A DNA stretch of 64,000 nucleotides, taken from positions 1,860,001-1,924,000 of the forward strand of contig NZ_CP029397.2 of NCBI RefSeq assembly GCF_001704615.3, read 5' to 3'. The translations under genes were made by a program, and so were the position numbers. How positions within the stretch are numbered: the stretch's first letter is position 1; the number at the start of each line of letters is the position of its first letter. This DNA comes from Acinetobacter defluvii (GTDB lineage Bacteria > Pseudomonadota > Gammaproteobacteria > Pseudomonadales > Moraxellaceae). Under the pieces are notes generated by a model. The model was not told where the DNA came from. It ran no database searches and saw only the letters and a program-made list of their open reading frames with translations. Positions 1 through 64,000 of the stretch are shown here, one piece after another.

Positions 1-953
1 TTAAAGTCTCTGATGATTTTTTAACACAAGAAAATTTGCAAAAAGGCACCATGCAACTTACCGATGGTGAAACGCAAGCCCAACTCTATGCACATTTAAA
101 ACAAAGTCAAAACTATAAAGGTCAGGCTTCAGGCGGTTCTGCTGCCAATACTACAGTGGCATTTAGTGCGTTGGGTGCTTCAGCTTTCTATGCTTGCCGT
201 GTCGGAAATGATGAGTTGGGGGCAGTTTATCTCGATGGCTTAAATGAAGCAGGGATTCAGACCTCTAAAAAATCTATCAGTGAAGGTGTTACAGGCACAT
301 GCATGGTGCTGGTAAGTGAAGACTCAGAACGCACGATGCATACTTACTTAGGGATCACCGCTGAACTCTCGGATGTGCAAATGGATTTTGAACCGCTAAA
401 AACAGCAAAATGGCTGTATATCGAAGGTTATTTATCCACCAGTGACTCAGCTCGTGCAGCTGTAAAAGTTGCACGCCAAATTGCTAAAGAAAATGGTGTA
501 AAAATCGCCCTGACTTTATCTGATCCAGCAATGGTGCAATATGCGCGTACAGGTTTAGATGAACTAATTGATGATGGTGTAGATCTGATTTTCTGTAATC
601 AACAAGAAGCCATGATGTATACTGAAACTGGTTCAGTAGATGCAGCCTTGGCAAAATTAAAATTACTAAGCAATGATGTTGTCATTACAATGAGTGAAAA
701 AGGTGCGCTAGTTTCCAATCAAGAGCAACAATTTTATGTACAAGGTCGTAAAGTGTTTGCTGTAGATGCCAATGGTGCTGGCGATGCTTTTGCAGGTGCA
801 TTTTTATATGCTTTAAATGCAGGTGAATCACTCCAAACTGCCGCTCAACTGGCCATCCTCATTTCTAGCGAAGTGGTTTCTCAGTTTGGTCCTCGTTTAG
901 CGATTGCAGAGTACGCAAACTTACTTGAAAAATTTAAAAAGGAATGTGCATAA
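1..953 (+). CDS. PfkB-family carbohydrate kinase, probable adenosine kinase (5' end outside window)
   Basis: The reading frame is already open at base 3, so the true start lies before the window; an apparent TTG start at 36 is internal. The ribokinase/PfkB fold is shown by an N-terminal Gly-rich stretch (SGGSAANT, near 90-150) and the C-terminal signature DANGAGDAFAG, whose Asp is the catalytic base and whose GAGD forms the anion hole. Family enzymes phosphorylate a sugar or nucleoside hydroxyl with ATP; in Acinetobacter this type is usually annotated as adenosine kinase (purine salvage). The substrate is inferred, not seen. It ends one base before the Rieske gene, suggesting co-transcription. 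Confidence 0.85.
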   Translation, partial: KVSDDFLTQENLQKGTMQLTDGETQAQLYAHLKQSQNYKGQASGGSAANTTVAFSALGASAFYACRVGNDELGAVYLDGLNEAGIQTSKKSISEGVTGTCMVLVSEDSERTMHTYLGITAELSDVQMDFEPLKTAKWLYIEGYLSTSDSARAAVKVARQIAKENGVKIALTLSDPAMVQYARTGLDELIDDGVDLIFCNQQEAMMYTETGSVDAALAKLKLLSNDVVITMSEKGALVSNQEQQFYVQGRKVFAVDANGAGDAFAGAFLYALNAGESLQTAAQLAILISSEVVSQFGPRLAIAEYANLLEKFKKECA

Positions 954-954
954 A

Positions 955-1284
955 ATGTCTGAAAAAATTGCCATGATGGAAGAGATTCCAGAACGTGAAG
1001 CGCGTGCTTTTGATACCATGACGGGCGATACAATTTTTATCACGCAACGAGATGGTGTTTTTTATGCTTACCAAAACGTTTGTCCACATTTACAAACTGA
1101 ACTCGAATTTCTAGAAAATCAGTTTTTAGACCAAGATGGTGAATATATTCAATGTTCAACACATGGCGCTTTGTTTGATGTTGAAACAGGTGAATGTATT
1201 TCTGGACCATGTTTGGGTGATACACTTGAAAAAGTAAATATCAAAGTACATTCTGATGGTGGTATTTACATCATAGAAGAATGA
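955..1284 (+). CDS. Rieske [2Fe-2S] domain protein, small ferredoxin type
   Basis: A 109-residue single-domain protein. Cluster ligands are visible as C43-P-H45 and C67-S-T-H70, followed by GALFD, the usual shape of a Rieske ferredoxin or NirD-like protein. The 21 residues between His45 and Cys67 exceed the common 15-17. The ATG at 955 follows the previous stop by one base with AAGGA upstream; a longer frame from 904 would overlap the kinase. Its role is probably soluble electron transfer, but the partner is unknown. The stop region overlaps the start region of the next gene. Confidence 0.85.
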   Translation: MSEKIAMMEEIPEREARAFDTMTGDTIFITQRDGVFYAYQNVCPHLQTELEFLENQFLDQDGEYIQCSTHGALFDVETGECISGPCLGDTLEKVNIKVHSDGGIYIIEE

Positions 1285-1304
1285 TTTCCCTCTCAGGAAC
1301 AGCC

Positions 1305-1913
1305 ATGCTTGAATTTTTTTTAGAATACGATCTAATGCCTTTTCATTTCAGTGTTTTAGCATTAATTTTATTAAGCATGGCTGAAACTGTGGGTTATTAT
1401 ATCGGTCTCAGACCCAGTACCTTTCTGAAGCGTATCTCTCCGCATTGGCTCTCAGATGCCCCACTCTTGCAAGTAAAATTTGCCCGTGTATTGATTTTTG
1501 TCTTTCTCTTAATTAACTTTAGTTTCGCAGGTTATTTTCTACAATTATGTATTTTTGCAAGCCAAGAACAATTTTTCCCTTGGTATTATGTGATCCTACC
1601 TGCTTCTGTGATTGCGATTTTCTTTACCGTATTTATGATTCATTGCTTAGACCAAGTGATTAAACCTAAATTTACCCCTACAACGGTTAATTTATTAGGT
1701 CGTTTAGCAACAGTGTCTAGTGGCAACGCACGTCCTGGGTTTTCCGCCCAAGCACGTGTCCGAGATGAATTTGGTCAGTTGCATTATGTTCAAGTTGAAC
1801 CCGAATTTGGTGAATTAGAGTTTCAATCACAAATTATTCTCATTCGCTTTCGTAAATCCCATTACATTGCTAAAAAAATTTCAAAACCGAATGACTTATT
1901 CAACTTAGAATAA
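1305..1913 (+). CDS. YqiJ/OB-fold (DUF1449-like) inner-membrane protein
   Basis: About 202 residues: three hydrophobic segments (roughly residues 10-30, 55-80 and 90-115), then a soluble beta-rich C-terminal domain resembling the OB-fold of YqiJ-type proteins. YqiJ is normally encoded beside the flotillin-like yqiK and is thought to act in membrane organisation; no flotillin gene is next door here. I prefer ATG 1305 because AGGAA sits six bases upstream and family members begin near Met-Leu-Glu-Phe-Phe; a 210-residue form from ATG 1281 would overlap the Rieske stop. Family assignment is by general pattern. Confidence 0.6.
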   Translation: MLEFFLEYDLMPFHFSVLALILLSMAETVGYYIGLRPSTFLKRISPHWLSDAPLLQVKFARVLIFVFLLINFSFAGYFLQLCIFASQEQFFPWYYVILPASVIAIFFTVFMIHCLDQVIKPKFTPTTVNLLGRLATVSSGNARPGFSAQARVRDEFGQLHYVQVEPEFGELEFQSQIILIRFRKSHYIAKKISKPNDLFNLE

Positions 1914-2270
1914 TTTTATTTTACAAATTGCCTTAAAAACACTCATATAAGTCCTATTAAGGTTATAATTTTCTGGTTTTTATTGCATTTATTTTTGTCT
2001 AATTCCATACTTATGTAACATAATTATTGTAATACAAAGCATTTTAGTCGGATTAAAATATCAATTTATACTATTTTAGTCGGATTTAATAAATATAATC
2101 ATAAGCATTTTAATCAACTTTATTTTTTAGTTTATTTTTTAATTAAATCAACACTAAACTATTGTTTTATAAAAATTTAATAATATATTTATATTTTAAC
2201 TGTTTTATCTATTTATTTTATGTTGTATTTTGTTTAATAATATAAATAGAGTTTAAATATAGGCTTTGTT
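1914..2270. other. AT-rich intergenic region upstream of the cyd operon
   Basis: A very AT-rich stretch of 357 bases with no credible ORF. It must contain the cyd promoter. I see spaced direct repeats (separate entry) and an AGG six to seven bases before the cydP ATG. No good TTGAT-N4-ATCAA (FNR/ANR) palindrome was found by eye, and no clear hairpin terminator follows the YqiJ-like gene. Confidence 0.6.
2041..2120. repeat. Spaced direct repeats ATTTTAGTCGGATT upstream of cyd operon
   Basis: ATTTTAGTCGGATT occurs exactly at 2041-2054 and 2073-2086, 32 bp apart start to start. A degenerate third copy, ATTTTAATCAACTT at 2107-2120, lies 34 bp further on, and copies one and three share the preceding AAGC. 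Spacing close to three helical turns would place sites on one DNA face, as expected of operators for a multimeric regulator. The regulator is unknown and the function is inference. Confidence 0.5.
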
Positions 2271-2462
2271 ATGAGCTTTAAACATACTGATATAAATCGT
2301 CGTCTGGTTAGAGAAATTACGATCATTTTAATAATTAAGATCGTGCTCTTACTTGTGATCAAGCATATCTGGTTTGACGCACCGACAATACCTAAAAATT
2401 TTGACAATCAAGTTGCTGAGCGTATTGCTGGCAATCCTTCCCAAACCAAGGAGACACGTTGA
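2271..2462 (+). CDS. cydP: CydP-like small subunit of cytochrome bd oxidase
   Basis: A 63-residue protein with a basic N-terminus (around [12 protein letters not shown]), one transmembrane helix (about residues 17-34) and a short polar tail. It lies directly upstream of cydA; its TGA shares one base with the cydA ATG (TGATG), indicating translational coupling. This matches the CydP protein annotated before cydAB in Pseudomonas and Acinetobacter, considered an accessory subunit of the bd quinol oxidase. The call rests on position and composition. Confidence 0.8.
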
Positions 2463-4048
2463 TGATTGCTGAAAGCGTGGTCGATCTTTCGCGGTTCCAA
2501 TTTGCAATGACCGCAATGTATCACTTTATTTTTGTACCTTTAACTCTGGGCTTGGCTTTTATTCTTGCCATTATGGAAACCACGTATGTGATTTCTGGTA
2601 AAGAAATTTATAAAGATATGACTAAGTTCTGGGGAAAACTCTTTGGTATTAACTTCGCTTTAGGGGTTACTACTGGTTTAACCATGGAGTTCCAGTTTGG
2701 TACAAACTGGGCGTATTACTCACATTACGTGGGTGATATTTTCGGTGCTCCACTTGCTATTGAAGGATTAATGGCTTTCTTCCTTGAGTCGACTTTTATT
2801 GGTTTATTCTTTTTCGGCTGGGATCGTTTATCTAAAGTGCAACACTTAGTAGTTACATGGCTGGTTGCTATTGGCTCAAATATGTCTGCTCTTTGGATTC
2901 TTGTTGCGAATGGTTGGATGCAAAACCCTGTAGGTTCAGCATTTAACTACGAAACAATGCGTATGGAACTTGTGGATTTTGGTGCGTTGATTTTCAACCC
3001 TGTTGCACAAGTAAAATTCGTTCATACCGTGTCAGCGGGTTATGTGACAGGCGCTATTTTTGTTCTTGCGATTTCAAGTTATTACCTTTTGAAAAAACAA
3101 GATTTACCTTTTGCACGTCGCTCATTTGCGATTGCAGCAATATTCGGTTTAGCGTCTACACTTTCTGTAATCGTACTCGGTGATGAGTCGGGTTATGAAA
3201 TTGGTGACGTACAAAAAACTAAACTCGCAGCAATTGAAGCAGAATGGGATACTCACCCAGCGCCTGCATCGTTCACACTGTTTGGTATTCCAAATCTAGA
3301 AGAACAGCGTACAGATTATGCAATTAAAATCCCATATGTCATGGGGATCATTGCAACACGTTCTCTTGATAAAGAAGTAACAGGTATCAAGGATTTAATG
3401 GTTCAACATGAAGCACGTATTCGTAATGGTATGATTGCTTATGATCAACTAGAAAAATTACGTGCAGGTGATACTTCTGCTGAATTAAAAGCAGCATTTG
3501 AACAAACTCAAAAAGACTTAGGCTATGGCTTACTTCTTAAAAAATACACTACCAATGTAGTAGATGCGACAGATGATCAAATCAAAGCTGCTGCAAAAGA
3601 TACTATTCCACATGTACCAAGTTTATTCTGGTCATTCCGTGCAATGGTCGCTTCTGGTTTCTTAATGCTGTTGTTATTTGCACTTGCTGCTTTCGCAGTT
3701 GTAAAACGTAATGCTGAAAGCAAACCGTGGTTATTGAAATTTGCATTATTTTCACTTCCTTTGCCTTGGATTGCAGCGCAAACAGGTTGGTATGTAGCAG
3801 AGGTTGGTCGTCAACCATGGACAATTGGTGAAGTACTTCCGACTCATTTATCTACATCTAGTTTAAGTACGGGTGATGTTTGGGGTTCAATCATTGCACT
3901 TGCAGCGTTCTATACTGTACTTCTCATCATTGAAATGTACTTAATGATCAAATTTGCTCGCTTAGGACCAAGTTCTTTGCATACTGGTAAATATCATTTT
4001 GAAAAATTAGAAGCTAAAAACCAAGCTGTTGGGGAGGCTCAATCATGA
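2462..4048 (+). CDS. cydA: Cytochrome bd ubiquinol oxidase subunit I
   Basis: A 528-residue membrane protein that oxidises ubiquinol and holds haems b558, b595 and d, reducing oxygen to water in the inner membrane. His21 (MYHFIF) corresponds to a known haem ligand; the [14 protein letters not shown] motif is the strongly conserved CydA signature. The periplasmic Q-loop (around [14 protein letters not shown]) is present with a length near the E. coli form. ATG 2462 is preferred over TTG 2459; AAGGAG lies upstream. Its stop overlaps the cydB ATG by four bases (ATGA). Confidence 0.97.
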
Positions 4049-5190
4049 TCGAATATGAATTACTGAAAATTATTTGGTGGGTTCTCGTTGGGGTGTTGCT
4101 GATTGGTTTCGCCCTCACCGATGGCTTCGACATGGGTTCAATGGCGATCATGCCATTCGTAGGTAAAACTGACGATGAACGTCGTGCGGCAATCAATACG
4201 ATTGCTCCACACTGGGACGGCAACCAAGTTTGGTTCATTACCGCAGGTGGTGCATTATTTGCTGCATGGCCTATGGTGTATGCAACAGCGTTCTCTGGAA
4301 TGTATTGGGCGCTGCTCTTGGTGTTGTTTGCCCTGTTCTTACGACCAGTAGGTTTTGACTATCGCTCCAAACTTGAAAATACCAAATGGCGTAAGTCTTG
4401 GGACTGGGGATTATGTATCGGTGGTGCTGTACCTGCCCTCGTATTTGGTGTAGCTTTTGGTAATATGTTCTTAGGCGTACCATTTACTTTAGACGAAACT
4501 GTACGTTCAACTTACACAGGTAGTTTCTTTGCGCTACTTAACCCATTTGCATTGATCTGCGGTTTAGTTAGCCTTGCAATGTTAAATGCTCATGGTGGTG
4601 CATGGCTTATGCTGCGTACTGATGGTGCTTTACGTGAACGTTCTGCCAAAGCCACTCAGCTTATGGGGATCGTCTTCCTTGTGTGTTTCTTAGGTGCAGG
4701 CGCATGGTTATACTTTGGTAATATCGAAGGTTATACACTAGCGCAGCCATTTGACACCAATGCTGTTGCTAATCCATTGGCAAAAGAAGTGATTACAAAC
4801 AATAACCATGGTTGGATGAACAACTACTCAACTTATCCGATTACCATTTTTGCTCCTATTGCCGCTATTTTAGGTAGTTTGATCGTGATCGCTGCTGCTG
4901 GTAAAGCAAAAGCAGGCTTGAGTTTTACTGGAACTTCACTCATGATTGTGGGTGCAATCTTAACTGCTGGTTTTGCATTGTTCCCATTCCTTATGCCTTC
5001 AAGCATCAACCCTGTTTCAAGCTTGACCATGTGGGATGCAGTTTCAAGTAAAAATACTTTAACTGTAATGACTGTTGCAGCTTGTATATTTGTGCCAATC
5101 ATTTTGTGTTATACCACTTGGTGTTACTACAAAATGTGGGGTGTTATCACCAACAAACATGTACAAGAAAATTCACACAGTCTTTATTAA
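4045..5190 (+). CDS. cydB: Cytochrome bd ubiquinol oxidase subunit II
   Basis: A 381-residue, multi-helix partner of CydA. The N-terminal signature ALTDGFDMG is diagnostic of CydB, and [10 protein letters not shown] follows near residues 54-63. The length matches the E. coli protein (379). Together with CydA it forms the quinol oxidase that serves at low oxygen and under respiratory stress. The start overlaps the cydA stop, so the two are translationally coupled; cydX follows 24 bases later with a strong AAGGAG. Confidence 0.97.
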
Positions 5191-5214
5191 GTTAAAGTCT
5201 AAGGAGAAACAAAT

Positions 5215-5316
5215 ATGTGGTATTTCGCTTGGATTCTTGGAATTTTGATGGCATGTTTTGCAGGTGTACTCAGTGCCCTATATATCGAGCATCATCAAGA
5301 TTTAGATGAGGAATAA
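5215..5316 (+). CDS. cydX: CydX, small subunit of cytochrome bd oxidase
   Basis: A 33-residue ORF beginning MWYFAWILG, the characteristic CydX/YbgT opening, with one transmembrane helix and an acidic C-terminus (HHQDLDEE). In E. coli CydX is needed for stability and activity of the bd oxidase. AAGGAG at 5201-5206 gives a strong ribosome-binding site. It lies between cydB and the YbgE-family gene as in the classical operon. Confidence 0.95.
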   Translation: MWYFAWILGILMACFAGVLSALYIEHHQDLDEE

Positions 5317-5320
5317 CAAC

Positions 5321-5617
5321 ATGACAGAAATCGCAATGACTACTGAAGAAAGAAAGCCTAACAAATTTGCAATGGTTGTTTCATTTTTATTGGCATTGCC
5401 TTTAGCTACGGTTTTATTGGTTCACCCTGCAATGATGCTGGATGCCAATGGTCACTATAATCATACAGCTTTGATGATGGTGATGATTGGTATCTCTGGT
5501 GGCTTTATTTATGGCGTAGGATTTCTGCCACGTTTTTGGTTATGGAAATGGTTGTTTAGCCCTTATGTTGCATGGCCACTCATGCTTTGGGGTTACTACA
5601 CTTGGTTCTTAACCTAA
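5321..5617 (+). CDS. ybgE: Cyd operon YbgE-family membrane protein
   Basis: About 98 residues with three hydrophobic segments (roughly 20-40, 50-68 and 78-95). The position directly after cydX matches ybgE of enterobacterial cyd operons; its biochemical role is unsettled. I chose ATG 5321 because GAGGA lies about eight bases upstream, inside the end of cydX; an earlier ATG at 5306 lacks a ribosome-binding site. A terminator follows 13 bases after the stop. Confidence 0.85.
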   Translation: MTEIAMTTEERKPNKFAMVVSFLLALPLATVLLVHPAMMLDANGHYNHTALMMVMIGISGGFIYGVGFLPRFWLWKWLFSPYVAWPLMLWGYYTWFLT

Positions 5618-5630
5618 TGATTTAAAAGAA

Positions 5631-5656
5631 AACCCTGATTTATTCAGGGTTTTTTT
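5631..5656 (+). terminator. Rho-independent terminator after cyd operon (probably bidirectional)
   Basis: The stem AACCCTGA / TCAGGGTT with loop TTTAT is followed by a run of T on the plus strand. Read on the minus strand the same hairpin is followed by TTCTTTT, so it may also end the convergent gene at 5661-6272. Confidence 0.9.
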
Positions 5657-5660
5657 ATAT

Positions 5661-6272
5661 CTAGTTATCAAATCCAAATACAAAACGTATTTTGCCATGC
5701 AATTTTTTTAATCGAATAACTTCATTAAAAAAATACGCTAGATATTCACGAATGTCCTGTTGCCAATTAACCTTTACACAATCACCAATTTTTCCTTTTA
5801 AATATTCTTCCTCGGTCACAATAGTGGTACTAGGTTTATACTGAGAATAATCAAAATTTGGATCGGACTTTTTATTCCATTTTGAATATTCACTATAAAG
5901 GATCAATCCATCCAACCAGCTTATTTTTGGTGATGAATTCCACTCAATCATTTCATGATCACTTAACCATGAATAAGAATGATCCCCTAGCCATATTTCA
6001 TAGTTATCTTCTGGATAGGAAGTTTCAATTTGAATGCGACTATTCCACAAGTTTAGAGAGTGAGTTTTATACATATTTTCTTCATTTAAATAAACTTCTT
6101 TGGGTAATCCTCTAGGTAAATCAATATAACTAAAATCATTGGAATTTCGCATATTAGCCAGTATCGAAAATAAGTAATAATCTCTTTTCTCATCGTATTC
6201 TGATGCGACATCAACCCATAAATTTAAGTTTGGTTCATATTTTTGAAAAAAACCATGAATATCTGTTCCCAT
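5661..6272 (-). CDS. Hypothetical protein, MGTDIHG-type
   Basis: A 203-residue soluble protein rich in Tyr, Trp, Asn and Asp, with no signal peptide or transmembrane segment. It opens MGTDIHGFF and ends RFVFGFDN; a similar opening and ending recall a family seen in bacteria and phages, remembered only in outline. It is more AT-rich than its neighbours and stands alone between the cyd operon and a GNAT gene, which fits lateral acquisition. The start is supported by AAGG upstream. I cannot assign a function. Confidence 0.7.
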   Translation of the reverse strand: MGTDIHGFFQKYEPNLNLWVDVASEYDEKRDYYLFSILANMRNSNDFSYIDLPRGLPKEVYLNEENMYKTHSLNLWNSRIQIETSYPEDNYEIWLGDHSYSWLSDHEMIEWNSSPKISWLDGLILYSEYSKWNKKSDPNFDYSQYKPSTTIVTEEEYLKGKIGDCVKVNWQQDIREYLAYFFNEVIRLKKLHGKIRFVFGFDN

Positions 6273-6314
6273 TTACCTTCTTCTCATTTTTCTTAATGAT
6301 AAAATATTAGAAAT

Positions 6315-6845
6315 CTAAATAACTTTCCTCATTTCTAATAAATTTAATTTTACTATCGGTATTCCCACATTCGCATCCAATGGATAATCCTCCTCAACGC
6401 CAGTATGGATATATCCTCGTCTTTCATAAAATGCAATTAATTCTGTACGAACATTCAGTACCCACATCACATATGTTTTTAAATCAGATTGAACAGATGT
6501 AGCATATTTTTCAGCATAATCTAAAACCAATTTTCCCAACCCTTGATTTTGCCAATCAGGTGCAGTGGCAAAAGTCCCGATTTCTACGGCGAAATCATTA
6601 AAAGTTAAACCAATACATGCCACGATCTGATGTTCATGCTCAGCAACAATCAAATAAAAATTGTTATTTTCTAATAGTTGCTCTAGCTGATTTTGTGAAA
6701 TCCTCTCGCCTGCAACAAGGTCGGCTTCCGTTGTCCATGTATTTTTATTTTTCTGACGATATGCCGAATTGATTAACGCTATCAATTGCGGAATGTCGTT
6801 GATTAAAGCTAAACGATAATTTAAAAGTAGGTGTGGCATTGTCAT
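6315..6845 (-). CDS. GNAT-family N-acetyltransferase
   Basis: A 176-residue protein. The acetyl-CoA-binding motif A is visible as APDWQNQGLGKLVLDYA (Q-x-x-G-x-G), preceded by the beta-strand AVEIGTFA, and a C-terminal strand contains FYERRGY, common in GNAT enzymes. The family moves acetyl groups to amines of small molecules or proteins; the substrate is unknown. No strong ribosome-binding site is seen at ATG 6845, so the start could be ATG 6839. It appears to be a single-gene unit. Confidence 0.85.
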   Translation of the reverse strand: MTMPHLLLNYRLALINDIPQLIALINSAYRQKNKNTWTTEADLVAGERISQNQLEQLLENNNFYLIVAEHEHQIVACIGLTFNDFAVEIGTFATAPDWQNQGLGKLVLDYAEKYATSVQSDLKTYVMWVLNVRTELIAFYERRGYIHTGVEEDYPLDANVGIPIVKLNLLEMRKVI

Positions 6846-7060
6846 TTTTGATCATGTCTTCATTTTTAGAAAATAATAGCTTAACCAGCTTATTTTTATT
6901 CATCAATTTTAACTCATTCTTCTTTCCATAGAGTCTATTTTCATACTGAAATAAAAATGTATTGTCCAACAATCTTTAAGTTTTCTCATCATCAAGACTT
7001 AACACATCGCTCAGTTCTGCTATGCTAAAGCTTACTTATTCTTAAGCATGGATGAATCGC

Positions 7061-8269
7061 ATGAGCGTAACAATTGGCACCCCACTCCAATCTTCTGCTT
7101 TTAAAGTACTCCTTTTAGGTTCTGGGGAATTGGGCAAAGAAGTCGTTATTTCATTACAACGCTTAGGTGTCGAAGTACACGCAGCAGATCGTTATGAAAA
7201 TGCGCCTGCCATGCAAGTTGCACATTTTTCTTATGTGTTAAATATGGCTGACCCTGAACACCTCAAACAACTCATCGAAAAAGTAAAACCGAATTTAATC
7301 GTTCCTGAAATTGAAGCCATTGCAACGCAAGTATTAGTTGAAGTCGAAGAACAAAATATCACAACAGTCATTCCATCAGCAAAAGCGGTGAATTTAACCA
7401 TGAACCGTGAAGGTATTCGCCGTTTAGCTGCTGAAGAGTTAGGTCTACCCACTTCTGCATATCGTTTTGCAGATTCATTAGAAAGTTTCCGTGCAGCTTG
7501 TGATGACATTGGTTATCCAAACTTTGTTAAACCTGTCATGTCTTCATCAGGTAAAGGTCAATCTCGCGTGAAAGAGTTTGCTGAAGTTGATGCGGCTTGG
7601 GAATATGCACAAACAGGTGGTCGGGTGAATCAAGGTAAAGTAATTGTAGAATCACAAATTGATTTTGACTTTGAAATTACCCTTTTAACCGTTCGTGCCA
7701 AAAACCCACAAACGGGCGAAATTGAGACCCATTTCTGTGATGCGATTGGTCATCGCCAAGATGCTGGTGACTATGTGGAAAGTTGGCAACCGCAGCCTAT
7801 GACTGAAGCGGCACTCATCGAAGCAAAACGTATCGCCAATAAAGTTACTGTAGCACTCGGTGGCTGTGGTATTTTTGGGGTAGAACTATTTGTCAAAGGT
7901 GACAAAGTATGGTTTAGTGAAGTTTCACCTCGCCCGCACGATACAGGTTTAGTGACACTAGCTTCGCAATATCAAAGTGAGTTTGAGTTACATGCACGTG
8001 CGATTTTAGGTTTACCTGTGAATACTGCACGTCATAGCATTGCAGCGAGTGCTGTCATTTATGCAGGTGTTGATGCTCAAAATCTTACATTTTCTGGCTT
8101 GAATCTTGCTTTAGAAAATCCAAATACAGACTTACGACTATTTGGTAAGCCAGAAGGCTTTGAGCGTCGTCGTATGGGTGTGGCAACTGCACGTGCTGAA
8201 AGCACTGAGCAAGCACGTCAATGGGCTTTTGATACAGCGTCCAAAGTCACCGTTCAGTTGAATGATTGA
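7061..8269 (+). CDS. purT: Formate-dependent phosphoribosylglycinamide formyltransferase (GAR transformylase 2)
   Basis: A 402-residue ATP-grasp enzyme that makes formyl-GAR from GAR, formate and ATP in purine synthesis. The start of the fold ([14 protein letters not shown]) and [11 protein letters not shown] (ATP-grasp loop) match PurT closely, as does [13 protein letters not shown] near the metal-binding region. I chose ATG 7061 (GGA eight bases upstream, aligned with the E. coli N-terminus); ATG 7052 in the same frame would add three residues. It is monocistronic or weakly linked to glnD 35 bases downstream. Confidence 0.95.
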
Positions 8270-8304
8270 ACCCATGTTTTTAAAAATTTACGGACAATAA
8301 TTTT

Positions 8305-10971
8305 ATGATCAACACCTCTCCTCTGTTGAATTACGTCAGTAGTAATCATGATATTCAAGCTATTAACCAATGGCGTACCGATGTAGAACAACAGTTGCAA
8401 GAGGCATTTGAACAAGGACAACCGATTCGTGAGGTGATCCATGCCCGTTCTAATTTTATTGATGAAGCGTTGATTTTTTTATGGGAACATGCTGGACTTG
8501 CTCAAACGAATCTCAGTCTTTTCGCAGTCGGTGGTTATGGTCGCCGTGAAATGTTGCCCTACTCTGATGTTGACATCATGATCTTGTCAGAAAGTGATTT
8601 AAATGCTCAACAAGAGCAAATCGTGTCTAACTTTATCTCTTCCTTATGGGATGTCGGCAATTTTAAACCAGGGGTAAGTGTTCGTACCATTCAAACTTGT
8701 TTTGAACAAGCAACAAGCGATTTAACTGTTGCCACAGCCTTGATTGAAGCGCGCCTAATTACAGGTAATCCGCATTTAATCAAATGGCCACGCCGTATCG
8801 TGTCACAAACGTGGACAGATAAAACCTTCTTTGATGCAAAAATGGATGAGCAGGCTCGCCGTTATGCACAACATAACCACACTGAAAGCAATTTAGAACC
8901 CGATATTAAAAATGCACCAGGTGGAATTCGTGATATCAACCAAATCGGTTGGATTGCCAAACGTCATTTCCGTGTCAATCGTATTTATGATCTTGTGCAT
9001 TTAGGTTTTATTTCAGAGTTTGAGCTTGGTGTACTTGAAGAGGCTGAAAATTTCCTCTGGGAAATTCGTCATCATTTGCATCGTTTAACCAAGCGAGATG
9101 AAAATCGTTTATTATTTGACTATCAACGTGAAATTGCTGGTATTTTCGGTTATCAAAAAGAAGAAGGTAAACACATCAATTACCCAATCGAACAGTTTAT
9201 GAAGCGCTATTATCGAACTGCGCAACAAGTGTCAACCTTAAATGAAATGCTGCTTGCCTATTTTAACGAGTCGGTGATTACCCCACGTTTGCCGAACTAT
9301 GAACGTAATATTGAAATGATTAATGAACATTTCAAATTGGTCGATGGCAAACTTGCAGTACAACACCACAAAATTTTTTCAGAAAACCCAAGTGCTATTT
9401 TAGAAATTTTTTATCTCTTGGCAAATCGTCCTGAAATTCAAGGCATACGTGCTCGAACTTTACGTTTGTTAACTTTAGCGGCTAAACGTATTGATCATCA
9501 TTATCGTAACAATCCAACCCACCAAGCTTTATTTATGGCAATTATTCGCTCGCCTTATCGTCTGTATGACACGATGGTGGCGATGAAACGCTATGGTGTT
9601 TTAGGAAATTACATTCCTGCATTTGGGCAAATCATGGGCTTGATGCAGTACGATTTATTCCATATTTATACCGTTGATGCGCATACATTATTGTTGATTC
9701 GTAATTTAAATCGCTTTAAAGAACCAGAATTTGCCAAAGACTATCCTGTAGTCAGCTCTGTTTTCCAACGTTTAAATCGTCGAGATATTGTTTTCCTCGC
9801 AGCACTATTCCATGATATTGCGAAAGGTCGTGGGGGTGACCATAGTGAACTCGGTGCGCTTGATGCGATCGAATTTTGTCGTGCACATGGTTTTACTGAG
9901 CGTGAATGTAACCTTGTTGCTTATCTGATTCAAAATCATTTACTCATGTCGATCACGGCACAGAAAAAAGATATTTCCGATCCAGATGTTGTGAAAGAAT
10001 TCGCTGAAAAAATTGGCGATATGGAACATTTGGATTATCTGTACACCCTCACCGTTGCAGATATCAATGCCACCAATCCAAAGCTTTGGAATACCTGGCG
10101 TTCATCCCTCATGCGTCAACTTTATACGCATGCTCGTGACGTGATTCGCTCAGGTTTAGGTCGTCCAGTCGATTATCAAATGCTAATCGAAGACACCAAG
10201 TTTGCAGCCAGTGAAGTTTTAGTCGATGAGTTTGCCCTCGATGATGTTGAAAAAGTCTGGCAAGAGCTCGGTGATGACTATTTCCTAAAAGAATCTGCCG
10301 ATGAAATCGCATGGCATACCCGCGCTATTTTGCAGCATGGTGATAATCCTGCACCATTAGTGCTCTTACGTGCGCACCGAAAAGCAGCACAAGATGCGGT
10401 ACAACTGTTTATTTACACCCGTGATCAACCCAATTTATTTGCAACAACAGTTGCTGTGCTAGATCGTATGAATTTGGATGTGCAGGACGCACGCATTATC
10501 ACTGCAACCAAAGCATTTAGCTTAGATACTTATGTGGTGTTAGATCGTTTTGGCACTTTATTAACTGATCCTGATCGTGAGGCAACAGTTATAGAAGCCT
10601 TGGTCAAAGCTTTAAATCAGTCGGATAAATATCCCGGGGTTATGCAACGTCGTATTCCACGCCAGCTGCGCCATTTTGATATTGAAAATACAGTCGATGT
10701 CAGTTTGAATGAAGCCTTACAGCAAAACATGGTGGAGATTGCGACCCTAGACCAACCAGGTTTACTTGCCAAAATCGGGGGCTTATTTATGATGCAAGGT
10801 TTAGATATTCATTCCGCTAGAATCGCCACCTTAGGCGAACGTGCAGAGGATATTTTCTTTGTCACCAAAAATGATGGTACGCCTTTAAATACGGAAGAAT
10901 CAGACTTGTTTGCTTCGCAGTTAAAAGCCGCTTTGGATGAAGCGTCGCATCAGGTTTCCCATCCACACTAA
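8305..10971 (+). CDS. glnD: Bifunctional [protein-PII] uridylyltransferase / uridylyl-removing enzyme
   Basis: An 888-residue nitrogen sensor that adds or removes UMP on PII proteins according to glutamine. The order is canonical: an N-terminal nucleotidyltransferase domain with [19 protein letters not shown] (Gly-rich loop plus Asp-x-Asp metal site), a central HD phosphohydrolase domain ([12 protein letters not shown]), and two C-terminal ACT domains (from about residue 705, second beginning near [16 protein letters not shown]). The length matches E. coli GlnD (890). Its neighbour dapC is a common partner in gammaproteobacteria. Confidence 0.97.
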
Positions 10972-11020
10972 TTTTTAGTGTTTTCACTTATTTTTATTTT
11001 CATATCATGGTAATTATTTC

Positions 11021-12190
11021 ATGAACTCAAGTTTGTCTTTATTACATCCTTATCCATTTGAAAAACTTAATCAATTATTTAAGGATGTACAACCCGCAGC
11101 GATGCCTTTGATTCCCTTATCAATTGGTGAACCCAAGCATCCTGCACCTGAGTTTGTGAAGCAAGCCATTATTGATCATTTTCAACATCTTTCGACTTAT
11201 CCAAATAGCAAAGGTTTGCCTGAATTACGCCAAAGCATTGCCAATTGGTTAACACAGCGCTTTAAACTTAACGCCATCGATGCAGAATCGCATATCTTGC
11301 CAGTTTCGGGCACACGTGAAGGAATTTTTTCTTTTGTTCAAGCCTTGATCAATCGGGAGGATGCACCGTATGTGATAATGCCAAATCCGTTTTATCAAAT
11401 TTATGAAGGTGCAGCGCTGCTTGCAGGTGCGAAACCTTATTTTATTAACTGCACTGAAGAAAATGGTTATCTAGGCGACTTTGATGCCATACCTGCCGAA
11501 GTATGGGAAAAAACAGCACTGTTATTTGTTTGCACACCGGGCAATCCAACTGGTGCAGTACTCTCAAAAGAACAATTTAAAAAGCTGATTGCCCTATCTG
11601 ATCAATATAATTTTGTCATTGCATCAGACGAATGTTATTCAGAATTATGGTTCGATGCAGCACCTGTCGGTTTACTTGAAGTGTGTGCAGAAATTGGGCG
11701 TAATGACTATAAAAATTGTATTGTATTTCACTCCTTGTCGAAACGCTCAAACTTGCCAGGCATGCGTTCAGGTTTTGTGGCAGGTGATGCCCAACTATTA
11801 CAACCTTATTTAAAATTCCGTACTTATCATGGTGCTGCGTTGCCTGTACAACATCAACTGGCTTCAATCGCTGCGTGGGATGATGAAGCGCATGTGGAAG
11901 AAAATCGTAAATTGTACCGTGCTAAGTTTGAATTATTTCAAAATGAATTAGCAAATTTATTGCCCTTACAGAAGCCTGATGCAGGTTTTTATTATTGGTT
12001 AAAAGTCGACAATGACGAAAAATTTGCCAAAATGCTCATGGAAAAAGCCCATATTAAAGTGCTACCGGGACGTTATCTGTCACGAGATACTGAACAAGGT
12101 AATCCAGGGGAAAACCATGTGCGTATGGCATTGGTGGCGGACATTCAACAATGTGAACAAGTCATTCAGCGCTTAAAAGCCATTTTATAA
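11021..12190 (+). CDS. dapC: Succinyldiaminopimelate transaminase (aminotransferase class I)
   Basis: A 389-residue PLP enzyme of the lysine/meso-diaminopimelate pathway. The PLP lysine is Lys241 in HSLSKRSNLPGMRSG; TPGNPTGAV (Asn175) and ASDECYSE (Asp203) are the usual cofactor contacts of fold-type I aminotransferases. The assignment to DapC rather than another class I aminotransferase rests on its adjacency to glnD, seen in many proteobacteria. A strong terminator follows. Confidence 0.88.
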   Translation: MNSSLSLLHPYPFEKLNQLFKDVQPAAMPLIPLSIGEPKHPAPEFVKQAIIDHFQHLSTYPNSKGLPELRQSIANWLTQRFKLNAIDAESHILPVSGTREGIFSFVQALINREDAPYVIMPNPFYQIYEGAALLAGAKPYFINCTEENGYLGDFDAIPAEVWEKTALLFVCTPGNPTGAVLSKEQFKKLIALSDQYNFVIASDECYSELWFDAAPVGLLEVCAEIGRNDYKNCIVFHSLSKRSNLPGMRSGFVAGDAQLLQPYLKFRTYHGAALPVQHQLASIAAWDDEAHVEENRKLYRAKFELFQNELANLLPLQKPDAGFYYWLKVDNDEKFAKMLMEKAHIKVLPGRYLSRDTEQGNPGENHVRMALVADIQQCEQVIQRLKAIL

Positions 12191-12246
12191 TTTTGCGAAT
12201 TTAACATTATTTTTAATATTTCACGCTAAAACTATTCATACTAAAA

Positions 12247-12273
12247 AATCCTCGACCTGTCGAGGATTTTTTT
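12247..12273 (+). terminator. Rho-independent terminator after dapC
   Basis: The ten-base-pair stem AATCCTCGAC / GTCGAGGATT, with a two-base CT loop by strict pairing (probably larger in the RNA), is followed by a T run. It lies 56 bases after the dapC stop. Confidence 0.9.
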
Positions 12274-12360
12274 ATTTCCAAAAGGGTTACACAACCCATA
12301 AACATTTTTAAAAAATATGTCTATACTGCTAAAATGTAAATAAATCTGATAAGAAACACA

Positions 12361-13557
12361 ATGAATCACTCAGAACCACCTGTTCATCAGCGTTTTAGCC
12401 GAAAACACTGGCTCATTTTAGCAACACTCATCCTTGTTATTTTAGCGCTTATTTGGTTTTGGCAATCTAAGGGTAAAAAAACTGAAAAAACGGTTTCTCA
12501 ACCAAAATCGGCAAGCACCCAACCCAAAGCAGCACTGACTGTTACGGTTATTCAACCTGAGCGACAAAACTGGCAGCAAAAACTGACTGCAAATGGCAAT
12601 ATTGCCGCTTGGCAAGAAGTGGTGATCGGCAGCGAGCTGTCGGGGCAACGGATCACCAAAGTTTATGTTAATGTTGGTGATCAAGTAAAACGTGGGCAAG
12701 TGCTGGCTGAAATTAACAGTGACAGTATTCGTGCAGAATTAGCCACCGCTAAAGCCAATTATAAAGAAGCACAAGCGGTACTCAACGATGCAGTGATTAA
12801 CAATCAACGTATTCAACAACTGCGAAATACGGGTGCGATTTCCGCACAAGAAGCCACTCAATATCAAACCTCACAATCAACAGCTCAAGCGCGTTTAGAA
12901 GCCTCAGATGCACAAATCAAAAGCAATGAGTTACGCTTAGCGCAAACACGTGTAGTTGCTCCTGACAATGGTGTCATTTCTGCACGTTCAGCCACTGTGG
13001 GTTCACTGGCACAAACAGGACAAGAGCTTTTCCGTCTCATCCGTGATCATCGTCTGGAATGGCGTGCTGAAGTTACAACCACGGATCTATACAAACTTAA
13101 ACAAGGCATGACGGCCAAAATCATTTCACCTGATCCAAATCAAAATGCAGTGACAGGCACAGTCCGCATGATTGCTCCTGTGATCGACCCACAAACTCGC
13201 TATGGTTTGGTTTATGTCGATTTACCCCTTACGCAAGCAGTGCGCATGGGCATGTTCGTCAAAGGTGAATTCGAGCTCGGCGAACAATCTGCGCTCACCA
13301 TTCCACAGTCTGCACTCTTACTGCGTGATGGTTTTTCTTATGTGTTTATCGTGCAGCAGAATAATCGTGTGAAGCAGCAGAAAGTCAGTGTTGGACGTCG
13401 CCAAAATGATTTGGTTGAAATTTTAGATTTGCCTGAAAATGTCAAATTGGTTGCTTCAGGAACGGGATTCTTAGCGGATGGTGATTTAGTCAAAGTGGCT
13501 GCTAATATTCCTGAAACTCCATTAAGCAAGCAACTTGCGCCCCATCAGGAGAATTAA
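12361..13557 (+). CDS. RND efflux system periplasmic adaptor (membrane fusion protein)
   Basis: A 398-residue protein with an N-terminal membrane anchor (about residues 20-37) rather than a lipobox, then a biotinyl-lipoyl-like half (VYVNVGDQVKRGQVLAEI), an alpha-helical hairpin (about 120-200, Ala/Gln-rich) and beta-barrel domains. It links an inner-membrane RND pump to an outer-membrane channel. Two bases separate it from the permease start, so the two form an operon. No regulator or outer-membrane factor is adjacent; a TolC-like protein elsewhere is presumably used. Confidence 0.92.
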   Translation: MNHSEPPVHQRFSRKHWLILATLILVILALIWFWQSKGKKTEKTVSQPKSASTQPKAALTVTVIQPERQNWQQKLTANGNIAAWQEVVIGSELSGQRITKVYVNVGDQVKRGQVLAEINSDSIRAELATAKANYKEAQAVLNDAVINNQRIQQLRNTGAISAQEATQYQTSQSTAQARLEASDAQIKSNELRLAQTRVVAPDNGVISARSATVGSLAQTGQELFRLIRDHRLEWRAEVTTTDLYKLKQGMTAKIISPDPNQNAVTGTVRMIAPVIDPQTRYGLVYVDLPLTQAVRMGMFVKGEFELGEQSALTIPQSALLLRDGFSYVFIVQQNNRVKQQKVSVGRRQNDLVEILDLPENVKLVASGTGFLADGDLVKVAANIPETPLSKQLAPHQEN

Positions 13558-13559
13558 AT

Positions 13560-16500
13560 ATGAATTTTTCTGCGTGGTCGATCCGTAATCCTATTCCTGC
13601 GATTTTACTATTTATTATGATGGGGTTGGCAGGATTGATGTGCTTTCACTGGATGAAAGTTCAACAATTCCCTGATATTGAACTGCCTATGGTGACTGTG
13701 ACTGCAACTTTGCCAGGTGCTGCTCCCCCACAACTTGAAACTGAAGTAGCACGCAAAATCGAAAACTCGATCGCCACCATTCAAGGTTTAAAAAACCAAT
13801 ATGCCAATATTCAAGATGGTGTGGTCACCATTACTGCAGAATTTCAACTTGAAAAACCATTACAAGAAGCAGTTGATGATGTTCGAAATGCGGTATCACA
13901 AGTACGTTCAGACTTACCCACAGATGTACGTGATCCTATTGTCAGCAAAATCAACTTATCAGGTTCACCGATTTTAACCTATGCAATCCAATCTCCAAGT
14001 ATGGACGAAGAAGCCTTATCTTGGTTTGTCGACTACGACATTACACGTGCCATGCTGCAAGTCAAAGGCGTCGGTGCAGTCTCTCGTGTTGGCGGTGTGA
14101 CACGCCAAGTTGAAGTTGAAATTCAACCTGAAAAATTATTGGCATTGAATGCCACAGCGACTGATATTACTCGCCAACTGCGTTTAACCCAACAAGATGC
14201 TTCAGGTGGTCAAACTAAAATTGGCGGCAGTGAACAGTCCATTCGTACCATTGCGACAGTCAAAACAGCCGATGAAATCGCAGCCATGGACATCGCCTTA
14301 AGTGATGGACGGCATATCCGTTTAGATCAAGTTGCCACAGTCAAAGACAGTTTTGCTGAACGGCGCTCAGCAGCATTGTTAAACGGTCAACCTGTGATCG
14401 GTTTTGAAATTACTCGAAGTAAAGGTGCGAGCGAAGTAGATGTCGAAAAGGGTGTGATTGACGCTTTAGATAAGCTTAAAGCAGCACATCCCGACCTAAA
14501 GATCACCCCAGCATTTAACTTTGTAACACCTGTTGTCGATAACTATAAAGGTTCAATGTCACTACTTTATGAAGGTGCCATTTTAGCTGTTTTGGTGGTG
14601 TGGCTATTTTTAAGAGATTGGCGAGCAACGATTATTGCAGCTACTGCCCTTCCCTTATCGATTTTACCTGCTTTGATCGGCATGTATTATTTAGGTTTTA
14701 CACTCAACATGGTGACATTGCTGGCCATGTCCCTCGTGGTGGGGATTTTAGTCGATGATGCAATCGTTGAAATTGAAAATATCATCCGCCATCTGAGGAT
14801 GGGCAAAACCCCTTATGAAGCGGCGATGGAAGCCGCTGATGAGATCGGTTTAGCGGTCATTGCAACTACATTTACTCTGATTGCAGTATTCTTACCTACT
14901 GCTTTTATGAGTGGTATTGCAGGACGTTTCTTTGTTCAATTTGGATGGAGTGCTGCACTGGCTATTTTTGCCTCACTATTGGTAGCACGTTTACTTACCC
15001 CAATGATGTCAGCCTATATGTTAAAGCCGTGGGTCGGCAAAATTGAAAATCATGAATCCACTCCAGAAGACGCTCTCGTTGATCAAGGTCATGCTACCCT
15101 TGCAAAAGACCGAAAAAAAGATGGTCGAATCATGCAAGGGTATATGCAGATGGTAACGTGGTGTTTAAATCATCGTTGGTTAACCTTAGCGGGTGCGATT
15201 TTATTTTTTATTGCTTCAATTTCCTTGATTCCATTACTACCAACAGGTTTTGTCCCTCCACCAGATACAGGACAAACCCAAGTACGTTTAGAATTAACAC
15301 CAGGTTCACAATTTAATGAAACTTTAAAAACTGCAGAATATGCACGACAGTTAATCAAAGATCATCCTGAAATTAAAAGCATTTATACCACCATTGGCGG
15401 TGGTGCAGCAGGTACAGATCCATTTTCTGGTGGTGCATCATCTGAACCACGCAAAGCAACTTTAACCATTCAAACCACTGAACGCAGTAATCGCTCAATA
15501 AGCTTACAAGAGATCGAAAATGAAATTCGACAACGATTAGCACCGCTACCAGGTGCACGTGTTCAAGTGGGTATTGCAGGAAATAACAGTCAATACCAAT
15601 TGGCGCTTTCAGGCGATGATTCTGAAAGCCTCATGGCGACTGCATTAAAGCTAGAACGTGAACTACGCACCATCCCCAATATCGGAAGCGTAACCTCAAG
15701 CTCCGCCTTAATTCGTCCCGAACTGGTCATTCGCCCTGATTTTGCCAAAGCGGCTGATTTGGGTGTTACCACACAAGATATCGCAGAAACTTTGCGTATT
15801 GCAACTGCGGGAGATTTTGATCAAAATCTTGCCAAGATGAATGTTTCACAACGTCAAATTCCTGTGGTGATCAAACTGAGTCTTGAAGCACGCCAAGACC
15901 AAGATTTGATTAAACGCTTAATGGTTAAAGGTAGTCATGGTCCTGTCATGCTTGGCACGATTGCTGATGTAAGCATCGAAAGTGGCCCTTCACAAATTGA
16001 TCGTTTTAATCGCATGCGAAATATTAACTTTAGCATCGAACTAAATAACCAACCCTTAGGTGATATTGCAGCACAAGTGGATCAGCTCCCCACTATGCAA
16101 AACCTCCCTCCCACTGTGAAGCGTACAGACATTGGCGATGCTGAAGTCATGCAAGAACTATTTTCTAGCTTTGGCTTAGCGATGCTGACGGGCGTGTTGT
16201 GTATTTATGTGGTATTGGTACTTTTATTTAAAGATTTTTTACAACCCATTACCATTTTGGTTGCGCTACCTTTATCATTAGGGGGTGCATTCGTATTGTT
16301 GCTTTTAGCAAAAAGTAGCTTCTCTATGCCGAGTTTAATTGGTCTGATTATGTTGATGGGGATTGCCAGCAAAAATTCGATTTTATTGGTGGATTATGCC
16401 CTCATCGCCCGACATGAAAAAAATTATTCACGTTTTAATGCGCTGCTAGATGCTTGTCATAAACGGGCACGTCCGATCATTATGACGACTTTGGCAATGG

Positions 16501-16703
16501 GTGCGGGCATGTTACCGATTGCGTTAGGCATCGGCACAGATCCAAGTTTCCGCGCACCTATGGCGATCTCTGTTATTGGTGGTTTAATTACCAGTACTTT
16601 CTTGTCGCTTTTGGTAATTCCTGTGGTATATACATTTATTGATGATATTGAAAATTTCTTCTTTAAACGTAAAAAGCGCAGTCAACCAATTCAAGTGGAA
16701 TAA
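13560..16703 (+). CDS. RND multidrug efflux permease (AcrB/MdtB-type, HAE1-like)
   Basis: A 1047-residue inner-membrane proton antiporter. The layout is TM1, a large periplasmic loop, a TM2-6 block, a second periplasmic loop and a C-terminal TM block. The proton-relay aspartates are in VVGILVDDAIVEIENI and the conserved lysine in GIASKNSILLVDYA. The family exports drugs, dyes and detergents; the substrate cannot be predicted here. The sequence does not clearly read as AdeB, AdeJ or AdeG from memory, so I give no symbol. A terminator follows. Confidence 0.94.
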   Translation: MNFSAWSIRNPIPAILLFIMMGLAGLMCFHWMKVQQFPDIELPMVTVTATLPGAAPPQLETEVARKIENSIATIQGLKNQYANIQDGVVTITAEFQLEKPLQEAVDDVRNAVSQVRSDLPTDVRDPIVSKINLSGSPILTYAIQSPSMDEEALSWFVDYDITRAMLQVKGVGAVSRVGGVTRQVEVEIQPEKLLALNATATDITRQLRLTQQDASGGQTKIGGSEQSIRTIATVKTADEIAAMDIALSDGRHIRLDQVATVKDSFAERRSAALLNGQPVIGFEITRSKGASEVDVEKGVIDALDKLKAAHPDLKITPAFNFVTPVVDNYKGSMSLLYEGAILAVLVVWLFLRDWRATIIAATALPLSILPALIGMYYLGFTLNMVTLLAMSLVVGILVDDAIVEIENIIRHLRMGKTPYEAAMEAADEIGLAVIATTFTLIAVFLPTAFMSGIAGRFFVQFGWSAALAIFASLLVARLLTPMMSAYMLKPWVGKIENHESTPEDALVDQGHATLAKDRKKDGRIMQGYMQMVTWCLNHRWLTLAGAILFFIASISLIPLLPTGFVPPPDTGQTQVRLELTPGSQFNETLKTAEYARQLIKDHPEIKSIYTTIGGGAAGTDPFSGGASSEPRKATLTIQTTERSNRSISLQEIENEIRQRLAPLPGARVQVGIAGNNSQYQLALSGDDSESLMATALKLERELRTIPNIGSVTSSSALIRPELVIRPDFAKAADLGVTTQDIAETLRIATAGDFDQNLAKMNVSQRQIPVVIKLSLEARQDQDLIKRLMVKGSHGPVMLGTIADVSIESGPSQIDRFNRMRNINFSIELNNQPLGDIAAQVDQLPTMQNLPPTVKRTDIGDAEVMQELFSSFGLAMLTGVLCIYVVLVLLFKDFLQPITILVALPLSLGGAFVLLLLAKSSFSMPSLIGLIMLMGIASKNSILLVDYALIARHEKNYSRFNALLDACHKRARPIIMTTLAMGAGMLPIALGIGTDPSFRAPMAISVIGGLITSTFLSLLVIPVVYTFIDDIENFFFKRKKRSQPIQVE

Positions 16704-16720
16704 TCTATTTTCAGTCATAT

Positions 16721-16752
16721 AAAAAGCCGATAATGGTTATATCGGCTTTTTA
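16721..16752 (+). terminator. Rho-independent terminator after RND operon
   Basis: The stem AAAAAGCCGAT / ATCGGCTTTTT has a nine-base loop and lies 17 bases downstream of the permease stop. Confidence 0.88.
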
Positions 16753-16916
16753 ATATTTATGTGTTCTATCTCAAAAATCATGACTAAACAATAGCTTTGA
16801 TCAGATGCATGGGGAAACTAAGTGAATAGCTTATTTATACCCGATTAATCAATGAATTAAGATCGTTCTTAATATGAAAGCATAATGTTGAAATACAAAC
16901 TATTTTGCTGCAAATA

Positions 16917-16948
16917 AAAAATCCCATATCGTTATGCATGGGATTTTT
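16917..16948 (-). terminator. Rho-independent terminator of the tRNA-Asn operon
   Basis: An 11-bp stem (AAAAATCCCAT / ATGGGATTTTT) lies just beyond the 3' end of the second tRNA on the minus strand, ending in T residues in that direction. The symmetric A/T flanks mean it could also stop plus-strand transcription. Confidence 0.85.
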
Positions 16949-16955
16949 AAAATCT

Positions 16956-17031
16956 TGGCTCTCCCACCTGGGCTCGAACCAGGGACCTGCGGATTAACAG
17001 TCCGTCGCTCTACCGACTGAGCTATGGGAGA
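16956..17031 (-). tRNA. tRNA-Asn (GTT), downstream copy
   Basis: On the minus strand a 76-base cloverleaf: acceptor TCTCCCA / TGGGAGA, discriminator G and an encoded CCA. The D-loop is AGCTCAGTCGGTAGAGC, the anticodon loop CTGTTAATC (GTT, Asn), and the T-arm GGTTCGAGCC. It is separated from the upstream copy by eight bases and terminates at the hairpin at 16917-16948. Confidence 0.97.
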
Positions 17032-17039
17032 AAAATAGA

Positions 17040-17115
17040 TGGCTCTCCAACCTGGGCTCGAACCAGGGACCTGCGGATTAACAGTCCGTCGCTCTACCGA
17101 CTGAGCTATTGGAGA
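17040..17115 (-). tRNA. tRNA-Asn (GTT), upstream copy
   Basis: Identical to the neighbouring tRNA-Asn over the body and anticodon. The only differences are one acceptor-stem base pair: TCTCCAA / TTGGAGA here against TCTCCCA / TGGGAGA there, so the pair is kept as A-U instead of C-G. CCA is encoded. It is first in the operon, 11 bases after the -10 box. Confidence 0.97.
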
Positions 17116-17126
17116 ATCTGATGCGC

Positions 17127-17155
17127 ATTTTAGGGAGGAAATCGCAACTCGTCAA
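17127..17155 (-). promoter_or_regulatory. Sigma-70 promoter of the tRNA-Asn operon
   Basis: On the minus strand TTGACG (17155-17150) and TAAAAT (17132-17127) are separated by exactly 17 bases, with a GC-rich GCGC discriminator just after the -10 box. This is the usual form of a strong, stringently controlled stable-RNA promoter. Confidence 0.85.
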
Positions 17156-17210
17156 CCAAATAATATAAAGAAATGAATTGTTTGCTGTATAAATATGCAT
17201 TTTTAAAGTA

Positions 17211-17247
17211 AAAAAAAATTAAATCATGTTTTATGTTGATAAAACAT
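17211..17247 (-). terminator. Probable terminator downstream of the acyltransferase gene
   Basis: The nine-base-pair stem ATGTTTTAT / ATAAAACAT (17226-17247, loop GTTG) is followed on the minus strand, after six bases, by a long T run. It is AT-only and so weak. Apart from it and the tRNA promoter, 17116-17370 shows nothing. Confidence 0.5.
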
Positions 17248-17370
17248 CCAATCTCTCAGACTCATTTTGTTTGTCTAAAAAGATTTAAGTAATTTTATCC
17301 ACTCCTATAGCTATATTTGATTGACTCTTATTTTAAATTATTTCCAGTCAACCTACTCTCTTCTGATATG

Positions 17371-18159
17371 TTATGCCTTGACTTTATACGCCAAATCCAA
17401 TTCTCGATATACTTTTAAATCTTCAATTTCTTTATAAATCTGTTGCTGTAGTTCTTCTCGAAAATCAACCATATCCTGCACTGTTTCAATCTGGTCTGTA
17501 CATAAACGTGGCATAAATTTAAAATAAAACGGAATTCTTTTAGGAATCATATTCTTTGGAATAGAAGGAATCACTTCACCTTGTCTTAAAAATTTGCCAA
17601 TTGTAGGTTGACTTAGTATTTTTTGAAACCATTTCTGTTTTAACAAAATATTGACATCTAAGGCTAAATCAAAGACCTCATCTCCCCCTAAAGCGACAAA
17701 AGGCGCAATCTCATAATTAAATTCTTTGGCAAGCTTTAAAAAACCAAAGCGTTGCTTCCAAATCAATTGATAAGCCTCACCTTTACGCTTGATGACTTCT
17801 CGCCCACCACCTGGAAAAACCAAAATTGAATAGCCTTGTCGCATGGCTTCTTTGGCATATTCTTGGATGCCATCTACACCACCCACTCGCTTGACCACTT
17901 CTTTCCAGCCAGGAATATAAAAGTGCATATGGTCAGCCATACTTACCACCGCAATGTTATGTTCATTGAATAGGTAATCAATCAGAATCGGCGAATCTAA
18001 TACACCATAAATGGTGTGATTACCGACATACATGGCAGGTTTTTGTGGATTGAGATTTTCAGCACCGAGGAAAGTTGGACGAAAGTAATAGCGCTGCAAG
18101 GCGCTAATTGCACGTAATAATTTTGAGTTATGTTTAATTTCTAAATGCTTTGATGTCAT
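17371..18159 (-). CDS. Lysophospholipid acyltransferase-like protein (PlsC superfamily)
   Basis: A 262-residue protein. VGNHTIYGVLDSP resembles the catalytic His...Asp block of PlsC-type and diacylglycerol-type acyltransferases, although the spacing is HX6D rather than strict HX4D; ILVFPGGGREV corresponds to the acceptor-binding block (FPGG/FPEG). It probably transfers an acyl chain to a glycerolipid or similar acceptor at the membrane. ATG 18159 has AAGGAT six bases upstream. It lies beyond a repeat-rich spacer from a FabH-like gene; a joint role in lipid metabolism is only inference. Confidence 0.75.
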   Translation of the reverse strand: MTSKHLEIKHNSKLLRAISALQRYYFRPTFLGAENLNPQKPAMYVGNHTIYGVLDSPILIDYLFNEHNIAVVSMADHMHFYIPGWKEVVKRVGGVDGIQEYAKEAMRQGYSILVFPGGGREVIKRKGEAYQLIWKQRFGFLKLAKEFNYEIAPFVALGGDEVFDLALDVNILLKQKWFQKILSQPTIGKFLRQGEVIPSIPKNMIPKRIPFYFKFMPRLCTDQIETVQDMVDFREELQQQIYKEIEDLKVYRELDLAYKVKA

Positions 18160-18207
18160 GTTGTATCCTTACAAAACATTGATCTAAACCATTTTATAAT
18201 AAGAATC

Positions 18208-18396
18208 CCCTCTGCTTTTAGGAGATGAGCAGCACTGCTGCGTAAGAGGGAGAGGTTAATTTAGTAAATCTCTCTCATCCTAACCTTCTCCCTGAGCCAT
18301 ATAGGACTTTCAATCTATATTTTATAACAATTACGTATACAGAGTTTTCACAAAGCGAGTTCCCTCTCTTTTTTAAAGGAGAGGGTTAGGATGAGG
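18208..18396. repeat. Intergenic repeat element with inverted CTCATCCTAACC / GGTTAGGATGAG arms
   Basis: The spacer between two reverse-strand genes holds CTCATCCTAACC (near 18275-18286) and its inverse GGTTAGGATGAG (near 18384-18395), each flanked by CCCTCTC-like or GAGAGGG-like runs. CCCTCTC (18362-18368) and GAGAGGG (18379-18385) make a local hairpin. A degenerate CCCCTCTGC...GAGGGAGAGG pair lies at 18208-18254. It looks like two head-to-head copies of a dispersed REP-like palindrome. Confidence 0.6.
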
Positions 18397-18405
18397 ATCA
18401 AAAAA

Positions 18406-19521
18406 TCAAACCACATGCTTTTGTACAAGAATCGAACCGACAGAATAGCCTGCACCAAATGAACATAACACACCATATTCACCATCATTGACTTGATCAG
18501 CAGTACGATGCAAAGCAATGATCACACCTGCTGATGAAGTATTAGCAAACTCATCCAAAATAATTGGCACTAAAGCTGGGTCTGCTTCGGCAACTTCTCG
18601 CCCTACAACCAATTTTAGAATTAACTCATTCATATTGGCATTGGCTTGGTGTAACCAAAAACGTTTTATATCTTCAGCTTGGATTTGATTTTTTTCTAAC
18701 TGCTTGGTAATAATCTTTGCAACCAAAGGACAGACTTCTTTAAATACTTTACGTCCATCTTGACGGAATTGTTTATCGTCACGTGAAGTCAATTCAGAAC
18801 TATTTAAGAAACCAAAGTTATTACGAATATTGTTTGAAAATTGTGTGAATAAATGCGTATCTACAATTTCAAAACCTGTTTTAGTGGTCGTTTCTTCAAT
18901 GATTGAAGCTGTAGCAACATCACCAAAAATGAAATGACAGTCACGTGAACGATAGTCTGTATGCCCTGATGTAATTTCAACATTCACCAATAACACACGA
19001 CGTGCGCCAGTTTTCACTGCATCATAAGCTTGTTTCAAACCAAAAGTTGCTGCTGAACACGCCACATTCATGTCATAAGCATAGCCTTGGATACCCAGTG
19101 CTGTTTGAATTTCAATCGCAACCGCTGGATATGCACGTTGCATATTTGAACATGCCAAAATAACCACATCGATGTCTTCGGCAGTAACCCCTGCATTTTC
19201 CATGGCTTGTTTTGCTGCAATCACACCCCATTCTGCCTGAATAGAAAGCTCATCTTCAGAACGTTCTTCTAAGCGTGGGCGCAGGCGATTAATATCCAAT
19301 ACACCTGATTTTTCAATTACATAACGACTTTTAACACCAGAAGCTTTTTCAATAAACTCCGCACTTGAACCACGACGAGCCGTGACCTCACCCGATGCAA
19401 TTTTTTCAGCATTCTCGCTGTTAAACTGTTCCACATAAGCATTTAAACTTTCGACCAACTCTTCATTGGTAATCACTTCTTCAGGATGATACAGACCAGT
19501 ACCAGTAATACGGATGCCCAT
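18406..19521 (-). CDS. Beta-ketoacyl-ACP synthase III-like protein (long FabH form)
   Basis: A 371-residue thiolase-fold condensing enzyme. Catalytic Cys is in [10 protein letters not shown], His in [10 protein letters not shown] and Asn in EFANTSSAG, the Cys-His-Asn triad of FabH. It is about 50 residues longer than housekeeping FabH (about 317), with an insertion near residues 25-65. The length and motif order recall Pseudomonas aeruginosa PA3286 (a FabH-like shunt for medium-chain acyl-CoA); that link is from memory. ATG 19521 is chosen because AAGGAG lies seven bases upstream. Confidence 0.8.
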
Positions 19522-19569
19522 GTAAAACTCCTTTTTCAAAATTCACAAATATTTCAAATTATGTCTATT

Positions 19570-22500
19570 CTACCCGATTCCGAGCTTTTCCCATACCTTT
19601 TGTAAGCGAGTTGGTGAAATCGGCATCTTGGTTTTCATAGGTTGAGAAAATAATGAGATACGTAACTCTTCCACCATAAAGTAAAGTTCTTTCAAACGTG
19701 CATCATTTTTAAACTTAAATAATTTATCCATCCAAGGATCAATTTGTTGAATTGCAGCGTCATCTCGATTTAGATTATTCGGCAAGCGATCCAAACGCAA
19801 TAACAAGGCTTTTAAATAACGTGGATATTCTTGCCATACATCGGAAGATTTCGAATAAACAAAATTTGCTAGATTCATTAAATCCAATTGATCTTCAATA
19901 TCATCCATATTTTTAGCAAATACAGACTGATCCAGCATAAGTAAATGCTGACGAATCTCTTGCCATTGAATATAAATATCACTAATCAGCTTTAAGGCTT
20001 CTTGCCCATGACTTAAAAATGACTTTTTCACTTCATCTGTTAATGTCGCAAATTCTGCGGCATTAATCGGTAAGTCTTTGATTGCCATTTGTAAGGTTGC
20101 ATAAACCAACATTTGCTCAAGCTGTGCTTTATCGCCCAAAGGTGAATATGCCAATGCCAAAGGCTTAGAGATTTGCTTTTTCAACTGACGGATCAAATCA
20201 CCGAGTTGCATATGGATCAGCCGAATCACGCCTTCACGATGTTGTTTAATGGCTTCATTTTGATCATTAAAAGTCTGAATCACAATGCCTGATTCATCTT
20301 TAGCATCGAGCTTAGCAAAGTCTTTAGTCGCGACAAGTGCTTGATATTGTTTGACCACGACGCCTGTGACTTTTTGTGAAGCTTCGAAAACAAACTGTTC
20401 AGGGAATGTTTTAAACTCTCCTTTCAATTGCTTCACAGGGCTATGTGTTTCAGTGCGACAACGGGCTTTCAACTCACTTAAATCACGTCCTTTCTCAATC
20501 ACACGTCCTTTCTCATCAATTACTTTGATCAAAGGCAACAGATATTGATCTACCCGTTCAAAGGAAAAATCCTTGGCAGTAATTTGTTCGCCACGCAACT
20601 GGAAAGCCAAAAATTCAAAAATATGTTCACATAAATGCTGTGCATCCACGAAATTCATGAACTTTTTCGCAGTATCTGGGATTGGTACCAAATTACGGCG
20701 TTTATCTTTTGGTAAAGTTTTGAGCAATGCTTCAATTAAATCCAAACGCCATCCCGGAATACCCCATGACCAAATATTTTCATCCACTTGTGGCAAAGCT
20801 TGTACAGGAATTTTAACCGTTGCACCATCTTCATCATGACTTGGATCAAAACGATAGCTTGCAGCCAAACGCAATTGTCCATTATGTAAATAATCTGGGA
20901 ATTGTTGCGTGGTTGGGCGATCATTCATCCACAACGCATCATCATCGACAAACAAATAACGTGGATTCTTTGGTTCAATCGTTGCACGCCAATCTTCAAA
21001 ACTACGACGACTGGCAATTTCTGCCGGCACTTTAGATGCATAAAACTGGAAAATAGTTTCTTCATCGACCACCAAATCACGACGACGCAACTTGTCCTCT
21101 ACACGCTCTACCTCTTCAAGTTTCAGTAAATTATGTTTTAAAAATGGTGGCGTGATTCCCAAATTCCCTGTGGTCAAAGCATCACGTAGAAAAATCTCGT
21201 GTGCCGCAGGCTGATCCACCTTTTCATAATTGGTCGCGCGTTTCGGCTCAATGATCAACCCAAATAAAGAAATCTGATCATAAGCATTGACCACACCCGG
21301 CTTTTTCGCCCAATGCGGTTCAAAATAATGATGTTTTAATAAATTTGGAGCGGCTAATAAAATCCATTCAGGTTCAATTTTTGCCAAAGTTCGCAAATAC
21401 ACTTGCGAAGTTTCCACCATTTCAAATGCCATCACCCACGGCGTATTGGTTTTATGCAAAGTTGATGCAGGGAAAATACGGGCTTTTTGCTGACGCACTG
21501 CCATAAACACATTACGTTCATCAGTTTTATTGGCAATAAAAGACAATAATCCTGTCAATAAAGCACGATGCAGATTTTCATAATTGGCTTTCTTTTCATT
21601 AAAAGACAGCTTTAAACCTTGTGCTAAATCAAGCAATTGCTCATGAGTTTTCTTCCATTCACGCAAACGTAACCAACTCAAGAAATGCTGTTTGGCAAAA
21701 GTACGACGTTTATTTTCACTTAAATTTTCACGATTCTCAGTTAGTGTATTCCACAATTTTAAATAAAATAAAAAGTCTGAATCCGCTTCTTTAAACAATG
21801 CATGCTTTTGATCCGCTTGCATTTGTTTATCGGCAGGACGTTCACGCGGATCTTGTACCGCAAGTGCCGCGACAATAATGAGGACTTCATTCAACACACC
21901 AAAATGCGCACCACCTAAAATCATCCGTGCAAGCCGTGGGTCAATCGGCATTTTCGCCATTTGTAGACCAATTTTAGTTAACTCATCTTTTTGCTCGTTA
22001 TATGCACCTAACTCAATCAGCAACTTACGACCATCATTCACCAAACGATGATCCGGTGGTTCAATAAAATCAAAAGATTCAACAGCACCCAAACCCAAAC
22101 TTTGCATTTGCAGAATAACTGACGCCAAGTTAGTACGTTTAATTTCAGGTTCAGTAAATTCAGGACGACTTTGGAAATCTTCCTCAGAATACAAACGGAT
22201 ACACACGCCGGGTGCAATACGACCACAACGCCCTTTACGCTGATTAGCTGCTGCTTGCGATACAGCTTCAATCGGTAAACGCTGTATACGAGAACGGTAG
22301 CTATAACGTGAAATACGGGCAAAACCACTATCAATTACATAACGAATATTCGGTACAGTTAAAGCCGTTTCAGCTACGTTGGTGGCAATAATAATGCGTC
22401 GTCCACCACCTGATGGATTAAAGATTTTCTGCTGTTCAGCAAGTGCTAAACGTGCATACAGTGGTAAAACTTGGGTGTGTTTTGGACCAAATTTATGTAA

Positions 22501-23424
22501 AGTTTCTTGTAATTCTCGAATCTCTTGTTCGGTACTTGCGAAAATTAAAATATCCGCATGTTCAGGATGCCCTTTAGTTTCAGCATCATAAAAACATTCT
22601 TCAACAGCAGACACGACTGCACGAGGTAGATTTTCCTCAAAATCATCGAAATCGTCATCATCACTACCACCAATCGTCAATTCTGAAATAGGACGATAAC
22701 GGACTTCGACAGGATAACTGCGCCCTTCTACTTCAAAAATCGGTGCATTATTAAAATACTGACTAAAACGATTTACATCTAAAGTTGCCGAAGTAATAAT
22801 AATCTTTAAATCAGGGCGTTTTTTAACAATTTGTTTTAAATAGCCCATGATGAAGTCGATATTCAGCGAACGTTCATGCGCTTCATCGATAATAATCGTG
22901 TCATATTTATTTAAATAACGATCATTAGACAGTTCAGCAAGCAAGATACCATCCGTCATCAACCGTACAATAGAGTCATTTGAACCTTGTTCATTAAAAC
23001 GCACTTTAAAAGAAATTGACTGTCCAAGTTTTTCGCCGACTTCTTCAGCGATCCGCTGCGACACACTGCGAGCAGCCAAACGTCTAGGCTGAGTATGCCC
23101 AATCATGCCTGTTAAACCACGACCTGCAAGCATCGCAATTTGTGGAAGCTGCGTAGTTTTACCCGAACCTGTTTCCCCTGCCACAATGATGATTTGATGC
23201 TTTTGGATCGCTTCAATCAATTTATCAGCATATTGGGTCACAGGTAGGTCTTGATTCAGTTTAATCGTGGGTAAACTTGCGAATCTTTTTTTGACCTGAT
23301 GATTAGACTTTTCAAATAATTCTTGAAATTTTTCAGGATTCGCCTCTTTGCCTTTTTTCAGCCGACTTAAACGATGACGATCCCGAACCATGACCAATTG
23401 ATCGACATTGAGCTGATTTGGCAC
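19570..23424 (-). CDS. hrpA: ATP-dependent RNA helicase HrpA (DEAH box)
   Basis: A 1284-residue DEAH/RHA helicase, near the E. coli length of 1300. Walker A is GETGSGKTTQLPQ (near residue 80), motif II is IIDEAHERS, motif III SATLD, and motif VI QRKGRCGR. HA2/OB-fold and the long HrpA-specific C-terminal region follow. HrpA acts on RNA and helps rescue stalled or collided ribosomes in E. coli. The start is GTG 23424 with AGGAAAG nine bases upstream; the first in-frame ATG is at residue 12. Confidence 0.95.
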   Translation of the reverse strand: MPNQLNVDQLVMVRDRHRLSRLKKGKEANPEKFQELFEKSNHQVKKRFASLPTIKLNQDLPVTQYADKLIEAIQKHQIIIVAGETGSGKTTQLPQIAMLAGRGLTGMIGHTQPRRLAARSVSQRIAEEVGEKLGQSISFKVRFNEQGSNDSIVRLMTDGILLAELSNDRYLNKYDTIIIDEAHERSLNIDFIMGYLKQIVKKRPDLKIIITSATLDVNRFSQYFNNAPIFEVEGRSYPVEVRYRPISELTIGGSDDDDFDDFEENLPRAVVSAVEECFYDAETKGHPEHADILIFASTEQEIRELQETLHKFGPKHTQVLPLYARLALAEQQKIFNPSGGGRRIIIATNVAETALTVPNIRYVIDSGFARISRYSYRSRIQRLPIEAVSQAAANQRKGRCGRIAPGVCIRLYSEEDFQSRPEFTEPEIKRTNLASVILQMQSLGLGAVESFDFIEPPDHRLVNDGRKLLIELGAYNEQKDELTKIGLQMAKMPIDPRLARMILGGAHFGVLNEVLIIVAALAVQDPRERPADKQMQADQKHALFKEADSDFLFYLKLWNTLTENRENLSENKRRTFAKQHFLSWLRLREWKKTHEQLLDLAQGLKLSFNEKKANYENLHRALLTGLLSFIANKTDERNVFMAVRQQKARIFPASTLHKTNTPWVMAFEMVETSQVYLRTLAKIEPEWILLAAPNLLKHHYFEPHWAKKPGVVNAYDQISLFGLIIEPKRATNYEKVDQPAAHEIFLRDALTTGNLGITPPFLKHNLLKLEEVERVEDKLRRRDLVVDEETIFQFYASKVPAEIASRRSFEDWRATIEPKNPRYLFVDDDALWMNDRPTTQQFPDYLHNGQLRLAASYRFDPSHDEDGATVKIPVQALPQVDENIWSWGIPGWRLDLIEALLKTLPKDKRRNLVPIPDTAKKFMNFVDAQHLCEHIFEFLAFQLRGEQITAKDFSFERVDQYLLPLIKVIDEKGRVIEKGRDLSELKARCRTETHSPVKQLKGEFKTFPEQFVFEASQKVTGVVVKQYQALVATKDFAKLDAKDESGIVIQTFNDQNEAIKQHREGVIRLIHMQLGDLIRQLKKQISKPLALAYSPLGDKAQLEQMLVYATLQMAIKDLPINAAEFATLTDEVKKSFLSHGQEALKLISDIYIQWQEIRQHLLMLDQSVFAKNMDDIEDQLDLMNLANFVYSKSSDVWQEYPRYLKALLLRLDRLPNNLNRDDAAIQQIDPWMDKLFKFKNDARLKELYFMVEELRISLFSQPMKTKMPISPTRLQKVWEKLGIG

Positions 23425-23502
23425 AGATACACTTTCCTAAACATAAAAATTGAACGCAACATTTTACGCTGTACGCTTGCAGAATTAAAGATCAATCTAT
23501 TT

Positions 23503-23937
23503 TTAGCTTTCAGATTTTATGAGATAAATCGCCACAAAACCCCAATACAGATAGAACATTAAAACAGTGCTAAGCAATGCACGATGCCCACACTGAAAAA
23601 TACTGTCATAAATAACTTGATAAAAAGGTGCAGCAGAAAACATATTCATTGGAATCGCCATAAACATCAACATGACGAAATTTACTACGAAAAACCAAAA
23701 TTTAGTTGTGGTGAAACTCAAAAGAATGGCAAAAAATAGTCCAATGATCCCTGCAAAAATAAATAATAACGGCTCATCAGAAGTATATGTACTAAACTCA
23801 TTAAAACGAATAATACCTTCCCGCGTATAACCTGTCACACAAAAAGCATCATCATACGTAAATGCTACAAATGTACTCAACGAAGCAATTACTAGAATTA
23901 CAATAGCGAGGAATTGATACTTTTTTGCTTTCACCAT
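23503..23937 (-). CDS. Four-helix membrane protein of a tandem triplet, intact copy (third)
   Basis: A 144-residue hydrophobic protein with predicted helices near 8-27, 57-75, 80-100 and 120-140. The two loops on the same face contain one Cys each (Cys33 in AFCVTGY; Cys116 in VIYDSIFQCGHRALL). It is related to the two upstream frames: all share an FC/xCV element and a (Y/H)DS(I/V)xxCxxxxLL block. Its ATG comes one base after the stop of the middle copy, so the three form one unit ahead of hrpA. I do not recognise the family; function unknown. Confidence 0.7.
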   Translation of the reverse strand: MVKAKKYQFLAIVILVIASLSTFVAFTYDDAFCVTGYTREGIIRFNEFSTYTSDEPLLFIFAGIIGLFFAILLSFTTTKFWFFVVNFVMLMFMAIPMNMFSAAPFYQVIYDSIFQCGHRALLSTVLMFYLYWGFVAIYLIKSES

Positions 23938-23938
23938 T

Positions 23939-24392
23939 CTATTTCCAATATGAGGAAAAATTGGGATACATCAAATTTAAAATAATAAAAATCGATTGGA
24001 AAATTAAAAAACTAAGCAACCAAAGATTGTCGCAGAATTTCACACTGTCGTGAATAATTTGATCAAGTGGAATCGTCACCATACACAAACTTAGAAACTG
24101 TAATAAACACAAACTTGTAAATAATCCAATCCACCAAGAACGGGGAGGTTTGAAAAAATATATCGGTGAGAAAATAAAACCCAACATTCCAGCAATACCA
24201 AACACCATACTATCATCAGCTTGCGAACCTTGGATCTCCTGAATATTGATCAATACACCATTTTCGTAGAGGTTTATAACACAGACCTGCATCTTCTACG
24301 CTCAATGCAGAAAAACTTGCAAGTACTAAAGAAATGAAAATTATTATTTTAAAATGGTTTACTCCAAAGATGTTCTTAATTTTCAAATTCAT
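23939..24392 (-). pseudogene. Four-helix membrane protein of a tandem triplet, middle copy, frameshifted
   Basis: The frame from ATG 24392 encodes a basic N-terminus and a first hydrophobic helix, then SVEDAG (to about 24286). The homologous continuation (CVINLYENG..., ending at 23939) is in another frame. Alignment with the sister copies places one extra base in GGTC at 24284-24287, just before the conserved first-loop Cys. Joined, the protein would have about 150 residues with IIHDSVKFCDNLWLL matching its sisters. Its start overlaps the end of the first copy by 17 bases. It is either truly decayed or a sequence error. Confidence 0.65.
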
Positions 24393-24811
24393 AAAAAATA
24401 AACATCAAACTTAAAATAAGAAATAGTGATTCTCCAATCACCCAAGCCAACAACCAATAATTTTGACAATAAACAATACTGTCATAAACCAAGCCCAATA
24501 CTGATGGCGAATCGATCATGCTACTCAGGAAAATTGTTTGCAGAAGAATCAACACAACAAAAAATAGCAAATACCAACCTCGATGATAAGACAATAGTAA
24601 AGGCAAAAAAAAAAATCAATGCCGTCATGGCACTTATGCCAAAGATACTTGGATCATTGCTTATACCGCCATTTAACTGATCAAGTGACCAAACTGTATT
24701 TTGCCCTGCATATTCATATAGGCAAAATGAACCATTTCCCCCAATTACACACAAAGAAGCAATCAAAAGAAAAATAATCGCTAAAGCTCTCAAAATCTGA
24801 CTAATGATCAT
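24376..24811 (-). pseudogene. Four-helix membrane protein of a tandem triplet, first copy, frameshifted at an 11-T run
   Basis: The frame from ATG 24811 covers helix 1, the first loop (Cys30 in GSFCLYEY) and part of helix 2, then loses homology after a run of eleven A on the plus strand (24605-24615). The rest (LPLLLSYHRGW..., ending at 24376) lies in the next frame. With ten bases in the run the product is 144 residues, exactly the length of the intact third copy, with LVYDSIVYCQNYWLL matching its sisters. Decay, slippage-based phase variation or a homopolymer sequencing error are all possible. Confidence 0.7.
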
Positions 24812-25155
24812 CAATGTATTCTTATCTAAAAAGTTATCTTATATGAATGTATTTTAGACAATGAAACATTTTTTAGCATTTTTTTGAGAATCACCCTTGA
24901 AAATAGCAACCGCTGACTGCATGTTGTTTAAAGAGTGAAAAGATTACTTTGTCATTCAATCATCATATTTTTAATGTTTTAATAGTTTAGAAATTATGTT
25001 GTATGAACAAAATGATCAATTTGGAGGAGTAGTTCTGGAGTTTGGCTAATTCGGATTTTCCGATATTAACCATAAAAAAATACTATTTCCTCAATAAGTA
25101 AAATTGCATTATTCTATTTTTAAATTAAAGACTAACCTCAATCATGGAGATAATG
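24812..25155. other. Intergenic region between divergent membrane-protein triplet and ahpC
   Basis: About 340 bases with no credible ORF. It must hold the leftward promoter of the triplet and the rightward promoter of ahpC. AATTCGGATTTTCCGAT (25047-25063) contains a small CGGA/TCCG palindrome. I looked for an OxyR-type ATAG...CTAT site near ahpC and found nothing convincing. Confidence 0.5.
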
Positions 25156-25719
25156 ATGAGCTTAATTAATACTGAAGTTAAACCATTTAAAGCACAAGCA
25201 TTCCAAAACGGTCAATTCATTGAAGTTACAGAAGCTGATCTTAAAGGCAAATGGTCTGTAGTTTTCTTCTATCCTGCTGATTTCACTTTTGTTTGCCCAA
25301 CTGAGCTTGGCGACCTTGCTGACAACTACGCTGAATTCCAAAAGTTAGGCGTTGAAATCTACTCAGTTTCTACTGACACACACTTCACTCACAAAGCTTG
25401 GCACGACTCTTCTGAAGAAATCAAAAAAATCCAATATGTAATGGTTGGCGATCCAACTTGGACACTTGCTAAAAACTTCGAAGTTTTAATTGAAGCTGAT
25501 GGTCTTGCTGATCGTGGTACTTTCGTTATCGATCCAGAAGGTAAAATCCAAATCATCGAAATCAATGCGGGTGGTATTGGTCGTGATGCTTCTGAACTTC
25601 TTCGTAAAGTTAAAGCAGCTCAATATGTTCACGGTCACCCAGGTGAAGTTTGCCCAGCTAAATGGAAAGAAGGTGACGCTACTTTAGCGCCTTCAATCGA
25701 CTTAGTCGGTAAAATCTAA
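25156..25719 (+). CDS. ahpC: Alkyl hydroperoxide reductase subunit C (2-Cys peroxiredoxin)
   Basis: A 187-residue peroxiredoxin that reduces hydrogen peroxide and organic peroxides. Peroxidatic Cys47 is in FTFVCPTE and resolving Cys166 in [11 protein letters not shown]; the C-terminal LVGKI matches E. coli AhpC, which has the same length. The start at ATG 25156 is set by GGAG six bases upstream and by the family N-terminus MSLINT; an ATG at 25144 would add four residues. No ahpF is adjacent, so its reductase is encoded elsewhere. Codon use looks like that of a highly expressed gene. Confidence 0.96.
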
Positions 25720-25740
25720 TTTTATTAGATTGATCTGATC

Positions 25741-25770
25741 AAAAAACCACGCTAAAAAGCGTGGTTTTTT
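25741..25770 (+). terminator. Rho-independent terminator after ahpC
   Basis: A perfect 12-bp stem, AAAAAACCACGC / GCGTGGTTTTTT, with loop TAAAAA. It reads as a terminator in both directions and so may also end the convergent VOC gene. Confidence 0.93.
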
Positions 25771-25786
25771 ACTTTTTATGAATATT

Positions 25787-26143
25787 TCAATTTGACCAAA
25801 TCGCCAGTTCATAATCATCTAAATCTTTAAAGTGAAAACGACGACCGCCAGGGAAACTAAAAATGTCGCGTACAATCGTTCCACCAGCCTCTTTGACACA
25901 TTGTAAACTGTGCTCGAGATGATCACTATATAAAATAACCAATGCACCACCTCCGCTTTGGACTGTATCAGACTGGGCAAAACCGCCTTTAATCACGCCA
26001 CTATCGAACTCACAATAAGATGAGCCGAAGTCAGTAAAAGTCCAACCTAAATGTTGATAAAACGCTTTGGTCTGCTTAATGTCTTTAACATTAAATTCAA
26101 TATAATTAATTGATATTTTCTCATTAACTGAGGTCTGAATCAT
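25787..26143 (-). CDS. VOC-family (glyoxalase/dioxygenase-like) protein
   Basis: A 118-residue single-domain protein with the vicinal-oxygen-chelate beta-alpha-beta-beta-beta repeats: INYIEFNVKDIKQTKAFYQ at the start and RRFHFKDLDDYELAIW at the end, the latter carrying the usual terminal motif. Family members bind a metal and act in detoxification or antibiotic resistance, or only bind ligands. The substrate is unknown. It stands alone between terminators. Confidence 0.82.
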   Translation of the reverse strand: MIQTSVNEKISINYIEFNVKDIKQTKAFYQHLGWTFTDFGSSYCEFDSGVIKGGFAQSDTVQSGGGALVILYSDHLEHSLQCVKEAGGTIVRDIFSFPGGRRFHFKDLDDYELAIWSN

Positions 26144-26238
26144 TTTTATCTCTCTTTTATTTTATAGATATAAATAGATGTTGATATCATTAAGCCCTAT
26201 GTTCATTTTTAATAATTTCAAGAAATGCTCGATTAGTA

Positions 26239-26736
26239 TTATATCGCCTTACTTAAACGATCAACTTGTTTTAATAGCTCTGGCATACGATATTTTCCAT
26301 ACATTTTCTGCACATTATTTTTTGCTTGCTCAAGTTGTATCCCTCTGGCTGTAATATATAAAGGTTTTGTACTTTGACCTCTTAAAATTTCACAGTCCGA
26401 AGGTGTACCTTTATAGCTATTCTTTGCAACACCAATCACAGGAATCTCACTGTCTAAAGCCTCATATAAATATTGACCTAAGCCCTTGTGTTGATCCTCT
26501 CCTAAAGTGACATAACCATCAATCAAAATCATGGTAACTGGCTCTTTTACTTGTTTAAATAATGCCAAAATACATGGCAATTCACGTTTATAAAATTGTC
26601 CAGATTCATATTCCGCAATTTCTTGCACATTTAAAGTATAGCTTTGCGTACAAAGCTTGCTTGTCCAATCTTCAAAAACTACAGCCACAACATGTGCGAA
26701 ACTTTCAGTATAGGCAACATCGAAAGCGATAATCAT
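26239..26736 (-). CDS. Endonuclease V-like protein (short form)
   Basis: A 165-residue protein. The order IIAFDVAYTES, YKRELPCILALF, MILIDGYVTLG and IPVIGVAKNSYKGT parallels endonuclease V: the DVxY strand with catalytic Asp, the R-E-x-P segment with catalytic Glu, the IDG strand with Asp, and the IGVAK core. Endonuclease V nicks DNA or RNA near deoxyinosine/inosine. It is shorter than E. coli Nfi (about 220), and I do not see the late His of that enzyme. Assignment is by motif order only; activity is inferred. Confidence 0.65.
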   Translation of the reverse strand: MIIAFDVAYTESFAHVVAVVFEDWTSKLCTQSYTLNVQEIAEYESGQFYKRELPCILALFKQVKEPVTMILIDGYVTLGEDQHKGLGQYLYEALDSEIPVIGVAKNSYKGTPSDCEILRGQSTKPLYITARGIQLEQAKNNVQKMYGKYRMPELLKQVDRLSKAI

Positions 26737-26908
26737 AAAATACCTAAGCTATAACTTTTTAATTTAGTGGCGAATAACATATAAATAGCAGAAAAATGAA
26801 GAATTAAATTACAAATCTGTCATATATTCCCTAATATAAATAGACTAATTTCAAAATATGTAGAAAACAACTTTCTACAAAATAATCAAAAATTATAAGG
26901 GGTTGCTT

Positions 26909-27115
26909 ATGGGATCAATGGTGACCGTGACTTCTTGGAAGTACAATGCATCTTCACGCTATTTAAAAATTTTTTATAACAATGGTTCTGGTGAGCTTTA
27001 CCATCCTGTGCCACAATTCATCTACAATAATCTATTACGTTATCCAGACAAAACGGTATTTGTGCAAAAATATTTAGAGTATGATCTGCACTTTACGCGC
27101 ATTAGCATTTTATAA
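26909..27115 (+). CDS. KTSC-domain small protein
   Basis: A 68-residue protein, one small beta-rich domain. The pattern SSRYLKIFYNNGSGELYHPVP resembles the KTSC domain (SSNIxxIxYDxxxxxLxVxF), found alone or next to lysyl-tRNA synthetase-like proteins. ATG 26909 is chosen because AAGGGG lies six bases upstream; TTG 26903 would lack it. Divergent from the endonuclease V-like gene. Function unknown. Confidence 0.7.
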   Translation: MGSMVTVTSWKYNASSRYLKIFYNNGSGELYHPVPQFIYNNLLRYPDKTVFVQKYLEYDLHFTRISIL

Positions 27116-27139
27116 AATCAGGCTTGTCCTGATTTTTTT
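27114..27139 (+). terminator. Rho-independent terminator after KTSC gene
   Basis: The stem AAAATCAGG / CCTGATTTT with loop CTTGT overlaps the KTSC stop codon. Its T run also overlaps the stop codon of the convergent O-methyltransferase gene. Confidence 0.88.
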
Positions 27140-27740
27140 ATAATAGATAATCCTTGCGGGTGACCATAAACAGCCCCGCCCCTAAGGATAATGTTGTACT
27201 TAAAAACCGTTGATCTTTTTTAACTTCTTGGATGAAATTTTTTACCTCACTGGCATGTGAAATCACATTATCCACAAAAAGCACGCCACCATTTTCATTG
27301 ATCATTTTACTTAAATGCGGCCAATATTTAAGATATTGATCACGCTCTGCATCCAGTAAAATAAAATCATATTTTTCATGGGATTGTATTAAAAAATCGT
27401 AAGCATCCCCTACCCAAAATTCAATAACATCATCGACCGCGAACTCTTTAGCATAATTCTTAGCTTGAAGTGTGCGTTGCTCTTCTATTTCTAAAGTTGT
27501 AATCTGTCCTTGCGTCACCTGCGCCGCATCTGCCAACCATAAAGTTGAATACCCTGTAGAAGTTCCTATTTCTAAGATTCTCTTAGAATTTTGAATACGA
27601 ATTTGCATCGCTAAAAATTGAGCAGAATCAGGCTCTATATTGCGATAACGCTTAAGCCGATCACATTGGGTTGCATCATATTTGATAAAAGACTGATATA
27701 AATGGTTAACTTTCTCAACAAAGTCTAAACTTAAGCTCAT
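27138..27740 (-). CDS. O-methyltransferase family 3 (SAM-dependent)
   Basis: A 200-residue Rossmann methyltransferase. Motif I is RILEIGTSTGYSTLWLA, the acidic ribose-binding strand is ITTLEIEEQ, and YDFILLDAERDQY supplies the metal/substrate Asp, all as in COMT-like bacterial O-methyltransferases. I set the start at ATG 27740; an upstream extension to 27881 has no family-like sequence. The substrate is unknown. Confidence 0.85.
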   Translation of the reverse strand: MSLSLDFVEKVNHLYQSFIKYDATQCDRLKRYRNIEPDSAQFLAMQIRIQNSKRILEIGTSTGYSTLWLADAAQVTQGQITTLEIEEQRTLQAKNYAKEFAVDDVIEFWVGDAYDFLIQSHEKYDFILLDAERDQYLKYWPHLSKMINENGGVLFVDNVISHASEVKNFIQEVKKDQRFLSTTLSLGAGLFMVTRKDYLL

Positions 27741-27957
27741 AATTTCAACCCATATCCTATTTTCTTTAGTTTTAATATTGCATTTATTTAGGTCAATCAC
27801 GTGACATTTAAAAATAAAGTGCAACAAATCCTTTTTTATCCAATCGCAAATGCAAACCAATTTATCTGATTGATTCATCAATAAATGCTATTTCAAAAAA
27901 CTATTCTACTTTAAAAATTTGAAAAATATCTTGTTATTTTATTGAGGAGTGAAAACT

Positions 27958-27987
27958 AAAAAACCCCTGAATAATCAGAGGTTTTTT
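27958..27987 (-). terminator. Terminator downstream of malate synthase G
   Basis: AAAAAACCCCTGA / TCAGAGGTTTTTT with loop ATAA has one mismatch in the stem, lies just after the glcB stop and ends in T on either strand. Confidence 0.85.
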
Positions 27988-28013
27988 AGACTTTAAAAGC
28001 TTTTAATTACAGA

Positions 28014-30176
28014 TTAGTCACCTGTATAACCTTTTAATTTTAAACGATATGCATGAAGTAATGGCTCTGTATAACCTGATGGCTGCTCAGCACCTTTAAA
28101 CACTAAATCATAAGCGGCTTTATAAGCAAAACCATCAAAACTTGGTGCCATTGGCGTGTAAAGTGGATCATTGGCATTTTGCTCATCCACAATTTTAGCC
28201 ATACGCTGCATGACTTCTTCAACTTGTTCTTTGGTTACGATACCATGACGTAACCAGTTCGCAACGTGTTGAGAAGAAATACGCAACGTTGCACGGTCTT
28301 CCATCAAACCAACGTTGTTGATATCTGGAACTTTCGAACAACCCACACCCAAGTCAACCCAACGAACCACATAACCTAAAATACCTTGTAAGTTATTTTC
28401 AAGCTCTTTGGTTTTCTCTTCTTCAGTCCAGTTTGTATCTGTCGCTAAAGGTGGTGTTAACAAGTCATCTAATGGTAATGCATCTGTTTTTAACAACTCT
28501 TGTTGACGAGTTGAAACATTGCATTGATGGTAATGAATTGCGTGAATCACTGCACCAGATGGAGATGGAACCCATGCACAACTTGCGCCTGCTTCAGGAT
28601 GCTCGATCTTGGTTTTGTACATGTCTAAAAGCATGTCTGGTTTAGGCCACATGCCTTTACCAATCTGTGCTTTACCACGTAAACCTGATTGTAAACCAAT
28701 CATCACATTACGGTTTTCATAGGCAGGGAACCATATTTGTGCTTTCACTTCGCCTTTACGAACAAATGGACCCGCTTCCATGAAGGTATGAATTTCATCA
28801 CCTGTACGGTCCATGAAACCTGTATTAATAAAGATCGTACGATCTTTCGCTTGCGCAATACAGTTTTTCAAGTTTACAGATGTACGGCGTTCTTCGTCCA
28901 TGATCCCGATTTTCAACGTTTTCGCTGGTAAACCAAGCACTTGTTCAGCACGTTCAAATAGCTCAACAGCAAATGCAACTTCTTCAGGACCATGCATTTT
29001 TGGCTTCACGATATACATAGAACCTTTACGTGAGTTCTTGTTCTCATTTTGACCTTTGATGTCTGCAAAAGTTAATAACGGTGTGATTAATGCATCCATA
29101 ATCCCTTCGTAGATTTCAGCACCATCTACAAGAATTGCAGGGTTTGTCATCAAGTGACCTACGTTACGAAGCAACATCAATGAACGACCATGAAGCGTCG
29201 TTTCACCACCGATCAGGTTTTTATGTGTGCGGTCTTTGTTCAAAGTACGTGTAATGGTTTTACCATTTTTCTCGATAGACTCTGAAAGATCACCTTTCAT
29301 CAAGCCTAACCAGTTACGATAACCTTCAACTTTTTCTTCAGCATCCACTGCAGCAATGGAGTCTTCTAAGTCTTGAATAGTCGTTACAGCAGCTTCAAGT
29401 ACTAAATCTTTTACGCCAGCAGCATCAGTTTTACCAATTGGGCTGTTCGCATCAATTTCAATAATAACGTGTAAGCCATTATTTAATAATACGATTTCAT
29501 TTGGTGCAGCTTCTTCACCATTAAAACCAACAAATTGTGCTTCATGTGCCAAAGTCGTTGTTGAACCATCTTTTAAGGTAACAACAAGTTTTTTAGCTTC
29601 AACTGCATATTTAGTTGCATCAGCATGTGAACCATTCGCCAATGGGAATGTTTCATTTAAGAAATTCTTAGCAAATGCAATAACTTTGTCACCACGAACA
29701 GGGTTATAACCTTTACCTTTTTCCGCACCACCTTCTTCAGAGATTACGTCAAAACCGTAAAGTGCATCATATAAAGAGCCCCAACGCGCATTGGCAGCGT
29801 TTAAGCAATAACGTGCATTACGTACAGGTACAACCAGTTGCGCACCAGCCAATAATGCTATTTCTTCATCGACATTTTCGGTCGTGATTTGGAAATCTTC
29901 TACTTCTGGTAATAAGTAGCCAATTTCTGTAAGGAAAGCTTTATAAGCTTCGAGTTCAAATTTATTGTTGCGGTGCCATTCATCAATTTTTGCTTGAAGA
30001 TCGTCACGCTTAGCCAATAATGCTTTATTTTTTGGACTAAGATCGACAACAACTTGCTCGAAATCTTTCCAGTATTTTTCGCTGTCTAGACCTGAGCCTG
30101 GTAAAGCTTCATTTTCGATGAAATCGTAGAGTTCTTTAGCAATCGCTAACTTGCCTTTTTGAATACGTGCAGTCAT
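28014..30176 (-). CDS. glcB: Malate synthase G
   Basis: A 720-residue enzyme that condenses glyoxylate with acetyl-CoA to malate in the glyoxylate shunt. The length is that of the monomeric G isoform (E. coli 723), not the A isoform. Typical blocks are [17 protein letters not shown] near the active site, [21 protein letters not shown] sequence with Leu at the end, and [18 protein letters not shown] near the C-terminus. It is a monocistronic unit between terminators, consistent with carbon-source control, although no operator was identified. Confidence 0.96.
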
Positions 30177-30552
30177 TGTCTTTCCTGATATTGCTACTTT
30201 TTATAACAAGAGATTCTTAGTATACCGATTTATACCTTGCTGAATAGTAATATCACATTCCTAAATAGTAAGCATTTTAAATTGAATACATGGTTACATC
30301 ATTCAATTAAATACCATTCAAGAAGCGCACAACATCAACAATTTGAATACTCTTTCCACAGTGTATAAAGTTTTTAAAATGTCGACATTAGACTTAAGTG
30401 CCAAGAACGCCGATTATTTCTTCATTTTAATGCCAATATACTTTTTATCATCCCCGATTAAGCCATGAAAAATATCGAATGTCGATAAAAGCTTGTGAAC
30501 AATGTGTTTCATTTTTTCATAAAAAAGCACTCTTTCGAGTGCTGATTTGAGA
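30177..30552. other. Intergenic region upstream of glcB
   Basis: A 376-base spacer holding the glcB promoter on the minus strand and, at its right end, the zapE terminator. A reverse-strand frame at 30414-30656 overlaps the end of zapE and shows no family features; I do not count it as a gene. The palindrome-like ATCGAATGTCGATAA (30475-30489) is the only other structure I noticed. Confidence 0.5.
30521..30543 (-). terminator. Rho-independent terminator after zapE
   Basis: On the minus strand AGCACTC-GAAA-GAGTGCT is followed by TTTTTT, a GNRA-type tetraloop hairpin a few bases after the zapE stop. Confidence 0.93.
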
Positions 30553-31701
30553 TTATTCAACTTGTAAATCTTTGCCTTGAATTTGACGATGTTCAGATTG
30601 CAAATAATCATCTGATTGCATTTCAAGTAAACGTGACCGCGTCCGCTCAATTTCAAATGCTAACTTTTCACCTTCATAAATCTCAATAATCGTGTCTGCT
30701 GAAGTCAGGAGCAACTTTACCCCACGATCATAAAACTCATCCACCAAATAAATAAAACGGCGTGTGCCTTCTGACAGAAAATCATTTAAGTGCGGCACAT
30801 TACTAACTAAAACCGTATTATAAATATTGGCTATTTCAATAAAATCAGACGGACTTCGTGGTTTCATACATAGTTCAGAAAAATCACACCACAACACATC
30901 CTCAGTATGCCCCAAAGTTTGTACCACACGATTATTGATCATGATCGGATCTTTAGATACTACTTGTGACGACACTAAAGCCTTGAAACGTTCCGCCATC
31001 CATGCAGAATTTGCCTCATTGAGAGGAGATTTAAACAATTGCGCTTGTTTTAGCACACGTAGACGATAGTCCACTCCTGCATCGACATTGAGGACAACAC
31101 AGTTTTTCTTGACCATTTCAATGGTTGGTAAAAAACGATCACGATGAATACCATTTTTATATAAACCATCTGGTGCAATATTTGATGTGGCGATTAAGGT
31201 AATACCACGGGAAAATAACTTTTGGAATAAATCACTGAGAATCATTGCATCGGTAACATTAGATACAAAAAATTCATCAAAACAAATCACCACTGCATCT
31301 TTATAAATTTGATCAGCGACCAAATCCAAAGGATTACGTTGTCCTGAAAGTTTATTTAATTCTTTATGCACAAATTGCATAAAATGATGAAAATGCATAC
31401 GGGTTTTGCGACGAAATGGAATCGAATCATAAAATTGATCCATTAACCATGTTTTGCCACGCCCTACGCCACCCCACATATATACACCTTTTGGCGAAGT
31501 CTGGCGGCGGAAACGACGGAAAGCTTTTTTAGATGCTTTATAACGATGAATGAGTTCTTGCCAAACACGATCTAACTCATGCACTGCTTGCGCCTGTGCT
31601 TCATCGGGCAAAAACTGCCCAGATGATAAAGCTTGAGCATAACGCTCAGCAGGAGATACGGGTGTAAATGCGGTGCTATGTGCTGATTTCTTGTCTAACA
31701 T
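30553..31701 (-). CDS. zapE: Cell division protein ZapE (AFG1-like ATPase)
   Basis: A 382-residue P-loop ATPase. Walker A is WGGVGRGKTWLMDQF and Walker B VICFDEFFV; RFIYLVDEFYDRGVKLL near the C-terminus is typical of the AFG1/ZapE family. ZapE associates with the Z-ring in E. coli and is needed under some stress conditions; mitochondrial AFG1 acts in protein quality control. ATG 31701 is the natural start. Confidence 0.92.
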   Translation of the reverse strand: MLDKKSAHSTAFTPVSPAERYAQALSSGQFLPDEAQAQAVHELDRVWQELIHRYKASKKAFRRFRRQTSPKGVYMWGGVGRGKTWLMDQFYDSIPFRRKTRMHFHHFMQFVHKELNKLSGQRNPLDLVADQIYKDAVVICFDEFFVSNVTDAMILSDLFQKLFSRGITLIATSNIAPDGLYKNGIHRDRFLPTIEMVKKNCVVLNVDAGVDYRLRVLKQAQLFKSPLNEANSAWMAERFKALVSSQVVSKDPIMINNRVVQTLGHTEDVLWCDFSELCMKPRSPSDFIEIANIYNTVLVSNVPHLNDFLSEGTRRFIYLVDEFYDRGVKLLLTSADTIIEIYEGEKLAFEIERTRSRLLEMQSDDYLQSEHRQIQGKDLQVE

Positions 31702-31801
31702 ATTACGAATACTTTTAAGGGCTGATGGAAGTATAGCGAAAATTACAATGTGATAAATAAGACTTTGTCATTAATTCATCCTTGCTATACAGAAAAATTG
31801 T

Positions 31802-32818
31802 TTACTTGCCATATTGGCGTGGGCTTTGTCCAAACCAACGTTTAAATGCATGATTAAATGCCGCAGGTTCAGAATATCCCAATAACTCAGCAATCATTTC
31901 AATTGAATATTCTTTATATTCAATCAAACGCAATGCCTTATGTTTGATTAATTGCTCTCGAATTGCTTTATAACTGGTATTCAGTTGCTGCAATTGATGA
32001 CGCAACGTACGTTCTGGTAGATTTAAAGCATGTGCTGTTTCTGCCATTGTTGGAATGACACCTTGTTGCAATTCCAAATAATCATTCACCCGCTGAATTA
32101 GGACAGGAACTTCATTCTCAACAAAACTAAGCCTTTGAATTTCCTCAATACATTTTGCTTCATAAACTCGATTGGTAATTGGGTCTGCGGATGGAATTTT
32201 AACATCGACCACATATTTATCTAACCAAAATGCTGCCGTTTTACAACCAAAATATAAATTAACACCATAATAGTCATAAAACTGTTGCAATGTTTCTGCA
32301 TCTTCAGGCTGCTGAAATGGCAATTCGATTCGCATATCAGGTACAAATAATCCCATCATTTTATAAATATCTTGAAGAAATTTATAAGTCCCTGAGATTT
32401 CACACTGCGCCCGTAACAAACCCATTTCTGTAGTTAAGTCAACAGGCTGATAACTCAAAGCGATTTGTCGATGATTCTCAATCGTACTTAATTCACCATA
32501 TAAATGGGTTAAACCCTGAAAACGTATGCCATTTTCAATAGCCTCACCCACGGTATTACATGTCACCAAGAGCATCAGTAAAGGACCATAGCCAGCCAAA
32601 GCATAATGTTGACCAATAAATAATCCTGTTTCTGGCTTGACCCCTTGCCCAATAATTTTTTGAATATCCCATTCTAAACTTGGGTGAATAATTGAACTTG
32701 GATCAAGGGCATCTGACTGAATTCCGATGCTAGCTAGACGTTCATCCACATCAATTCCTGCATTACGCATGCCCTGAATCAAGTACATCAAACCAAGTAT
32801 CGATCTTTTCATCATCAT
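31802..32818 (-). CDS. AraC-family regulator with arabinose-binding-like N-terminal domain (OruR/ArgR type)
   Basis: A 338-residue regulator. Residues about 20-210 match the long N-terminal domain of the OruR/VirS subgroup; the C-terminal 100 residues hold two helix-turn-helix units, MAETAHALNLPERTLRHQL and the conserved IAELLGYSEPAAFNHAFKRW. It is divergent from the flavin monooxygenase at 32965, the usual arrangement for a local activator. There are three consecutive ATG codons at the start, so it may be shorter by one or two residues. Confidence 0.9.
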   Translation of the reverse strand: MMMKRSILGLMYLIQGMRNAGIDVDERLASIGIQSDALDPSSIIHPSLEWDIQKIIGQGVKPETGLFIGQHYALAGYGPLLMLLVTCNTVGEAIENGIRFQGLTHLYGELSTIENHRQIALSYQPVDLTTEMGLLRAQCEISGTYKFLQDIYKMMGLFVPDMRIELPFQQPEDAETLQQFYDYYGVNLYFGCKTAAFWLDKYVVDVKIPSADPITNRVYEAKCIEEIQRLSFVENEVPVLIQRVNDYLELQQGVIPTMAETAHALNLPERTLRHQLQQLNTSYKAIREQLIKHKALRLIEYKEYSIEMIAELLGYSEPAAFNHAFKRWFGQSPRQYGK

Positions 32819-32964
32819 TACAATATTTTTTGCTGTCTGTTTTTTACTATACTCTATCCACTTTGAACATTGCCGATTTGATCAATTTTTCTGTTAATAG
32901 AATCATGTTACTGCTGCCAAAATTAATTTAATCTTGGCAAAATCAAAAAAACTGGGTTTTAAAA

Positions 32965-34491
32965 ATGTGTGCAGCAAGCTCCATGACTAACAATAATCAA
33001 CAAAATACGCAAATTGCCATTATTGGTGCAGGTTTTGGCGGATTAGCGATGGCGATTCGTTTGTTACAAGCCAATATTCATGATTTTATCATCCTCGAAA
33101 AAGCAAGTGATGTCGGGGGAACGTGGCGTGAAAATCAATATCCTGGCGCTGCTTGTGATGTGCAATCCCACATGTATTCATTGTCTTTTGCCCCGAAGAA
33201 AGATTGGTCAAAACGTTATGCCGAAGCACCTGAAATTTTTGACTATATCCAAGATCTCATTAAAGAATATAATCTTAAAAAATATATTCAATTCAACCAA
33301 GAAGTTGTTTCTACTACATACAATGAAGAGCAATGTCATTGGCATTTAGTCTTAAAAAATGGACAAAAAATTAATGCACAATTTGTAATTTTTGCATCTG
33401 GTCCTTTACATGTCCCACAAATTCCAAAAATTAAAGGCATTGAAAAATTCAAAGGTGAAGTTTTCCACTCTTCACAATGGAATCATCAATATAATTTGAA
33501 TGAAAAAAATGTCGCTTCGATTGGCACAGGAGGGAGTGCGATTCAATATATTCCTGAAATTGCACCTAAAGTTAAAAATTTATACGTTTTCCAACGTACA
33601 GCGGCTTGGGTCATTCCACGTGATGAACGCAAATACAACGATGTAGATAAAAAATTATTTAGTCGCTTTGAATGGTTTAGAAAACTGCATCGTGCTCGTT
33701 TATATTGGTCAAATGAATTCCGTGTTGTACCCATTGTACAACCACAAATCATGAAATATGGACAAAAACTGGCTGAAGCCTTCATTAAGTTTCAAGTGAA
33801 AGATAAAGCGATTGCAAAAAAATTGACACCTGATTATGTGATGGGTTGTAAACGTATTTTAATTTCCAATAAATATTTCCCAACATTTAACCGTGAAAAT
33901 GTGGAACTGATTACGGATGCGATTCAGGAACTTACTGAAAATAGTATCATCACCAAAGATGGTAAAGAGCGTGCTATTGATTGTTTAATTTATGGTACAG
34001 GTTTTATCACTGACCCTCGCATTTATTTAAAATCATTTGCATGCTATGGTTTAAATGGGATTGAACTCAAAGACGCTTGGAAAGATGGTGCTGAAAGTTA
34101 CTACGGCATCAGCACAAAAAATTTCCCAAATTTATTTCAATTATTAGGACCAAATACCGTACTTGGACATAACTCAGTTATTTTCATGATCGAATCTCAA
34201 GTTAACTATATTTTACAACTGATCCAATTGGTCGATAAAACTAAAACCCAATCTGTGATGGTAAAACCTGAAGTTCAAGATCAATTTAATGAAGATGTAC
34301 AAGAGAAACTGAAAGGTACAGTGTGGCAGTCTGGCTGTGTCAGTTGGTATCAACAAGATGGCGGTAAAAACTTTGCCTTATGGCCAACCTATACATGGAA
34401 ATTTTGGTTACAAACCCGTAAAGCTAATCCAGCCGATTATGTACTGCTAGGTCAAAAGCAAAATACAAATAAAAGCACACGTGCTGCTTAA
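32965..34491 (+). CDS. Flavin-containing monooxygenase, Baeyer-Villiger type
   Basis: A 508-residue FAD/NADPH oxygenase. The FAD Rossmann motif is IIGAGFGGLAMA (Gly21, 23, 26), GGTWRENQYPGAACDV follows, and the NADPH motif is IGTGGSA (187-192). FKGEVFHSSQWN (162-173) fits the Baeyer-Villiger fingerprint FxGxxxHxxxW except that Asn replaces the last Pro/Asp. Such enzymes turn ketones into esters or lactones. The divergent AraC gene suggests substrate-induced expression. The start is ATG 32965 or 32983. Confidence 0.88.
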   Translation: MCAASSMTNNNQQNTQIAIIGAGFGGLAMAIRLLQANIHDFIILEKASDVGGTWRENQYPGAACDVQSHMYSLSFAPKKDWSKRYAEAPEIFDYIQDLIKEYNLKKYIQFNQEVVSTTYNEEQCHWHLVLKNGQKINAQFVIFASGPLHVPQIPKIKGIEKFKGEVFHSSQWNHQYNLNEKNVASIGTGGSAIQYIPEIAPKVKNLYVFQRTAAWVIPRDERKYNDVDKKLFSRFEWFRKLHRARLYWSNEFRVVPIVQPQIMKYGQKLAEAFIKFQVKDKAIAKKLTPDYVMGCKRILISNKYFPTFNRENVELITDAIQELTENSIITKDGKERAIDCLIYGTGFITDPRIYLKSFACYGLNGIELKDAWKDGAESYYGISTKNFPNLFQLLGPNTVLGHNSVIFMIESQVNYILQLIQLVDKTKTQSVMVKPEVQDQFNEDVQEKLKGTVWQSGCVSWYQQDGGKNFALWPTYTWKFWLQTRKANPADYVLLGQKQNTNKSTRAA

Positions 34492-34506
34492 AACTTTCGC
34501 TATAAT

Positions 34507-34535
34507 GGGCAGATATTGATTATCTGCCCTTTTTT
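34507..34535 (+). terminator. Terminator-like hairpin between monooxygenase gene and lysO
   Basis: The nine-base-pair stem GGGCAGATA / TATCTGCCC with loop TTGAT is followed by six T. The lysO ATG begins with the base right after the T run, and TATAAT lies just before the stem (34501-34506). Confidence 0.85.
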
Positions 34536-35444
34536 ATGCAATCTCTTTGGCTTATCTTTCAGCTTTTATTTTGTCTATTCGTCGGTTTTATTCTGGCACG
34601 CAGGCTACCGCAATGGCTAGAAAAAATTGCTTTAAAAATCCTTCCTTATTTTACTTACATTCTATTGATTGCGATAGCAATTGAATTTGCACAAACCTTA
34701 GATCGTATTGCTCATCCTACCCAAATTCTAAGTGATGCCATTTCGATTGCTTTAGCAACCTCTGTCGGTGCTTTTTTATGCTGTTATATTTTATTTAAAA
34801 GTATCGGTTTTCAGCCTACACAAGGCAAAGTTTCAATAGACTTGTTAATAGGTTCATTACTCAATATCAGTTATGCCTTTATTGCATTGGCTTTGGGATA
34901 TGGCTTATCTATATTATTTAATTATTTTGATTATCAACTCCATGTGAGTACATGGTATTTACTTCTCGTTTTCATGTCATTAATCGGTTTAGACCTCGCT
35001 TATTCTCCATTAGATCGTTCTTGGCTAAATTGGAAAATCTTACTCGTACCTGTTGGGTGTATTATCGGTTCTATTTTAGGTGCGGTGGTTTGCTCGTTCA
35101 TGATAAGCAACATTAGCTTAAAAGACTTAATTATGTTATCACAAGGTTATGGCTTTTATTCTATGACAGGAATTGTAGTCACTGAACTGAAAAATGCACA
35201 CCTTGGCAGTATTGCTTTAATTAATGATTTATTTAGAGAAATTTTTGCGATTTTATTGATGTATATGATCGGTTGGCGTTATCCACGTTCTGCAATTTCT
35301 TCTGCCGGTGCAACCGCAATGGATGTGACCCTACCCATGGTCAAACAAGCGTGTGGGAATGATTTTATTCCCCATGCAATGGTGAGTGGTTTTATATTGT
35401 CCGTGCTTGCACCGATTGCTGTGAGTATTTTAGCAGCGTTATAA
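34536..35444 (+). CDS. lysO: Lysine exporter LysO (YbjE) family protein
   Basis: A 302-residue inner-membrane protein with about eight helices. The C-terminal half matches E. coli LysO: SQGYGFYSMTGIVVTEL, ALINDLFREIFAILL and GATAMDVTLPMV. LysO exports lysine and toxic analogues such as thialysine. The start ATG directly follows the T tract of a hairpin and has no ordinary ribosome-binding site; I see no better start downstream. In E. coli lysO is under lysine control. Confidence 0.88.
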   Translation: MQSLWLIFQLLFCLFVGFILARRLPQWLEKIALKILPYFTYILLIAIAIEFAQTLDRIAHPTQILSDAISIALATSVGAFLCCYILFKSIGFQPTQGKVSIDLLIGSLLNISYAFIALALGYGLSILFNYFDYQLHVSTWYLLLVFMSLIGLDLAYSPLDRSWLNWKILLVPVGCIIGSILGAVVCSFMISNISLKDLIMLSQGYGFYSMTGIVVTELKNAHLGSIALINDLFREIFAILLMYMIGWRYPRSAISSAGATAMDVTLPMVKQACGNDFIPHAMVSGFILSVLAPIAVSILAAL

Positions 35445-35883
35445 GTTTTCGCACCCATATTCGGCTGGAGAATAACGAATATGAATCACTTTATTGTTCT
35501 TAATCTCTAGCTGAAAAAGTGCTGTATCTAAGCTTGGGTTTTTAGAAAAATGTTCATTTTACTTAAATTTTAATTTTTCTGATTAGGGTTTCGATAAGTT
35601 TAAATTGACCGCTTTTAGCAATCATTACTAAAATTTAATTGACCGTTTTCTATGTACGACTGCACACAAAACTTTTTCATCGCATGAGCATAAACTCTCT
35701 GTTTATAGAGTTCTAAACATCAAAGTGCAATAAAATTAACAGCAAAATAATAACCAATAGTTTAATTTTAAACACTAAACATATACCTTATTATTATTTT
35801 AATTTATATAAATCAATATTTTTCAATAAGTAGAAAAACCTTGTAAAAGGTTTTCTACTAGATATTATTTACAATAGCACATA
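35445..35883. other. 439-base intergenic region with short repeats, no gene seen
   Basis: No credible ORF. CATATTCG (35456-35463) and CGAATATG (35476-35483) form an 8-bp inverted repeat 12 bases after lysO, without a T run. AAATTGACCG (35602-35611) and TTAATTGACCG (35635-35645) form an imperfect direct repeat about 32 bp apart. The right end holds a hairpin downstream of pyrF. The region may be remnant DNA. Confidence 0.5.
35831..35857 (-). terminator. Probable terminator after pyrF
   Basis: TAGAAAAACCTT / AAGGTTTTCTA with loop GTAA and one bulged base lies about 30 bases after the pyrF stop. On the minus strand the stem ends in TTTTT. Confidence 0.65.
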
Positions 35884-36573
35884 TTACAATGTCGCCAAAA
35901 TATCTTTCAAAGTTTGACTTGGATTTTCTGACTGCGTAATCGGACGACCAATTACCAAATGTGTAGAACCATCTAACATCGCTTGTTTCGGGGTCACAAT
36001 CCGCTTTTGATCATCTGCACTTGAACCTGCAGGACGAATTCCAGGCGTCACTAAAGCAAAATTTTTCCCCAAGTCTTCACGTAGCATTTTTGCTTCTTGT
36101 GCAGAACATACTACACCATCCAAGCCACTGTCTTTGGTGAGTTTCGCTAAACGCTTCACTTGCTCAAAAGGCTCAATATCTAAACCGATATCACGTAAGT
36201 CTTCACGCCCCATTGAGGTCAATACAGTTACTGCAATCAATTGCGTCTGATAATTTCCTGCTTTTAAACGCTCGACACAGGTTTCCATCATTTTACGACC
36301 ACCTGAAGCATGGACATTGACCATCCATACCCCCATATCACCTGCGGCACATACAGCTTGTGCTGTTGTGTTTGGTATATCGTGAAATTTTAAATCTAAA
36401 AAGACTTCAAACTGACGATCATGCAATGCTTTTACAATCGATGAACCTTCGTGCGTAAAGAGTTCTTTACCCACTTTTAAACGGCAAAGTGATGGATCTA
36501 ATTGATCAGCAATTTTTAATGCGTCATATTGGCTTTTAGCATCTAAGGCAACAATAATACTCAAGAGATTCAT
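35884..36573 (-). CDS. pyrF: Orotidine 5'-phosphate decarboxylase
   Basis: A 229-residue TIM-barrel enzyme that makes UMP, the last step of de novo pyrimidine synthesis. The catalytic array [11 protein letters not shown] (Asp-Lys-Asp) is present, as are VTPGIRPAG and [10 protein letters not shown] of the phosphate-binding end. I place the start at ATG 36573 by comparison with related proteins that begin just before [13 protein letters not shown] 36579 is an alternative, and the extension to 36624 is not family-like. Confidence 0.96.
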
Positions 36574-36674
36574 TTCCATCACAATAAGGTGCCTTATTAT
36601 AGGGATATTCCTCAGGAGTACCAAGAATTAATGTGAAATGTAAACCAGATTTAATATATTTATTATGAAAGTAA

Positions 36675-36714
36675 AAACCCTCAATCTTTCATTATTTTCA
36701 ATGATTGAGGGTTT
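36675..36714 (-). terminator. Rho-independent terminator after lapA-like gene
   Basis: The 12-bp stem AAACCCTCAATC / GATTGAGGGTTT, with a further CATT/AATG pairing inside the loop, lies just past the lapA-like stop. Confidence 0.85.
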
Positions 36715-36721
36715 ATAAAAA

Positions 36722-37087
36722 TTATAATGGCTTAGAATTTTTATCTTCAGGATATACATCCATCACAGTTTTTTCATGGCGTACACTTGCGGCTGCTTCG
36801 GCTGCTGCCAATTGAGCATTTTGAATCTGCTCTTTGCGTAAATGATCAATGTCTTTGCGCAAACGGCGAATTTCCCAATTATTTTGAAATACTCGGAAAA
36901 CCTGAACACCCACTAACAGCCCTAAGACAATTCCAATGGCTAAAGTTAATAAAAGCAATAACCCTAAACGCATTGCTGGAACTTGAGTAAACCAAAGGTC
37001 TACTGGTAATTCTGTCCCATTGATTAAAACCAGTGCTAAAGAATAAACAAACACTGCAACCAAAAGTAGACCTAAAATAAAGCGCAT
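36722..37087 (-). CDS. LapA/YciS-like (DUF1049) inner-membrane protein
   Basis: A 121-residue protein with two hydrophobic helices (about 1-20 and 38-60) followed by a charged coiled-coil tail (near EIRRLRKDIDHLRKEQ) rich in Ala and Glu. This is the LapA (YciS) pattern; in E. coli LapA-LapB controls LpxC turnover in LPS synthesis. No lapB (yciM) is adjacent here. ATG 37087 has GGGG six bases upstream. It is coupled to ihfB, whose stop lies close upstream. Confidence 0.8.
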   Translation of the reverse strand: MRFILGLLLVAVFVYSLALVLINGTELPVDLWFTQVPAMRLGLLLLLTLAIGIVLGLLVGVQVFRVFQNNWEIRRLRKDIDHLRKEQIQNAQLAAAEAAASVRHEKTVMDVYPEDKNSKPL

Positions 37088-37105
37088 AAACACCCCATTC
37101 GAATT

Positions 37106-37411
37106 TTATTTATTCGCAGACTCGTTTACTGCATCACGTAAAGCTTTACCTGGCTTGAAATGCGGTACAGCCTTTGCAGCTACTTCTACTGATTTACCTG
37201 TTTTAGGATTACGCCCTACACGTGGCTCGCGATGATGTAACGCAAAACTGCCAAAGCCACGAATTTCAATACGATTATCAGCCGATAATGATGCGATCAT
37301 TTGATCAATCATGATCTTTACTGCTTCTTCCACTAAGGGTTCAGCTAAGTGTGGATTTTTAAGCGCAATTCTTTCAATTAAGTCAGATTTGTTTAATGCT
37401 TCAGTTGTCAT
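37106..37411 (-). CDS. ihfB: Integration host factor subunit beta
   Basis: A 101-residue HU/IHF-fold DNA-bending protein. NPKTGKSV and [12 protein letters not shown] are the usual beta-arm and C-terminal elements, and [10 protein letters not shown] the core signature. IHF bends DNA in replication, recombination and regulation. It lies downstream of rpsA, as in many gammaproteobacteria, with a hairpin between; the lapA-like gene follows. Confidence 0.95.
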
Positions 37412-37476
37412 CCTACGACCTCAATTTCATTTTAATGCTATTTAGCTTACTTTAAATAATATCCTTTTTAAATACA

Positions 37477-37514
37477 AAAAGGTAGCGCAGTAATCGTATA
37501 CTACGCTACCTTTT
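37477..37514 (-). terminator. Terminator or attenuating hairpin between rpsA and ihfB
   Basis: The stem AAAAGGTAGCG / CGCTACCTTTT, with further pairing inside, lies 60 bases after the rpsA stop. It may separate strongly expressed rpsA from ihfB. Confidence 0.85.
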
Positions 37515-37573
37515 ACAGTATTTGTATAAAAAGTATTAATTAATTACATTAAATAATACTTTTTTACAGCAAC

Positions 37574-39250
37574 TTAGTGATTCATTTGAGCTTTGATCAA
37601 GTCGCCAATCGTTTTTGGACCATTGTCTTGAGCAGTTGTAGCTGTTTTCAAGTTAGCAACCGCTTCTTTCTCTTCAGCTTCGTCTTTCGCTTTGATAGAC
37701 AAGTTGATAGAGCGAGATTTACGATCAACGTTGATGATTTTAGCTTCAACTTCTTGACCTACTTCTAAGAATTTAGTTGCATCTTCAACGCGATCACGAT
37801 TGATTTCAGATGCTTTCAAAGAAGCTTCAACTTCGTCAGCTAACTTAACAGTTGCGCCTTTCGCATCAACTGCAGTTACTGTACCTTTAACCAACGCACC
37901 GCGTTCGTTAGCAGCTAAGAAGTCATTGAATGGATCGCTGTTCAATTGTTTCACGCCAAGGCTGATACGGTTACCTTCTGCATCTACAGACAAGATAACA
38001 GCTTCAACTGTGTCGCCTTTCTTGTAACGACGAATCGCTTCTTCGCCTTGTTCGTTCCAAGAAATATCAGACAAGTGAACTAGACCGTCGATACCACCGT
38101 TTAAGCCAATGAAGATACCAAAGTCAGTGATAGATTTGATCGTACCAGAAACTTTTTCACCTTTCTCATGTGCTTTAGCAAACTCTTCCCATGGATTCGC
38201 ACGAGTTTGTTTGATACCAAGAGAAATACGACGACGTTCTTCATCAACTTCAAGAACCATAACATCAACTTCGTCACCAATCTGAACAACTTTAGATGGG
38301 TGGATGTTTTTGTTTGTGTGATCCATTTCTGAAACGTGTACTAAACCTTCAACGCCTTCAGCGATTTCAGCAAAGCAACCGTAGTCAGTTAAATTAGTTA
38401 CACGTGCTTTAACGATAGAACCTTTAGGATAACGGTTCATGATCGCTAACCATGGATCTTCACCAAGTTGTTTAAGACCTAGTGATACACGGTTACGCTC
38501 TTTGTCAAATTTAAGTACTTTAACAGTAACTTCTTGACCCACTTCAACAACTTCTGAAGGGTGTTTAATGCGTTTCCAAGCCATATCTGTGATATGTAGA
38601 AGACCATCAATACCACCAAGGTCAACGAATGCACCGTAGTCAGTAAGATTTTTGATTGTACCAGTAACTGTTTGACCTTCTTCCAATTGAGAAAGAAGCG
38701 CTTCACGGTCAGCTGAAGATTCAGCTTCCATAACAGCACGACGAGATACAACAACGTTGTTACGTTTAGCATCAAGTTTGATTACTTTGAATTCTAACTC
38801 TTTGCCTTCAAGGTGAGTTGTATCACGGATTGGACGAGTGTCTACCAAAGAACCTGGTAAGAACGCACGAACTGGACCGATGTCAACAGTGAAACCGCCT
38901 TTAACTTTACCAGAGATAACACCAGTAACGATTTCGCCATCTTCAAAGATTTTTTCAAGTTTAGTCCAAGTTTCAGCACGTTTTGCTTTTTCACGTGATA
39001 AAACAGTTTGACCCATACCGTTGTCAAGCGCTTCAACAACTACGTCTACTGTATCGCCAACTTGAACTTCAAGCTCACGTTGTTCGTTTAAGAATTCAGC
39101 ACGTGATACAACGCCTTCAGATTTAAGGCCAGTATCAACAGTTACCCAGTCAGAATCGATACTAACAACGATACCTTGGATGACTGCACCCTTTTCAACG
39201 TTGAGGTTTAATTCGCTTTCTTCAAAGAGGGCTGCAAAAGATTCGGTCAT
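37574..39250 (-). CDS. rpsA: 30S ribosomal protein S1
   Basis: A 558-residue protein with six S1 domains; successive [52 protein letters not shown] and [18 protein letters not shown] repeats are visible, the first two being degenerate as usual. S1 binds mRNA leaders and is needed for initiation. The length matches E. coli (557). The order cmk-rpsA-ihfB is the standard arrangement. The leader contains a GC-rich imperfect hairpin (39267-39295), possibly relevant to autoregulation. Confidence 0.97.
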
Positions 39251-39355
39251 GATATACCTAGAAAAGTCAGCGGTCTTGGATCAGACAAGGCCGGTTTAGT
39301 TAAGTCTCCACATAGTCCGTATAAAACTGATCAGGCTATGCTTCCACTAAATTTG

Positions 39356-40048
39356 TTATTTTGCTAACTGCGCATCGATAAAATCAGTCATCAATTTGAA
39401 TACTTCATCGATATTTAATGTAGAACTATCAATAATATATGCATCTTGTGCTGGCTTGAGTGGAGCGACTGTACGTTCCATATCACGCTTATCACGTGCC
39501 TGTATGTTAGCTAAAATGTCGCTTATTTTAACATCCAAGCCCATCGCCTGCAACTGTTTTACTCGGCGCTCTGCACGAGACTCCGCTGAGGCGGTCAAGT
39601 AAATTTTCGCTTGTGCTTCTGGAAAAATAGAGGTCGCCATATCTCGACCATCTGCAACCAAACCAGGAGCTTGCGCAAAAGCACGTTGACGTTCAAAAAG
39701 CGCGCTTCTAAGGACAGGAATTGCTGCCACTTTTGATGCAAACTCACCCACTCGCTCAGTACGAATAGTTTCAGTGACATTTTCGTCATCTAAAAAAACT
39801 TGTGTTGCTAATGCGGCTTCTGTGACAAATTTAATATCTAAATTTGTTGCAATTTTTTCAGATTGTTTTAAGGCTTCTACATCATCCAAACAATCAAGCA
39901 AATTATGTTTATGCAATGATAATCCAAGTAAACGATAGATCGCACCCGAGTCTAATAAATGAAATTGATAATGCGCAGCCAATTTTGCTGCAAGTGTACC
40001 TTTACCTGAACCACTTGGCCCATCAATCGTAATAATTTGAATCGTCAT
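39356..40048 (-). CDS. cmk: Cytidylate kinase
   Basis: A 230-residue P-loop kinase phosphorylating CMP and dCMP. The P-loop is [13 protein letters not shown] and the NMP-binding region includes [16 protein letters not shown]; the lid contains RDKRDMER. It lies 105 bases ahead of rpsA. GGAAGA sits before ATG 40048. Confidence 0.96.
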
Positions 40049-40060
40049 TAATCTTCCAGT

Positions 40061-40495
40061 TTACTTTATAGACTTTGCTAATTTCTTAAAGCCAAGTGTA
40101 ATCGCTAGCTTGAGCTGTGCAAGTATTAATTTACTCACAAAAGGTGCACGTGCTTGTAATTCAATCGTATAATCCACTTGTGTTTTATTTGGTGCAAGCT
40201 CAGTAAACTCAATCATTCCAAGATGGTGCTTGATCAAAGGATTCTTAATCAATTTATATTCAATGCGTTTATTCACATCAACTAAAGTAATTTGTTCTTG
40301 AATCGGTTTAATTGGACCAAATCCCATACGGCGCACAGAACCGAGACCATCTGGGCGTTCTGGATCAGCAGCATCTTTCACACGCACTACTTGGATAGGC
40401 GCAAAGGCAACATTATAAGTGGCATGTTTTGATAATAAATCAAACACTTGATCGATGGGTGCATTAAACTCTTGTTTTACTTGAATTGAATTCAT
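40061..40495 (-). CDS. SRPBCC-family (polyketide cyclase/START-like) protein
   Basis: A 144-residue single domain. The opening IQVKQEFNAPIDQVFDLLSKHATYN and the late helix (SKLILAQLKLAITLGFKKL) give the helix-grip shape of the START/SRPBCC superfamily, which binds hydrophobic ligands. No catalytic residues are evident. It lies between tadA and cmk, 12 bases from the cmk start, probably in the same transcript. Confidence 0.8.
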   Translation of the reverse strand: MNSIQVKQEFNAPIDQVFDLLSKHATYNVAFAPIQVVRVKDAADPERPDGLGSVRRMGFGPIKPIQEQITLVDVNKRIEYKLIKNPLIKHHLGMIEFTELAPNKTQVDYTIELQARAPFVSKLILAQLKLAITLGFKKLAKSIK

Positions 40496-40550
40496 TGTTA
40501 TTTCCTTTATAAAATGACAATTAATATTGTCAAAGTTTTGTGAGTTTAAC

Positions 40551-41072
40551 TTATTTTATTTGATCTTTTAATGACTTTTCGAGTAAACGTTGCTGCTTTT
40601 TTTGTTCACGGCGCATTTTAAAAAAATCAGAAAGCTGTTGTGAACATTGTTGTTGCATGCAGCCACCTTCAAATTCAAAAATATGATTGTAATAACCATT
40701 TTCTAACAACTGCCGACTACTGACTAAAGAACCCGCTTTAGGCTCTGCTGCCGCAAAAACTACACGTTTCACGCGTGCATGAATTAATGCCCCTACACAC
40801 ATTGTACAAGGTTCTAAAGTGACATACAGGGTTGTATCTTCAGGTAAACGATAGTTTTGAATATTTAAACAAGCTTGGCGAATAGCTTGAATTTCAGCAT
40901 GTGCAGTAGGGTCATGTGCCGAAATAGGCGTATTGTAGCCTTGCCCAATGATTTCACCTTCGCTTACAAGCACCGCACCCACAGGAATTTCTCCCTGCAA
41001 AGCAGCAGATGCAGCTTGCTCAAAAGCCTGCTGCATCCAAAATTCATCTTGTATTTTTTGCGTATCTGTCAT
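40551..41072 (-). CDS. tadA: tRNA-specific adenosine deaminase
   Basis: A 173-residue zinc deaminase. The zinc site is HAEIQ and PCTMC, and the fold is that of TadA, which converts A34 of tRNA-Arg(ACG) to inosine. The length is close to E. coli TadA (167); the C-terminus is basic. It lies ten bases downstream of the hydratase-family gene. Confidence 0.94.
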   Translation of the reverse strand: MTDTQKIQDEFWMQQAFEQAASAALQGEIPVGAVLVSEGEIIGQGYNTPISAHDPTAHAEIQAIRQACLNIQNYRLPEDTTLYVTLEPCTMCVGALIHARVKRVVFAAAEPKAGSLVSSRQLLENGYYNHIFEFEGGCMQQQCSQQLSDFFKMRREQKKQQRLLEKSLKDQIK

Positions 41073-41081
41073 TGATCAAAG

Positions 41082-42206
41082 TTAAGCAATCACATCATAT
41101 TGTCTAAGCAATACATTCCAACTTTCAATAGTCGTCGTTGGTGGATTACTTGCAAGAATGCCTTTTAGCGTCATTGACTCAACCGCTTGCCATTCAGGTG
41201 ATAAATCTTTATCCACCAAACGTGCACGTACACCTTCTACAAAGTCAGGATGACGAATTTTCCAATCAGAAATTTGCGCTTCTAACTCAAACACTTCACT
41301 CCAAGGATGCACTTGGCGTCCCCATTGCCAAAGCAACCATGTGATCGCTGCTGTACTTGGTGAGCCTTTTTGCAAGTTTTCACTGGCTTGGCGTAACCAA
41401 TCACTGCGTGCTTCGCTAAGACCAATGATCGCTTCATAGTCTTGTTGGAAATTTACACCACGACAAACACTATGAATCACATCAAGTGAGTTTTGTAATG
41501 GACCCGGAGAAACAGGACGATGCAAACTATTTAAAGTGTCATCTAAGGCACGGAAGTCACCCGCTGGATAATGATCCCAATCGATATCAATCAGCTTTTG
41601 CAACACTACATCACGCTGCGCATCACAAATATGTGTCGCCCAACCAATACCATAACCCCCTGCCGCAGTCATGATTGAGCCTGTTAAACCTGTAAATAAA
41701 CCTACTGGTCCACGATCTGCAAGGAAGCGTGTCGCACCTACATCTGGATACAAGCCGATATTCACTTCCGGCATCGCTAAACGTGAGTAAGGCGTCACTA
41801 AACGAAATGGTGCCGCCATAAACAAACCTAAACCACCACCCATCACATAACCCTCACCCCATACCACCACAGGCTTAGCATAGTCATGTAAAAGCAAATC
41901 TAATGCGTATTCAGTTTTAAAGAACTGATTGGCTGTGTCAACCTCATCATTAATGACCAATTGGCGAAGTTTTCTGACATCGCCACCCGCACAAAATGCT
42001 TTTGGTGTAGTTGAATCTAACCAAATGGCTTTAACCTGATCATCCGAATGAAAGTCTTCAAACAACTTCAATAAAGCTGCCACAATGGACTCATCCAGAG
42101 CGTGCAAAGATTTTGGGCGATTTAAACGAATAATTCGCCAACCATTGGCTGCTTCTTCGATAATTAAATCAGGATGATAAGTGTTGATTTCAGGAGAATT
42201 TGTCAT
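41082..42206 (-). CDS. Enoyl-CoA hydratase/isomerase family protein, 3-hydroxyisobutyryl-CoA hydrolase-like
   Basis: A 374-residue crotonase-fold protein, longer than plain enoyl-CoA hydratases (about 260). [27 protein letters not shown] and [17 protein letters not shown] match the 3-hydroxyisobutyryl-CoA hydrolase branch of valine catabolism. No other valine genes are adjacent, so the role is inferred. The start overlaps the ung stop by four bases (ATGA), a coupled and functionally mixed pair. Confidence 0.85.
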
Positions 42207-42916
42207 GCGTCCAGCTGCCAGTCAATTGGCTCAATGCCATGTTGTTTCAGATAATTATTTGTTTTTGAAAATACTTTACAACCAAAGAAACCACCTCGAT
42301 TCGCTGCCAAAGGAGAAGGATGCGCAGCTTTTAACACCAGATGTTTTGTTTGATCTATACGTTGCCCTTTACGTTGTGCATAAGCGCCCCATAAAATGAA
42401 CACCACGTGCGAACATTGCTCATTAATCACATCAATGACTGTATCGGTAAACTCTTCCCAACCTTGTTTTTGATGCGAAGTAGGCTGCCCCGCTTCAACC
42501 GTTAAAACACTGTTGAGTAAAAGTACGCCTTGCTCTGCCCATTTGGTCAAGTCACCATGTTTAGACACACTCACACCAAGGTCAGTATTTAATTCATGGA
42601 AGATATTACGCAAAGATGGCGGTAATGCAACCCCTCTTTGCACAGAAAAACTTAAGCCATGTGCCTGCTTTGGACCATGGTATGGGTCTTGCCCCAAAAT
42701 CACAACTTTTACATTATGCAAAGGTGTGGTATCCAAGGCATTAAAAATCAATGAATTTTCAGGATAAATTTGTTTATTTTGGGCAAATTGTGACTTTAAG
42801 AATTCACGTAGCTGATCCATTTTTGGACTCAGCAAAAACTCAGCCAATCCTGCTTTCCAACTTTCATCCAAGCGAACGTGATTTAACTTTGCTTGCTCTT
42901 GTTCAGTGAATTGCAC
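42203..42916 (-). CDS. ung: Uracil-DNA glycosylase
   Basis: A 237-residue base-excision repair enzyme removing uracil from DNA. The water-activating motif is [18 protein letters not shown] and the DNA-intercalating motif [12 protein letters not shown], both canonical for family 1. The length is close to E. coli Ung (229). Confidence 0.97.
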
Positions 42917-42987
42917 TGTGTTCCTTCCTTCATTCCTAACTGAAGCTAATCTTTCTTAAATTTAAATGATCTTTATTTTATGGAAAA

Positions 42988-43584
42988 TTACAGCTTTACT
43001 TGTAAATCCACTTCAGGGTTTTGAAACTTCACCCCTTTTTTCAATTTTTCATACATCTCAGGATCATGCCATTCAGCTTGAACTTGCTCTGAAAATACAA
43101 TTTGATCCAAATTTAAAATACCCATTTGTTCATTTTCAATATCTTCAAGAAAACTTTGTGCATAACCTGTATCTGTTTCATGCACGATTACAGAATAAAC
43201 TTCAACATCACCCTCCCCATTTTGAGTAATGGTTGACTGGAGAACTTGTTGAGCGAGAAAGAAGAAAATACGTGAAAATTGCTCGGCTGAAGGCGATACA
43301 GGTAAAGATACCCAACGTGCACTAAAAGTTTTACAGGCTTGAGTATAGTCCAAGCTATCCTCTTGCCAAAAGCAAATCGCATGATCAAAACTATCAAAAA
43401 TGTCTTTAATCACACCTTTGAGCAGACCAAAGTCATAGACCATTTGACCATGATCAAGCTTCGAAGCTTTAAGCAGTAATTCTACTTTATAACTGTGCCC
43501 ATGAATCGAACGTTTACAACGATCCGAGGTGCAGTTACGCACAATATGCGCATTTTCAAATTTAAATAACTTACGAATTAGCAT
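42988..43584 (-). CDS. queD: 6-carboxytetrahydropterin synthase (QueD-like), long form
   Basis: A 198-residue protein of the PTPS/QueD fold. Zinc ligands are visible in FENAHIV and SIHGHSYKVELL; DHGQMVYDFGLLK, FDHAICF and VIVHETDTGYAQ are the other family blocks. QueD converts dihydroneopterin triphosphate to CPH4 in queuosine synthesis. It is longer than E. coli QueD (121), with an insertion near residues 75-110 and a C-terminal tail of about 50. CTSDRC supplies the nearby cysteines. Confidence 0.8.
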   Translation of the reverse strand: MLIRKLFKFENAHIVRNCTSDRCKRSIHGHSYKVELLLKASKLDHGQMVYDFGLLKGVIKDIFDSFDHAICFWQEDSLDYTQACKTFSARWVSLPVSPSAEQFSRIFFFLAQQVLQSTITQNGEGDVEVYSVIVHETDTGYAQSFLEDIENEQMGILNLDQIVFSEQVQAEWHDPEMYEKLKKGVKFQNPEVDLQVKL

Positions 43585-43784
43585 GGGTCAAATTATATAA
43601 AAACAATAGTAAAGAAATTTGATTATAAAGCAAAATACAGGGACTGAGGATTAATTTTATCGTTCGTTGCAATAGGCAAAAGGTATAAACAAAAATCAAT
43701 CAAATTTAGTGCATAAAATCGACTCAGAGTTACAGCATATTTTATTTAAATGTGAAATATGTAGTTTTTGTCCAACAATGCAAT

Positions 43785-44732
43785 TTAAAATGGTGCCAAA
43801 CTTCGAGCATATACAGTGACTTGATTATTTTTTCGCATCAAATAACTGCTCATTTGACGGTTACGCTGACTTAATGCCACATCGATTTCAGCTTTGAAAT
43901 AATTACTCCGTACATCAAAAGCTTTTTCTGCAATCGCTTTATTTGCAGGTTCTATCGACTTAAATAAATCGGTCACTAACAAATCCTGCACATTATTAAA
44001 ATTTTCCATTTTTTCAAGTTTTTGTTTTTGTAAGATTGCCACTTGCGCAACATCGACTTTTGGATCAAGTGCAGCGAGTAGTAATGCTGGTGCAGTATTT
44101 ATATTAATTTTGGTAGAAACATCAGGCAGTGCAGACACATAAGGCTCTATTAGATCGTATTTTCCACCTTCAAAACCACGCACTAGTTTTAATTCTTCCA
44201 CACTAAAAAATGGACGATTTGCTGCAGAATATGGCGGCTGCAAACCATTATAATAATTACTTTCTGCGCCCATCGCCCCCATTGGAATATCATCCTGATC
44301 TTGCCAGTCAATCACTGCTTGACTGATCTCTGCTGGCAAACCTACACGTACTAAAATACGCTCAAAATAGGCTTTATTTTCCTCATCCACTTTTCCATCT
44401 GATGTGAATAAGCTATTTAAATTAAATTTTCCAGACTCATCTTTGAGTGTACCCGAGATAAATCCACCTTCAACAGGAAAAGCAGGCATTGGTTTTGCCC
44501 AAACTTCTTGTAAATTGTCTGTATTGGGGCTGTTTTGTGTATCTTGAATAAGAAGTTCTGAGAAAAAAGCTTCTGCACTTTTTGCATAATTTAAAGCTTG
44601 ATTCTGACGCATCAAAACTGCGGTGTTTTCATTGGTAGCGTACTGGCGTTTTGCAATACTTGCAGCAAGAATGGTAGCCAAAGCCACCATCACCAAGATG
44701 GTAATTAATGCGATCCCTTTTTGCTGCTTCAT
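43785..44732 (-). CDS. gspK: Type II secretion minor pseudopilin GspK
   Basis: A 315-residue minor pseudopilin that caps the tip of the type II secretion pseudopilus. The prepilin site is MKQQKG|IALITILVMVAL, lacking Glu5 as is usual for GspK. The large globular domain (e.g. DWQDQDDIPMG, FFSVEELKLVRGF) is typical. It is the last gene of the gspH-I-J-K run and starts 21 bases after the gspJ stop. Confidence 0.93.
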   Translation of the reverse strand: MKQQKGIALITILVMVALATILAASIAKRQYATNENTAVLMRQNQALNYAKSAEAFFSELLIQDTQNSPNTDNLQEVWAKPMPAFPVEGGFISGTLKDESGKFNLNSLFTSDGKVDEENKAYFERILVRVGLPAEISQAVIDWQDQDDIPMGAMGAESNYYNGLQPPYSAANRPFFSVEELKLVRGFEGGKYDLIEPYVSALPDVSTKININTAPALLLAALDPKVDVAQVAILQKQKLEKMENFNNVQDLLVTDLFKSIEPANKAIAEKAFDVRSNYFKAEIDVALSQRNRQMSSYLMRKNNQVTVYARSLAPF

Positions 44733-44753
44733 ATTTCTCTCAAGTTATATTTA

Positions 44754-45386
44754 TTATGGGGAATTATTACCATTATTTTGCTCACGCAAAAATTCAGTAT
44801 TTAATAAACTAAAAATCCATTCATACTCCACATCATGAATCATAACTTTGATCTTGATGCCACGTGGTAACTGACGCTCATTAAAGGCATTTTCATCCGG
44901 CCAACGATCCCCCTCATTTGGATTAAGCACACTGATTTGGTATTGATCCACATCACTCAGCAATACACTAGATAAAGGCTGTGCCGCAGCAGATAAATTT
45001 AAGTTACTGTATTTTAAACGATATAGCTTTTTATCCTGTACATTATAAACATATTCAATGCGCTCAAAACTGGCAATACCTTGCTTCAAAGGATCAGTCA
45101 TGCCTGTTTTACTAAAACTCATTTTTTGATTTTCAAGTTGTAGCGCAGGTAAAATCTGTTGCCCTAGACTGCCAGTCACAGGAATCGTCTGTAAAGTATC
45201 ACGTTGAATTTGCTGATAGGCTTGTTGTAATTGATCAAGATTTTGTTCATGCATTGCATTACGATCTTTGACTTTGCTCAAATAATCAAAAATTTTCCAC
45301 CCCAATGCCGCCAAAACAGCAAAGATTGCAATAGCAACCATGAGTTCAATCAGTGTAAATCCTTTTATTTTAGTCTTATTCGACAT
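44754..45386 (-). CDS. gspJ: Type II secretion minor pseudopilin GspJ
   Basis: About 210 residues. The prepilin site is MSNKTKIKG|FTLIELMVAIAIF with Glu at +5. The body (LRYSNLNL-like segments and a final EWIFSLLN) fits GspJ. ATG 45386 is preferred; a GTG at 45395 would add three residues. GspH, I, J and K assemble the pseudopilus tip complex. Confidence 0.92.
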   Translation of the reverse strand: MSNKTKIKGFTLIELMVAIAIFAVLAALGWKIFDYLSKVKDRNAMHEQNLDQLQQAYQQIQRDTLQTIPVTGSLGQQILPALQLENQKMSFSKTGMTDPLKQGIASFERIEYVYNVQDKKLYRLKYSNLNLSAAAQPLSSVLLSDVDQYQISVLNPNEGDRWPDENAFNERQLPRGIKIKVMIHDVEYEWIFSLLNTEFLREQNNGNNSP

Positions 45387-45403
45387 ACATTCCACTCAAA
45401 CTA

Positions 45404-45961
45404 TCACTGTACATTTTTTTGTGGATAATTAAAAAACACAACATTGGTAATGCCTGCTTCCACTTTATTAGTGTCAGGATTATATAAACTTATTTGTATA
45501 TCAATTTTTTTAATATCTGGACTAATCGTATTTTCAGCTTTTTTATCGACTTGCCACATTTCACCTTGCGAGGAGATTTGCTCAGACTGTGTTCCTGTCA
45601 GTTGCTCTTGATTAATTTCCATCAATGCTACTTGATTTTGCGCTATAAATTGCGCTTTCGTTCTTAAAATGGAGTTTGCAGTAGACTGAGTATATTGCAT
45701 TGCAACTTTGGTCAGTGCCATCGCAGCTACAGCAAAGATTGCCAGTGCCACGACCACTTCGATTAAAGTAAATCCTGAGCGAGGAATAGCAAAGTAACCC
45801 TTTGCCTGAGCACAAGATGAGAAATTATGTTTCGAGTAGTTCACATTGGTATTCGATCTTGCTGTAAGATCAAAAGCTCTGCTTGAAGATAAAGAATAAG
45901 CAGGACAATGCTTTATCCGAGTACAAGATGAGCAAGTGCGTATCGTGTCTTTATTCTTCAT
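45404..45961 (-). CDS. gspI: Type II secretion minor pseudopilin GspI with 63-residue leader
   Basis: 185 residues. The pseudopilin part from SG|FTLIEVVVALAIFAV onward is ordinary GspI. Ahead of it the leader is 63 residues, where 6-15 is usual; residues 5-62 look like an inserted segment (separate entry). The start ATG 45961 is well supported: GGGGAAAG lies six bases upstream and the gene overlaps the gspH end by 11 bases. A GTG at residue 40 would shorten the leader to 24 residues but has no ribosome-binding site. Whether the prepilin peptidase processes this leader is unknown. Confidence 0.85.
   Translation of the reverse strand: MKNKDTIRTCSSCTRIKHCPAYSLSSSRAFDLTARSNTNVNYSKHNFSSCAQAKGYFAIPRSGFTLIEVVVALAIFAVAAMALTKVAMQYTQSTANSILRTKAQFIAQNQVALMEINQEQLTGTQSEQISSQGEMWQVDKKAENTISPDIKKIDIQISLYNPDTNKVEAGITNVVFFNYPQKNVQ
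45776..45949. repeat. Hairpin-rich in-frame insertion-like segment in the gspI leader
   Basis: 174 bp between the MKNK start codons and the conserved prepilin cleavage site. It contains two perfect hairpins, GCAAAG / CTTTGC (45789-45805) and GATCTT / AAGATC (45855-45871). It also has imperfect direct repeats of about 25 bp around CTCATCTTGT on the minus strand, near each end, which translate to SSC(T/A)xxK. The length is a multiple of three with no stop. Its insertion origin is inferred. Confidence 0.6.
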
Positions 45962-46517
45962 CTGTGACTTTCCCCAAGTAATCCAAATCAATCAAATCTC
46001 CAATTGGCTTTTGATCATAATACATTTGAATTTTGACTGGTTTGGCTTCACCATTGCCAAACCAAATCATTTTTGGGGCATTATTTCCCAACAAGTCTGC
46101 ATTATTGGCATTTTGATAACGATGCTCTTGGCTTTGCACTGTAAATGAAATACGTTCAGGCAAACTACGAAAATCAAAATTTGGTACATCTTTCCACGGT
46201 TTTTGTTCGATTACTCTTAAACTTTTATCTGCACTTTCAGTATAAGGTTGATATTGCACCAACTTATAGCGAAATGGTGCAACATCAGTTGCGGGTAAGA
46301 TATCTAGTGCGTATACATGTGCTTGATCATTGGCATCCCGATTAATTTTCTTTAGATCAAGCAGTAAAAACTCTCGTGCTTGTAATGCCTTACGATGATC
46401 CACTCCATCGATATTTAATACGATCAAGGATGCCATAATACTAATAATTACAATGACCACCATCAATTCAATCAAGGTAAAACCTTTTTGAAGGGTAACT
46501 GATGATGGCGTATTCAT
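45951..46517 (-). CDS. gspH: Type II secretion minor pseudopilin GspH
   Basis: A 188-residue minor pseudopilin with leader MNTPSSVTLQKG|FTLIELMVVIVI and Glu5. The C-terminal domain contains IWFGNGEAKPVKIQMYY, fitting GspH. It is the first pseudopilin gene of the run, seven bases after a TetR gene, and overlaps gspI by 11 bases. Confidence 0.9.
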   Translation of the reverse strand: MNTPSSVTLQKGFTLIELMVVIVIISIMASLIVLNIDGVDHRKALQAREFLLLDLKKINRDANDQAHVYALDILPATDVAPFRYKLVQYQPYTESADKSLRVIEQKPWKDVPNFDFRSLPERISFTVQSQEHRYQNANNADLLGNNAPKMIWFGNGEAKPVKIQMYYDQKPIGDLIDLDYLGKVTDEE

Positions 46518-46524
46518 GCTGAAG

Positions 46525-47145
46525 TTAAGCCCTTAATTCAACAGACTGCGCATGTCTTGGCATTAGTAAAGCTTGATCAATCAAGGCAACTCGTAGCGTA
46601 TCTCGTGAGCCCAAATAACGCTGATAAAAGCTTGAGTTAAGAATTGCTGCCCCACCATGGGTGATTGACCAAATCGATGCAAGATAATCACGTCCTGACA
46701 TTTGACTTTCAATATCTGCTAAATATTGATCCGTCATACGAATAATAATGCGTAAACGCTGCTTACGAACTTGATATAGCTCATGAAATAAGTGATGAAT
46801 CCCTTGTCCTGTAGTGGATAAGCGCTCTTCGATTTGATGAAATAACACTGTACGTTCTGGGTGATGCAAATGATGCAACATAAAAAATGCCAAATGTTCA
46901 GGAAATTCTTTCTCTGTATCCTTGATCATTTCTAATAACATCTGCTCATTACGAATAATCAGCAGCATATACAGCTCATCTTTACTCTGAAAATGTTTAT
47001 AAAGCGTCCCTTTTGCAAGATCTAATTCGGCAGCCAAAGCATCAAGCGTCATGCCTGATTCACCATTTTCTAGCAATAACTGCTCAGCGACCTGAAAAAT
47101 TAAAGCTTCTCTTGCTCTAAACTGAGCCTGACGATCCATCTTCAC
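46525..47145 (-). CDS. TetR-family transcriptional regulator
   Basis: About 206 residues. The N-terminal helix-turn-helix is GMTLDALAAELDLAKGTLYKHFQSKDEL, in standard TetR form; the C-terminal ligand domain (His-rich near HLHHPERTVLFHQ) is not assignable. GTG 47145 has GAGAG eight bases upstream; ATG 47139 is the alternative. The gene is seven bases ahead of gspH, so it is probably read with the pseudopilin genes and may regulate them, which is inference. Confidence 0.9.
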   Translation of the reverse strand: MKMDRQAQFRAREALIFQVAEQLLLENGESGMTLDALAAELDLAKGTLYKHFQSKDELYMLLIIRNEQMLLEMIKDTEKEFPEHLAFFMLHHLHHPERTVLFHQIEERLSTTGQGIHHLFHELYQVRKQRLRIIIRMTDQYLADIESQMSGRDYLASIWSITHGGAAILNSSFYQRYLGSRDTLRVALIDQALLMPRHAQSVELRA

Positions 47146-47187
47146 TCGATAAACTCTCTTCTTAATCTTATATCTATGCCATTCAAT

Positions 47188-47961
47188 TCAATTTTGTTTG
47201 AGCAAATTTTCAAAATTTTGCGATGTAATCAATCCAATTTCCTCAACTGTTTTATCATATACATCACTTAAAGCTTTGGCTACATAAGGAACGTATTTTG
47301 GTTCATTGGTTTTACCGCGATAAGGCATTGGTGCTAAATACGGACTGTCCGTTTCAATCAACACGCGATCTAATGGCACTTGCTTGGCAACATCTCTAAG
47401 ATCTTGTGCATTTTTAAACGACACAATGCCTGAAAATGAAATGTAATAACCACAATCTAAAACAGCTTTGGCAGTCTCCCAATCTTCAGTAAAACAATGC
47501 AAAATACCATGCGTCGATTTTTCAGCACGAATAATATCTACTGTGTCGTGTTTTGCAGAACGTGTATGTACCACCACTGGTTTTCTAATAATTTGTGATG
47601 CATGAATGTGTCGAGCAAAACACGCTTTTTGTTCAGAAATAAATTCAGTGCTATGAAAATAATCTAAACCTGTTTCACCCAGTGACCATACTTTTTCAGC
47701 TTGTGCTAACTCAACTAATTTTTCAACCGTTGCCCTTTGCATGGTTACAGCATCCTCACACGGATGCACACCAACACTATAACCAACATCAGCATGTCGA
47801 GCTGCAATCTCAGATAAAGCGATATGATCGTCCAAATCTACAGAAATGCCCATAAATTTAGACACCCCGCCTTCACGTGCTTGTTGTAGCGCTGCATCCA
47901 AATCTCCACCATAAGGTTTAAGATCTAATAAAGTTAAATGACAATGGGTATCAACAAACAC
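47188..47961 (-). CDS. TatD-family metal-dependent deoxyribonuclease (YcfH-like)
   Basis: A 257-residue amidohydrolase-fold enzyme. Metal ligands are seen in DTHCHL, GETGLDYF, VVHTRSA, HCFTED and ETDSPYLAP, all canonical for the TatD/YcfH group. Between holB/pilZ and a TetR gene, matching the common holB-pilZ-ycfH order in gammaproteobacteria. Confidence 0.92.
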   Translation of the reverse strand: MFVDTHCHLTLLDLKPYGGDLDAALQQAREGGVSKFMGISVDLDDHIALSEIAARHADVGYSVGVHPCEDAVTMQRATVEKLVELAQAEKVWSLGETGLDYFHSTEFISEQKACFARHIHASQIIRKPVVVHTRSAKHDTVDIIRAEKSTHGILHCFTEDWETAKAVLDCGYYISFSGIVSFKNAQDLRDVAKQVPLDRVLIETDSPYLAPMPYRGKTNEPKYVPYVAKALSDVYDKTVEEIGLITSQNFENLLKQN

Positions 47962-47991
47962 GATTTTTCCTACATTTCTATTAATGGCAGC

Positions 47992-48333
47992 TTACATGGT
48001 GAAACTATTACGTTCAGAGGCTTTCACCCCTGCCAGTAATCTTTCTGCTTCATTTTTGTAATACATACCTTTTTCACCACTGAGTTGGATTCCAAAACCT
48101 TGCGGCTTTTTACCAGATTGTTTTTGCGAAATCCAAACGACTTTTCCTGTTAATGGAATTTTTTGCGACTGTTCGGGTAAAGTTGCTAACAGAAAAATCT
48201 CTTCACCCATTTTTACATGTTGTGTAGAAGGAACAAATAACCCTCCCCCTTGCACAAAAGGCATATAACTCGCCTGCAAAGTTGCTCGGTCTGGAATGAC
48301 TACTTGTATTAAACCGCCCATACGTGGTTGCAT
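47992..48333 (-). CDS. pilZ: PilZ-domain protein, type IV pilus PilZ
   Basis: A 113-residue single-domain protein. VWISQKQSGKKPQGFGIQLSG is the C-terminal PilZ barrel; the N-terminus lacks the RxxxR c-di-GMP motif, as in Pseudomonas aeruginosa PilZ, which does not bind c-di-GMP but is needed for pilus assembly. The position right after holB is the same as in Pseudomonas. Confidence 0.9.
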   Translation of the reverse strand: MQPRMGGLIQVVIPDRATLQASYMPFVQGGGLFVPSTQHVKMGEEIFLLATLPEQSQKIPLTGKVVWISQKQSGKKPQGFGIQLSGEKGMYYKNEAERLLAGVKASERNSFTM

Positions 48334-48348
48334 GATTATTCCCCCAAA

Positions 48349-49335
48349 TTATGAAACATTCATTAATTGTATTGAAAGTTGATCAATCATTAGATTAGTT
48401 TGTACATTTTGATCAGCATTTCTTTTAGATTGCTGCAAACTTTCATAGATAGAAAATAATACCTCTAAAGCATATTGCTCCGCGAGTGTATTTAAAGCTA
48501 AATCTGTATTTTTTATTGTTTGCTGCAACTTTATTGCCACCACATCCCCCAATAAATACTCAAACATTTCCACAAAATCTTGAAAATTGAGTTCTTTATT
48601 CCACTTTGTTGCAAACTGCATCGGCATGCTTTTTTGCGTCACTAGTTTTTGCCAGTCGTGCACAAACTCAGCACGACGATTTAACCAATCTTTTTCTGCC
48701 AACTGCATGGCTTGTAAAGGCATTTGATTGGATAAATTCATCAATAACTGAATCTGCTGTGTGGATGCTGCGGTGAAATGATTTTGTAAATAACTTTGCG
48801 CTTGTTCAAGTGAAATACGATCTAAGGCAAAATGTTGTAAACGGCTGCGAATAGTAGCAGGCAATTTTAAATAATGCGCTGCCAACAAAATAATCACTAC
48901 TTTTTCGCCTGGCTCTTCTAGGGTTTTTAACAACGCATTGGCTGAAGCGATATTTAATGCTTCCGCAGGCTCAATGACAATGACACGCCAACCATCTACC
49001 GTTTGCTGTACAAAAGGCAAAAGTTCTCGAATCTTTTCAATTTTAATTTTAGCATTTTGTTTTTTATTGTCTTCATCGGTACTGATATAGACATAATTAG
49101 GATGGGTGTCTGATTTGAGCCACAAACAACTACTACACTCACCACAAGCAGCGTGGGTTTGTCTATTTAGACACAACACCCAAGCTAAAAAATGTTGGGC
49201 AAATGCATGTTTACCACAGCCTTTTTTACCATAAAATAATAATCCATGACCAATTTTTGGAAAACGCCCTGTCAGCGTTTCCCATACGTGTTGTTGCCAA
49301 GGATAGACTTGATCATTAGATGAACTCATCTTCAT
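48349..49335 (-). CDS. holB: DNA polymerase III delta' subunit
   Basis: About 328 residues, a clamp-loader subunit. The P-loop-like GKKGCGKHAFA, a zinc module with four Cys (CLNRQTHAACGECSSC) and the sensor region TLEEPGEKVVIILLA and IRSRLQ are all typical. I use ATG 49335, with GGA about eight bases upstream; the frame can extend to 49347 with a TTG. The start follows closely on the kdsB stop. Confidence 0.9.
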   Translation of the reverse strand: MKMSSSNDQVYPWQQHVWETLTGRFPKIGHGLLFYGKKGCGKHAFAQHFLAWVLCLNRQTHAACGECSSCLWLKSDTHPNYVYISTDEDNKKQNAKIKIEKIRELLPFVQQTVDGWRVIVIEPAEALNIASANALLKTLEEPGEKVVIILLAAHYLKLPATIRSRLQHFALDRISLEQAQSYLQNHFTAASTQQIQLLMNLSNQMPLQAMQLAEKDWLNRRAEFVHDWQKLVTQKSMPMQFATKWNKELNFQDFVEMFEYLLGDVVAIKLQQTIKNTDLALNTLAEQYALEVLFSIYESLQQSKRNADQNVQTNLMIDQLSIQLMNVS

Positions 49336-49347
49336 TGCTGTATCCAA

Positions 49348-50109
49348 TTATTCAAAATTTGACACATCCATCGCATTTAAACGATCTAAGTCTGCTTGCG
49401 TATCCACACCTGGTGGTAAGCTCACTTGTGCAATATCAATGGCAATACGATGACCATTTTCCAAAACACGTAACTGCTCTAAACTTTCTAGTTGTTCGAG
49501 TGAGCCCATTTCCCAAGTCACATAGTCTTGTAACAAACGTACACGGTAAGCATATAAACCTAAATGACGATACGCTTGAGAATGTAAAGTTTTAGGAGTT
49601 TGCTTTATACCTTCTCGATCATAAGGAATAGTCGCACGACTAAAATACAAAGCTTGGTTAAACTTACTCATCACCACTTTGACGATGCTGTCACGTTCAA
49701 ACTCTTCAAGTTGATTGATCGGTTCACACAAGGTCGACATTGAACAATCTGGTTTCGCCACCAACAAGTCTGCCACTTGACGTACCAATGCTGCAGGCAA
49801 TAAAGGCTCATCACCTTGTACATTGACAATAATATCGTCAGCTGCCCAGCCTTTGATGCGAGCTACTTCACTAAGACGATCCGTTCCTGAAGGGTGATCA
49901 GGATCGGTCATCACCACATCCACCCCTTCAGCACGGCATACTTCTGCAATACGTGCATCATCCGTTGCAACACATAAGTCATCAAAATCCAAAACTTTTT
50001 TGGCTTGATCAACCACACGTAAGATCATGGGACGACCATGAATCAGCAATAAGGGTTTAGCAGGTAATCGAGAACTCGAATAACGTGCAGGAATAATGAT
50101 ATGTTTCAT
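49348..50109 (-). CDS. kdsB: 3-deoxy-manno-octulosonate cytidylyltransferase
   Basis: A 253-residue nucleotidyltransferase that activates Kdo to CMP-Kdo for LPS core. [26 protein letters not shown] and the late ETPEDL-like segment (here [14 protein letters not shown]) fit KdsB. Four bases after lpxK. Confidence 0.96.
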
Positions 50110-50113
50110 TGCA

Positions 50114-51130
50114 TCAACCTTGTGAAAGCGTAATACCCAACTCAGCCAATTGCTGATTTAAGACTTGATAACATTCAGATGAAAGCACAGCCTCCACTGG
50201 AACCACCCAAATTTCACGTTGAAAATCTGGATGTTGTTTTAATAAGGGTAATAATTTCACTGCATCTTTTTCAGTGGTAATAATCGGATTAGTATCTTCA
50301 AACTGTAAATCTTGAATTTCATAGTCATAATGATCTGGAAATTCATGGCATTGAAATTGGTACACTCCCATACTTTCCAAGGTATTATAAAAGCGCTGCG
50401 GAAAACCAATTCCAACCACCGCATAATAATCTAAACTTGTATCAAAAATTTCAGCTTGATCATAACTTGGATTCAATAAATACGGTTCAGCTACTTGTAA
50501 ATGCATACTCAATGCAGATTTCGGCTGATATGCATGTTCAATGACCGTACTTTGATTCAATCTGGCTATCGGTTCTCGTAAATAACCTTCGGGCAAGAGT
50601 TTTTCATTTCCTAAACCACGATTGTTATCCAACACAATCCACTCGATTTGACGCTCTAATGCCCAATGCTGCAAACCATCGTCACTGATAATCAAATCTA
50701 AATCATGCTGTTGGAGTAACAACTCAATACTAGCTTTACGGTTTGAACCAACAACCATGGGTACATCGGTAGATTGTACGATCAAACACGGCTCATCCCC
50801 CACCGTTTCAGGCACAGCGTCTAAAGTTACTTGAGCTGGAAAAGGACCACTCCCCCCATAACCTCGACTGATCACGCCAACACGCACACCATTTCCCTGT
50901 AAATATTTCACCAAATGAATCAACAGTGGGGTTTTGCCACTCCCCCCCACGGTAATATTTCCAATGATCATCACAGGTACGGGTGCATGATAACGCTGTT
51001 TAAGCCCCGAGAGATAAAGCTGACGATTCAACACAAAGCCCAAACGATATAACCATGACAATGGACGCAAAACAATCAACCATTTTGCTTGTCGATTCCA
51101 AGCATCTTGAATGATTTGCGCTATAGACAT
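50114..51130 (-). CDS. lpxK: Tetraacyldisaccharide 4'-kinase
   Basis: A 338-residue membrane-associated lipid A kinase that adds the 4'-phosphate. The P-loop is [13 protein letters not shown] and [11 protein letters not shown] carries the second conserved block; the N-terminal helix near WLYRLGF anchors it. It is linked to msbA upstream (six bases) and kdsB downstream. Confidence 0.96.
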
Positions 51131-51136
51131 AGAGAT

Positions 51137-52861
51137 TTATTCCTCAAAGCTACGTTCATGTAATTGATGATATGCACCATGCTTTGCTAATAATGCGGCA
51201 TGCGTGCCTTGTTCAATAATACGCCCTTTATCCATCACCACAATCAAATCTGCATTTTCAATCGTTGAAAGACGATGCGCAATCACAATAGTGGTTCGGT
51301 CTTGCATCGCTTGATCAAATGCTTTTTGAATAAAATGCTCAGACTCATTGTCTAATGCACTGGTCGCTTCATCTAAAATCAAAATTGGTGCATTTTTTAA
51401 AATCGCACGCGCAATAGCAATACGTTGACGTTGACCACCCGACAATGTTAAACCTTGTGCACCAATTTCGGTATCATAGCCATGTGGCAATGCCATAATA
51501 AAATCATGTGCATAAGCTGCTTTTGCAGCAGCCATCACTTGTTCATCGGTTGCATTTTCCAGCTGACCATAGGCAATATTCTCACGAATGCTTCGATTAA
51601 ATAAAACCACTTGTTGGTTCACAATTGCAATTTGTGTACGTAAGCATGTGATTTCAATATCTTGAATTGGATAGCCATCTAGTTCAATTTGCCCTGAACT
51701 AATTTCATTGTAGCGCATGAGTAGATTTACCAAAGAGGATTTACCTGCGCCTGAACGTCCTACAATTGCAACAGTCTGCCCTTTCTCAATAGAAAGATTA
51801 AAGTCTGAAATGGCTTGATAACCATCGGGATAAATCATATTGACCTGTTTAAACTCAACATGACCTTGTAACTGTGGTGTTAATGTCCCCGTATTTTTTT
51901 CTTCAGGTAAATCTAACAATTCAAAAACTGAATGTGCGGCTGCCATCCCTCGCTGCAATTTTTCATTTACATCTGTCAACGTTTTAATCGGCTTACTCAG
52001 CATCCCTGCAGCAGTAATATAAGATACAAACTCACCTGCAGAAATATCACCAATAATTTCAGGTCTAAGCGCAATCCACATAATAATACTGAGAGAAATT
52101 GACATAATGAGCTGTACAATAGGGCTATTTAGCTGTTGCACCACCACCATTTTCAAACCACGTTTAAGGTTTTCTAAAGAGTGATCTCGAAAACGAGTTT
52201 GCTCAGCAGTTTGCCCCCCAAAACCTTTCACCACCAAGTGACCATTCACCGACTCTTGTACCACATGGTTAACATCACCCATGGTGTTTTGCACTTGTGT
52301 CGATAATTTACGCATACGTTTTGAGGCTTTACGAATAATAAGCCCAATCAATGGCGCAAAAATTAAAATACAGAAAGTCAATTTCCAGTTGATGTAAAAC
52401 AGATAACCCATTAAAGCGATGGTAATTAAGCCTTGTTGTACAATGGTTTTTAATGACTCTGTTGATGCTGCTGTAAGCTGTTCAACGTTATACATAATTT
52501 TAGCAGTGATATGCCCACTGCTATTGTCCAAATAATATTGCGCAGGTAGCCTTAGTAACTTGGCAAAGACTTCCTGACGAATATTAAAGATTAAATTTCG
52601 TGAAATCACCGCAGTGAAATAACCACCCATGAACAAGCCTACGCCACGAAAAAACATCAGTAAGACAACAAGTGCAGGAAATAACGCCGTAAAACTGCGG
52701 TCTTTTTCTTGAATAGCGGTGATAATCTTTTCAAGCAGTTTTGCTACAGATACTTCTGTAGCAGCATTCAATGCAAAACCTATGACGACTAAAATCGCTA
52801 TGCCCCAAAACGGCTTTAAATAACTTAATAGTCGTAAATAGACTTTGAAATCCTGTTTCAC
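51137..52861 (-). CDS. msbA: Lipid A export ABC transporter MsbA
   Basis: A 574-residue half-transporter: six transmembrane helices (about 1-310) fused to a nucleotide-binding domain. Walker A is GRSGAGKSSL, signature LSGGQRQR, Walker B ILILDEATSAL and the H-loop IAHRLSTI. It flips lipid A-core across the inner membrane. It is placed just before lpxK, as in E. coli. Confidence 0.96.
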   Translation of the reverse strand: MKQDFKVYLRLLSYLKPFWGIAILVVIGFALNAATEVSVAKLLEKIITAIQEKDRSFTALFPALVVLLMFFRGVGLFMGGYFTAVISRNLIFNIRQEVFAKLLRLPAQYYLDNSSGHITAKIMYNVEQLTAASTESLKTIVQQGLITIALMGYLFYINWKLTFCILIFAPLIGLIIRKASKRMRKLSTQVQNTMGDVNHVVQESVNGHLVVKGFGGQTAEQTRFRDHSLENLKRGLKMVVVQQLNSPIVQLIMSISLSIIMWIALRPEIIGDISAGEFVSYITAAGMLSKPIKTLTDVNEKLQRGMAAAHSVFELLDLPEEKNTGTLTPQLQGHVEFKQVNMIYPDGYQAISDFNLSIEKGQTVAIVGRSGAGKSSLVNLLMRYNEISSGQIELDGYPIQDIEITCLRTQIAIVNQQVVLFNRSIRENIAYGQLENATDEQVMAAAKAAYAHDFIMALPHGYDTEIGAQGLTLSGGQRQRIAIARAILKNAPILILDEATSALDNESEHFIQKAFDQAMQDRTTIVIAHRLSTIENADLIVVMDKGRIIEQGTHAALLAKHGAYHQLHERSFEE

Positions 52862-52864
52862 TAA

Positions 52865-53287
52865 TTAATAACCTCGGGAAGGGACTTTGGTGCTGATGTT
52901 AATATTCACAAAACCAAGTTGACCTGCAACATCCATAACACGAATCACATCTTGATGAGTCGCTTTTGCATCAGCAGCAATTACGAACATCAGATCACGA
53001 CGATCTTGTGAAGATTGTTTAATGGCTGTACTCAAATCTGCTGTTTCTTTGGATGAAAGGGCTTGACCATTCACCGCATAATGTCCACTTGAGTCTACCA
53101 CCACTTCAATTTTGTGTTGATAGTCTTTTGGTGGCACGCCTTGTGCATCCGGCAAGGATAAGTTAATACGGCTTTGTTGGGTAAATGTGGTGGTAAGTAA
53201 TAAAAACACCAAAATAAACAACAAACAATCAATCATCGGGGTGAGATTAATATGTAGATCTTCAACAGTTTTTCTTTTAAATTTCAT
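52865..53287 (-). CDS. exbD: ExbD/TolR-family biopolymer transport protein
   Basis: A 140-residue protein with one N-terminal transmembrane helix that contains the essential Asp (LTPMIDCLLFILVFLLL) and a periplasmic domain. With an ExbB partner it forms a proton-driven motor. It lies directly upstream of msbA on the same strand, an order known in other gammaproteobacteria. It may serve TonB or the envelope; that cannot be told here. Confidence 0.88.
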   Translation of the reverse strand: MKFKRKTVEDLHINLTPMIDCLLFILVFLLLTTTFTQQSRINLSLPDAQGVPPKDYQHKIEVVVDSSGHYAVNGQALSSKETADLSTAIKQSSQDRRDLMFVIAADAKATHQDVIRVMDVAGQLGFVNINISTKVPSRGY

Positions 53288-53302
53288 TGAAGTCGCCTAT
53301 CT

Positions 53303-53947
53303 TTAACCTGCAACTTTTAAATCATTCTTAACTTGTGCATCATCATTTTCCTGATAAAACAAAGCCGCATGAAATAAAGTTGCTTGTTGTTCAAGTTCTG
53401 CTACATATTCTTGTACTAGACGTTGAAAATAACGATAGGCAAATAATGCTGGGATTGCGATAAGCATACCTGCTGCTGTGGTAATTAACGCTTTAGAAAT
53501 CCCCGGAATCATCATTGTGGGATTAGAATTTGAGCCTAAATCTATGACTAAAAATGACTCAATGATTCCCACTACAGTTCCCAATAAACCTAACAGTGGC
53601 GCAGCAGCACTCAATGTTCCTAAAAAGTTAATATTTTTTTCTAAATATGAAATTTCACGAGAAGCTGTCGCTTCCATTTGTGCACGAGCAAATTGCTCAC
53701 CATTTTTGGATGCGTCTAAGCCCTCATTAAAAATAAAGCCCAATGAACTTTGGCTTGCATTTGCGTCGGTTTTTAAATTATTTATCACTGTAGCAAGTGG
53801 CTGATTTTTTTGAATCAATAAACTTTTTGGCAGCACTGATATACGTCTTAAACGAATAAATCGCTCAATTGAAATTGCCACGGTAAAAATTGAACATAGG
53901 ACAAGCGGTAGCATCAGCCACCCGCCTGCTTTAATAAGTTCCCACAT
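53303..53947 (-). CDS. exbB: MotA/TolQ/ExbB proton channel family protein
   Basis: A 214-residue protein with three hydrophobic segments: N-terminal (about 10-25), then a pair near 110-135 and 150-175, the latter with LLGLLGTVVGIIESF and SKALITTAAGMLIAIPALFAYRYF, the characteristic ExbB/TolQ pattern. It is followed by exbD after 15 bases. Confidence 0.9.
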   Translation of the reverse strand: MWELIKAGGWLMLPLVLCSIFTVAISIERFIRLRRISVLPKSLLIQKNQPLATVINNLKTDANASQSSLGFIFNEGLDASKNGEQFARAQMEATASREISYLEKNINFLGTLSAAAPLLGLLGTVVGIIESFLVIDLGSNSNPTMMIPGISKALITTAAGMLIAIPALFAYRYFQRLVQEYVAELEQQATLFHAALFYQENDDAQVKNDLKVAG

Positions 53948-53991
53948 ATTTATTCCCCAAATTTAATTTTTTAAAACATGCGCTATAAATT

Positions 53992-54879
53992 TTATTCTTC
54001 AGCTAAACAAATATTTAGAATGCCATCTAACTCATCAAGTGAGTTATAACTAATCACAAGCTTGCCTTTGCCTTGCTTATTATAGTCAATTTTAACATTG
54101 GCACGAAAACGCTCAGAAAGTTTTTGTGTTAACTGTTCCACATCTGGCGCAATCTGTTTGGCTTTTTCTTGCTTAGGTGTATTCCAATCACGTACCAATT
54201 GCTCAGTTTGACGCACTGATAAACTTTTTTCGATCACAGTGTTTGCAATCTGTAATTGATCTTTGGCTTTTAAAGTTAAAATGGCACGAGCATGCCCCAT
54301 ATCCAACAAACCTTGTTGCATCAGATCCTTAATTTCATCTGCAAGACTTAACAAACGTAACAGGTTACTTACTGTGGTTCGTGCCTTGCCCACTGTTTCA
54401 GCGATTTCTTGATGACTTAAGCCAAATTCTTCATGGAAACGTTGTAGTGCCAAAGCTTGATCAATGGGATTAAGGTCTTGACGCTGAATATTTTCAATCA
54501 GCGCCAAAGCTATCGCAACCTGATCGGTTAAATCACGCACAATCGCAGGAATTTCAGTCAAACCAGCTATTTGTGCTGCACGCCAACGTCGCTCGCCTGC
54601 AATAATTTCATAAGGTGTGTCGTTATCATCCACTGGTCGAATGACAATCGGCTGCATCACGCCATGCTTTTTAATCGATGCTGCAAGCTCTTGTAAATCT
54701 TGTTCATCAATAAAACGACGTGGTTGATATTCGCCCCGCTTCAATTGGTTAACTTCAATTTGTTTCAGCTGACCATGATCTAAGGCTTGCGCTTCAAGCT
54801 GTAATTTTTCTTTTTGGATTGAACCTAATAATGCATCTAAGCCACGACCTTTTGCCAATCCTCGTTTTTTAATGGTCAT
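53992..54879 (-). CDS. parB: Chromosome partitioning protein ParB
   Basis: A 295-residue CTP-binding clamp protein that loads at parS. PRRFIDEQDLQELAASI and IAGERRWRAAQIAGL (the CTP-binding GERRxRA block), a helix-turn-helix (GLSHQEIAETVGKARTTVSN) and a C-terminal dimerisation domain are visible. The start overlaps the parA stop (ATGA). No parS site (TGTTTCACGTGAAACA type) was noticed in this window. Confidence 0.95.
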   Translation of the reverse strand: MTIKKRGLAKGRGLDALLGSIQKEKLQLEAQALDHGQLKQIEVNQLKRGEYQPRRFIDEQDLQELAASIKKHGVMQPIVIRPVDDNDTPYEIIAGERRWRAAQIAGLTEIPAIVRDLTDQVAIALALIENIQRQDLNPIDQALALQRFHEEFGLSHQEIAETVGKARTTVSNLLRLLSLADEIKDLMQQGLLDMGHARAILTLKAKDQLQIANTVIEKSLSVRQTEQLVRDWNTPKQEKAKQIAPDVEQLTQKLSERFRANVKIDYNKQGKGKLVISYNSLDELDGILNICLAEE

Positions 54880-55658
54880 GCTTTGCTTCCTTTTTTCACT
54901 TTACTCTTTTTCAACATTTCCGCTGCTAAGTTTAGATAGGCAATCGCCCCCTTAGAGCTTTTCTCAAAATAAATAATCGGTAAACCATGTGCAGGTGCTT
55001 CAGCCAAACGGACATTACGAGGTACAACAGTATCGTATAACTTTTTGCCAAAATACTGTTCAAGCTCTGCCGACACATCACGGGTTAATGCATTTCGTGC
55101 ATCATACATGGTACGCAGCACCCCGATAATTTCTAGCTCAGGATTTAATGCTTGTTGGATTTTATCAATAGTTTGGGTTAAGTCTGCCAAACCTTCTAAG
55201 GCATAGTATTCACATTGCATTGGAATTAAAACACCTTGTACTGCTGCCAATGCATTAACAGTAATCAAGCTTAAACTTGGCGCACAGTCAACAATAATAT
55301 AGTCAAACTGATTTTTAATTTCTTTGAGTGCTTCACGCAGAATAAACTCACGTCCCTCTTGTTCTGCTATTGCCAGCTCCACGCCCGCCAAATCACGATT
55401 TGAACCCAACACCTTATAGCCGACTTCAGCTTTGGTAATGGCAGTTTCTATAGGTACTTCACCGAGCAAAACATCCGTCACAGAGTACAATAGGTCATTT
55501 TTCTGAATACCTGAACCCATTGTGGCATTGCCCTGTGAGTCCATATCGACCAATAACACACGTTTCTTCAACACCGCCAAAGAGGCAGCTAAATTTACTG
55601 CGGTTGTGGTTTTACCTACGCCACCCTTTTGGTTCGCAATTGCTATAATTTGAGCCAT
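54876..55658 (-). CDS. parA: Chromosome partitioning ATPase ParA (Soj type)
   Basis: A 260-residue deviant Walker ATPase. ANQKGGVGKTTTAVNLAA is the Walker A with signature lysine; VLLVDMDSQGNAT and DYIIVDCAPSLSLIT follow. ATG 55658 is chosen because GGGG lies five bases upstream and the family starts just before AQIIAIAN. The rsmG-parA-parB order is conserved in many bacteria. Confidence 0.95.
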   Translation of the reverse strand: MAQIIAIANQKGGVGKTTTAVNLAASLAVLKKRVLLVDMDSQGNATMGSGIQKNDLLYSVTDVLLGEVPIETAITKAEVGYKVLGSNRDLAGVELAIAEQEGREFILREALKEIKNQFDYIIVDCAPSLSLITVNALAAVQGVLIPMQCEYYALEGLADLTQTIDKIQQALNPELEIIGVLRTMYDARNALTRDVSAELEQYFGKKLYDTVVPRNVRLAEAPAHGLPIIYFEKSSKGAIAYLNLAAEMLKKSKVKKGSKA

Positions 55659-55682
55659 GGTAACCCCAATTTCCAAGATGAT

Positions 55683-56315
55683 TTAAATTTGTTTTAATAG
55701 AAGTAGATGACGCTGCTCATCTAAGCGAGGTACATGTAACTCAATAATTTCACAATTGAATTGATCTTTCAGCTGCGCCACTTCATCTTCAGGAATCAAA
55801 CCTTTCATTGATGCTATTACACTTTCAGTATGCATAAATGGTTTTGAAGCTGCAACAAAATCGGTCAATGATGCAAAAGCACGGCTGGTAATTACATCAA
55901 ATTGACCTAATTCTTGGATGCTGTCTTCATTTTCTACCCGTGTTTGCACAGCAACCACATTTTGCAATTTTAAATCCGCAATAAACTGTTTCAGGAAACG
56001 GATTTTCTTACCATTTGAATCAAGCAACACACATTGACGCTCTGGCTGACATAAAGCAATGATCATGCCTGGCATACCGCCACCTGTACCAATATCGAGC
56101 AAGCGACCTTGTGGCAAATCATTTAAGATACTTAGGCTATCTAAAAGATGTTTCACTAACATTTCTTTGGGATCACGAATGGCGGTCAAATTATATGCTT
56201 TGTTCCACAGCACCAGTGCATCTTGATACTTTAATAAAAGCCCAAGTGCTTCATCGCTGAGTTTTAACCCAAGCTTTTCACTGCCTTGCTTTAAGTCTTG
56301 AAAATATGGATGCAT
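55683..56315 (-). CDS. rsmG: 16S rRNA (guanine527-N7)-methyltransferase
   Basis: A 210-residue SAM methyltransferase. Motif I is LLDIGTGGGMPGMIIA, NLTAIRDPKEMLVKHLLDSL precedes it and VITSRAFASLTDF supplies the conserved Arg. It modifies G527 of 16S rRNA; loss gives low-level streptomycin resistance in E. coli. Adjacent to parAB as usual. Confidence 0.96.
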   Translation of the reverse strand: MHPYFQDLKQGSEKLGLKLSDEALGLLLKYQDALVLWNKAYNLTAIRDPKEMLVKHLLDSLSILNDLPQGRLLDIGTGGGMPGMIIALCQPERQCVLLDSNGKKIRFLKQFIADLKLQNVVAVQTRVENEDSIQELGQFDVITSRAFASLTDFVAASKPFMHTESVIASMKGLIPEDEVAQLKDQFNCEIIELHVPRLDEQRHLLLLKQI

Positions 56316-56391
56316 AAACGCACAACATCTCTAAAAAGTTAGTGAAAGTATACCGATTTCTTGGTCGTGGAACACTAGTGAACGATGAGTT

Positions 56392-56411
56392 AATACGCAA
56401 TCAAGCGTATT
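56392..56411 (-). other. Perfect hairpin downstream of murU, no T run
   Basis: AATACGC-AATCAA-GCGTATT lies ten bases after the murU stop. Without a T tract it is not a standard terminator; it may be an RNA-end stabiliser or chance. Confidence 0.35.
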
Positions 56412-56420
56412 CAGGCACAC

Positions 56421-57110
56421 TTAAGCGTATTTACCTTGTCGAATTTGTAAATCTAAAGCGCTTAAACGCTCAGGTGTTCCCACATCGACCCATGCAGCAG
56501 CCATTTTTTCCGCAGACACCTTCGCATCCAGCATGCCTTGTTTCAGTAAAGGTGCTAATGGTCGTTTACCTTGTTCCAAACCATTAAACATTTTCGGGTC
56601 AATCACAGATATGCCACTAAAAGTTAAATTTTCACCTTGCACATCTTGATCAAAGGTATAAGCACGACCATTGGCTAAGGTAAAATCACCATTTGGATGC
56701 TGGCTTGGATTTTCTACAAAAACCAAGTGTGCCAAGTCTTCGCCCAGTTTTACATCTAATAATGATGCAAAATCAAAAGTCGTCCACACATCGCCATTTA
56801 GCAAAATAAAGGGATCATCCCCCAACAAAGGCAAAGCATTGATAATACCGCCTGCGGTTTCTAAGCCTTCATCTTCACGTGTCCAACGAATCGTCACACC
56901 AAACTGAGAGCCATCCCCCAATGTGCCAATCAAAATATCAGCCAACCAAGCCGAATTAATCACAATCTCCGTCACACCGATATTTTTTAATTTTTCGATG
57001 TGCCAAACGATTAAGGCTTTTCCACCTACCTCAAGTAAAGGCTTTGGTTTATACAGTGTCAAAGGACGCATGCGATTACCTAAACCTGCCGCTAGAATCA
57101 TAGCTTTCAT
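56421..57110 (-). CDS. murU: N-acetylmuramate alpha-1-phosphate uridylyltransferase
   Basis: A 229-residue nucleotidyltransferase. AMILAAGLGNRMRPLT is the NTP-binding signature, LLNGDVWTTFDF the metal-binding Asp block, and AAWVDVGTPERL the C-terminal block. In Pseudomonas MurU makes UDP-MurNAc in a recycling route that bypasses MurA. Its ATG overlaps the amgK stop by one base (TAATG). The gene is in the position known for Pseudomonas amgK-murU near lptD. Confidence 0.9.
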   Translation of the reverse strand: MKAMILAAGLGNRMRPLTLYKPKPLLEVGGKALIVWHIEKLKNIGVTEIVINSAWLADILIGTLGDGSQFGVTIRWTREDEGLETAGGIINALPLLGDDPFILLNGDVWTTFDFASLLDVKLGEDLAHLVFVENPSQHPNGDFTLANGRAYTFDQDVQGENLTFSGISVIDPKMFNGLEQGKRPLAPLLKQGMLDAKVSAEKMAAAWVDVGTPERLSALDLQIRQGKYA

Positions 57111-58123
57111 TATGCTACAACCTCGTATTTGCCATATTTCTCTTCAAAAGCGGGCAAAACTTTAGCATGGATAAATTGCATAAACGGTTGTAGTTCTGCA
57201 TACGGTTTAGATTCTTCAACTAAGTACCACATCACACGTGGTAAATCTTTTAAGTAACCAGACTTTCCATCCCGCTCAAACAAACGCACAAAGATACCCA
57301 AAATTTTGATATGACGCTGAATCGCCATAAAATCGGCTTCTTTTTTAAATTGTTCAAAATCCCGATCTTGTTTTTGTACTTCTGGCAATAAATCGTAAAA
57401 TACTTTAAACCATGTATAAACACGTTCAGCATTCCACTGCACATAAGCATCACGAGTGATCGAAATGAGATCATAAGTATCTGCACCAATTACGGCATCT
57501 TGGAAATCAATCACCCCTAAGTCCGTTTCATTATCCAACTTCATCAGGTTACGACTATGAAAATCACGATGCACGATGACTTGTGGCTGCGCCAACGCTG
57601 CATTAGCTAAAATCGCAAAAGTACGTTTGATTAAAGCGCTTTGATCTGTAGTCGGCTGAATATTGAGGGACGGTAACAACCAATCAGTCAACAATTCCAT
57701 TTCCGAAATCAGCTTTTCATAAGCATAAGCTGGGAAATGTGTTTCGCCATCAATGGATTGTAGTTGCACCAACTGCTTAAAACTTTGTGCATAATAGGCA
57801 TCTACAGTTTCGTCATTCAGCAAAGTTGATAACAAAACATCACCAAAATCTTCAAGCAATAAAAAACCTTGCTCCAAGTCTTTTGCCACAATATGTGGCA
57901 CACGCACACCATGTTGGTCAAAGAATTCATCAATCGACACAAAAGGTACACAATCTTCTTGTTCAGGTGGTGCATCCATCAACATAAATGTTTTATTATT
58001 CAAGCTAATTCGTGCATAACGACGGAAACTAGCATCGCCTGCTAAAAAGTTGATTTCAAATTGATCTGAATTGAGTACAGATGTTATCCATGTTTGTATC
58101 AATTGTTCACGTTGTGTTTTCAT
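57110..58123 (-). CDS. amgK: N-acetylmuramate/N-acetylglucosamine kinase AmgK
   Basis: About 337 residues with an aminoglycoside phosphotransferase fold. The catalytic loop is VIVHRDFHSRNLMK (Asp, Asn) and the metal-binding loop GVIDFQDA. AmgK phosphorylates the anomeric carbon of MurNAc and GlcNAc in peptidoglycan recycling. It is divergent from lptD, the arrangement found in Pseudomonas. ATG 58123 is preferred over TTG 58129; neither has a strong ribosome-binding site. Confidence 0.9.
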   Translation of the reverse strand: MKTQREQLIQTWITSVLNSDQFEINFLAGDASFRRYARISLNNKTFMLMDAPPEQEDCVPFVSIDEFFDQHGVRVPHIVAKDLEQGFLLLEDFGDVLLSTLLNDETVDAYYAQSFKQLVQLQSIDGETHFPAYAYEKLISEMELLTDWLLPSLNIQPTTDQSALIKRTFAILANAALAQPQVIVHRDFHSRNLMKLDNETDLGVIDFQDAVIGADTYDLISITRDAYVQWNAERVYTWFKVFYDLLPEVQKQDRDFEQFKKEADFMAIQRHIKILGIFVRLFERDGKSGYLKDLPRVMWYLVEESKPYAELQPFMQFIHAKVLPAFEEKYGKYEVVA

Positions 58124-58242
58124 TTGCAATTAAATCTATTACAGGCTGATTTTTTGAAGTGCTAAGTGTAGCTACTTATCAACTTTTTCTCTATGATTCG
58201 ACAATAATTAATTGCGATCTGCATACTTGGTTAATGAGACAA

Positions 58243-60720
58243 ATGAAGCATCAGTTTAAATTTAATCCTTTAGCGACTGCTATTTTGACACTTCTTTGTG
58301 GAAGTTCAGTATCCAGCTATGCCGAACCTACGGACACTGTGCCTGCTGTCGATAATGAAACATTAAAATCAGCCATTCAGGAAAGCTATCCAGGGCAAAA
58401 CTTTTTTAATCAATATTATGTAGACAAAGAATCTGCACAAGCCCAAGTGCGAGATCCTGATGCTATCAGCAATCGTTATTGTGATGGGGTTTGGGTCACA
58501 CCTTTTAGCACCGAACAAAAAGCAGCATCACCTGAAGAAACCACCTCAGTGATTACTGCGGATCATGGTTATTACAATCCAAATGGGGATTCTACCCTTT
58601 CAGGGGATGTGGTCATTGATCAAGATGGTCGTATGGTACGTGCTGATGAAGTCATTATTGATAAAACCCAAACCTTTGCCAAAGCCAAAGGAAATGTGCA
58701 AATGGCACAAGGTGGCTTAATCGCACAAAGTGATCAAATTGATTACAATTTAAAGACCCAAACAGGCGAACTTAACAATAGTTTCTATATTGCTGAAGCA
58801 ACGCATGCTCACGGTCATGCTAAAAAAATCGAAAGAACTTCGCCTGAAAAAGTCGTACTTGAAGATGCAAGCTATAGCACTTGTCCACCTGAACAATCAC
58901 CAACATGGCAGCTAAAAGCCAAACAGATTGAGTTAAACCAAGATACTGGTCGTGGTGTGACACGGGGTACAAAACTATATATTAAAGATACCCCAGTTTT
59001 AGCCGTACCCTATTTCAACTTCCCAATTGACGACCGTCGTACCACCGGGATTTTAAATCCAACATTTGGTTTTACCAACGATGGTGGTGTTGAAGTTGCA
59101 GTACCGGTTTATTTAAACTTGGCACCCAATTACGATGCAACAGTGACCCCACGTGTGATTAGTGATCGTGGCGTACAAGCTGCTGGTTCATTTCGCTATT
59201 TAACAGAGGATTTTGGTGCAGGTCGTATTTGGGGAAGCTACTTACCTTCTGACCGTGAATATGAAGACAAAGATCGTAAAGATTTACATTTCTTACATGC
59301 TTGGCAAATCAATGATCAATGGTCAACCAATTTAGAATACAACTATGTTTCTGATAAAGATTTTTTCTCAGACTTAGACAGCGACCCGAACTCACGTACA
59401 GAACTCAATCAGCGTCGTACTTGGGAGTTAAACTATGGGAATGGCATTCCTGGTTTAAATGCAAAGCTACGTGTCGAAGACTTCCAAACACTTGATAAAA
59501 CCTTAGCAGATGTAGATAAGCCCTATGCACGTCTACCACAGCTGTTAGTGAATTATGTCAAAGGTAATCCTCAAGGCTTAGAGTTCGAATTTAATAACGA
59601 TACTGCTTATTTCCAAAAAGATATAAATGACTTTAATAGAGCCACCAATACCGACTCCTCTATATATCAACCCAGTGGTACGCGACTTTATAACGAATTT
59701 TCTGCACGTTACAACTTTAGAAATCCGTGGGGTTTTGCCATTCCACAAGCCAGTGTGCGCACTTTAAATACTTTTTATGATCAAAAAACCATTGATCGTA
59801 TTGATGCTGCTAACCCAAGCCAGAGCAGTGATAATAAGAATAAATCGGTTGTTGTGCCTGAATTTACACTTGACACAGGCTTAACCTTTGAGCGTGAAGG
59901 TAAATACTTACAAACCCTCTCACCACGCGCATTTTATGCTTATGCGCCCTATGAGAATCAAAATGGTTATCCTAACTTTGACTCTACCACTGCATCCATC
60001 AGCTATGATCAACTCTTTAACCCGCGCCGTTTCTACGGACATGACCGTTTAGAAGACAATAACTTCCTATCGCTGGGCGTAAGCTATAGTTTATTTGATA
60101 CAGTGGGCTTAGAGCGTCTACGTGCAGGTATTGGTCAAAGTTATTATTTCCAAGATCGTCGTGTAACCCTGAATGAACGTAGTGATGAATTTAATACAGA
60201 ACGTAAAACAGGACCTGTGGTGAGTTTATCTAGCCAGTTGACAGAAAATTTTACTGTAAGCGCAAACTCAGCATGGATGTCCAATGGAGATAACGCACAG
60301 CGTGATTTCCAACTGTATTACACAGGTAACAAAGGAAATTTATATAACATCGGTTATTTCTACCGAGATTATTTACCAGATCGACAAGAACAATATGATC
60401 AAATGGTTGCATCATTTATACAACCTGTAAAAGACAATTGGCGTATCATGGGCCATGTGCAATATGATATAGACAATAACGTTGCACGTGAATATCTTGC
60501 AGGAATCAATTATGAATCATGCTGCTGGGGTGTTTCACTGTATGGTCGTGAATATTTTAATGATTTAGACGATGTAAATGCACCAGATGCCAAGCCTAAA
60601 CGTGCTGTGATGGTAGAATTTACATTAAAAGGCTTAGGTGGCTTAAATAATAAATTAAGTTCGCTGTTAGAAAACCGTATCTTAGGCTTCGATAAAGTTA
60701 ATCAAACTTGGACACATTAA
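58243..60720 (+). CDS. lptD: LPS-assembly protein LptD (OstA/Imp)
   Basis: An 825-residue outer-membrane protein. A signal peptide ends near SSYA|EP (about residue 27); an N-terminal beta-jellyroll (OstA-like, with HGYYNPNGDSTLSGDVVI) is followed by a large beta-barrel. Cysteines lie in NRYCDGVW, STCPPEQ and the C-terminal pair ESCCWG, matching the conserved LptD disulfide pattern. It inserts LPS with LptE. I chose ATG 58243 by the leader; ATG 58234 is possible. Its TAA overlaps the surA ATG (TAATG). Confidence 0.96.
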   Translation: MKHQFKFNPLATAILTLLCGSSVSSYAEPTDTVPAVDNETLKSAIQESYPGQNFFNQYYVDKESAQAQVRDPDAISNRYCDGVWVTPFSTEQKAASPEETTSVITADHGYYNPNGDSTLSGDVVIDQDGRMVRADEVIIDKTQTFAKAKGNVQMAQGGLIAQSDQIDYNLKTQTGELNNSFYIAEATHAHGHAKKIERTSPEKVVLEDASYSTCPPEQSPTWQLKAKQIELNQDTGRGVTRGTKLYIKDTPVLAVPYFNFPIDDRRTTGILNPTFGFTNDGGVEVAVPVYLNLAPNYDATVTPRVISDRGVQAAGSFRYLTEDFGAGRIWGSYLPSDREYEDKDRKDLHFLHAWQINDQWSTNLEYNYVSDKDFFSDLDSDPNSRTELNQRRTWELNYGNGIPGLNAKLRVEDFQTLDKTLADVDKPYARLPQLLVNYVKGNPQGLEFEFNNDTAYFQKDINDFNRATNTDSSIYQPSGTRLYNEFSARYNFRNPWGFAIPQASVRTLNTFYDQKTIDRIDAANPSQSSDNKNKSVVVPEFTLDTGLTFEREGKYLQTLSPRAFYAYAPYENQNGYPNFDSTTASISYDQLFNPRRFYGHDRLEDNNFLSLGVSYSLFDTVGLERLRAGIGQSYYFQDRRVTLNERSDEFNTERKTGPVVSLSSQLTENFTVSANSAWMSNGDNAQRDFQLYYTGNKGNLYNIGYFYRDYLPDRQEQYDQMVASFIQPVKDNWRIMGHVQYDIDNNVAREYLAGINYESCCWGVSLYGREYFNDLDDVNAPDAKPKRAVMVEFTLKGLGGLNNKLSSLLENRILGFDKVNQTWTH

Positions 60721-62039
60721 TGAAGACGCAAAATTTAAAACAACTTTTTAAGGCTAGCGCATTAGCACTATTCATTTCTTCATCAATGCCGACATTTGCT
60801 GCACCTACTGACCAAGTGATCGCAGTCGTGGGTGATCGTGCAATTTTAAAAAGTGATTTACAACAAGGAATGGCTGAAGCTGCACACCAATTGCAAGCGC
60901 AAAAGAAAGAAGTTCCACCAGCTCAGATTTTACAACGTCAGATTTTAAACCAATTAATCATACAAAATGCTCAGCTGGAACAAGTCAAACGTTATAATTT
61001 AAAAATTGATGAAAAAACTTTAAATGATGCAGTACTTAAAGTTGCTAATCAATCAGGTGTAACCACACTTGAAGCTTTCCAACAAAAATTGGATGCGATG
61101 GCACCAGGAACTTATGAAGGCTTACGTAATCGTATTTCAGATGATTTGCTCATTCAACGCTTACGTCAACAACAAGTCATGTCTCGTATCAAGATCTCTG
61201 ATCAAGATGTGGAAAATTTCCTTAAATCTCCTGAAGGTCAAGCTGCTGTGGGTAGCCAAGTACATGTGATTCATGTGCGTATTTCAGGTGATGCAAGTAC
61301 AAACCAACTTGAAAATGCAGCAAAACAAATTAAAACTGAGTTAAATAGCCATAATGATGTGAAAGCCTTAGAGCAAAAGTTTAGCAATGATAAAGTGAAG
61401 GTTGAAGGTGCCGACATGGGCTTCCGTCCACTTTCTGCCATTCCAGCAGATCTTGCAGCACGTGTCAGTTCACTGAATACAGGACAAACGACCGATTTAA
61501 TCAAAGCACAAGATGGTATTCATGTACTCAAACTGATTGAACGTAAAGGCAATGAGCAAAAAGCACTAGTTACCCAATACGAAACACGCCATATCCTCAT
61601 TAAGCCTTCTGAAATTGTAACGCCTGAAAATGCCAAACAAAGTATTGAAAGTATCTATAATCGTTTAAAAGCGGGTGATGATTTTGCAACCCTTGCTGCA
61701 ACTTATTCAAATGATCCAGGTTCAGCACGTGATGGCGGAAGTTTAGGCTGGGTGAGTCCTGGAATGATGGTACCTGAATTTGATAAAGTCATGCAAAACA
61801 CGCCTGCTGGTGAAATCAGTCAACCCTTTGAAACTCAGTTTGGTTGGCATATCTTAAAAGTTCAAGATATTCGTAAACAAGACATGACCAATGAATATCA
61901 AAAACGTATGGCACGTCAAATTTTAGGTGAACGTCAATTTGACTCTGAACTTGATGGTTGGTTACGTGAATTACGTGCCAATACCTACGTTGAAATTAAA
62001 GACAAAAACTTAGACGATAAAAGTTATCAACCGCAATAA
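60720..62039 (+). CDS. surA: Periplasmic chaperone / peptidyl-prolyl isomerase SurA
   Basis: A 439-residue protein. The signal peptide ends near MPTFA|AP; a SurA N-terminal domain follows (VIAVVGDRAILKSDL). Two parvulin domains are seen: a diverged first one (about 170-275) and a canonical second one (from ETRHILIKPSE, with DPGSARDGGSLGWV). It escorts outer-membrane proteins to BAM, and LptD is its best-known client, hence the linked genes. Confidence 0.95.
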   Translation: MKTQNLKQLFKASALALFISSSMPTFAAPTDQVIAVVGDRAILKSDLQQGMAEAAHQLQAQKKEVPPAQILQRQILNQLIIQNAQLEQVKRYNLKIDEKTLNDAVLKVANQSGVTTLEAFQQKLDAMAPGTYEGLRNRISDDLLIQRLRQQQVMSRIKISDQDVENFLKSPEGQAAVGSQVHVIHVRISGDASTNQLENAAKQIKTELNSHNDVKALEQKFSNDKVKVEGADMGFRPLSAIPADLAARVSSLNTGQTTDLIKAQDGIHVLKLIERKGNEQKALVTQYETRHILIKPSEIVTPENAKQSIESIYNRLKAGDDFATLAATYSNDPGSARDGGSLGWVSPGMMVPEFDKVMQNTPAGEISQPFETQFGWHILKVQDIRKQDMTNEYQKRMARQILGERQFDSELDGWLRELRANTYVEIKDKNLDDKSYQPQ

Positions 62040-62052
62040 AGTCTAGTGATTT

Positions 62053-62080
62053 AAAAGCCAATCACATAATTGGCTTTTTT
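62053..62080 (+). terminator. Rho-independent terminator after surA
   Basis: AAAAGCCAAT / ATTGGCTTTT with loop CACATA and more T after it, 13 bases past the surA stop. Confidence 0.92.
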
Positions 62081-62116
62081 ATTGCTTTTACTTTTTGAAT
62101 CATCAATGATTTATAA

Positions 62117-62145
62117 AAAAAGAGCGCAAAATGTGCGCTCTTTTT
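62117..62145 (-). terminator. Rho-independent terminator after hfq
   Basis: AAAAAGAGCGCA / TGCGCTCTTTTT with a five-base loop, just past the hfq stop on the minus strand. The convergent surA and hfq units each have their own hairpin. Confidence 0.93.
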
Positions 62146-62163
62146 AAATCGTTAAAATCAGTA

Positions 62164-62685
62164 TTAACGATTATTTTCATCATCTTGTGTATCTTCAAAC
62201 TTAGTTTCAGCTTCGAAACCAGAGCTTGATTGACCACCGAAGCCACCTTGACCACCGAAGCCACCTTGACCACCGAAGCCACCTTGGCCACCAAAGCCGC
62301 CTTGATTACCACCAAAGCCACCTTGACCACCAAAGCCGCCTTGACCACCAAAGCCGCCTTGATTACCACCAAAGCCGCCTTGATTACCACCAAAACCACC
62401 TTGGTTACCACCAAAGCCACCTTGACCGCCAAAGCCACCCGTAGTTTGACCAGCCGCACCTGCTGGAGCACCTGCTGGACGTGGATTACGTGCAGGAACT
62501 ACAGTAGAAATTGCATGCTTATAAACCATTTGGCTTACTGTGTTTTTTAATAACACTACATATTGGTCAAACGATTCAATATGACCTTGTAGCTTAATAC
62601 CGTTTACAAGAAAGATAGAAACTGGAATGCGTTCTTTACGGAGAGAATTTAAGAACGGATCTTGTAAAGTTTGACCTTTAGACAT
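62164..62685 (-). CDS. hfq: RNA chaperone Hfq with long glycine-rich C-terminus
   Basis: A 173-residue Hfq. Residues about 1-68 are the Sm core ([30 protein letters not shown] near the RNA-binding His). The rest is a Gly-Phe-Gly-Gly-Gln repeat tail and an acidic end ([10 protein letters not shown]). Most Hfq proteins have 80-110 residues; a long Gly-rich tail is known for Acinetobacter. Hfq hexamers pair sRNA with mRNA. ATG 62685 is set by the family N-terminus. It follows miaA, as in E. coli. Confidence 0.96.
62230..62439 (-). repeat. Eleven tandem [13 protein letters not shown] coding repeats in hfq
   Basis: Residues 83-152 of Hfq are seven hexamers GGFGGQ (18 bp) and four heptamers GGFGGNQ (21 bp), 210 bp in total, in the order 6-7-7-7-6-6-7-6-6-6-6. 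The DNA units are almost identical, differing mainly at third positions, so copy number can change by recombination or slippage without breaking the frame. Confidence 0.95.
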
Positions 62686-62776
62686 TTTATACTCCAAAAA
62701 ATTTTAAAAATCAGCGCAAAAACTATCTTTATTTTTCAATTAAAATTTATAAAAAAGATAGTAGGTAAATTTTGCT

Positions 62777-63721
62777 TTATCCATATAAGTTTCGCAAGTC
62801 TTCTTGCGCTTGCTTTATAGTCAAATAGGTTTTAAATTGGTGGGATTCTTGCAAAGATCTCAACCAAGTGTATTGACGTTTTGCTAATTGTCGTGTCGCG
62901 TATAACGCTTTATCCTCCATTTCTTGCTTACTTTTAAGACTTCTGTCACTGTTTTTTAGATAATCTAAGGCTTGACGATAGCCAACAGAGCGAGCTGAAG
63001 GTAAATTATCATTTAGATCATATTTTTCAATCAAATTCTCAACCTCATTCAAAAATCCGATTTTCCACATATTTTTTAAACGATGTTCGATTCTTTGATG
63101 TAATTCTACCCGATCAGGTAATAAAGCATAATTATAAAAACTGTAACGGTATGCAACATTTTTAGGTTGTTCTGCTTGTAGTTTTGTAATCGGTTGCCCT
63201 GTTAATTTATAAACTTCCAAAGCACGAATAATACGCTGTTTATCACTGACTTTAAATTTTTCACCTGCGAGCGGATCAACTGTTTTTAATTCCTCATACA
63301 CAGCTTGCCAACCTTCAGACTCACCTTTTGCCTCGATTTCTGCACGCACAGCATAATCAGCACTCGGTAAGTTTGAAGATAAGCCTTCCAGCAATGCTTT
63401 GAAATAAAGCATCGTTCCACCCACCAATACAGGCATTTTGCCACGTGCATGTATTTGCTCAACTAAGTTACATGCATCTTCAACAAATTCTGCAGCAGAA
63501 TACACCTGTAAAGGGGTAATAAGATCAATTAAATGATGAGGATACTGCTGTTGTTCAGCTTTGTTGGGTTTTGCTGTTCCAATATCCATGTCTTGATACA
63601 CCAAAGCAGAATCTACCGAGATTAGCTCTACATCACCACGCTCATAGAGTTCACATGCCAAAGCAGTTTTACCACTTGCAGTAGGTCCCATTAAATTGAT
63701 AACAGGCAATTGATTTGACAT
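62777..63721 (-). CDS. miaA: tRNA dimethylallyltransferase
   Basis: A 314-residue enzyme that prenylates A37 of tRNAs reading UNN codons. The P-loop is [28 protein letters not shown] the substrate Asp block, and [15 protein letters not shown] the conserved C-terminal tRNA-contact block. ATG 63721 has GGAGAG about ten bases upstream; it follows mutL by six bases. The mutL-miaA-hfq order is the standard one. Confidence 0.96.
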
Positions 63722-63727
63722 GAACAA

Positions 63728-64000
63728 CTACTCTCCTCGAGCAAATAATTTATCTAATTGTGTCAATGGAAACGCACGCCAAGTCGGACGACCATGATTA
63801 CATTGACTGGCAAATTCGGTTTGTTCCATCTGACGAAGTAAAGCATTCATTTCAGATAAACTTAACATTCGATGGGCACGTACCGCACCATGACATGCCA
63901 TACCTGCCAAAATATGATCACGCTTTTGTTGTAGTGCTTGCGCTTCGTCATTTGGATCTAAATCATTCAATAATTCAGGGACAAGTGCGGCAAAATCAGC
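63728..64000 (-). CDS. mutL: DNA mismatch repair protein MutL, C-terminal part (cut by window end)
   Basis: The last 90 codons of an open frame running past the window edge. MACHGAVRAHRMLSLSEMNALLRQME and SQCNHGRPTW are the conserved C-terminal dimerisation-domain blocks of MutL; the stop is close upstream of miaA. The catalytic GHKL ATPase lies outside the window. Confidence 0.93.
   Translation of the reverse strand, partial: ADFAALVPELLNDLDPNDEAQALQQKRDHILAGMACHGAVRAHRMLSLSEMNALLRQMEQTEFASQCNHGRPTWRAFPLTQLDKLFARGE

Follow-up and report, generated by a model that had tools for sequence, protein, structure and literature searches.

Short palindromic repeats in the leaders of Acinetobacter prepilins

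A family of short palindromic repeats of Moraxellaceae is dispersed and tandemly duplicated in Acinetobacter, where its copies form arrays in the leaders of six kinds of prepilins. These arrays lie in the sense orientation, almost always in frame and directly against the codon of the cleavage-site glycine, and they give leaders of very variable length to near-constant mature proteins. We consider it probable (roughly 0.8) that a REP-like element inserts at the boundaries of genes and gene products, and that prepilin leaders are its main harbour inside genes, the leader being cut off. If this is true, a cleaved leader peptide harbours mobile DNA within secretion and pilus genes in many species of one genus. 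There would then exist a natural series of prepilins differing mainly in the length of the leader (up to 125 residues) and carrying a near-constant mature protein, which would make the tolerance of prepilin targeting and processing for long leaders directly testable. The arrays may also explain why the start sites of these prepilin genes are annotated differently, and the results describe a Moraxellaceae repeat family with a marked boundary preference. Our search of the open-access literature, which covered titles and the starts of abstracts, found no report of repeats in Acinetobacter prepilin leaders; the accessible text of PMC8811193 mentions neither leader nor repeat. Within that literature, the Acinetobacter family in this form, its recurrence in six prepilin kinds at one cleaved segment, and the contrast between a variable leader and a near-constant mature protein are new.

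The gspI leader and its repeat unit

The window, i.e. the whole stretch of 64,000 nucleotides that was analysed, spans 1860001-1924000 of contig C9 in the Acinetobacter genome G000 and carries gspH, gspI, gspJ and gspK, all on the minus strand and all assigned with NCBIfam, gspH scoring below its family cut-off. The features of this region are the following.

43785..44732, minus strand: gspK (NF037980, 285.6 bits against a cut-off of 130)
44754..45386, minus strand: gspJ, with a short leader here (TIGR01711, 72.2 bits against a cut-off of 64.85)
45404..45961, minus strand: gspI, minor pseudopilin of the type II secretion system (T2SS), 185 aa, ATG at 45961 (TIGR01707)
45773..45961, minus strand: prepilin leader of GspI, 63 residues, from the ATG to the codon of the cleavage-site Gly (sequence; pLDDT below 50 for residues 1-60)
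45776..45949, minus strand: in-frame insert of 174 bp, about three repeat units (sequence and profile searches; array-free orthologues)
45777..45837, minus strand: 3' unit, a full copy of the 61-bp repeat with both hairpins; A and the Gly codon GGA come next (R1 E 9.1e-14; R2 E 2.3e-11)
45789..45805, minus strand: perfect hairpin GCAAAG-ggtta-CTTTGC, hairpin 2 of the 3' unit (sequence)
45853..45887, minus strand: middle partial unit, profile positions 3-37, containing the hairpin at 45871-45855 (weak: nhmmer E 0.0049 in the loci searched)
45855..45871, minus strand: perfect hairpin GATCTT-acagc-AAGATC (sequence)
45888..45943, minus strand: 5' unit, decayed, beginning soon after MKNK (weak: R1 19.1 bits, E 0.48; nhmmer positions 15-56, E 1.5e-5)
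45951..46517, minus strand: gspH, whose stop overlaps the start region of gspI (TIGR01708 is the best family with 61.6 bits, its cut-off being 80)

GspI is identified by TIGR01707 (58.9 bits against a curated cut-off of 44.35, NCBIfam) over a domain of residues 63-158 that begins at the cleavage-site glycine. Its gene starts at the ATG at 45961-45959 (minus strand), with GGGGAAAG upstream, and overlaps the gspH stop codon at 45953-45951. MKNK (45961-45950) is followed by 174 nucleotides free of stops, i.e. 58 codons (45949-45776), then by Gly63 (GGA, 45775-45773) and FTLIEVVVAL. The original prediction of this start, of 58 extra residues before FTLIEVVVAL and of a 174-bp segment that is in frame and stop-free agrees with the sequence. 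The open leader of 63 residues, Gly63 included, is thereby confirmed as real; those of its neighbours GspH and GspJ have 12 and 9 residues, Gly counted. In an AlphaFold2 model of GspI (26 sequences, mean pLDDT 67, pTM 0.44), the pseudopilin helix and four strands are present, and the leader has no predicted structure, with pLDDT below 50 for residues 1-60.

The two perfect hairpins already noticed in the segment are found at 45871-45855 and 45805-45789, and the imperfect direct repeats correspond to a 38-nt pair, 74% identical and 111 nt apart (45911-45948 and 45800-45837). CTCATCTTGT has two exact occurrences in the 64-kb window, both within the gspI leader segment. The notion of one 174-bp element had to be abandoned: iterated profile searches over related loci gave a model of a 61-bp unit, and the segment resolves into about three such units, a good one at 45837-45777 and two decayed ones with weak matches. 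The good unit belongs to the training alignment of the R1 model, which finds it with E 9.1e-14 in a search of the whole genome; the R2 model, built from non-prepilin copies only, still finds it with E 2.3e-11.

The 61-bp consensus of the unit consists of ACTC, hairpin 1, TCrTCTTGCGCTCGG, hairpin 2 and ATCCTCGCTC, and is followed by A. The hairpins are unequal, with stems of 5 and 7 bp and 3-nt loops. Pairing holds in 92.5% of cells among 31 copies, against 40-57% (at most 56.5%) in slid versions, and none of 500 shuffles of the same copies reaches their 81 doubly changed cells or their covariation score. Among 24 non-prepilin copies (20 distinct), 97.6% of cells are paired. Two other counts did not exceed the shuffles, namely further pair types in either set (327 and 398 of 500 as high) and doubly changed pairs in the first set, A1 (119 of 500 as high). 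In these alignments, covariation supports the two-hairpin structure of the unit. Imperfect palindromes in arrays could point to an attC-type site of integrons, which have core sites and an integrase, to CRISPR or to a known Rfam RNA element, an idea that we find extremely improbable: Rfam returned no match over the unit, with one sub-threshold match elsewhere in five loci and only 23S, 5S and tRNA in four loci.

The expectation that the genome would contain other copies failed with a plain sequence query and succeeded only with the structure model. The 185-nt gspI stretch found no convincing second copy in its own genome (best E 0.6), and its 19-nt matches at seven places were put down to chance. 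With R1, five further units at three loci were found besides gspI (E at most 4.9e-4): two on contig C9 at 2666883-2667012, in the spacer between ORFs of 100 and 95 aa, two directly upstream of the tRNA-Lys genes near 3032330 and 3032563, and one at 400352-400411, in the N-terminus of GluQRS. A weak unit lies at 2745054 of the same contig (E 0.05). The unit is present in 104 of 119 Acinetobacter genomes (E at most 0.01), and a sample of Moraxellaceae gave matches in 56 of 119 genomes and 6 of 16 genera. Other genera of the family have up to 30 matches to related units per genome (G124, G127, G141, G150 and others). None of 30 prepilin loci fetched from other Moraxellaceae, out of 103 matches in 10 genomes of three genera, has a unit.

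Arrays in prepilin leaders

Among 146 mapped matches (of the 150 listed for the genus, four G021 copies being left out), 47 precede a prepilin motif in its frame and on its strand and none lies antisense, as found with a model partly trained on leader copies. We also searched 12 genomes, our own and eleven picked for many units, with a prepilin-free model. There, 40 of the 150 units listed (177 in all) are followed within 400 nt by an N-methyl motif of the same strand, against 0.11 expected under uniform placement, a share that is biased upwards because ten of the eleven picked genomes had already shown leader units. These 40 units sit at 29 of the 150 prepilin matches listed (177 in all), and none was found on the opposite strand.

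The fetched loci include 184 upstream regions of prepilins recognised by their motif, a non-random sample in which orthologues are not independent. An array extends to the cleavage site in 76 of them, distributed over GspI (27), GspG (18), GspJ (18), GspH (6), FimU/T-like (4) and PilW-like (3) proteins. The names GspI and GspJ in the window, and GspG in one case, are backed by NCBIfam; FimU/T and PilW are names given from motif and gene order, for which NCBIfam confirms the prepilin domain only. The GspI leader was rightly singled out as a site, but it is one of six prepilin kinds affected. Similarly, the view that a dispersed palindromic repeat is inserted in frame between start and cleavage site is supported, although for arrays of units and not for a single 174-bp element. 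All 170 units of the 76 arrays are in sense orientation and none is antisense; the gene frame is free of stops over 75 arrays, the other two frames over 7 and 18. The junction at the cleavage-site Gly codon is TCA|GG in 76 of 76 (70 CTCA, 6 TTCA); at least 9 of the 108 prepilins lacking such an array also have TCA|GG, as counted among the 25 commonest contexts. The single frame exception is a gspI array (L051, genome G086) in a gene that is also disrupted in its body. The gspI of that genome (L051/L209/L226) has frame breaks in both array and body, being either a pseudogene or an assembly error.

Stop codons explain part of the orientation bias, because sense frames of the unit are open about twice as often as antisense ones (159 against 75 of 258): in 86 non-prepilin units, the three sense frames are open in 65, 26 and 68 cases and the antisense frames in 11, 57 and 7. 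In our reading, the unit has two open sense frames, and leaders make use of both. The idea that unit spacing in leaders is divisible by three turned out to be wrong, as 96 spacings fall 44, 43 and 9 times at 2, 1 and 0 modulo 3.

The frame bears on the possibility that arrays are untranslated spacers, that a GTG, TTG or ATT immediately upstream of the cleavage site serves as the start codon, and that the long leader is an annotation artefact. There is indeed a GTG at residue 40 of gspI, and a database entry 99% identical to GspI (P0004) begins at residue 59, with leader MPRSG. Moreover, REPs at annotated N-termini are often judged extragenic, according to the accessible text of PMC3733652. Yet with a start at the GTG of residue 40 or later, arrays would be free to lose frame, and 75 of 76 keep it. 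Array-free GspI mostly uses the same ATG in a similar upstream context, with a leader of 5-7 residues (MK(S/N)K-GFTL or similar, typically MKSKGFTL), and in the FimU/T-like genes of L128 and L137 the ATG stands where the array begins and has a GGAGG-type site before it. We thus regard an artefact of annotation as very unlikely and a start at this GTG as disfavoured; the conserved frame suggests that the whole leader is translated.

Comparison of gspI across Acinetobacter, which the original prediction had called for, shows that the presence of the array varies. Among 42 distinct GspI leaders in the fetched loci, 31 exceed 20 aa and 27 have a recognisable unit, and the 11 short ones have 4-6 residues before Gly. 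Four leaders longer than 20 aa show no recognisable unit and are perhaps decayed arrays. Short leaders, together with copies elsewhere in 104 of 119 genomes, argue against the possibility that related GspI proteins are all equally long and that the repeat has no other copies. In the GspG genes of L278 and L277, mature DNA is 96.6% identical and the 40 nt before the ATG are identical, and there are 64 and 16 residues before Gly, respectively. The nearest pairs with and without array that we compared are 81% identical for GspI and 84% for GspJ. A target-site duplication, which together with terminal inverted repeats of a partner IS marks a MITE, was not seen between array-bearing and array-free leaders, which are too diverged to exclude one. 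Dispersal and these differences in presence suggest, at the sequence level, that the repeat is mobile.

One might instead imagine a single ancient insertion in one pilin gene that gene conversion copied to the others, with no repeated insertion, since leader units share one orientation and junction and gspH, gspI and gspJ are adjacent. This is quite unlikely in our view, because the mature parts appear to share little past the short cleavage motif, the repeat is found at many non-pilin loci, and presence differs both in the close GspG pair and in the more distant GspI and GspJ pairs.

Leader length varies over near-constant proteins. The best 120 GspI proteins have leaders of 5-125 residues, Gly counted, although some of the short ones look like alternative start annotations, and leaders of 62, 76, 91 and 122 residues occur within clusters whose mature GspI is at least 98.5% identical to the first member. 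With 11 overlapping pairs added up, leaders have a pN/pS of 0.57 and mature parts one of 0.082. At synonymous sites, leaders have diverged less than the mature parts in 9 of 10 comparable pairs (one pair is saturated, L106/L131 goes in the opposite direction, and the comparison includes GspJ and GspG leaders of close species). Hence, the leader is not simply free, and repeat homogenisation or nucleotide-level constraint could account for its low synonymous divergence. Read from the first in-frame ATG (84 leaders), leaders longer than 25 aa have a mean net charge of +7.7, with no negative one among them, and shorter leaders average +2.3; the basic charge of long leaders fits the positive-inside rule.

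These patterns raise the question of whether leader repeats are selected, either because their hairpins tune translation or because a long basic leader aids targeting or slows processing. The slower synonymous sites of leaders, the recurrence in six prepilin kinds and the neutral or basic charge of leaders above 25 aa are in favour of such a role. However, near-identical mature GspI proteins have leaders of 62-122 residues, other species manage with 4-6 residues before Gly, GspI proteins labelled A. baumannii (P0104, P0111) have a length of just 126 aa, and the same repeat is found at unrelated gene ends and in stable-RNA spacers. Selection for the repeats thus seems unlikely to us.

Copies at gene ends and next to stable RNA genes

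Outside prepilins, 51 of 98 units give the stop codon and the last residues to an ORF of at least 100 aa on the opposite strand. The tails supplied are -PERG, -HERG, -DERG and -PEQ (loci L105, L110, L133, L147, L143, L091 and L114), and RuvB, TrmD, ClpS and CysG are among the ten named neighbouring or host ORFs. The 3' neighbours of 85 distinct non-prepilin unit ends, one further end being masked, are most often AGG (52), then ATG (10) and ATC (8). Other units adjoin stable RNA genes. All five units found with their 3' end near a tRNA gene stop a single base, the A, short of the mature tRNA, three times at the 5' end of tRNA-Lys and twice at the CCA end of tRNA-Ile, and probably represent two orthologous loci.

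L082:1501-1557, L085:1501-1574 (C9:3032330-3032619), L202, L164 and L165: units flush with tRNA genes

Units in the 23S-5S rRNA spacer, checked in L190 and L204 (G014), are not flush. L190 and L191 are two of six copies listed for G021.

GluQRS led us to reject a restriction of in-gene insertion to prepilins. In our own genome (L083:1501-1583, C9 from 400352 onward), a unit makes up the in-frame, sense N-terminus of this protein (R1 E 4.0e-6; 404.8 bits for GluQRS against a cut-off of 256) and ends as TCA|GGT right before GRFAPSPTG, which we take to be a conserved motif of GluQRS. The cleaved leader, first proposed as a safe site for an element inside a gene, is therefore not the sole in-gene site. 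Like that of gspI, the ATG of GluQRS overlaps the preceding ORF at its end. Another unit lies antisense in the middle of an open 424-aa ORF (L208:771-2045), for which NCBIfam gives no family match. Counting it, mechanical ORFs of at least 100 aa contain 21 of 99 non-prepilin units, and the 20 further ones leave the frequency of other insertions within genes uncertain.

How could these observations be brought together? One might speculate that the element inserts flush with the boundary of a functional product, to be cut out by host processing or left as a harmless tail, and is thus silenced by RNA or protein maturation. Its contact with the cleavage Gly of six prepilin kinds, with the first conserved residues of GluQRS and, one base away, with mature tRNA ends would fit this. 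This generalisation is possible but doubtful, and less probable because GluQRS is not a cleaved protein. We prefer the reading of a REP-like element inserting at gene and product boundaries with leaders as its main in-gene harbour. The repeat family occurs dispersed and in tandem in Acinetobacter, many copies end genes or adjoin stable-RNA genes, and the in-gene copies found are concentrated in N-terminal tails, chiefly prepilin leaders. According to the accessible text of PMC10191384, prepilin leaders lie in the cytoplasm, are hydrophilic, differ in length and are cleaved behind a Gly or Ala. A basic, stop-free insert before the cleavage Gly would thus leave the mature subunit unchanged, because the segment before this Gly is presumably cut off by the prepilin peptidase. 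The TCA end of the repeat abuts GG, and copies at other sites most often have GG as their 3' neighbour too; where the leader is short, the GGN codon of Gly is usually the GG available, which would lead to insertion there and in one orientation. If the TCA end prefers GG beside it, the junction at the Gly codon would be explained; it counts against such a preference that no more than 52 of 85 distinct non-prepilin units are followed by GG. Repeated insertion, and gain and loss of units, would then make the leader the fastest changing part of the gene.

Known repeats and long-leader prepilins

MITEAba12 is likewise small, non-autonomous and at home in Acinetobacter, with one report from a Moraxella genome, and the accessible text of PMC6382973 gives it a length of 111-114 bp, ISAba12-related inverted ends and a 9-bp target duplication. 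We rejected it as a candidate, the present 61-bp unit showing none of its reported ends by eye.

As described in the accessible text of PMC3733652, REPs and REPINs (GTAG and CGTC) are also short, mostly intergenic palindromes, often flush with gene ends to which they supply the stop; intragenic REPs are known, and CGTC families have no known transposase. The main text of the same article gives 0 occurrences for Acinetobacter, Psychrobacter and Moraxella. In contrast to REPs and REPINs, the Acinetobacter unit has two unequal hairpins with 3-nt loops in 61 bp, and its own genome has no Y1/RAYT match. GTAG REPs have a GTAG foot and a single hairpin of 20-40 bp, whereas the 61-bp unit has two hairpins and no GTAG foot in the A1/A2 consensus; in a few copies, GTAG lies within the hairpin 1 stem. 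A GTAG REP accompanied by its RAYT is not found either, the Y1 transposase domain PF01797 having no match in our own genome and being present in 22 of 119 genomes of the genus, and we dropped the link of the unit to these transposases for this reason. CGTC REPs have a CGTC end tag, stems of 8-9 bp and loops of 4-5 nt; in the unit, CGTC follows hairpin 1 in A2 and is internal, and with its stems of 5 and 7 bp and loops of 3 nt the unit falls outside this class.

Long-leader type IV prepilins (T4bP, Streptococcus sanguinis) also vary in leader length, and the accessible text of PMC10191384 does not attribute this length to mobile repeats.

Rickettsia palindromic elements (RPE) decorate unrelated proteins and remain in the product. 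The in-gene copies that we found in Acinetobacter are concentrated in one cleaved segment, which sets them apart from RPE as these are described. The likeness lies in the in-frame insertion into coding genes, seen here in 75 of 76 arrays: in RPE too, a palindromic insert is in frame within genes and sometimes N-terminal, according to the accessible text of PMC3733652. By this analogy, RPE are the conceptual precedent for the repeats in prepilin leaders.
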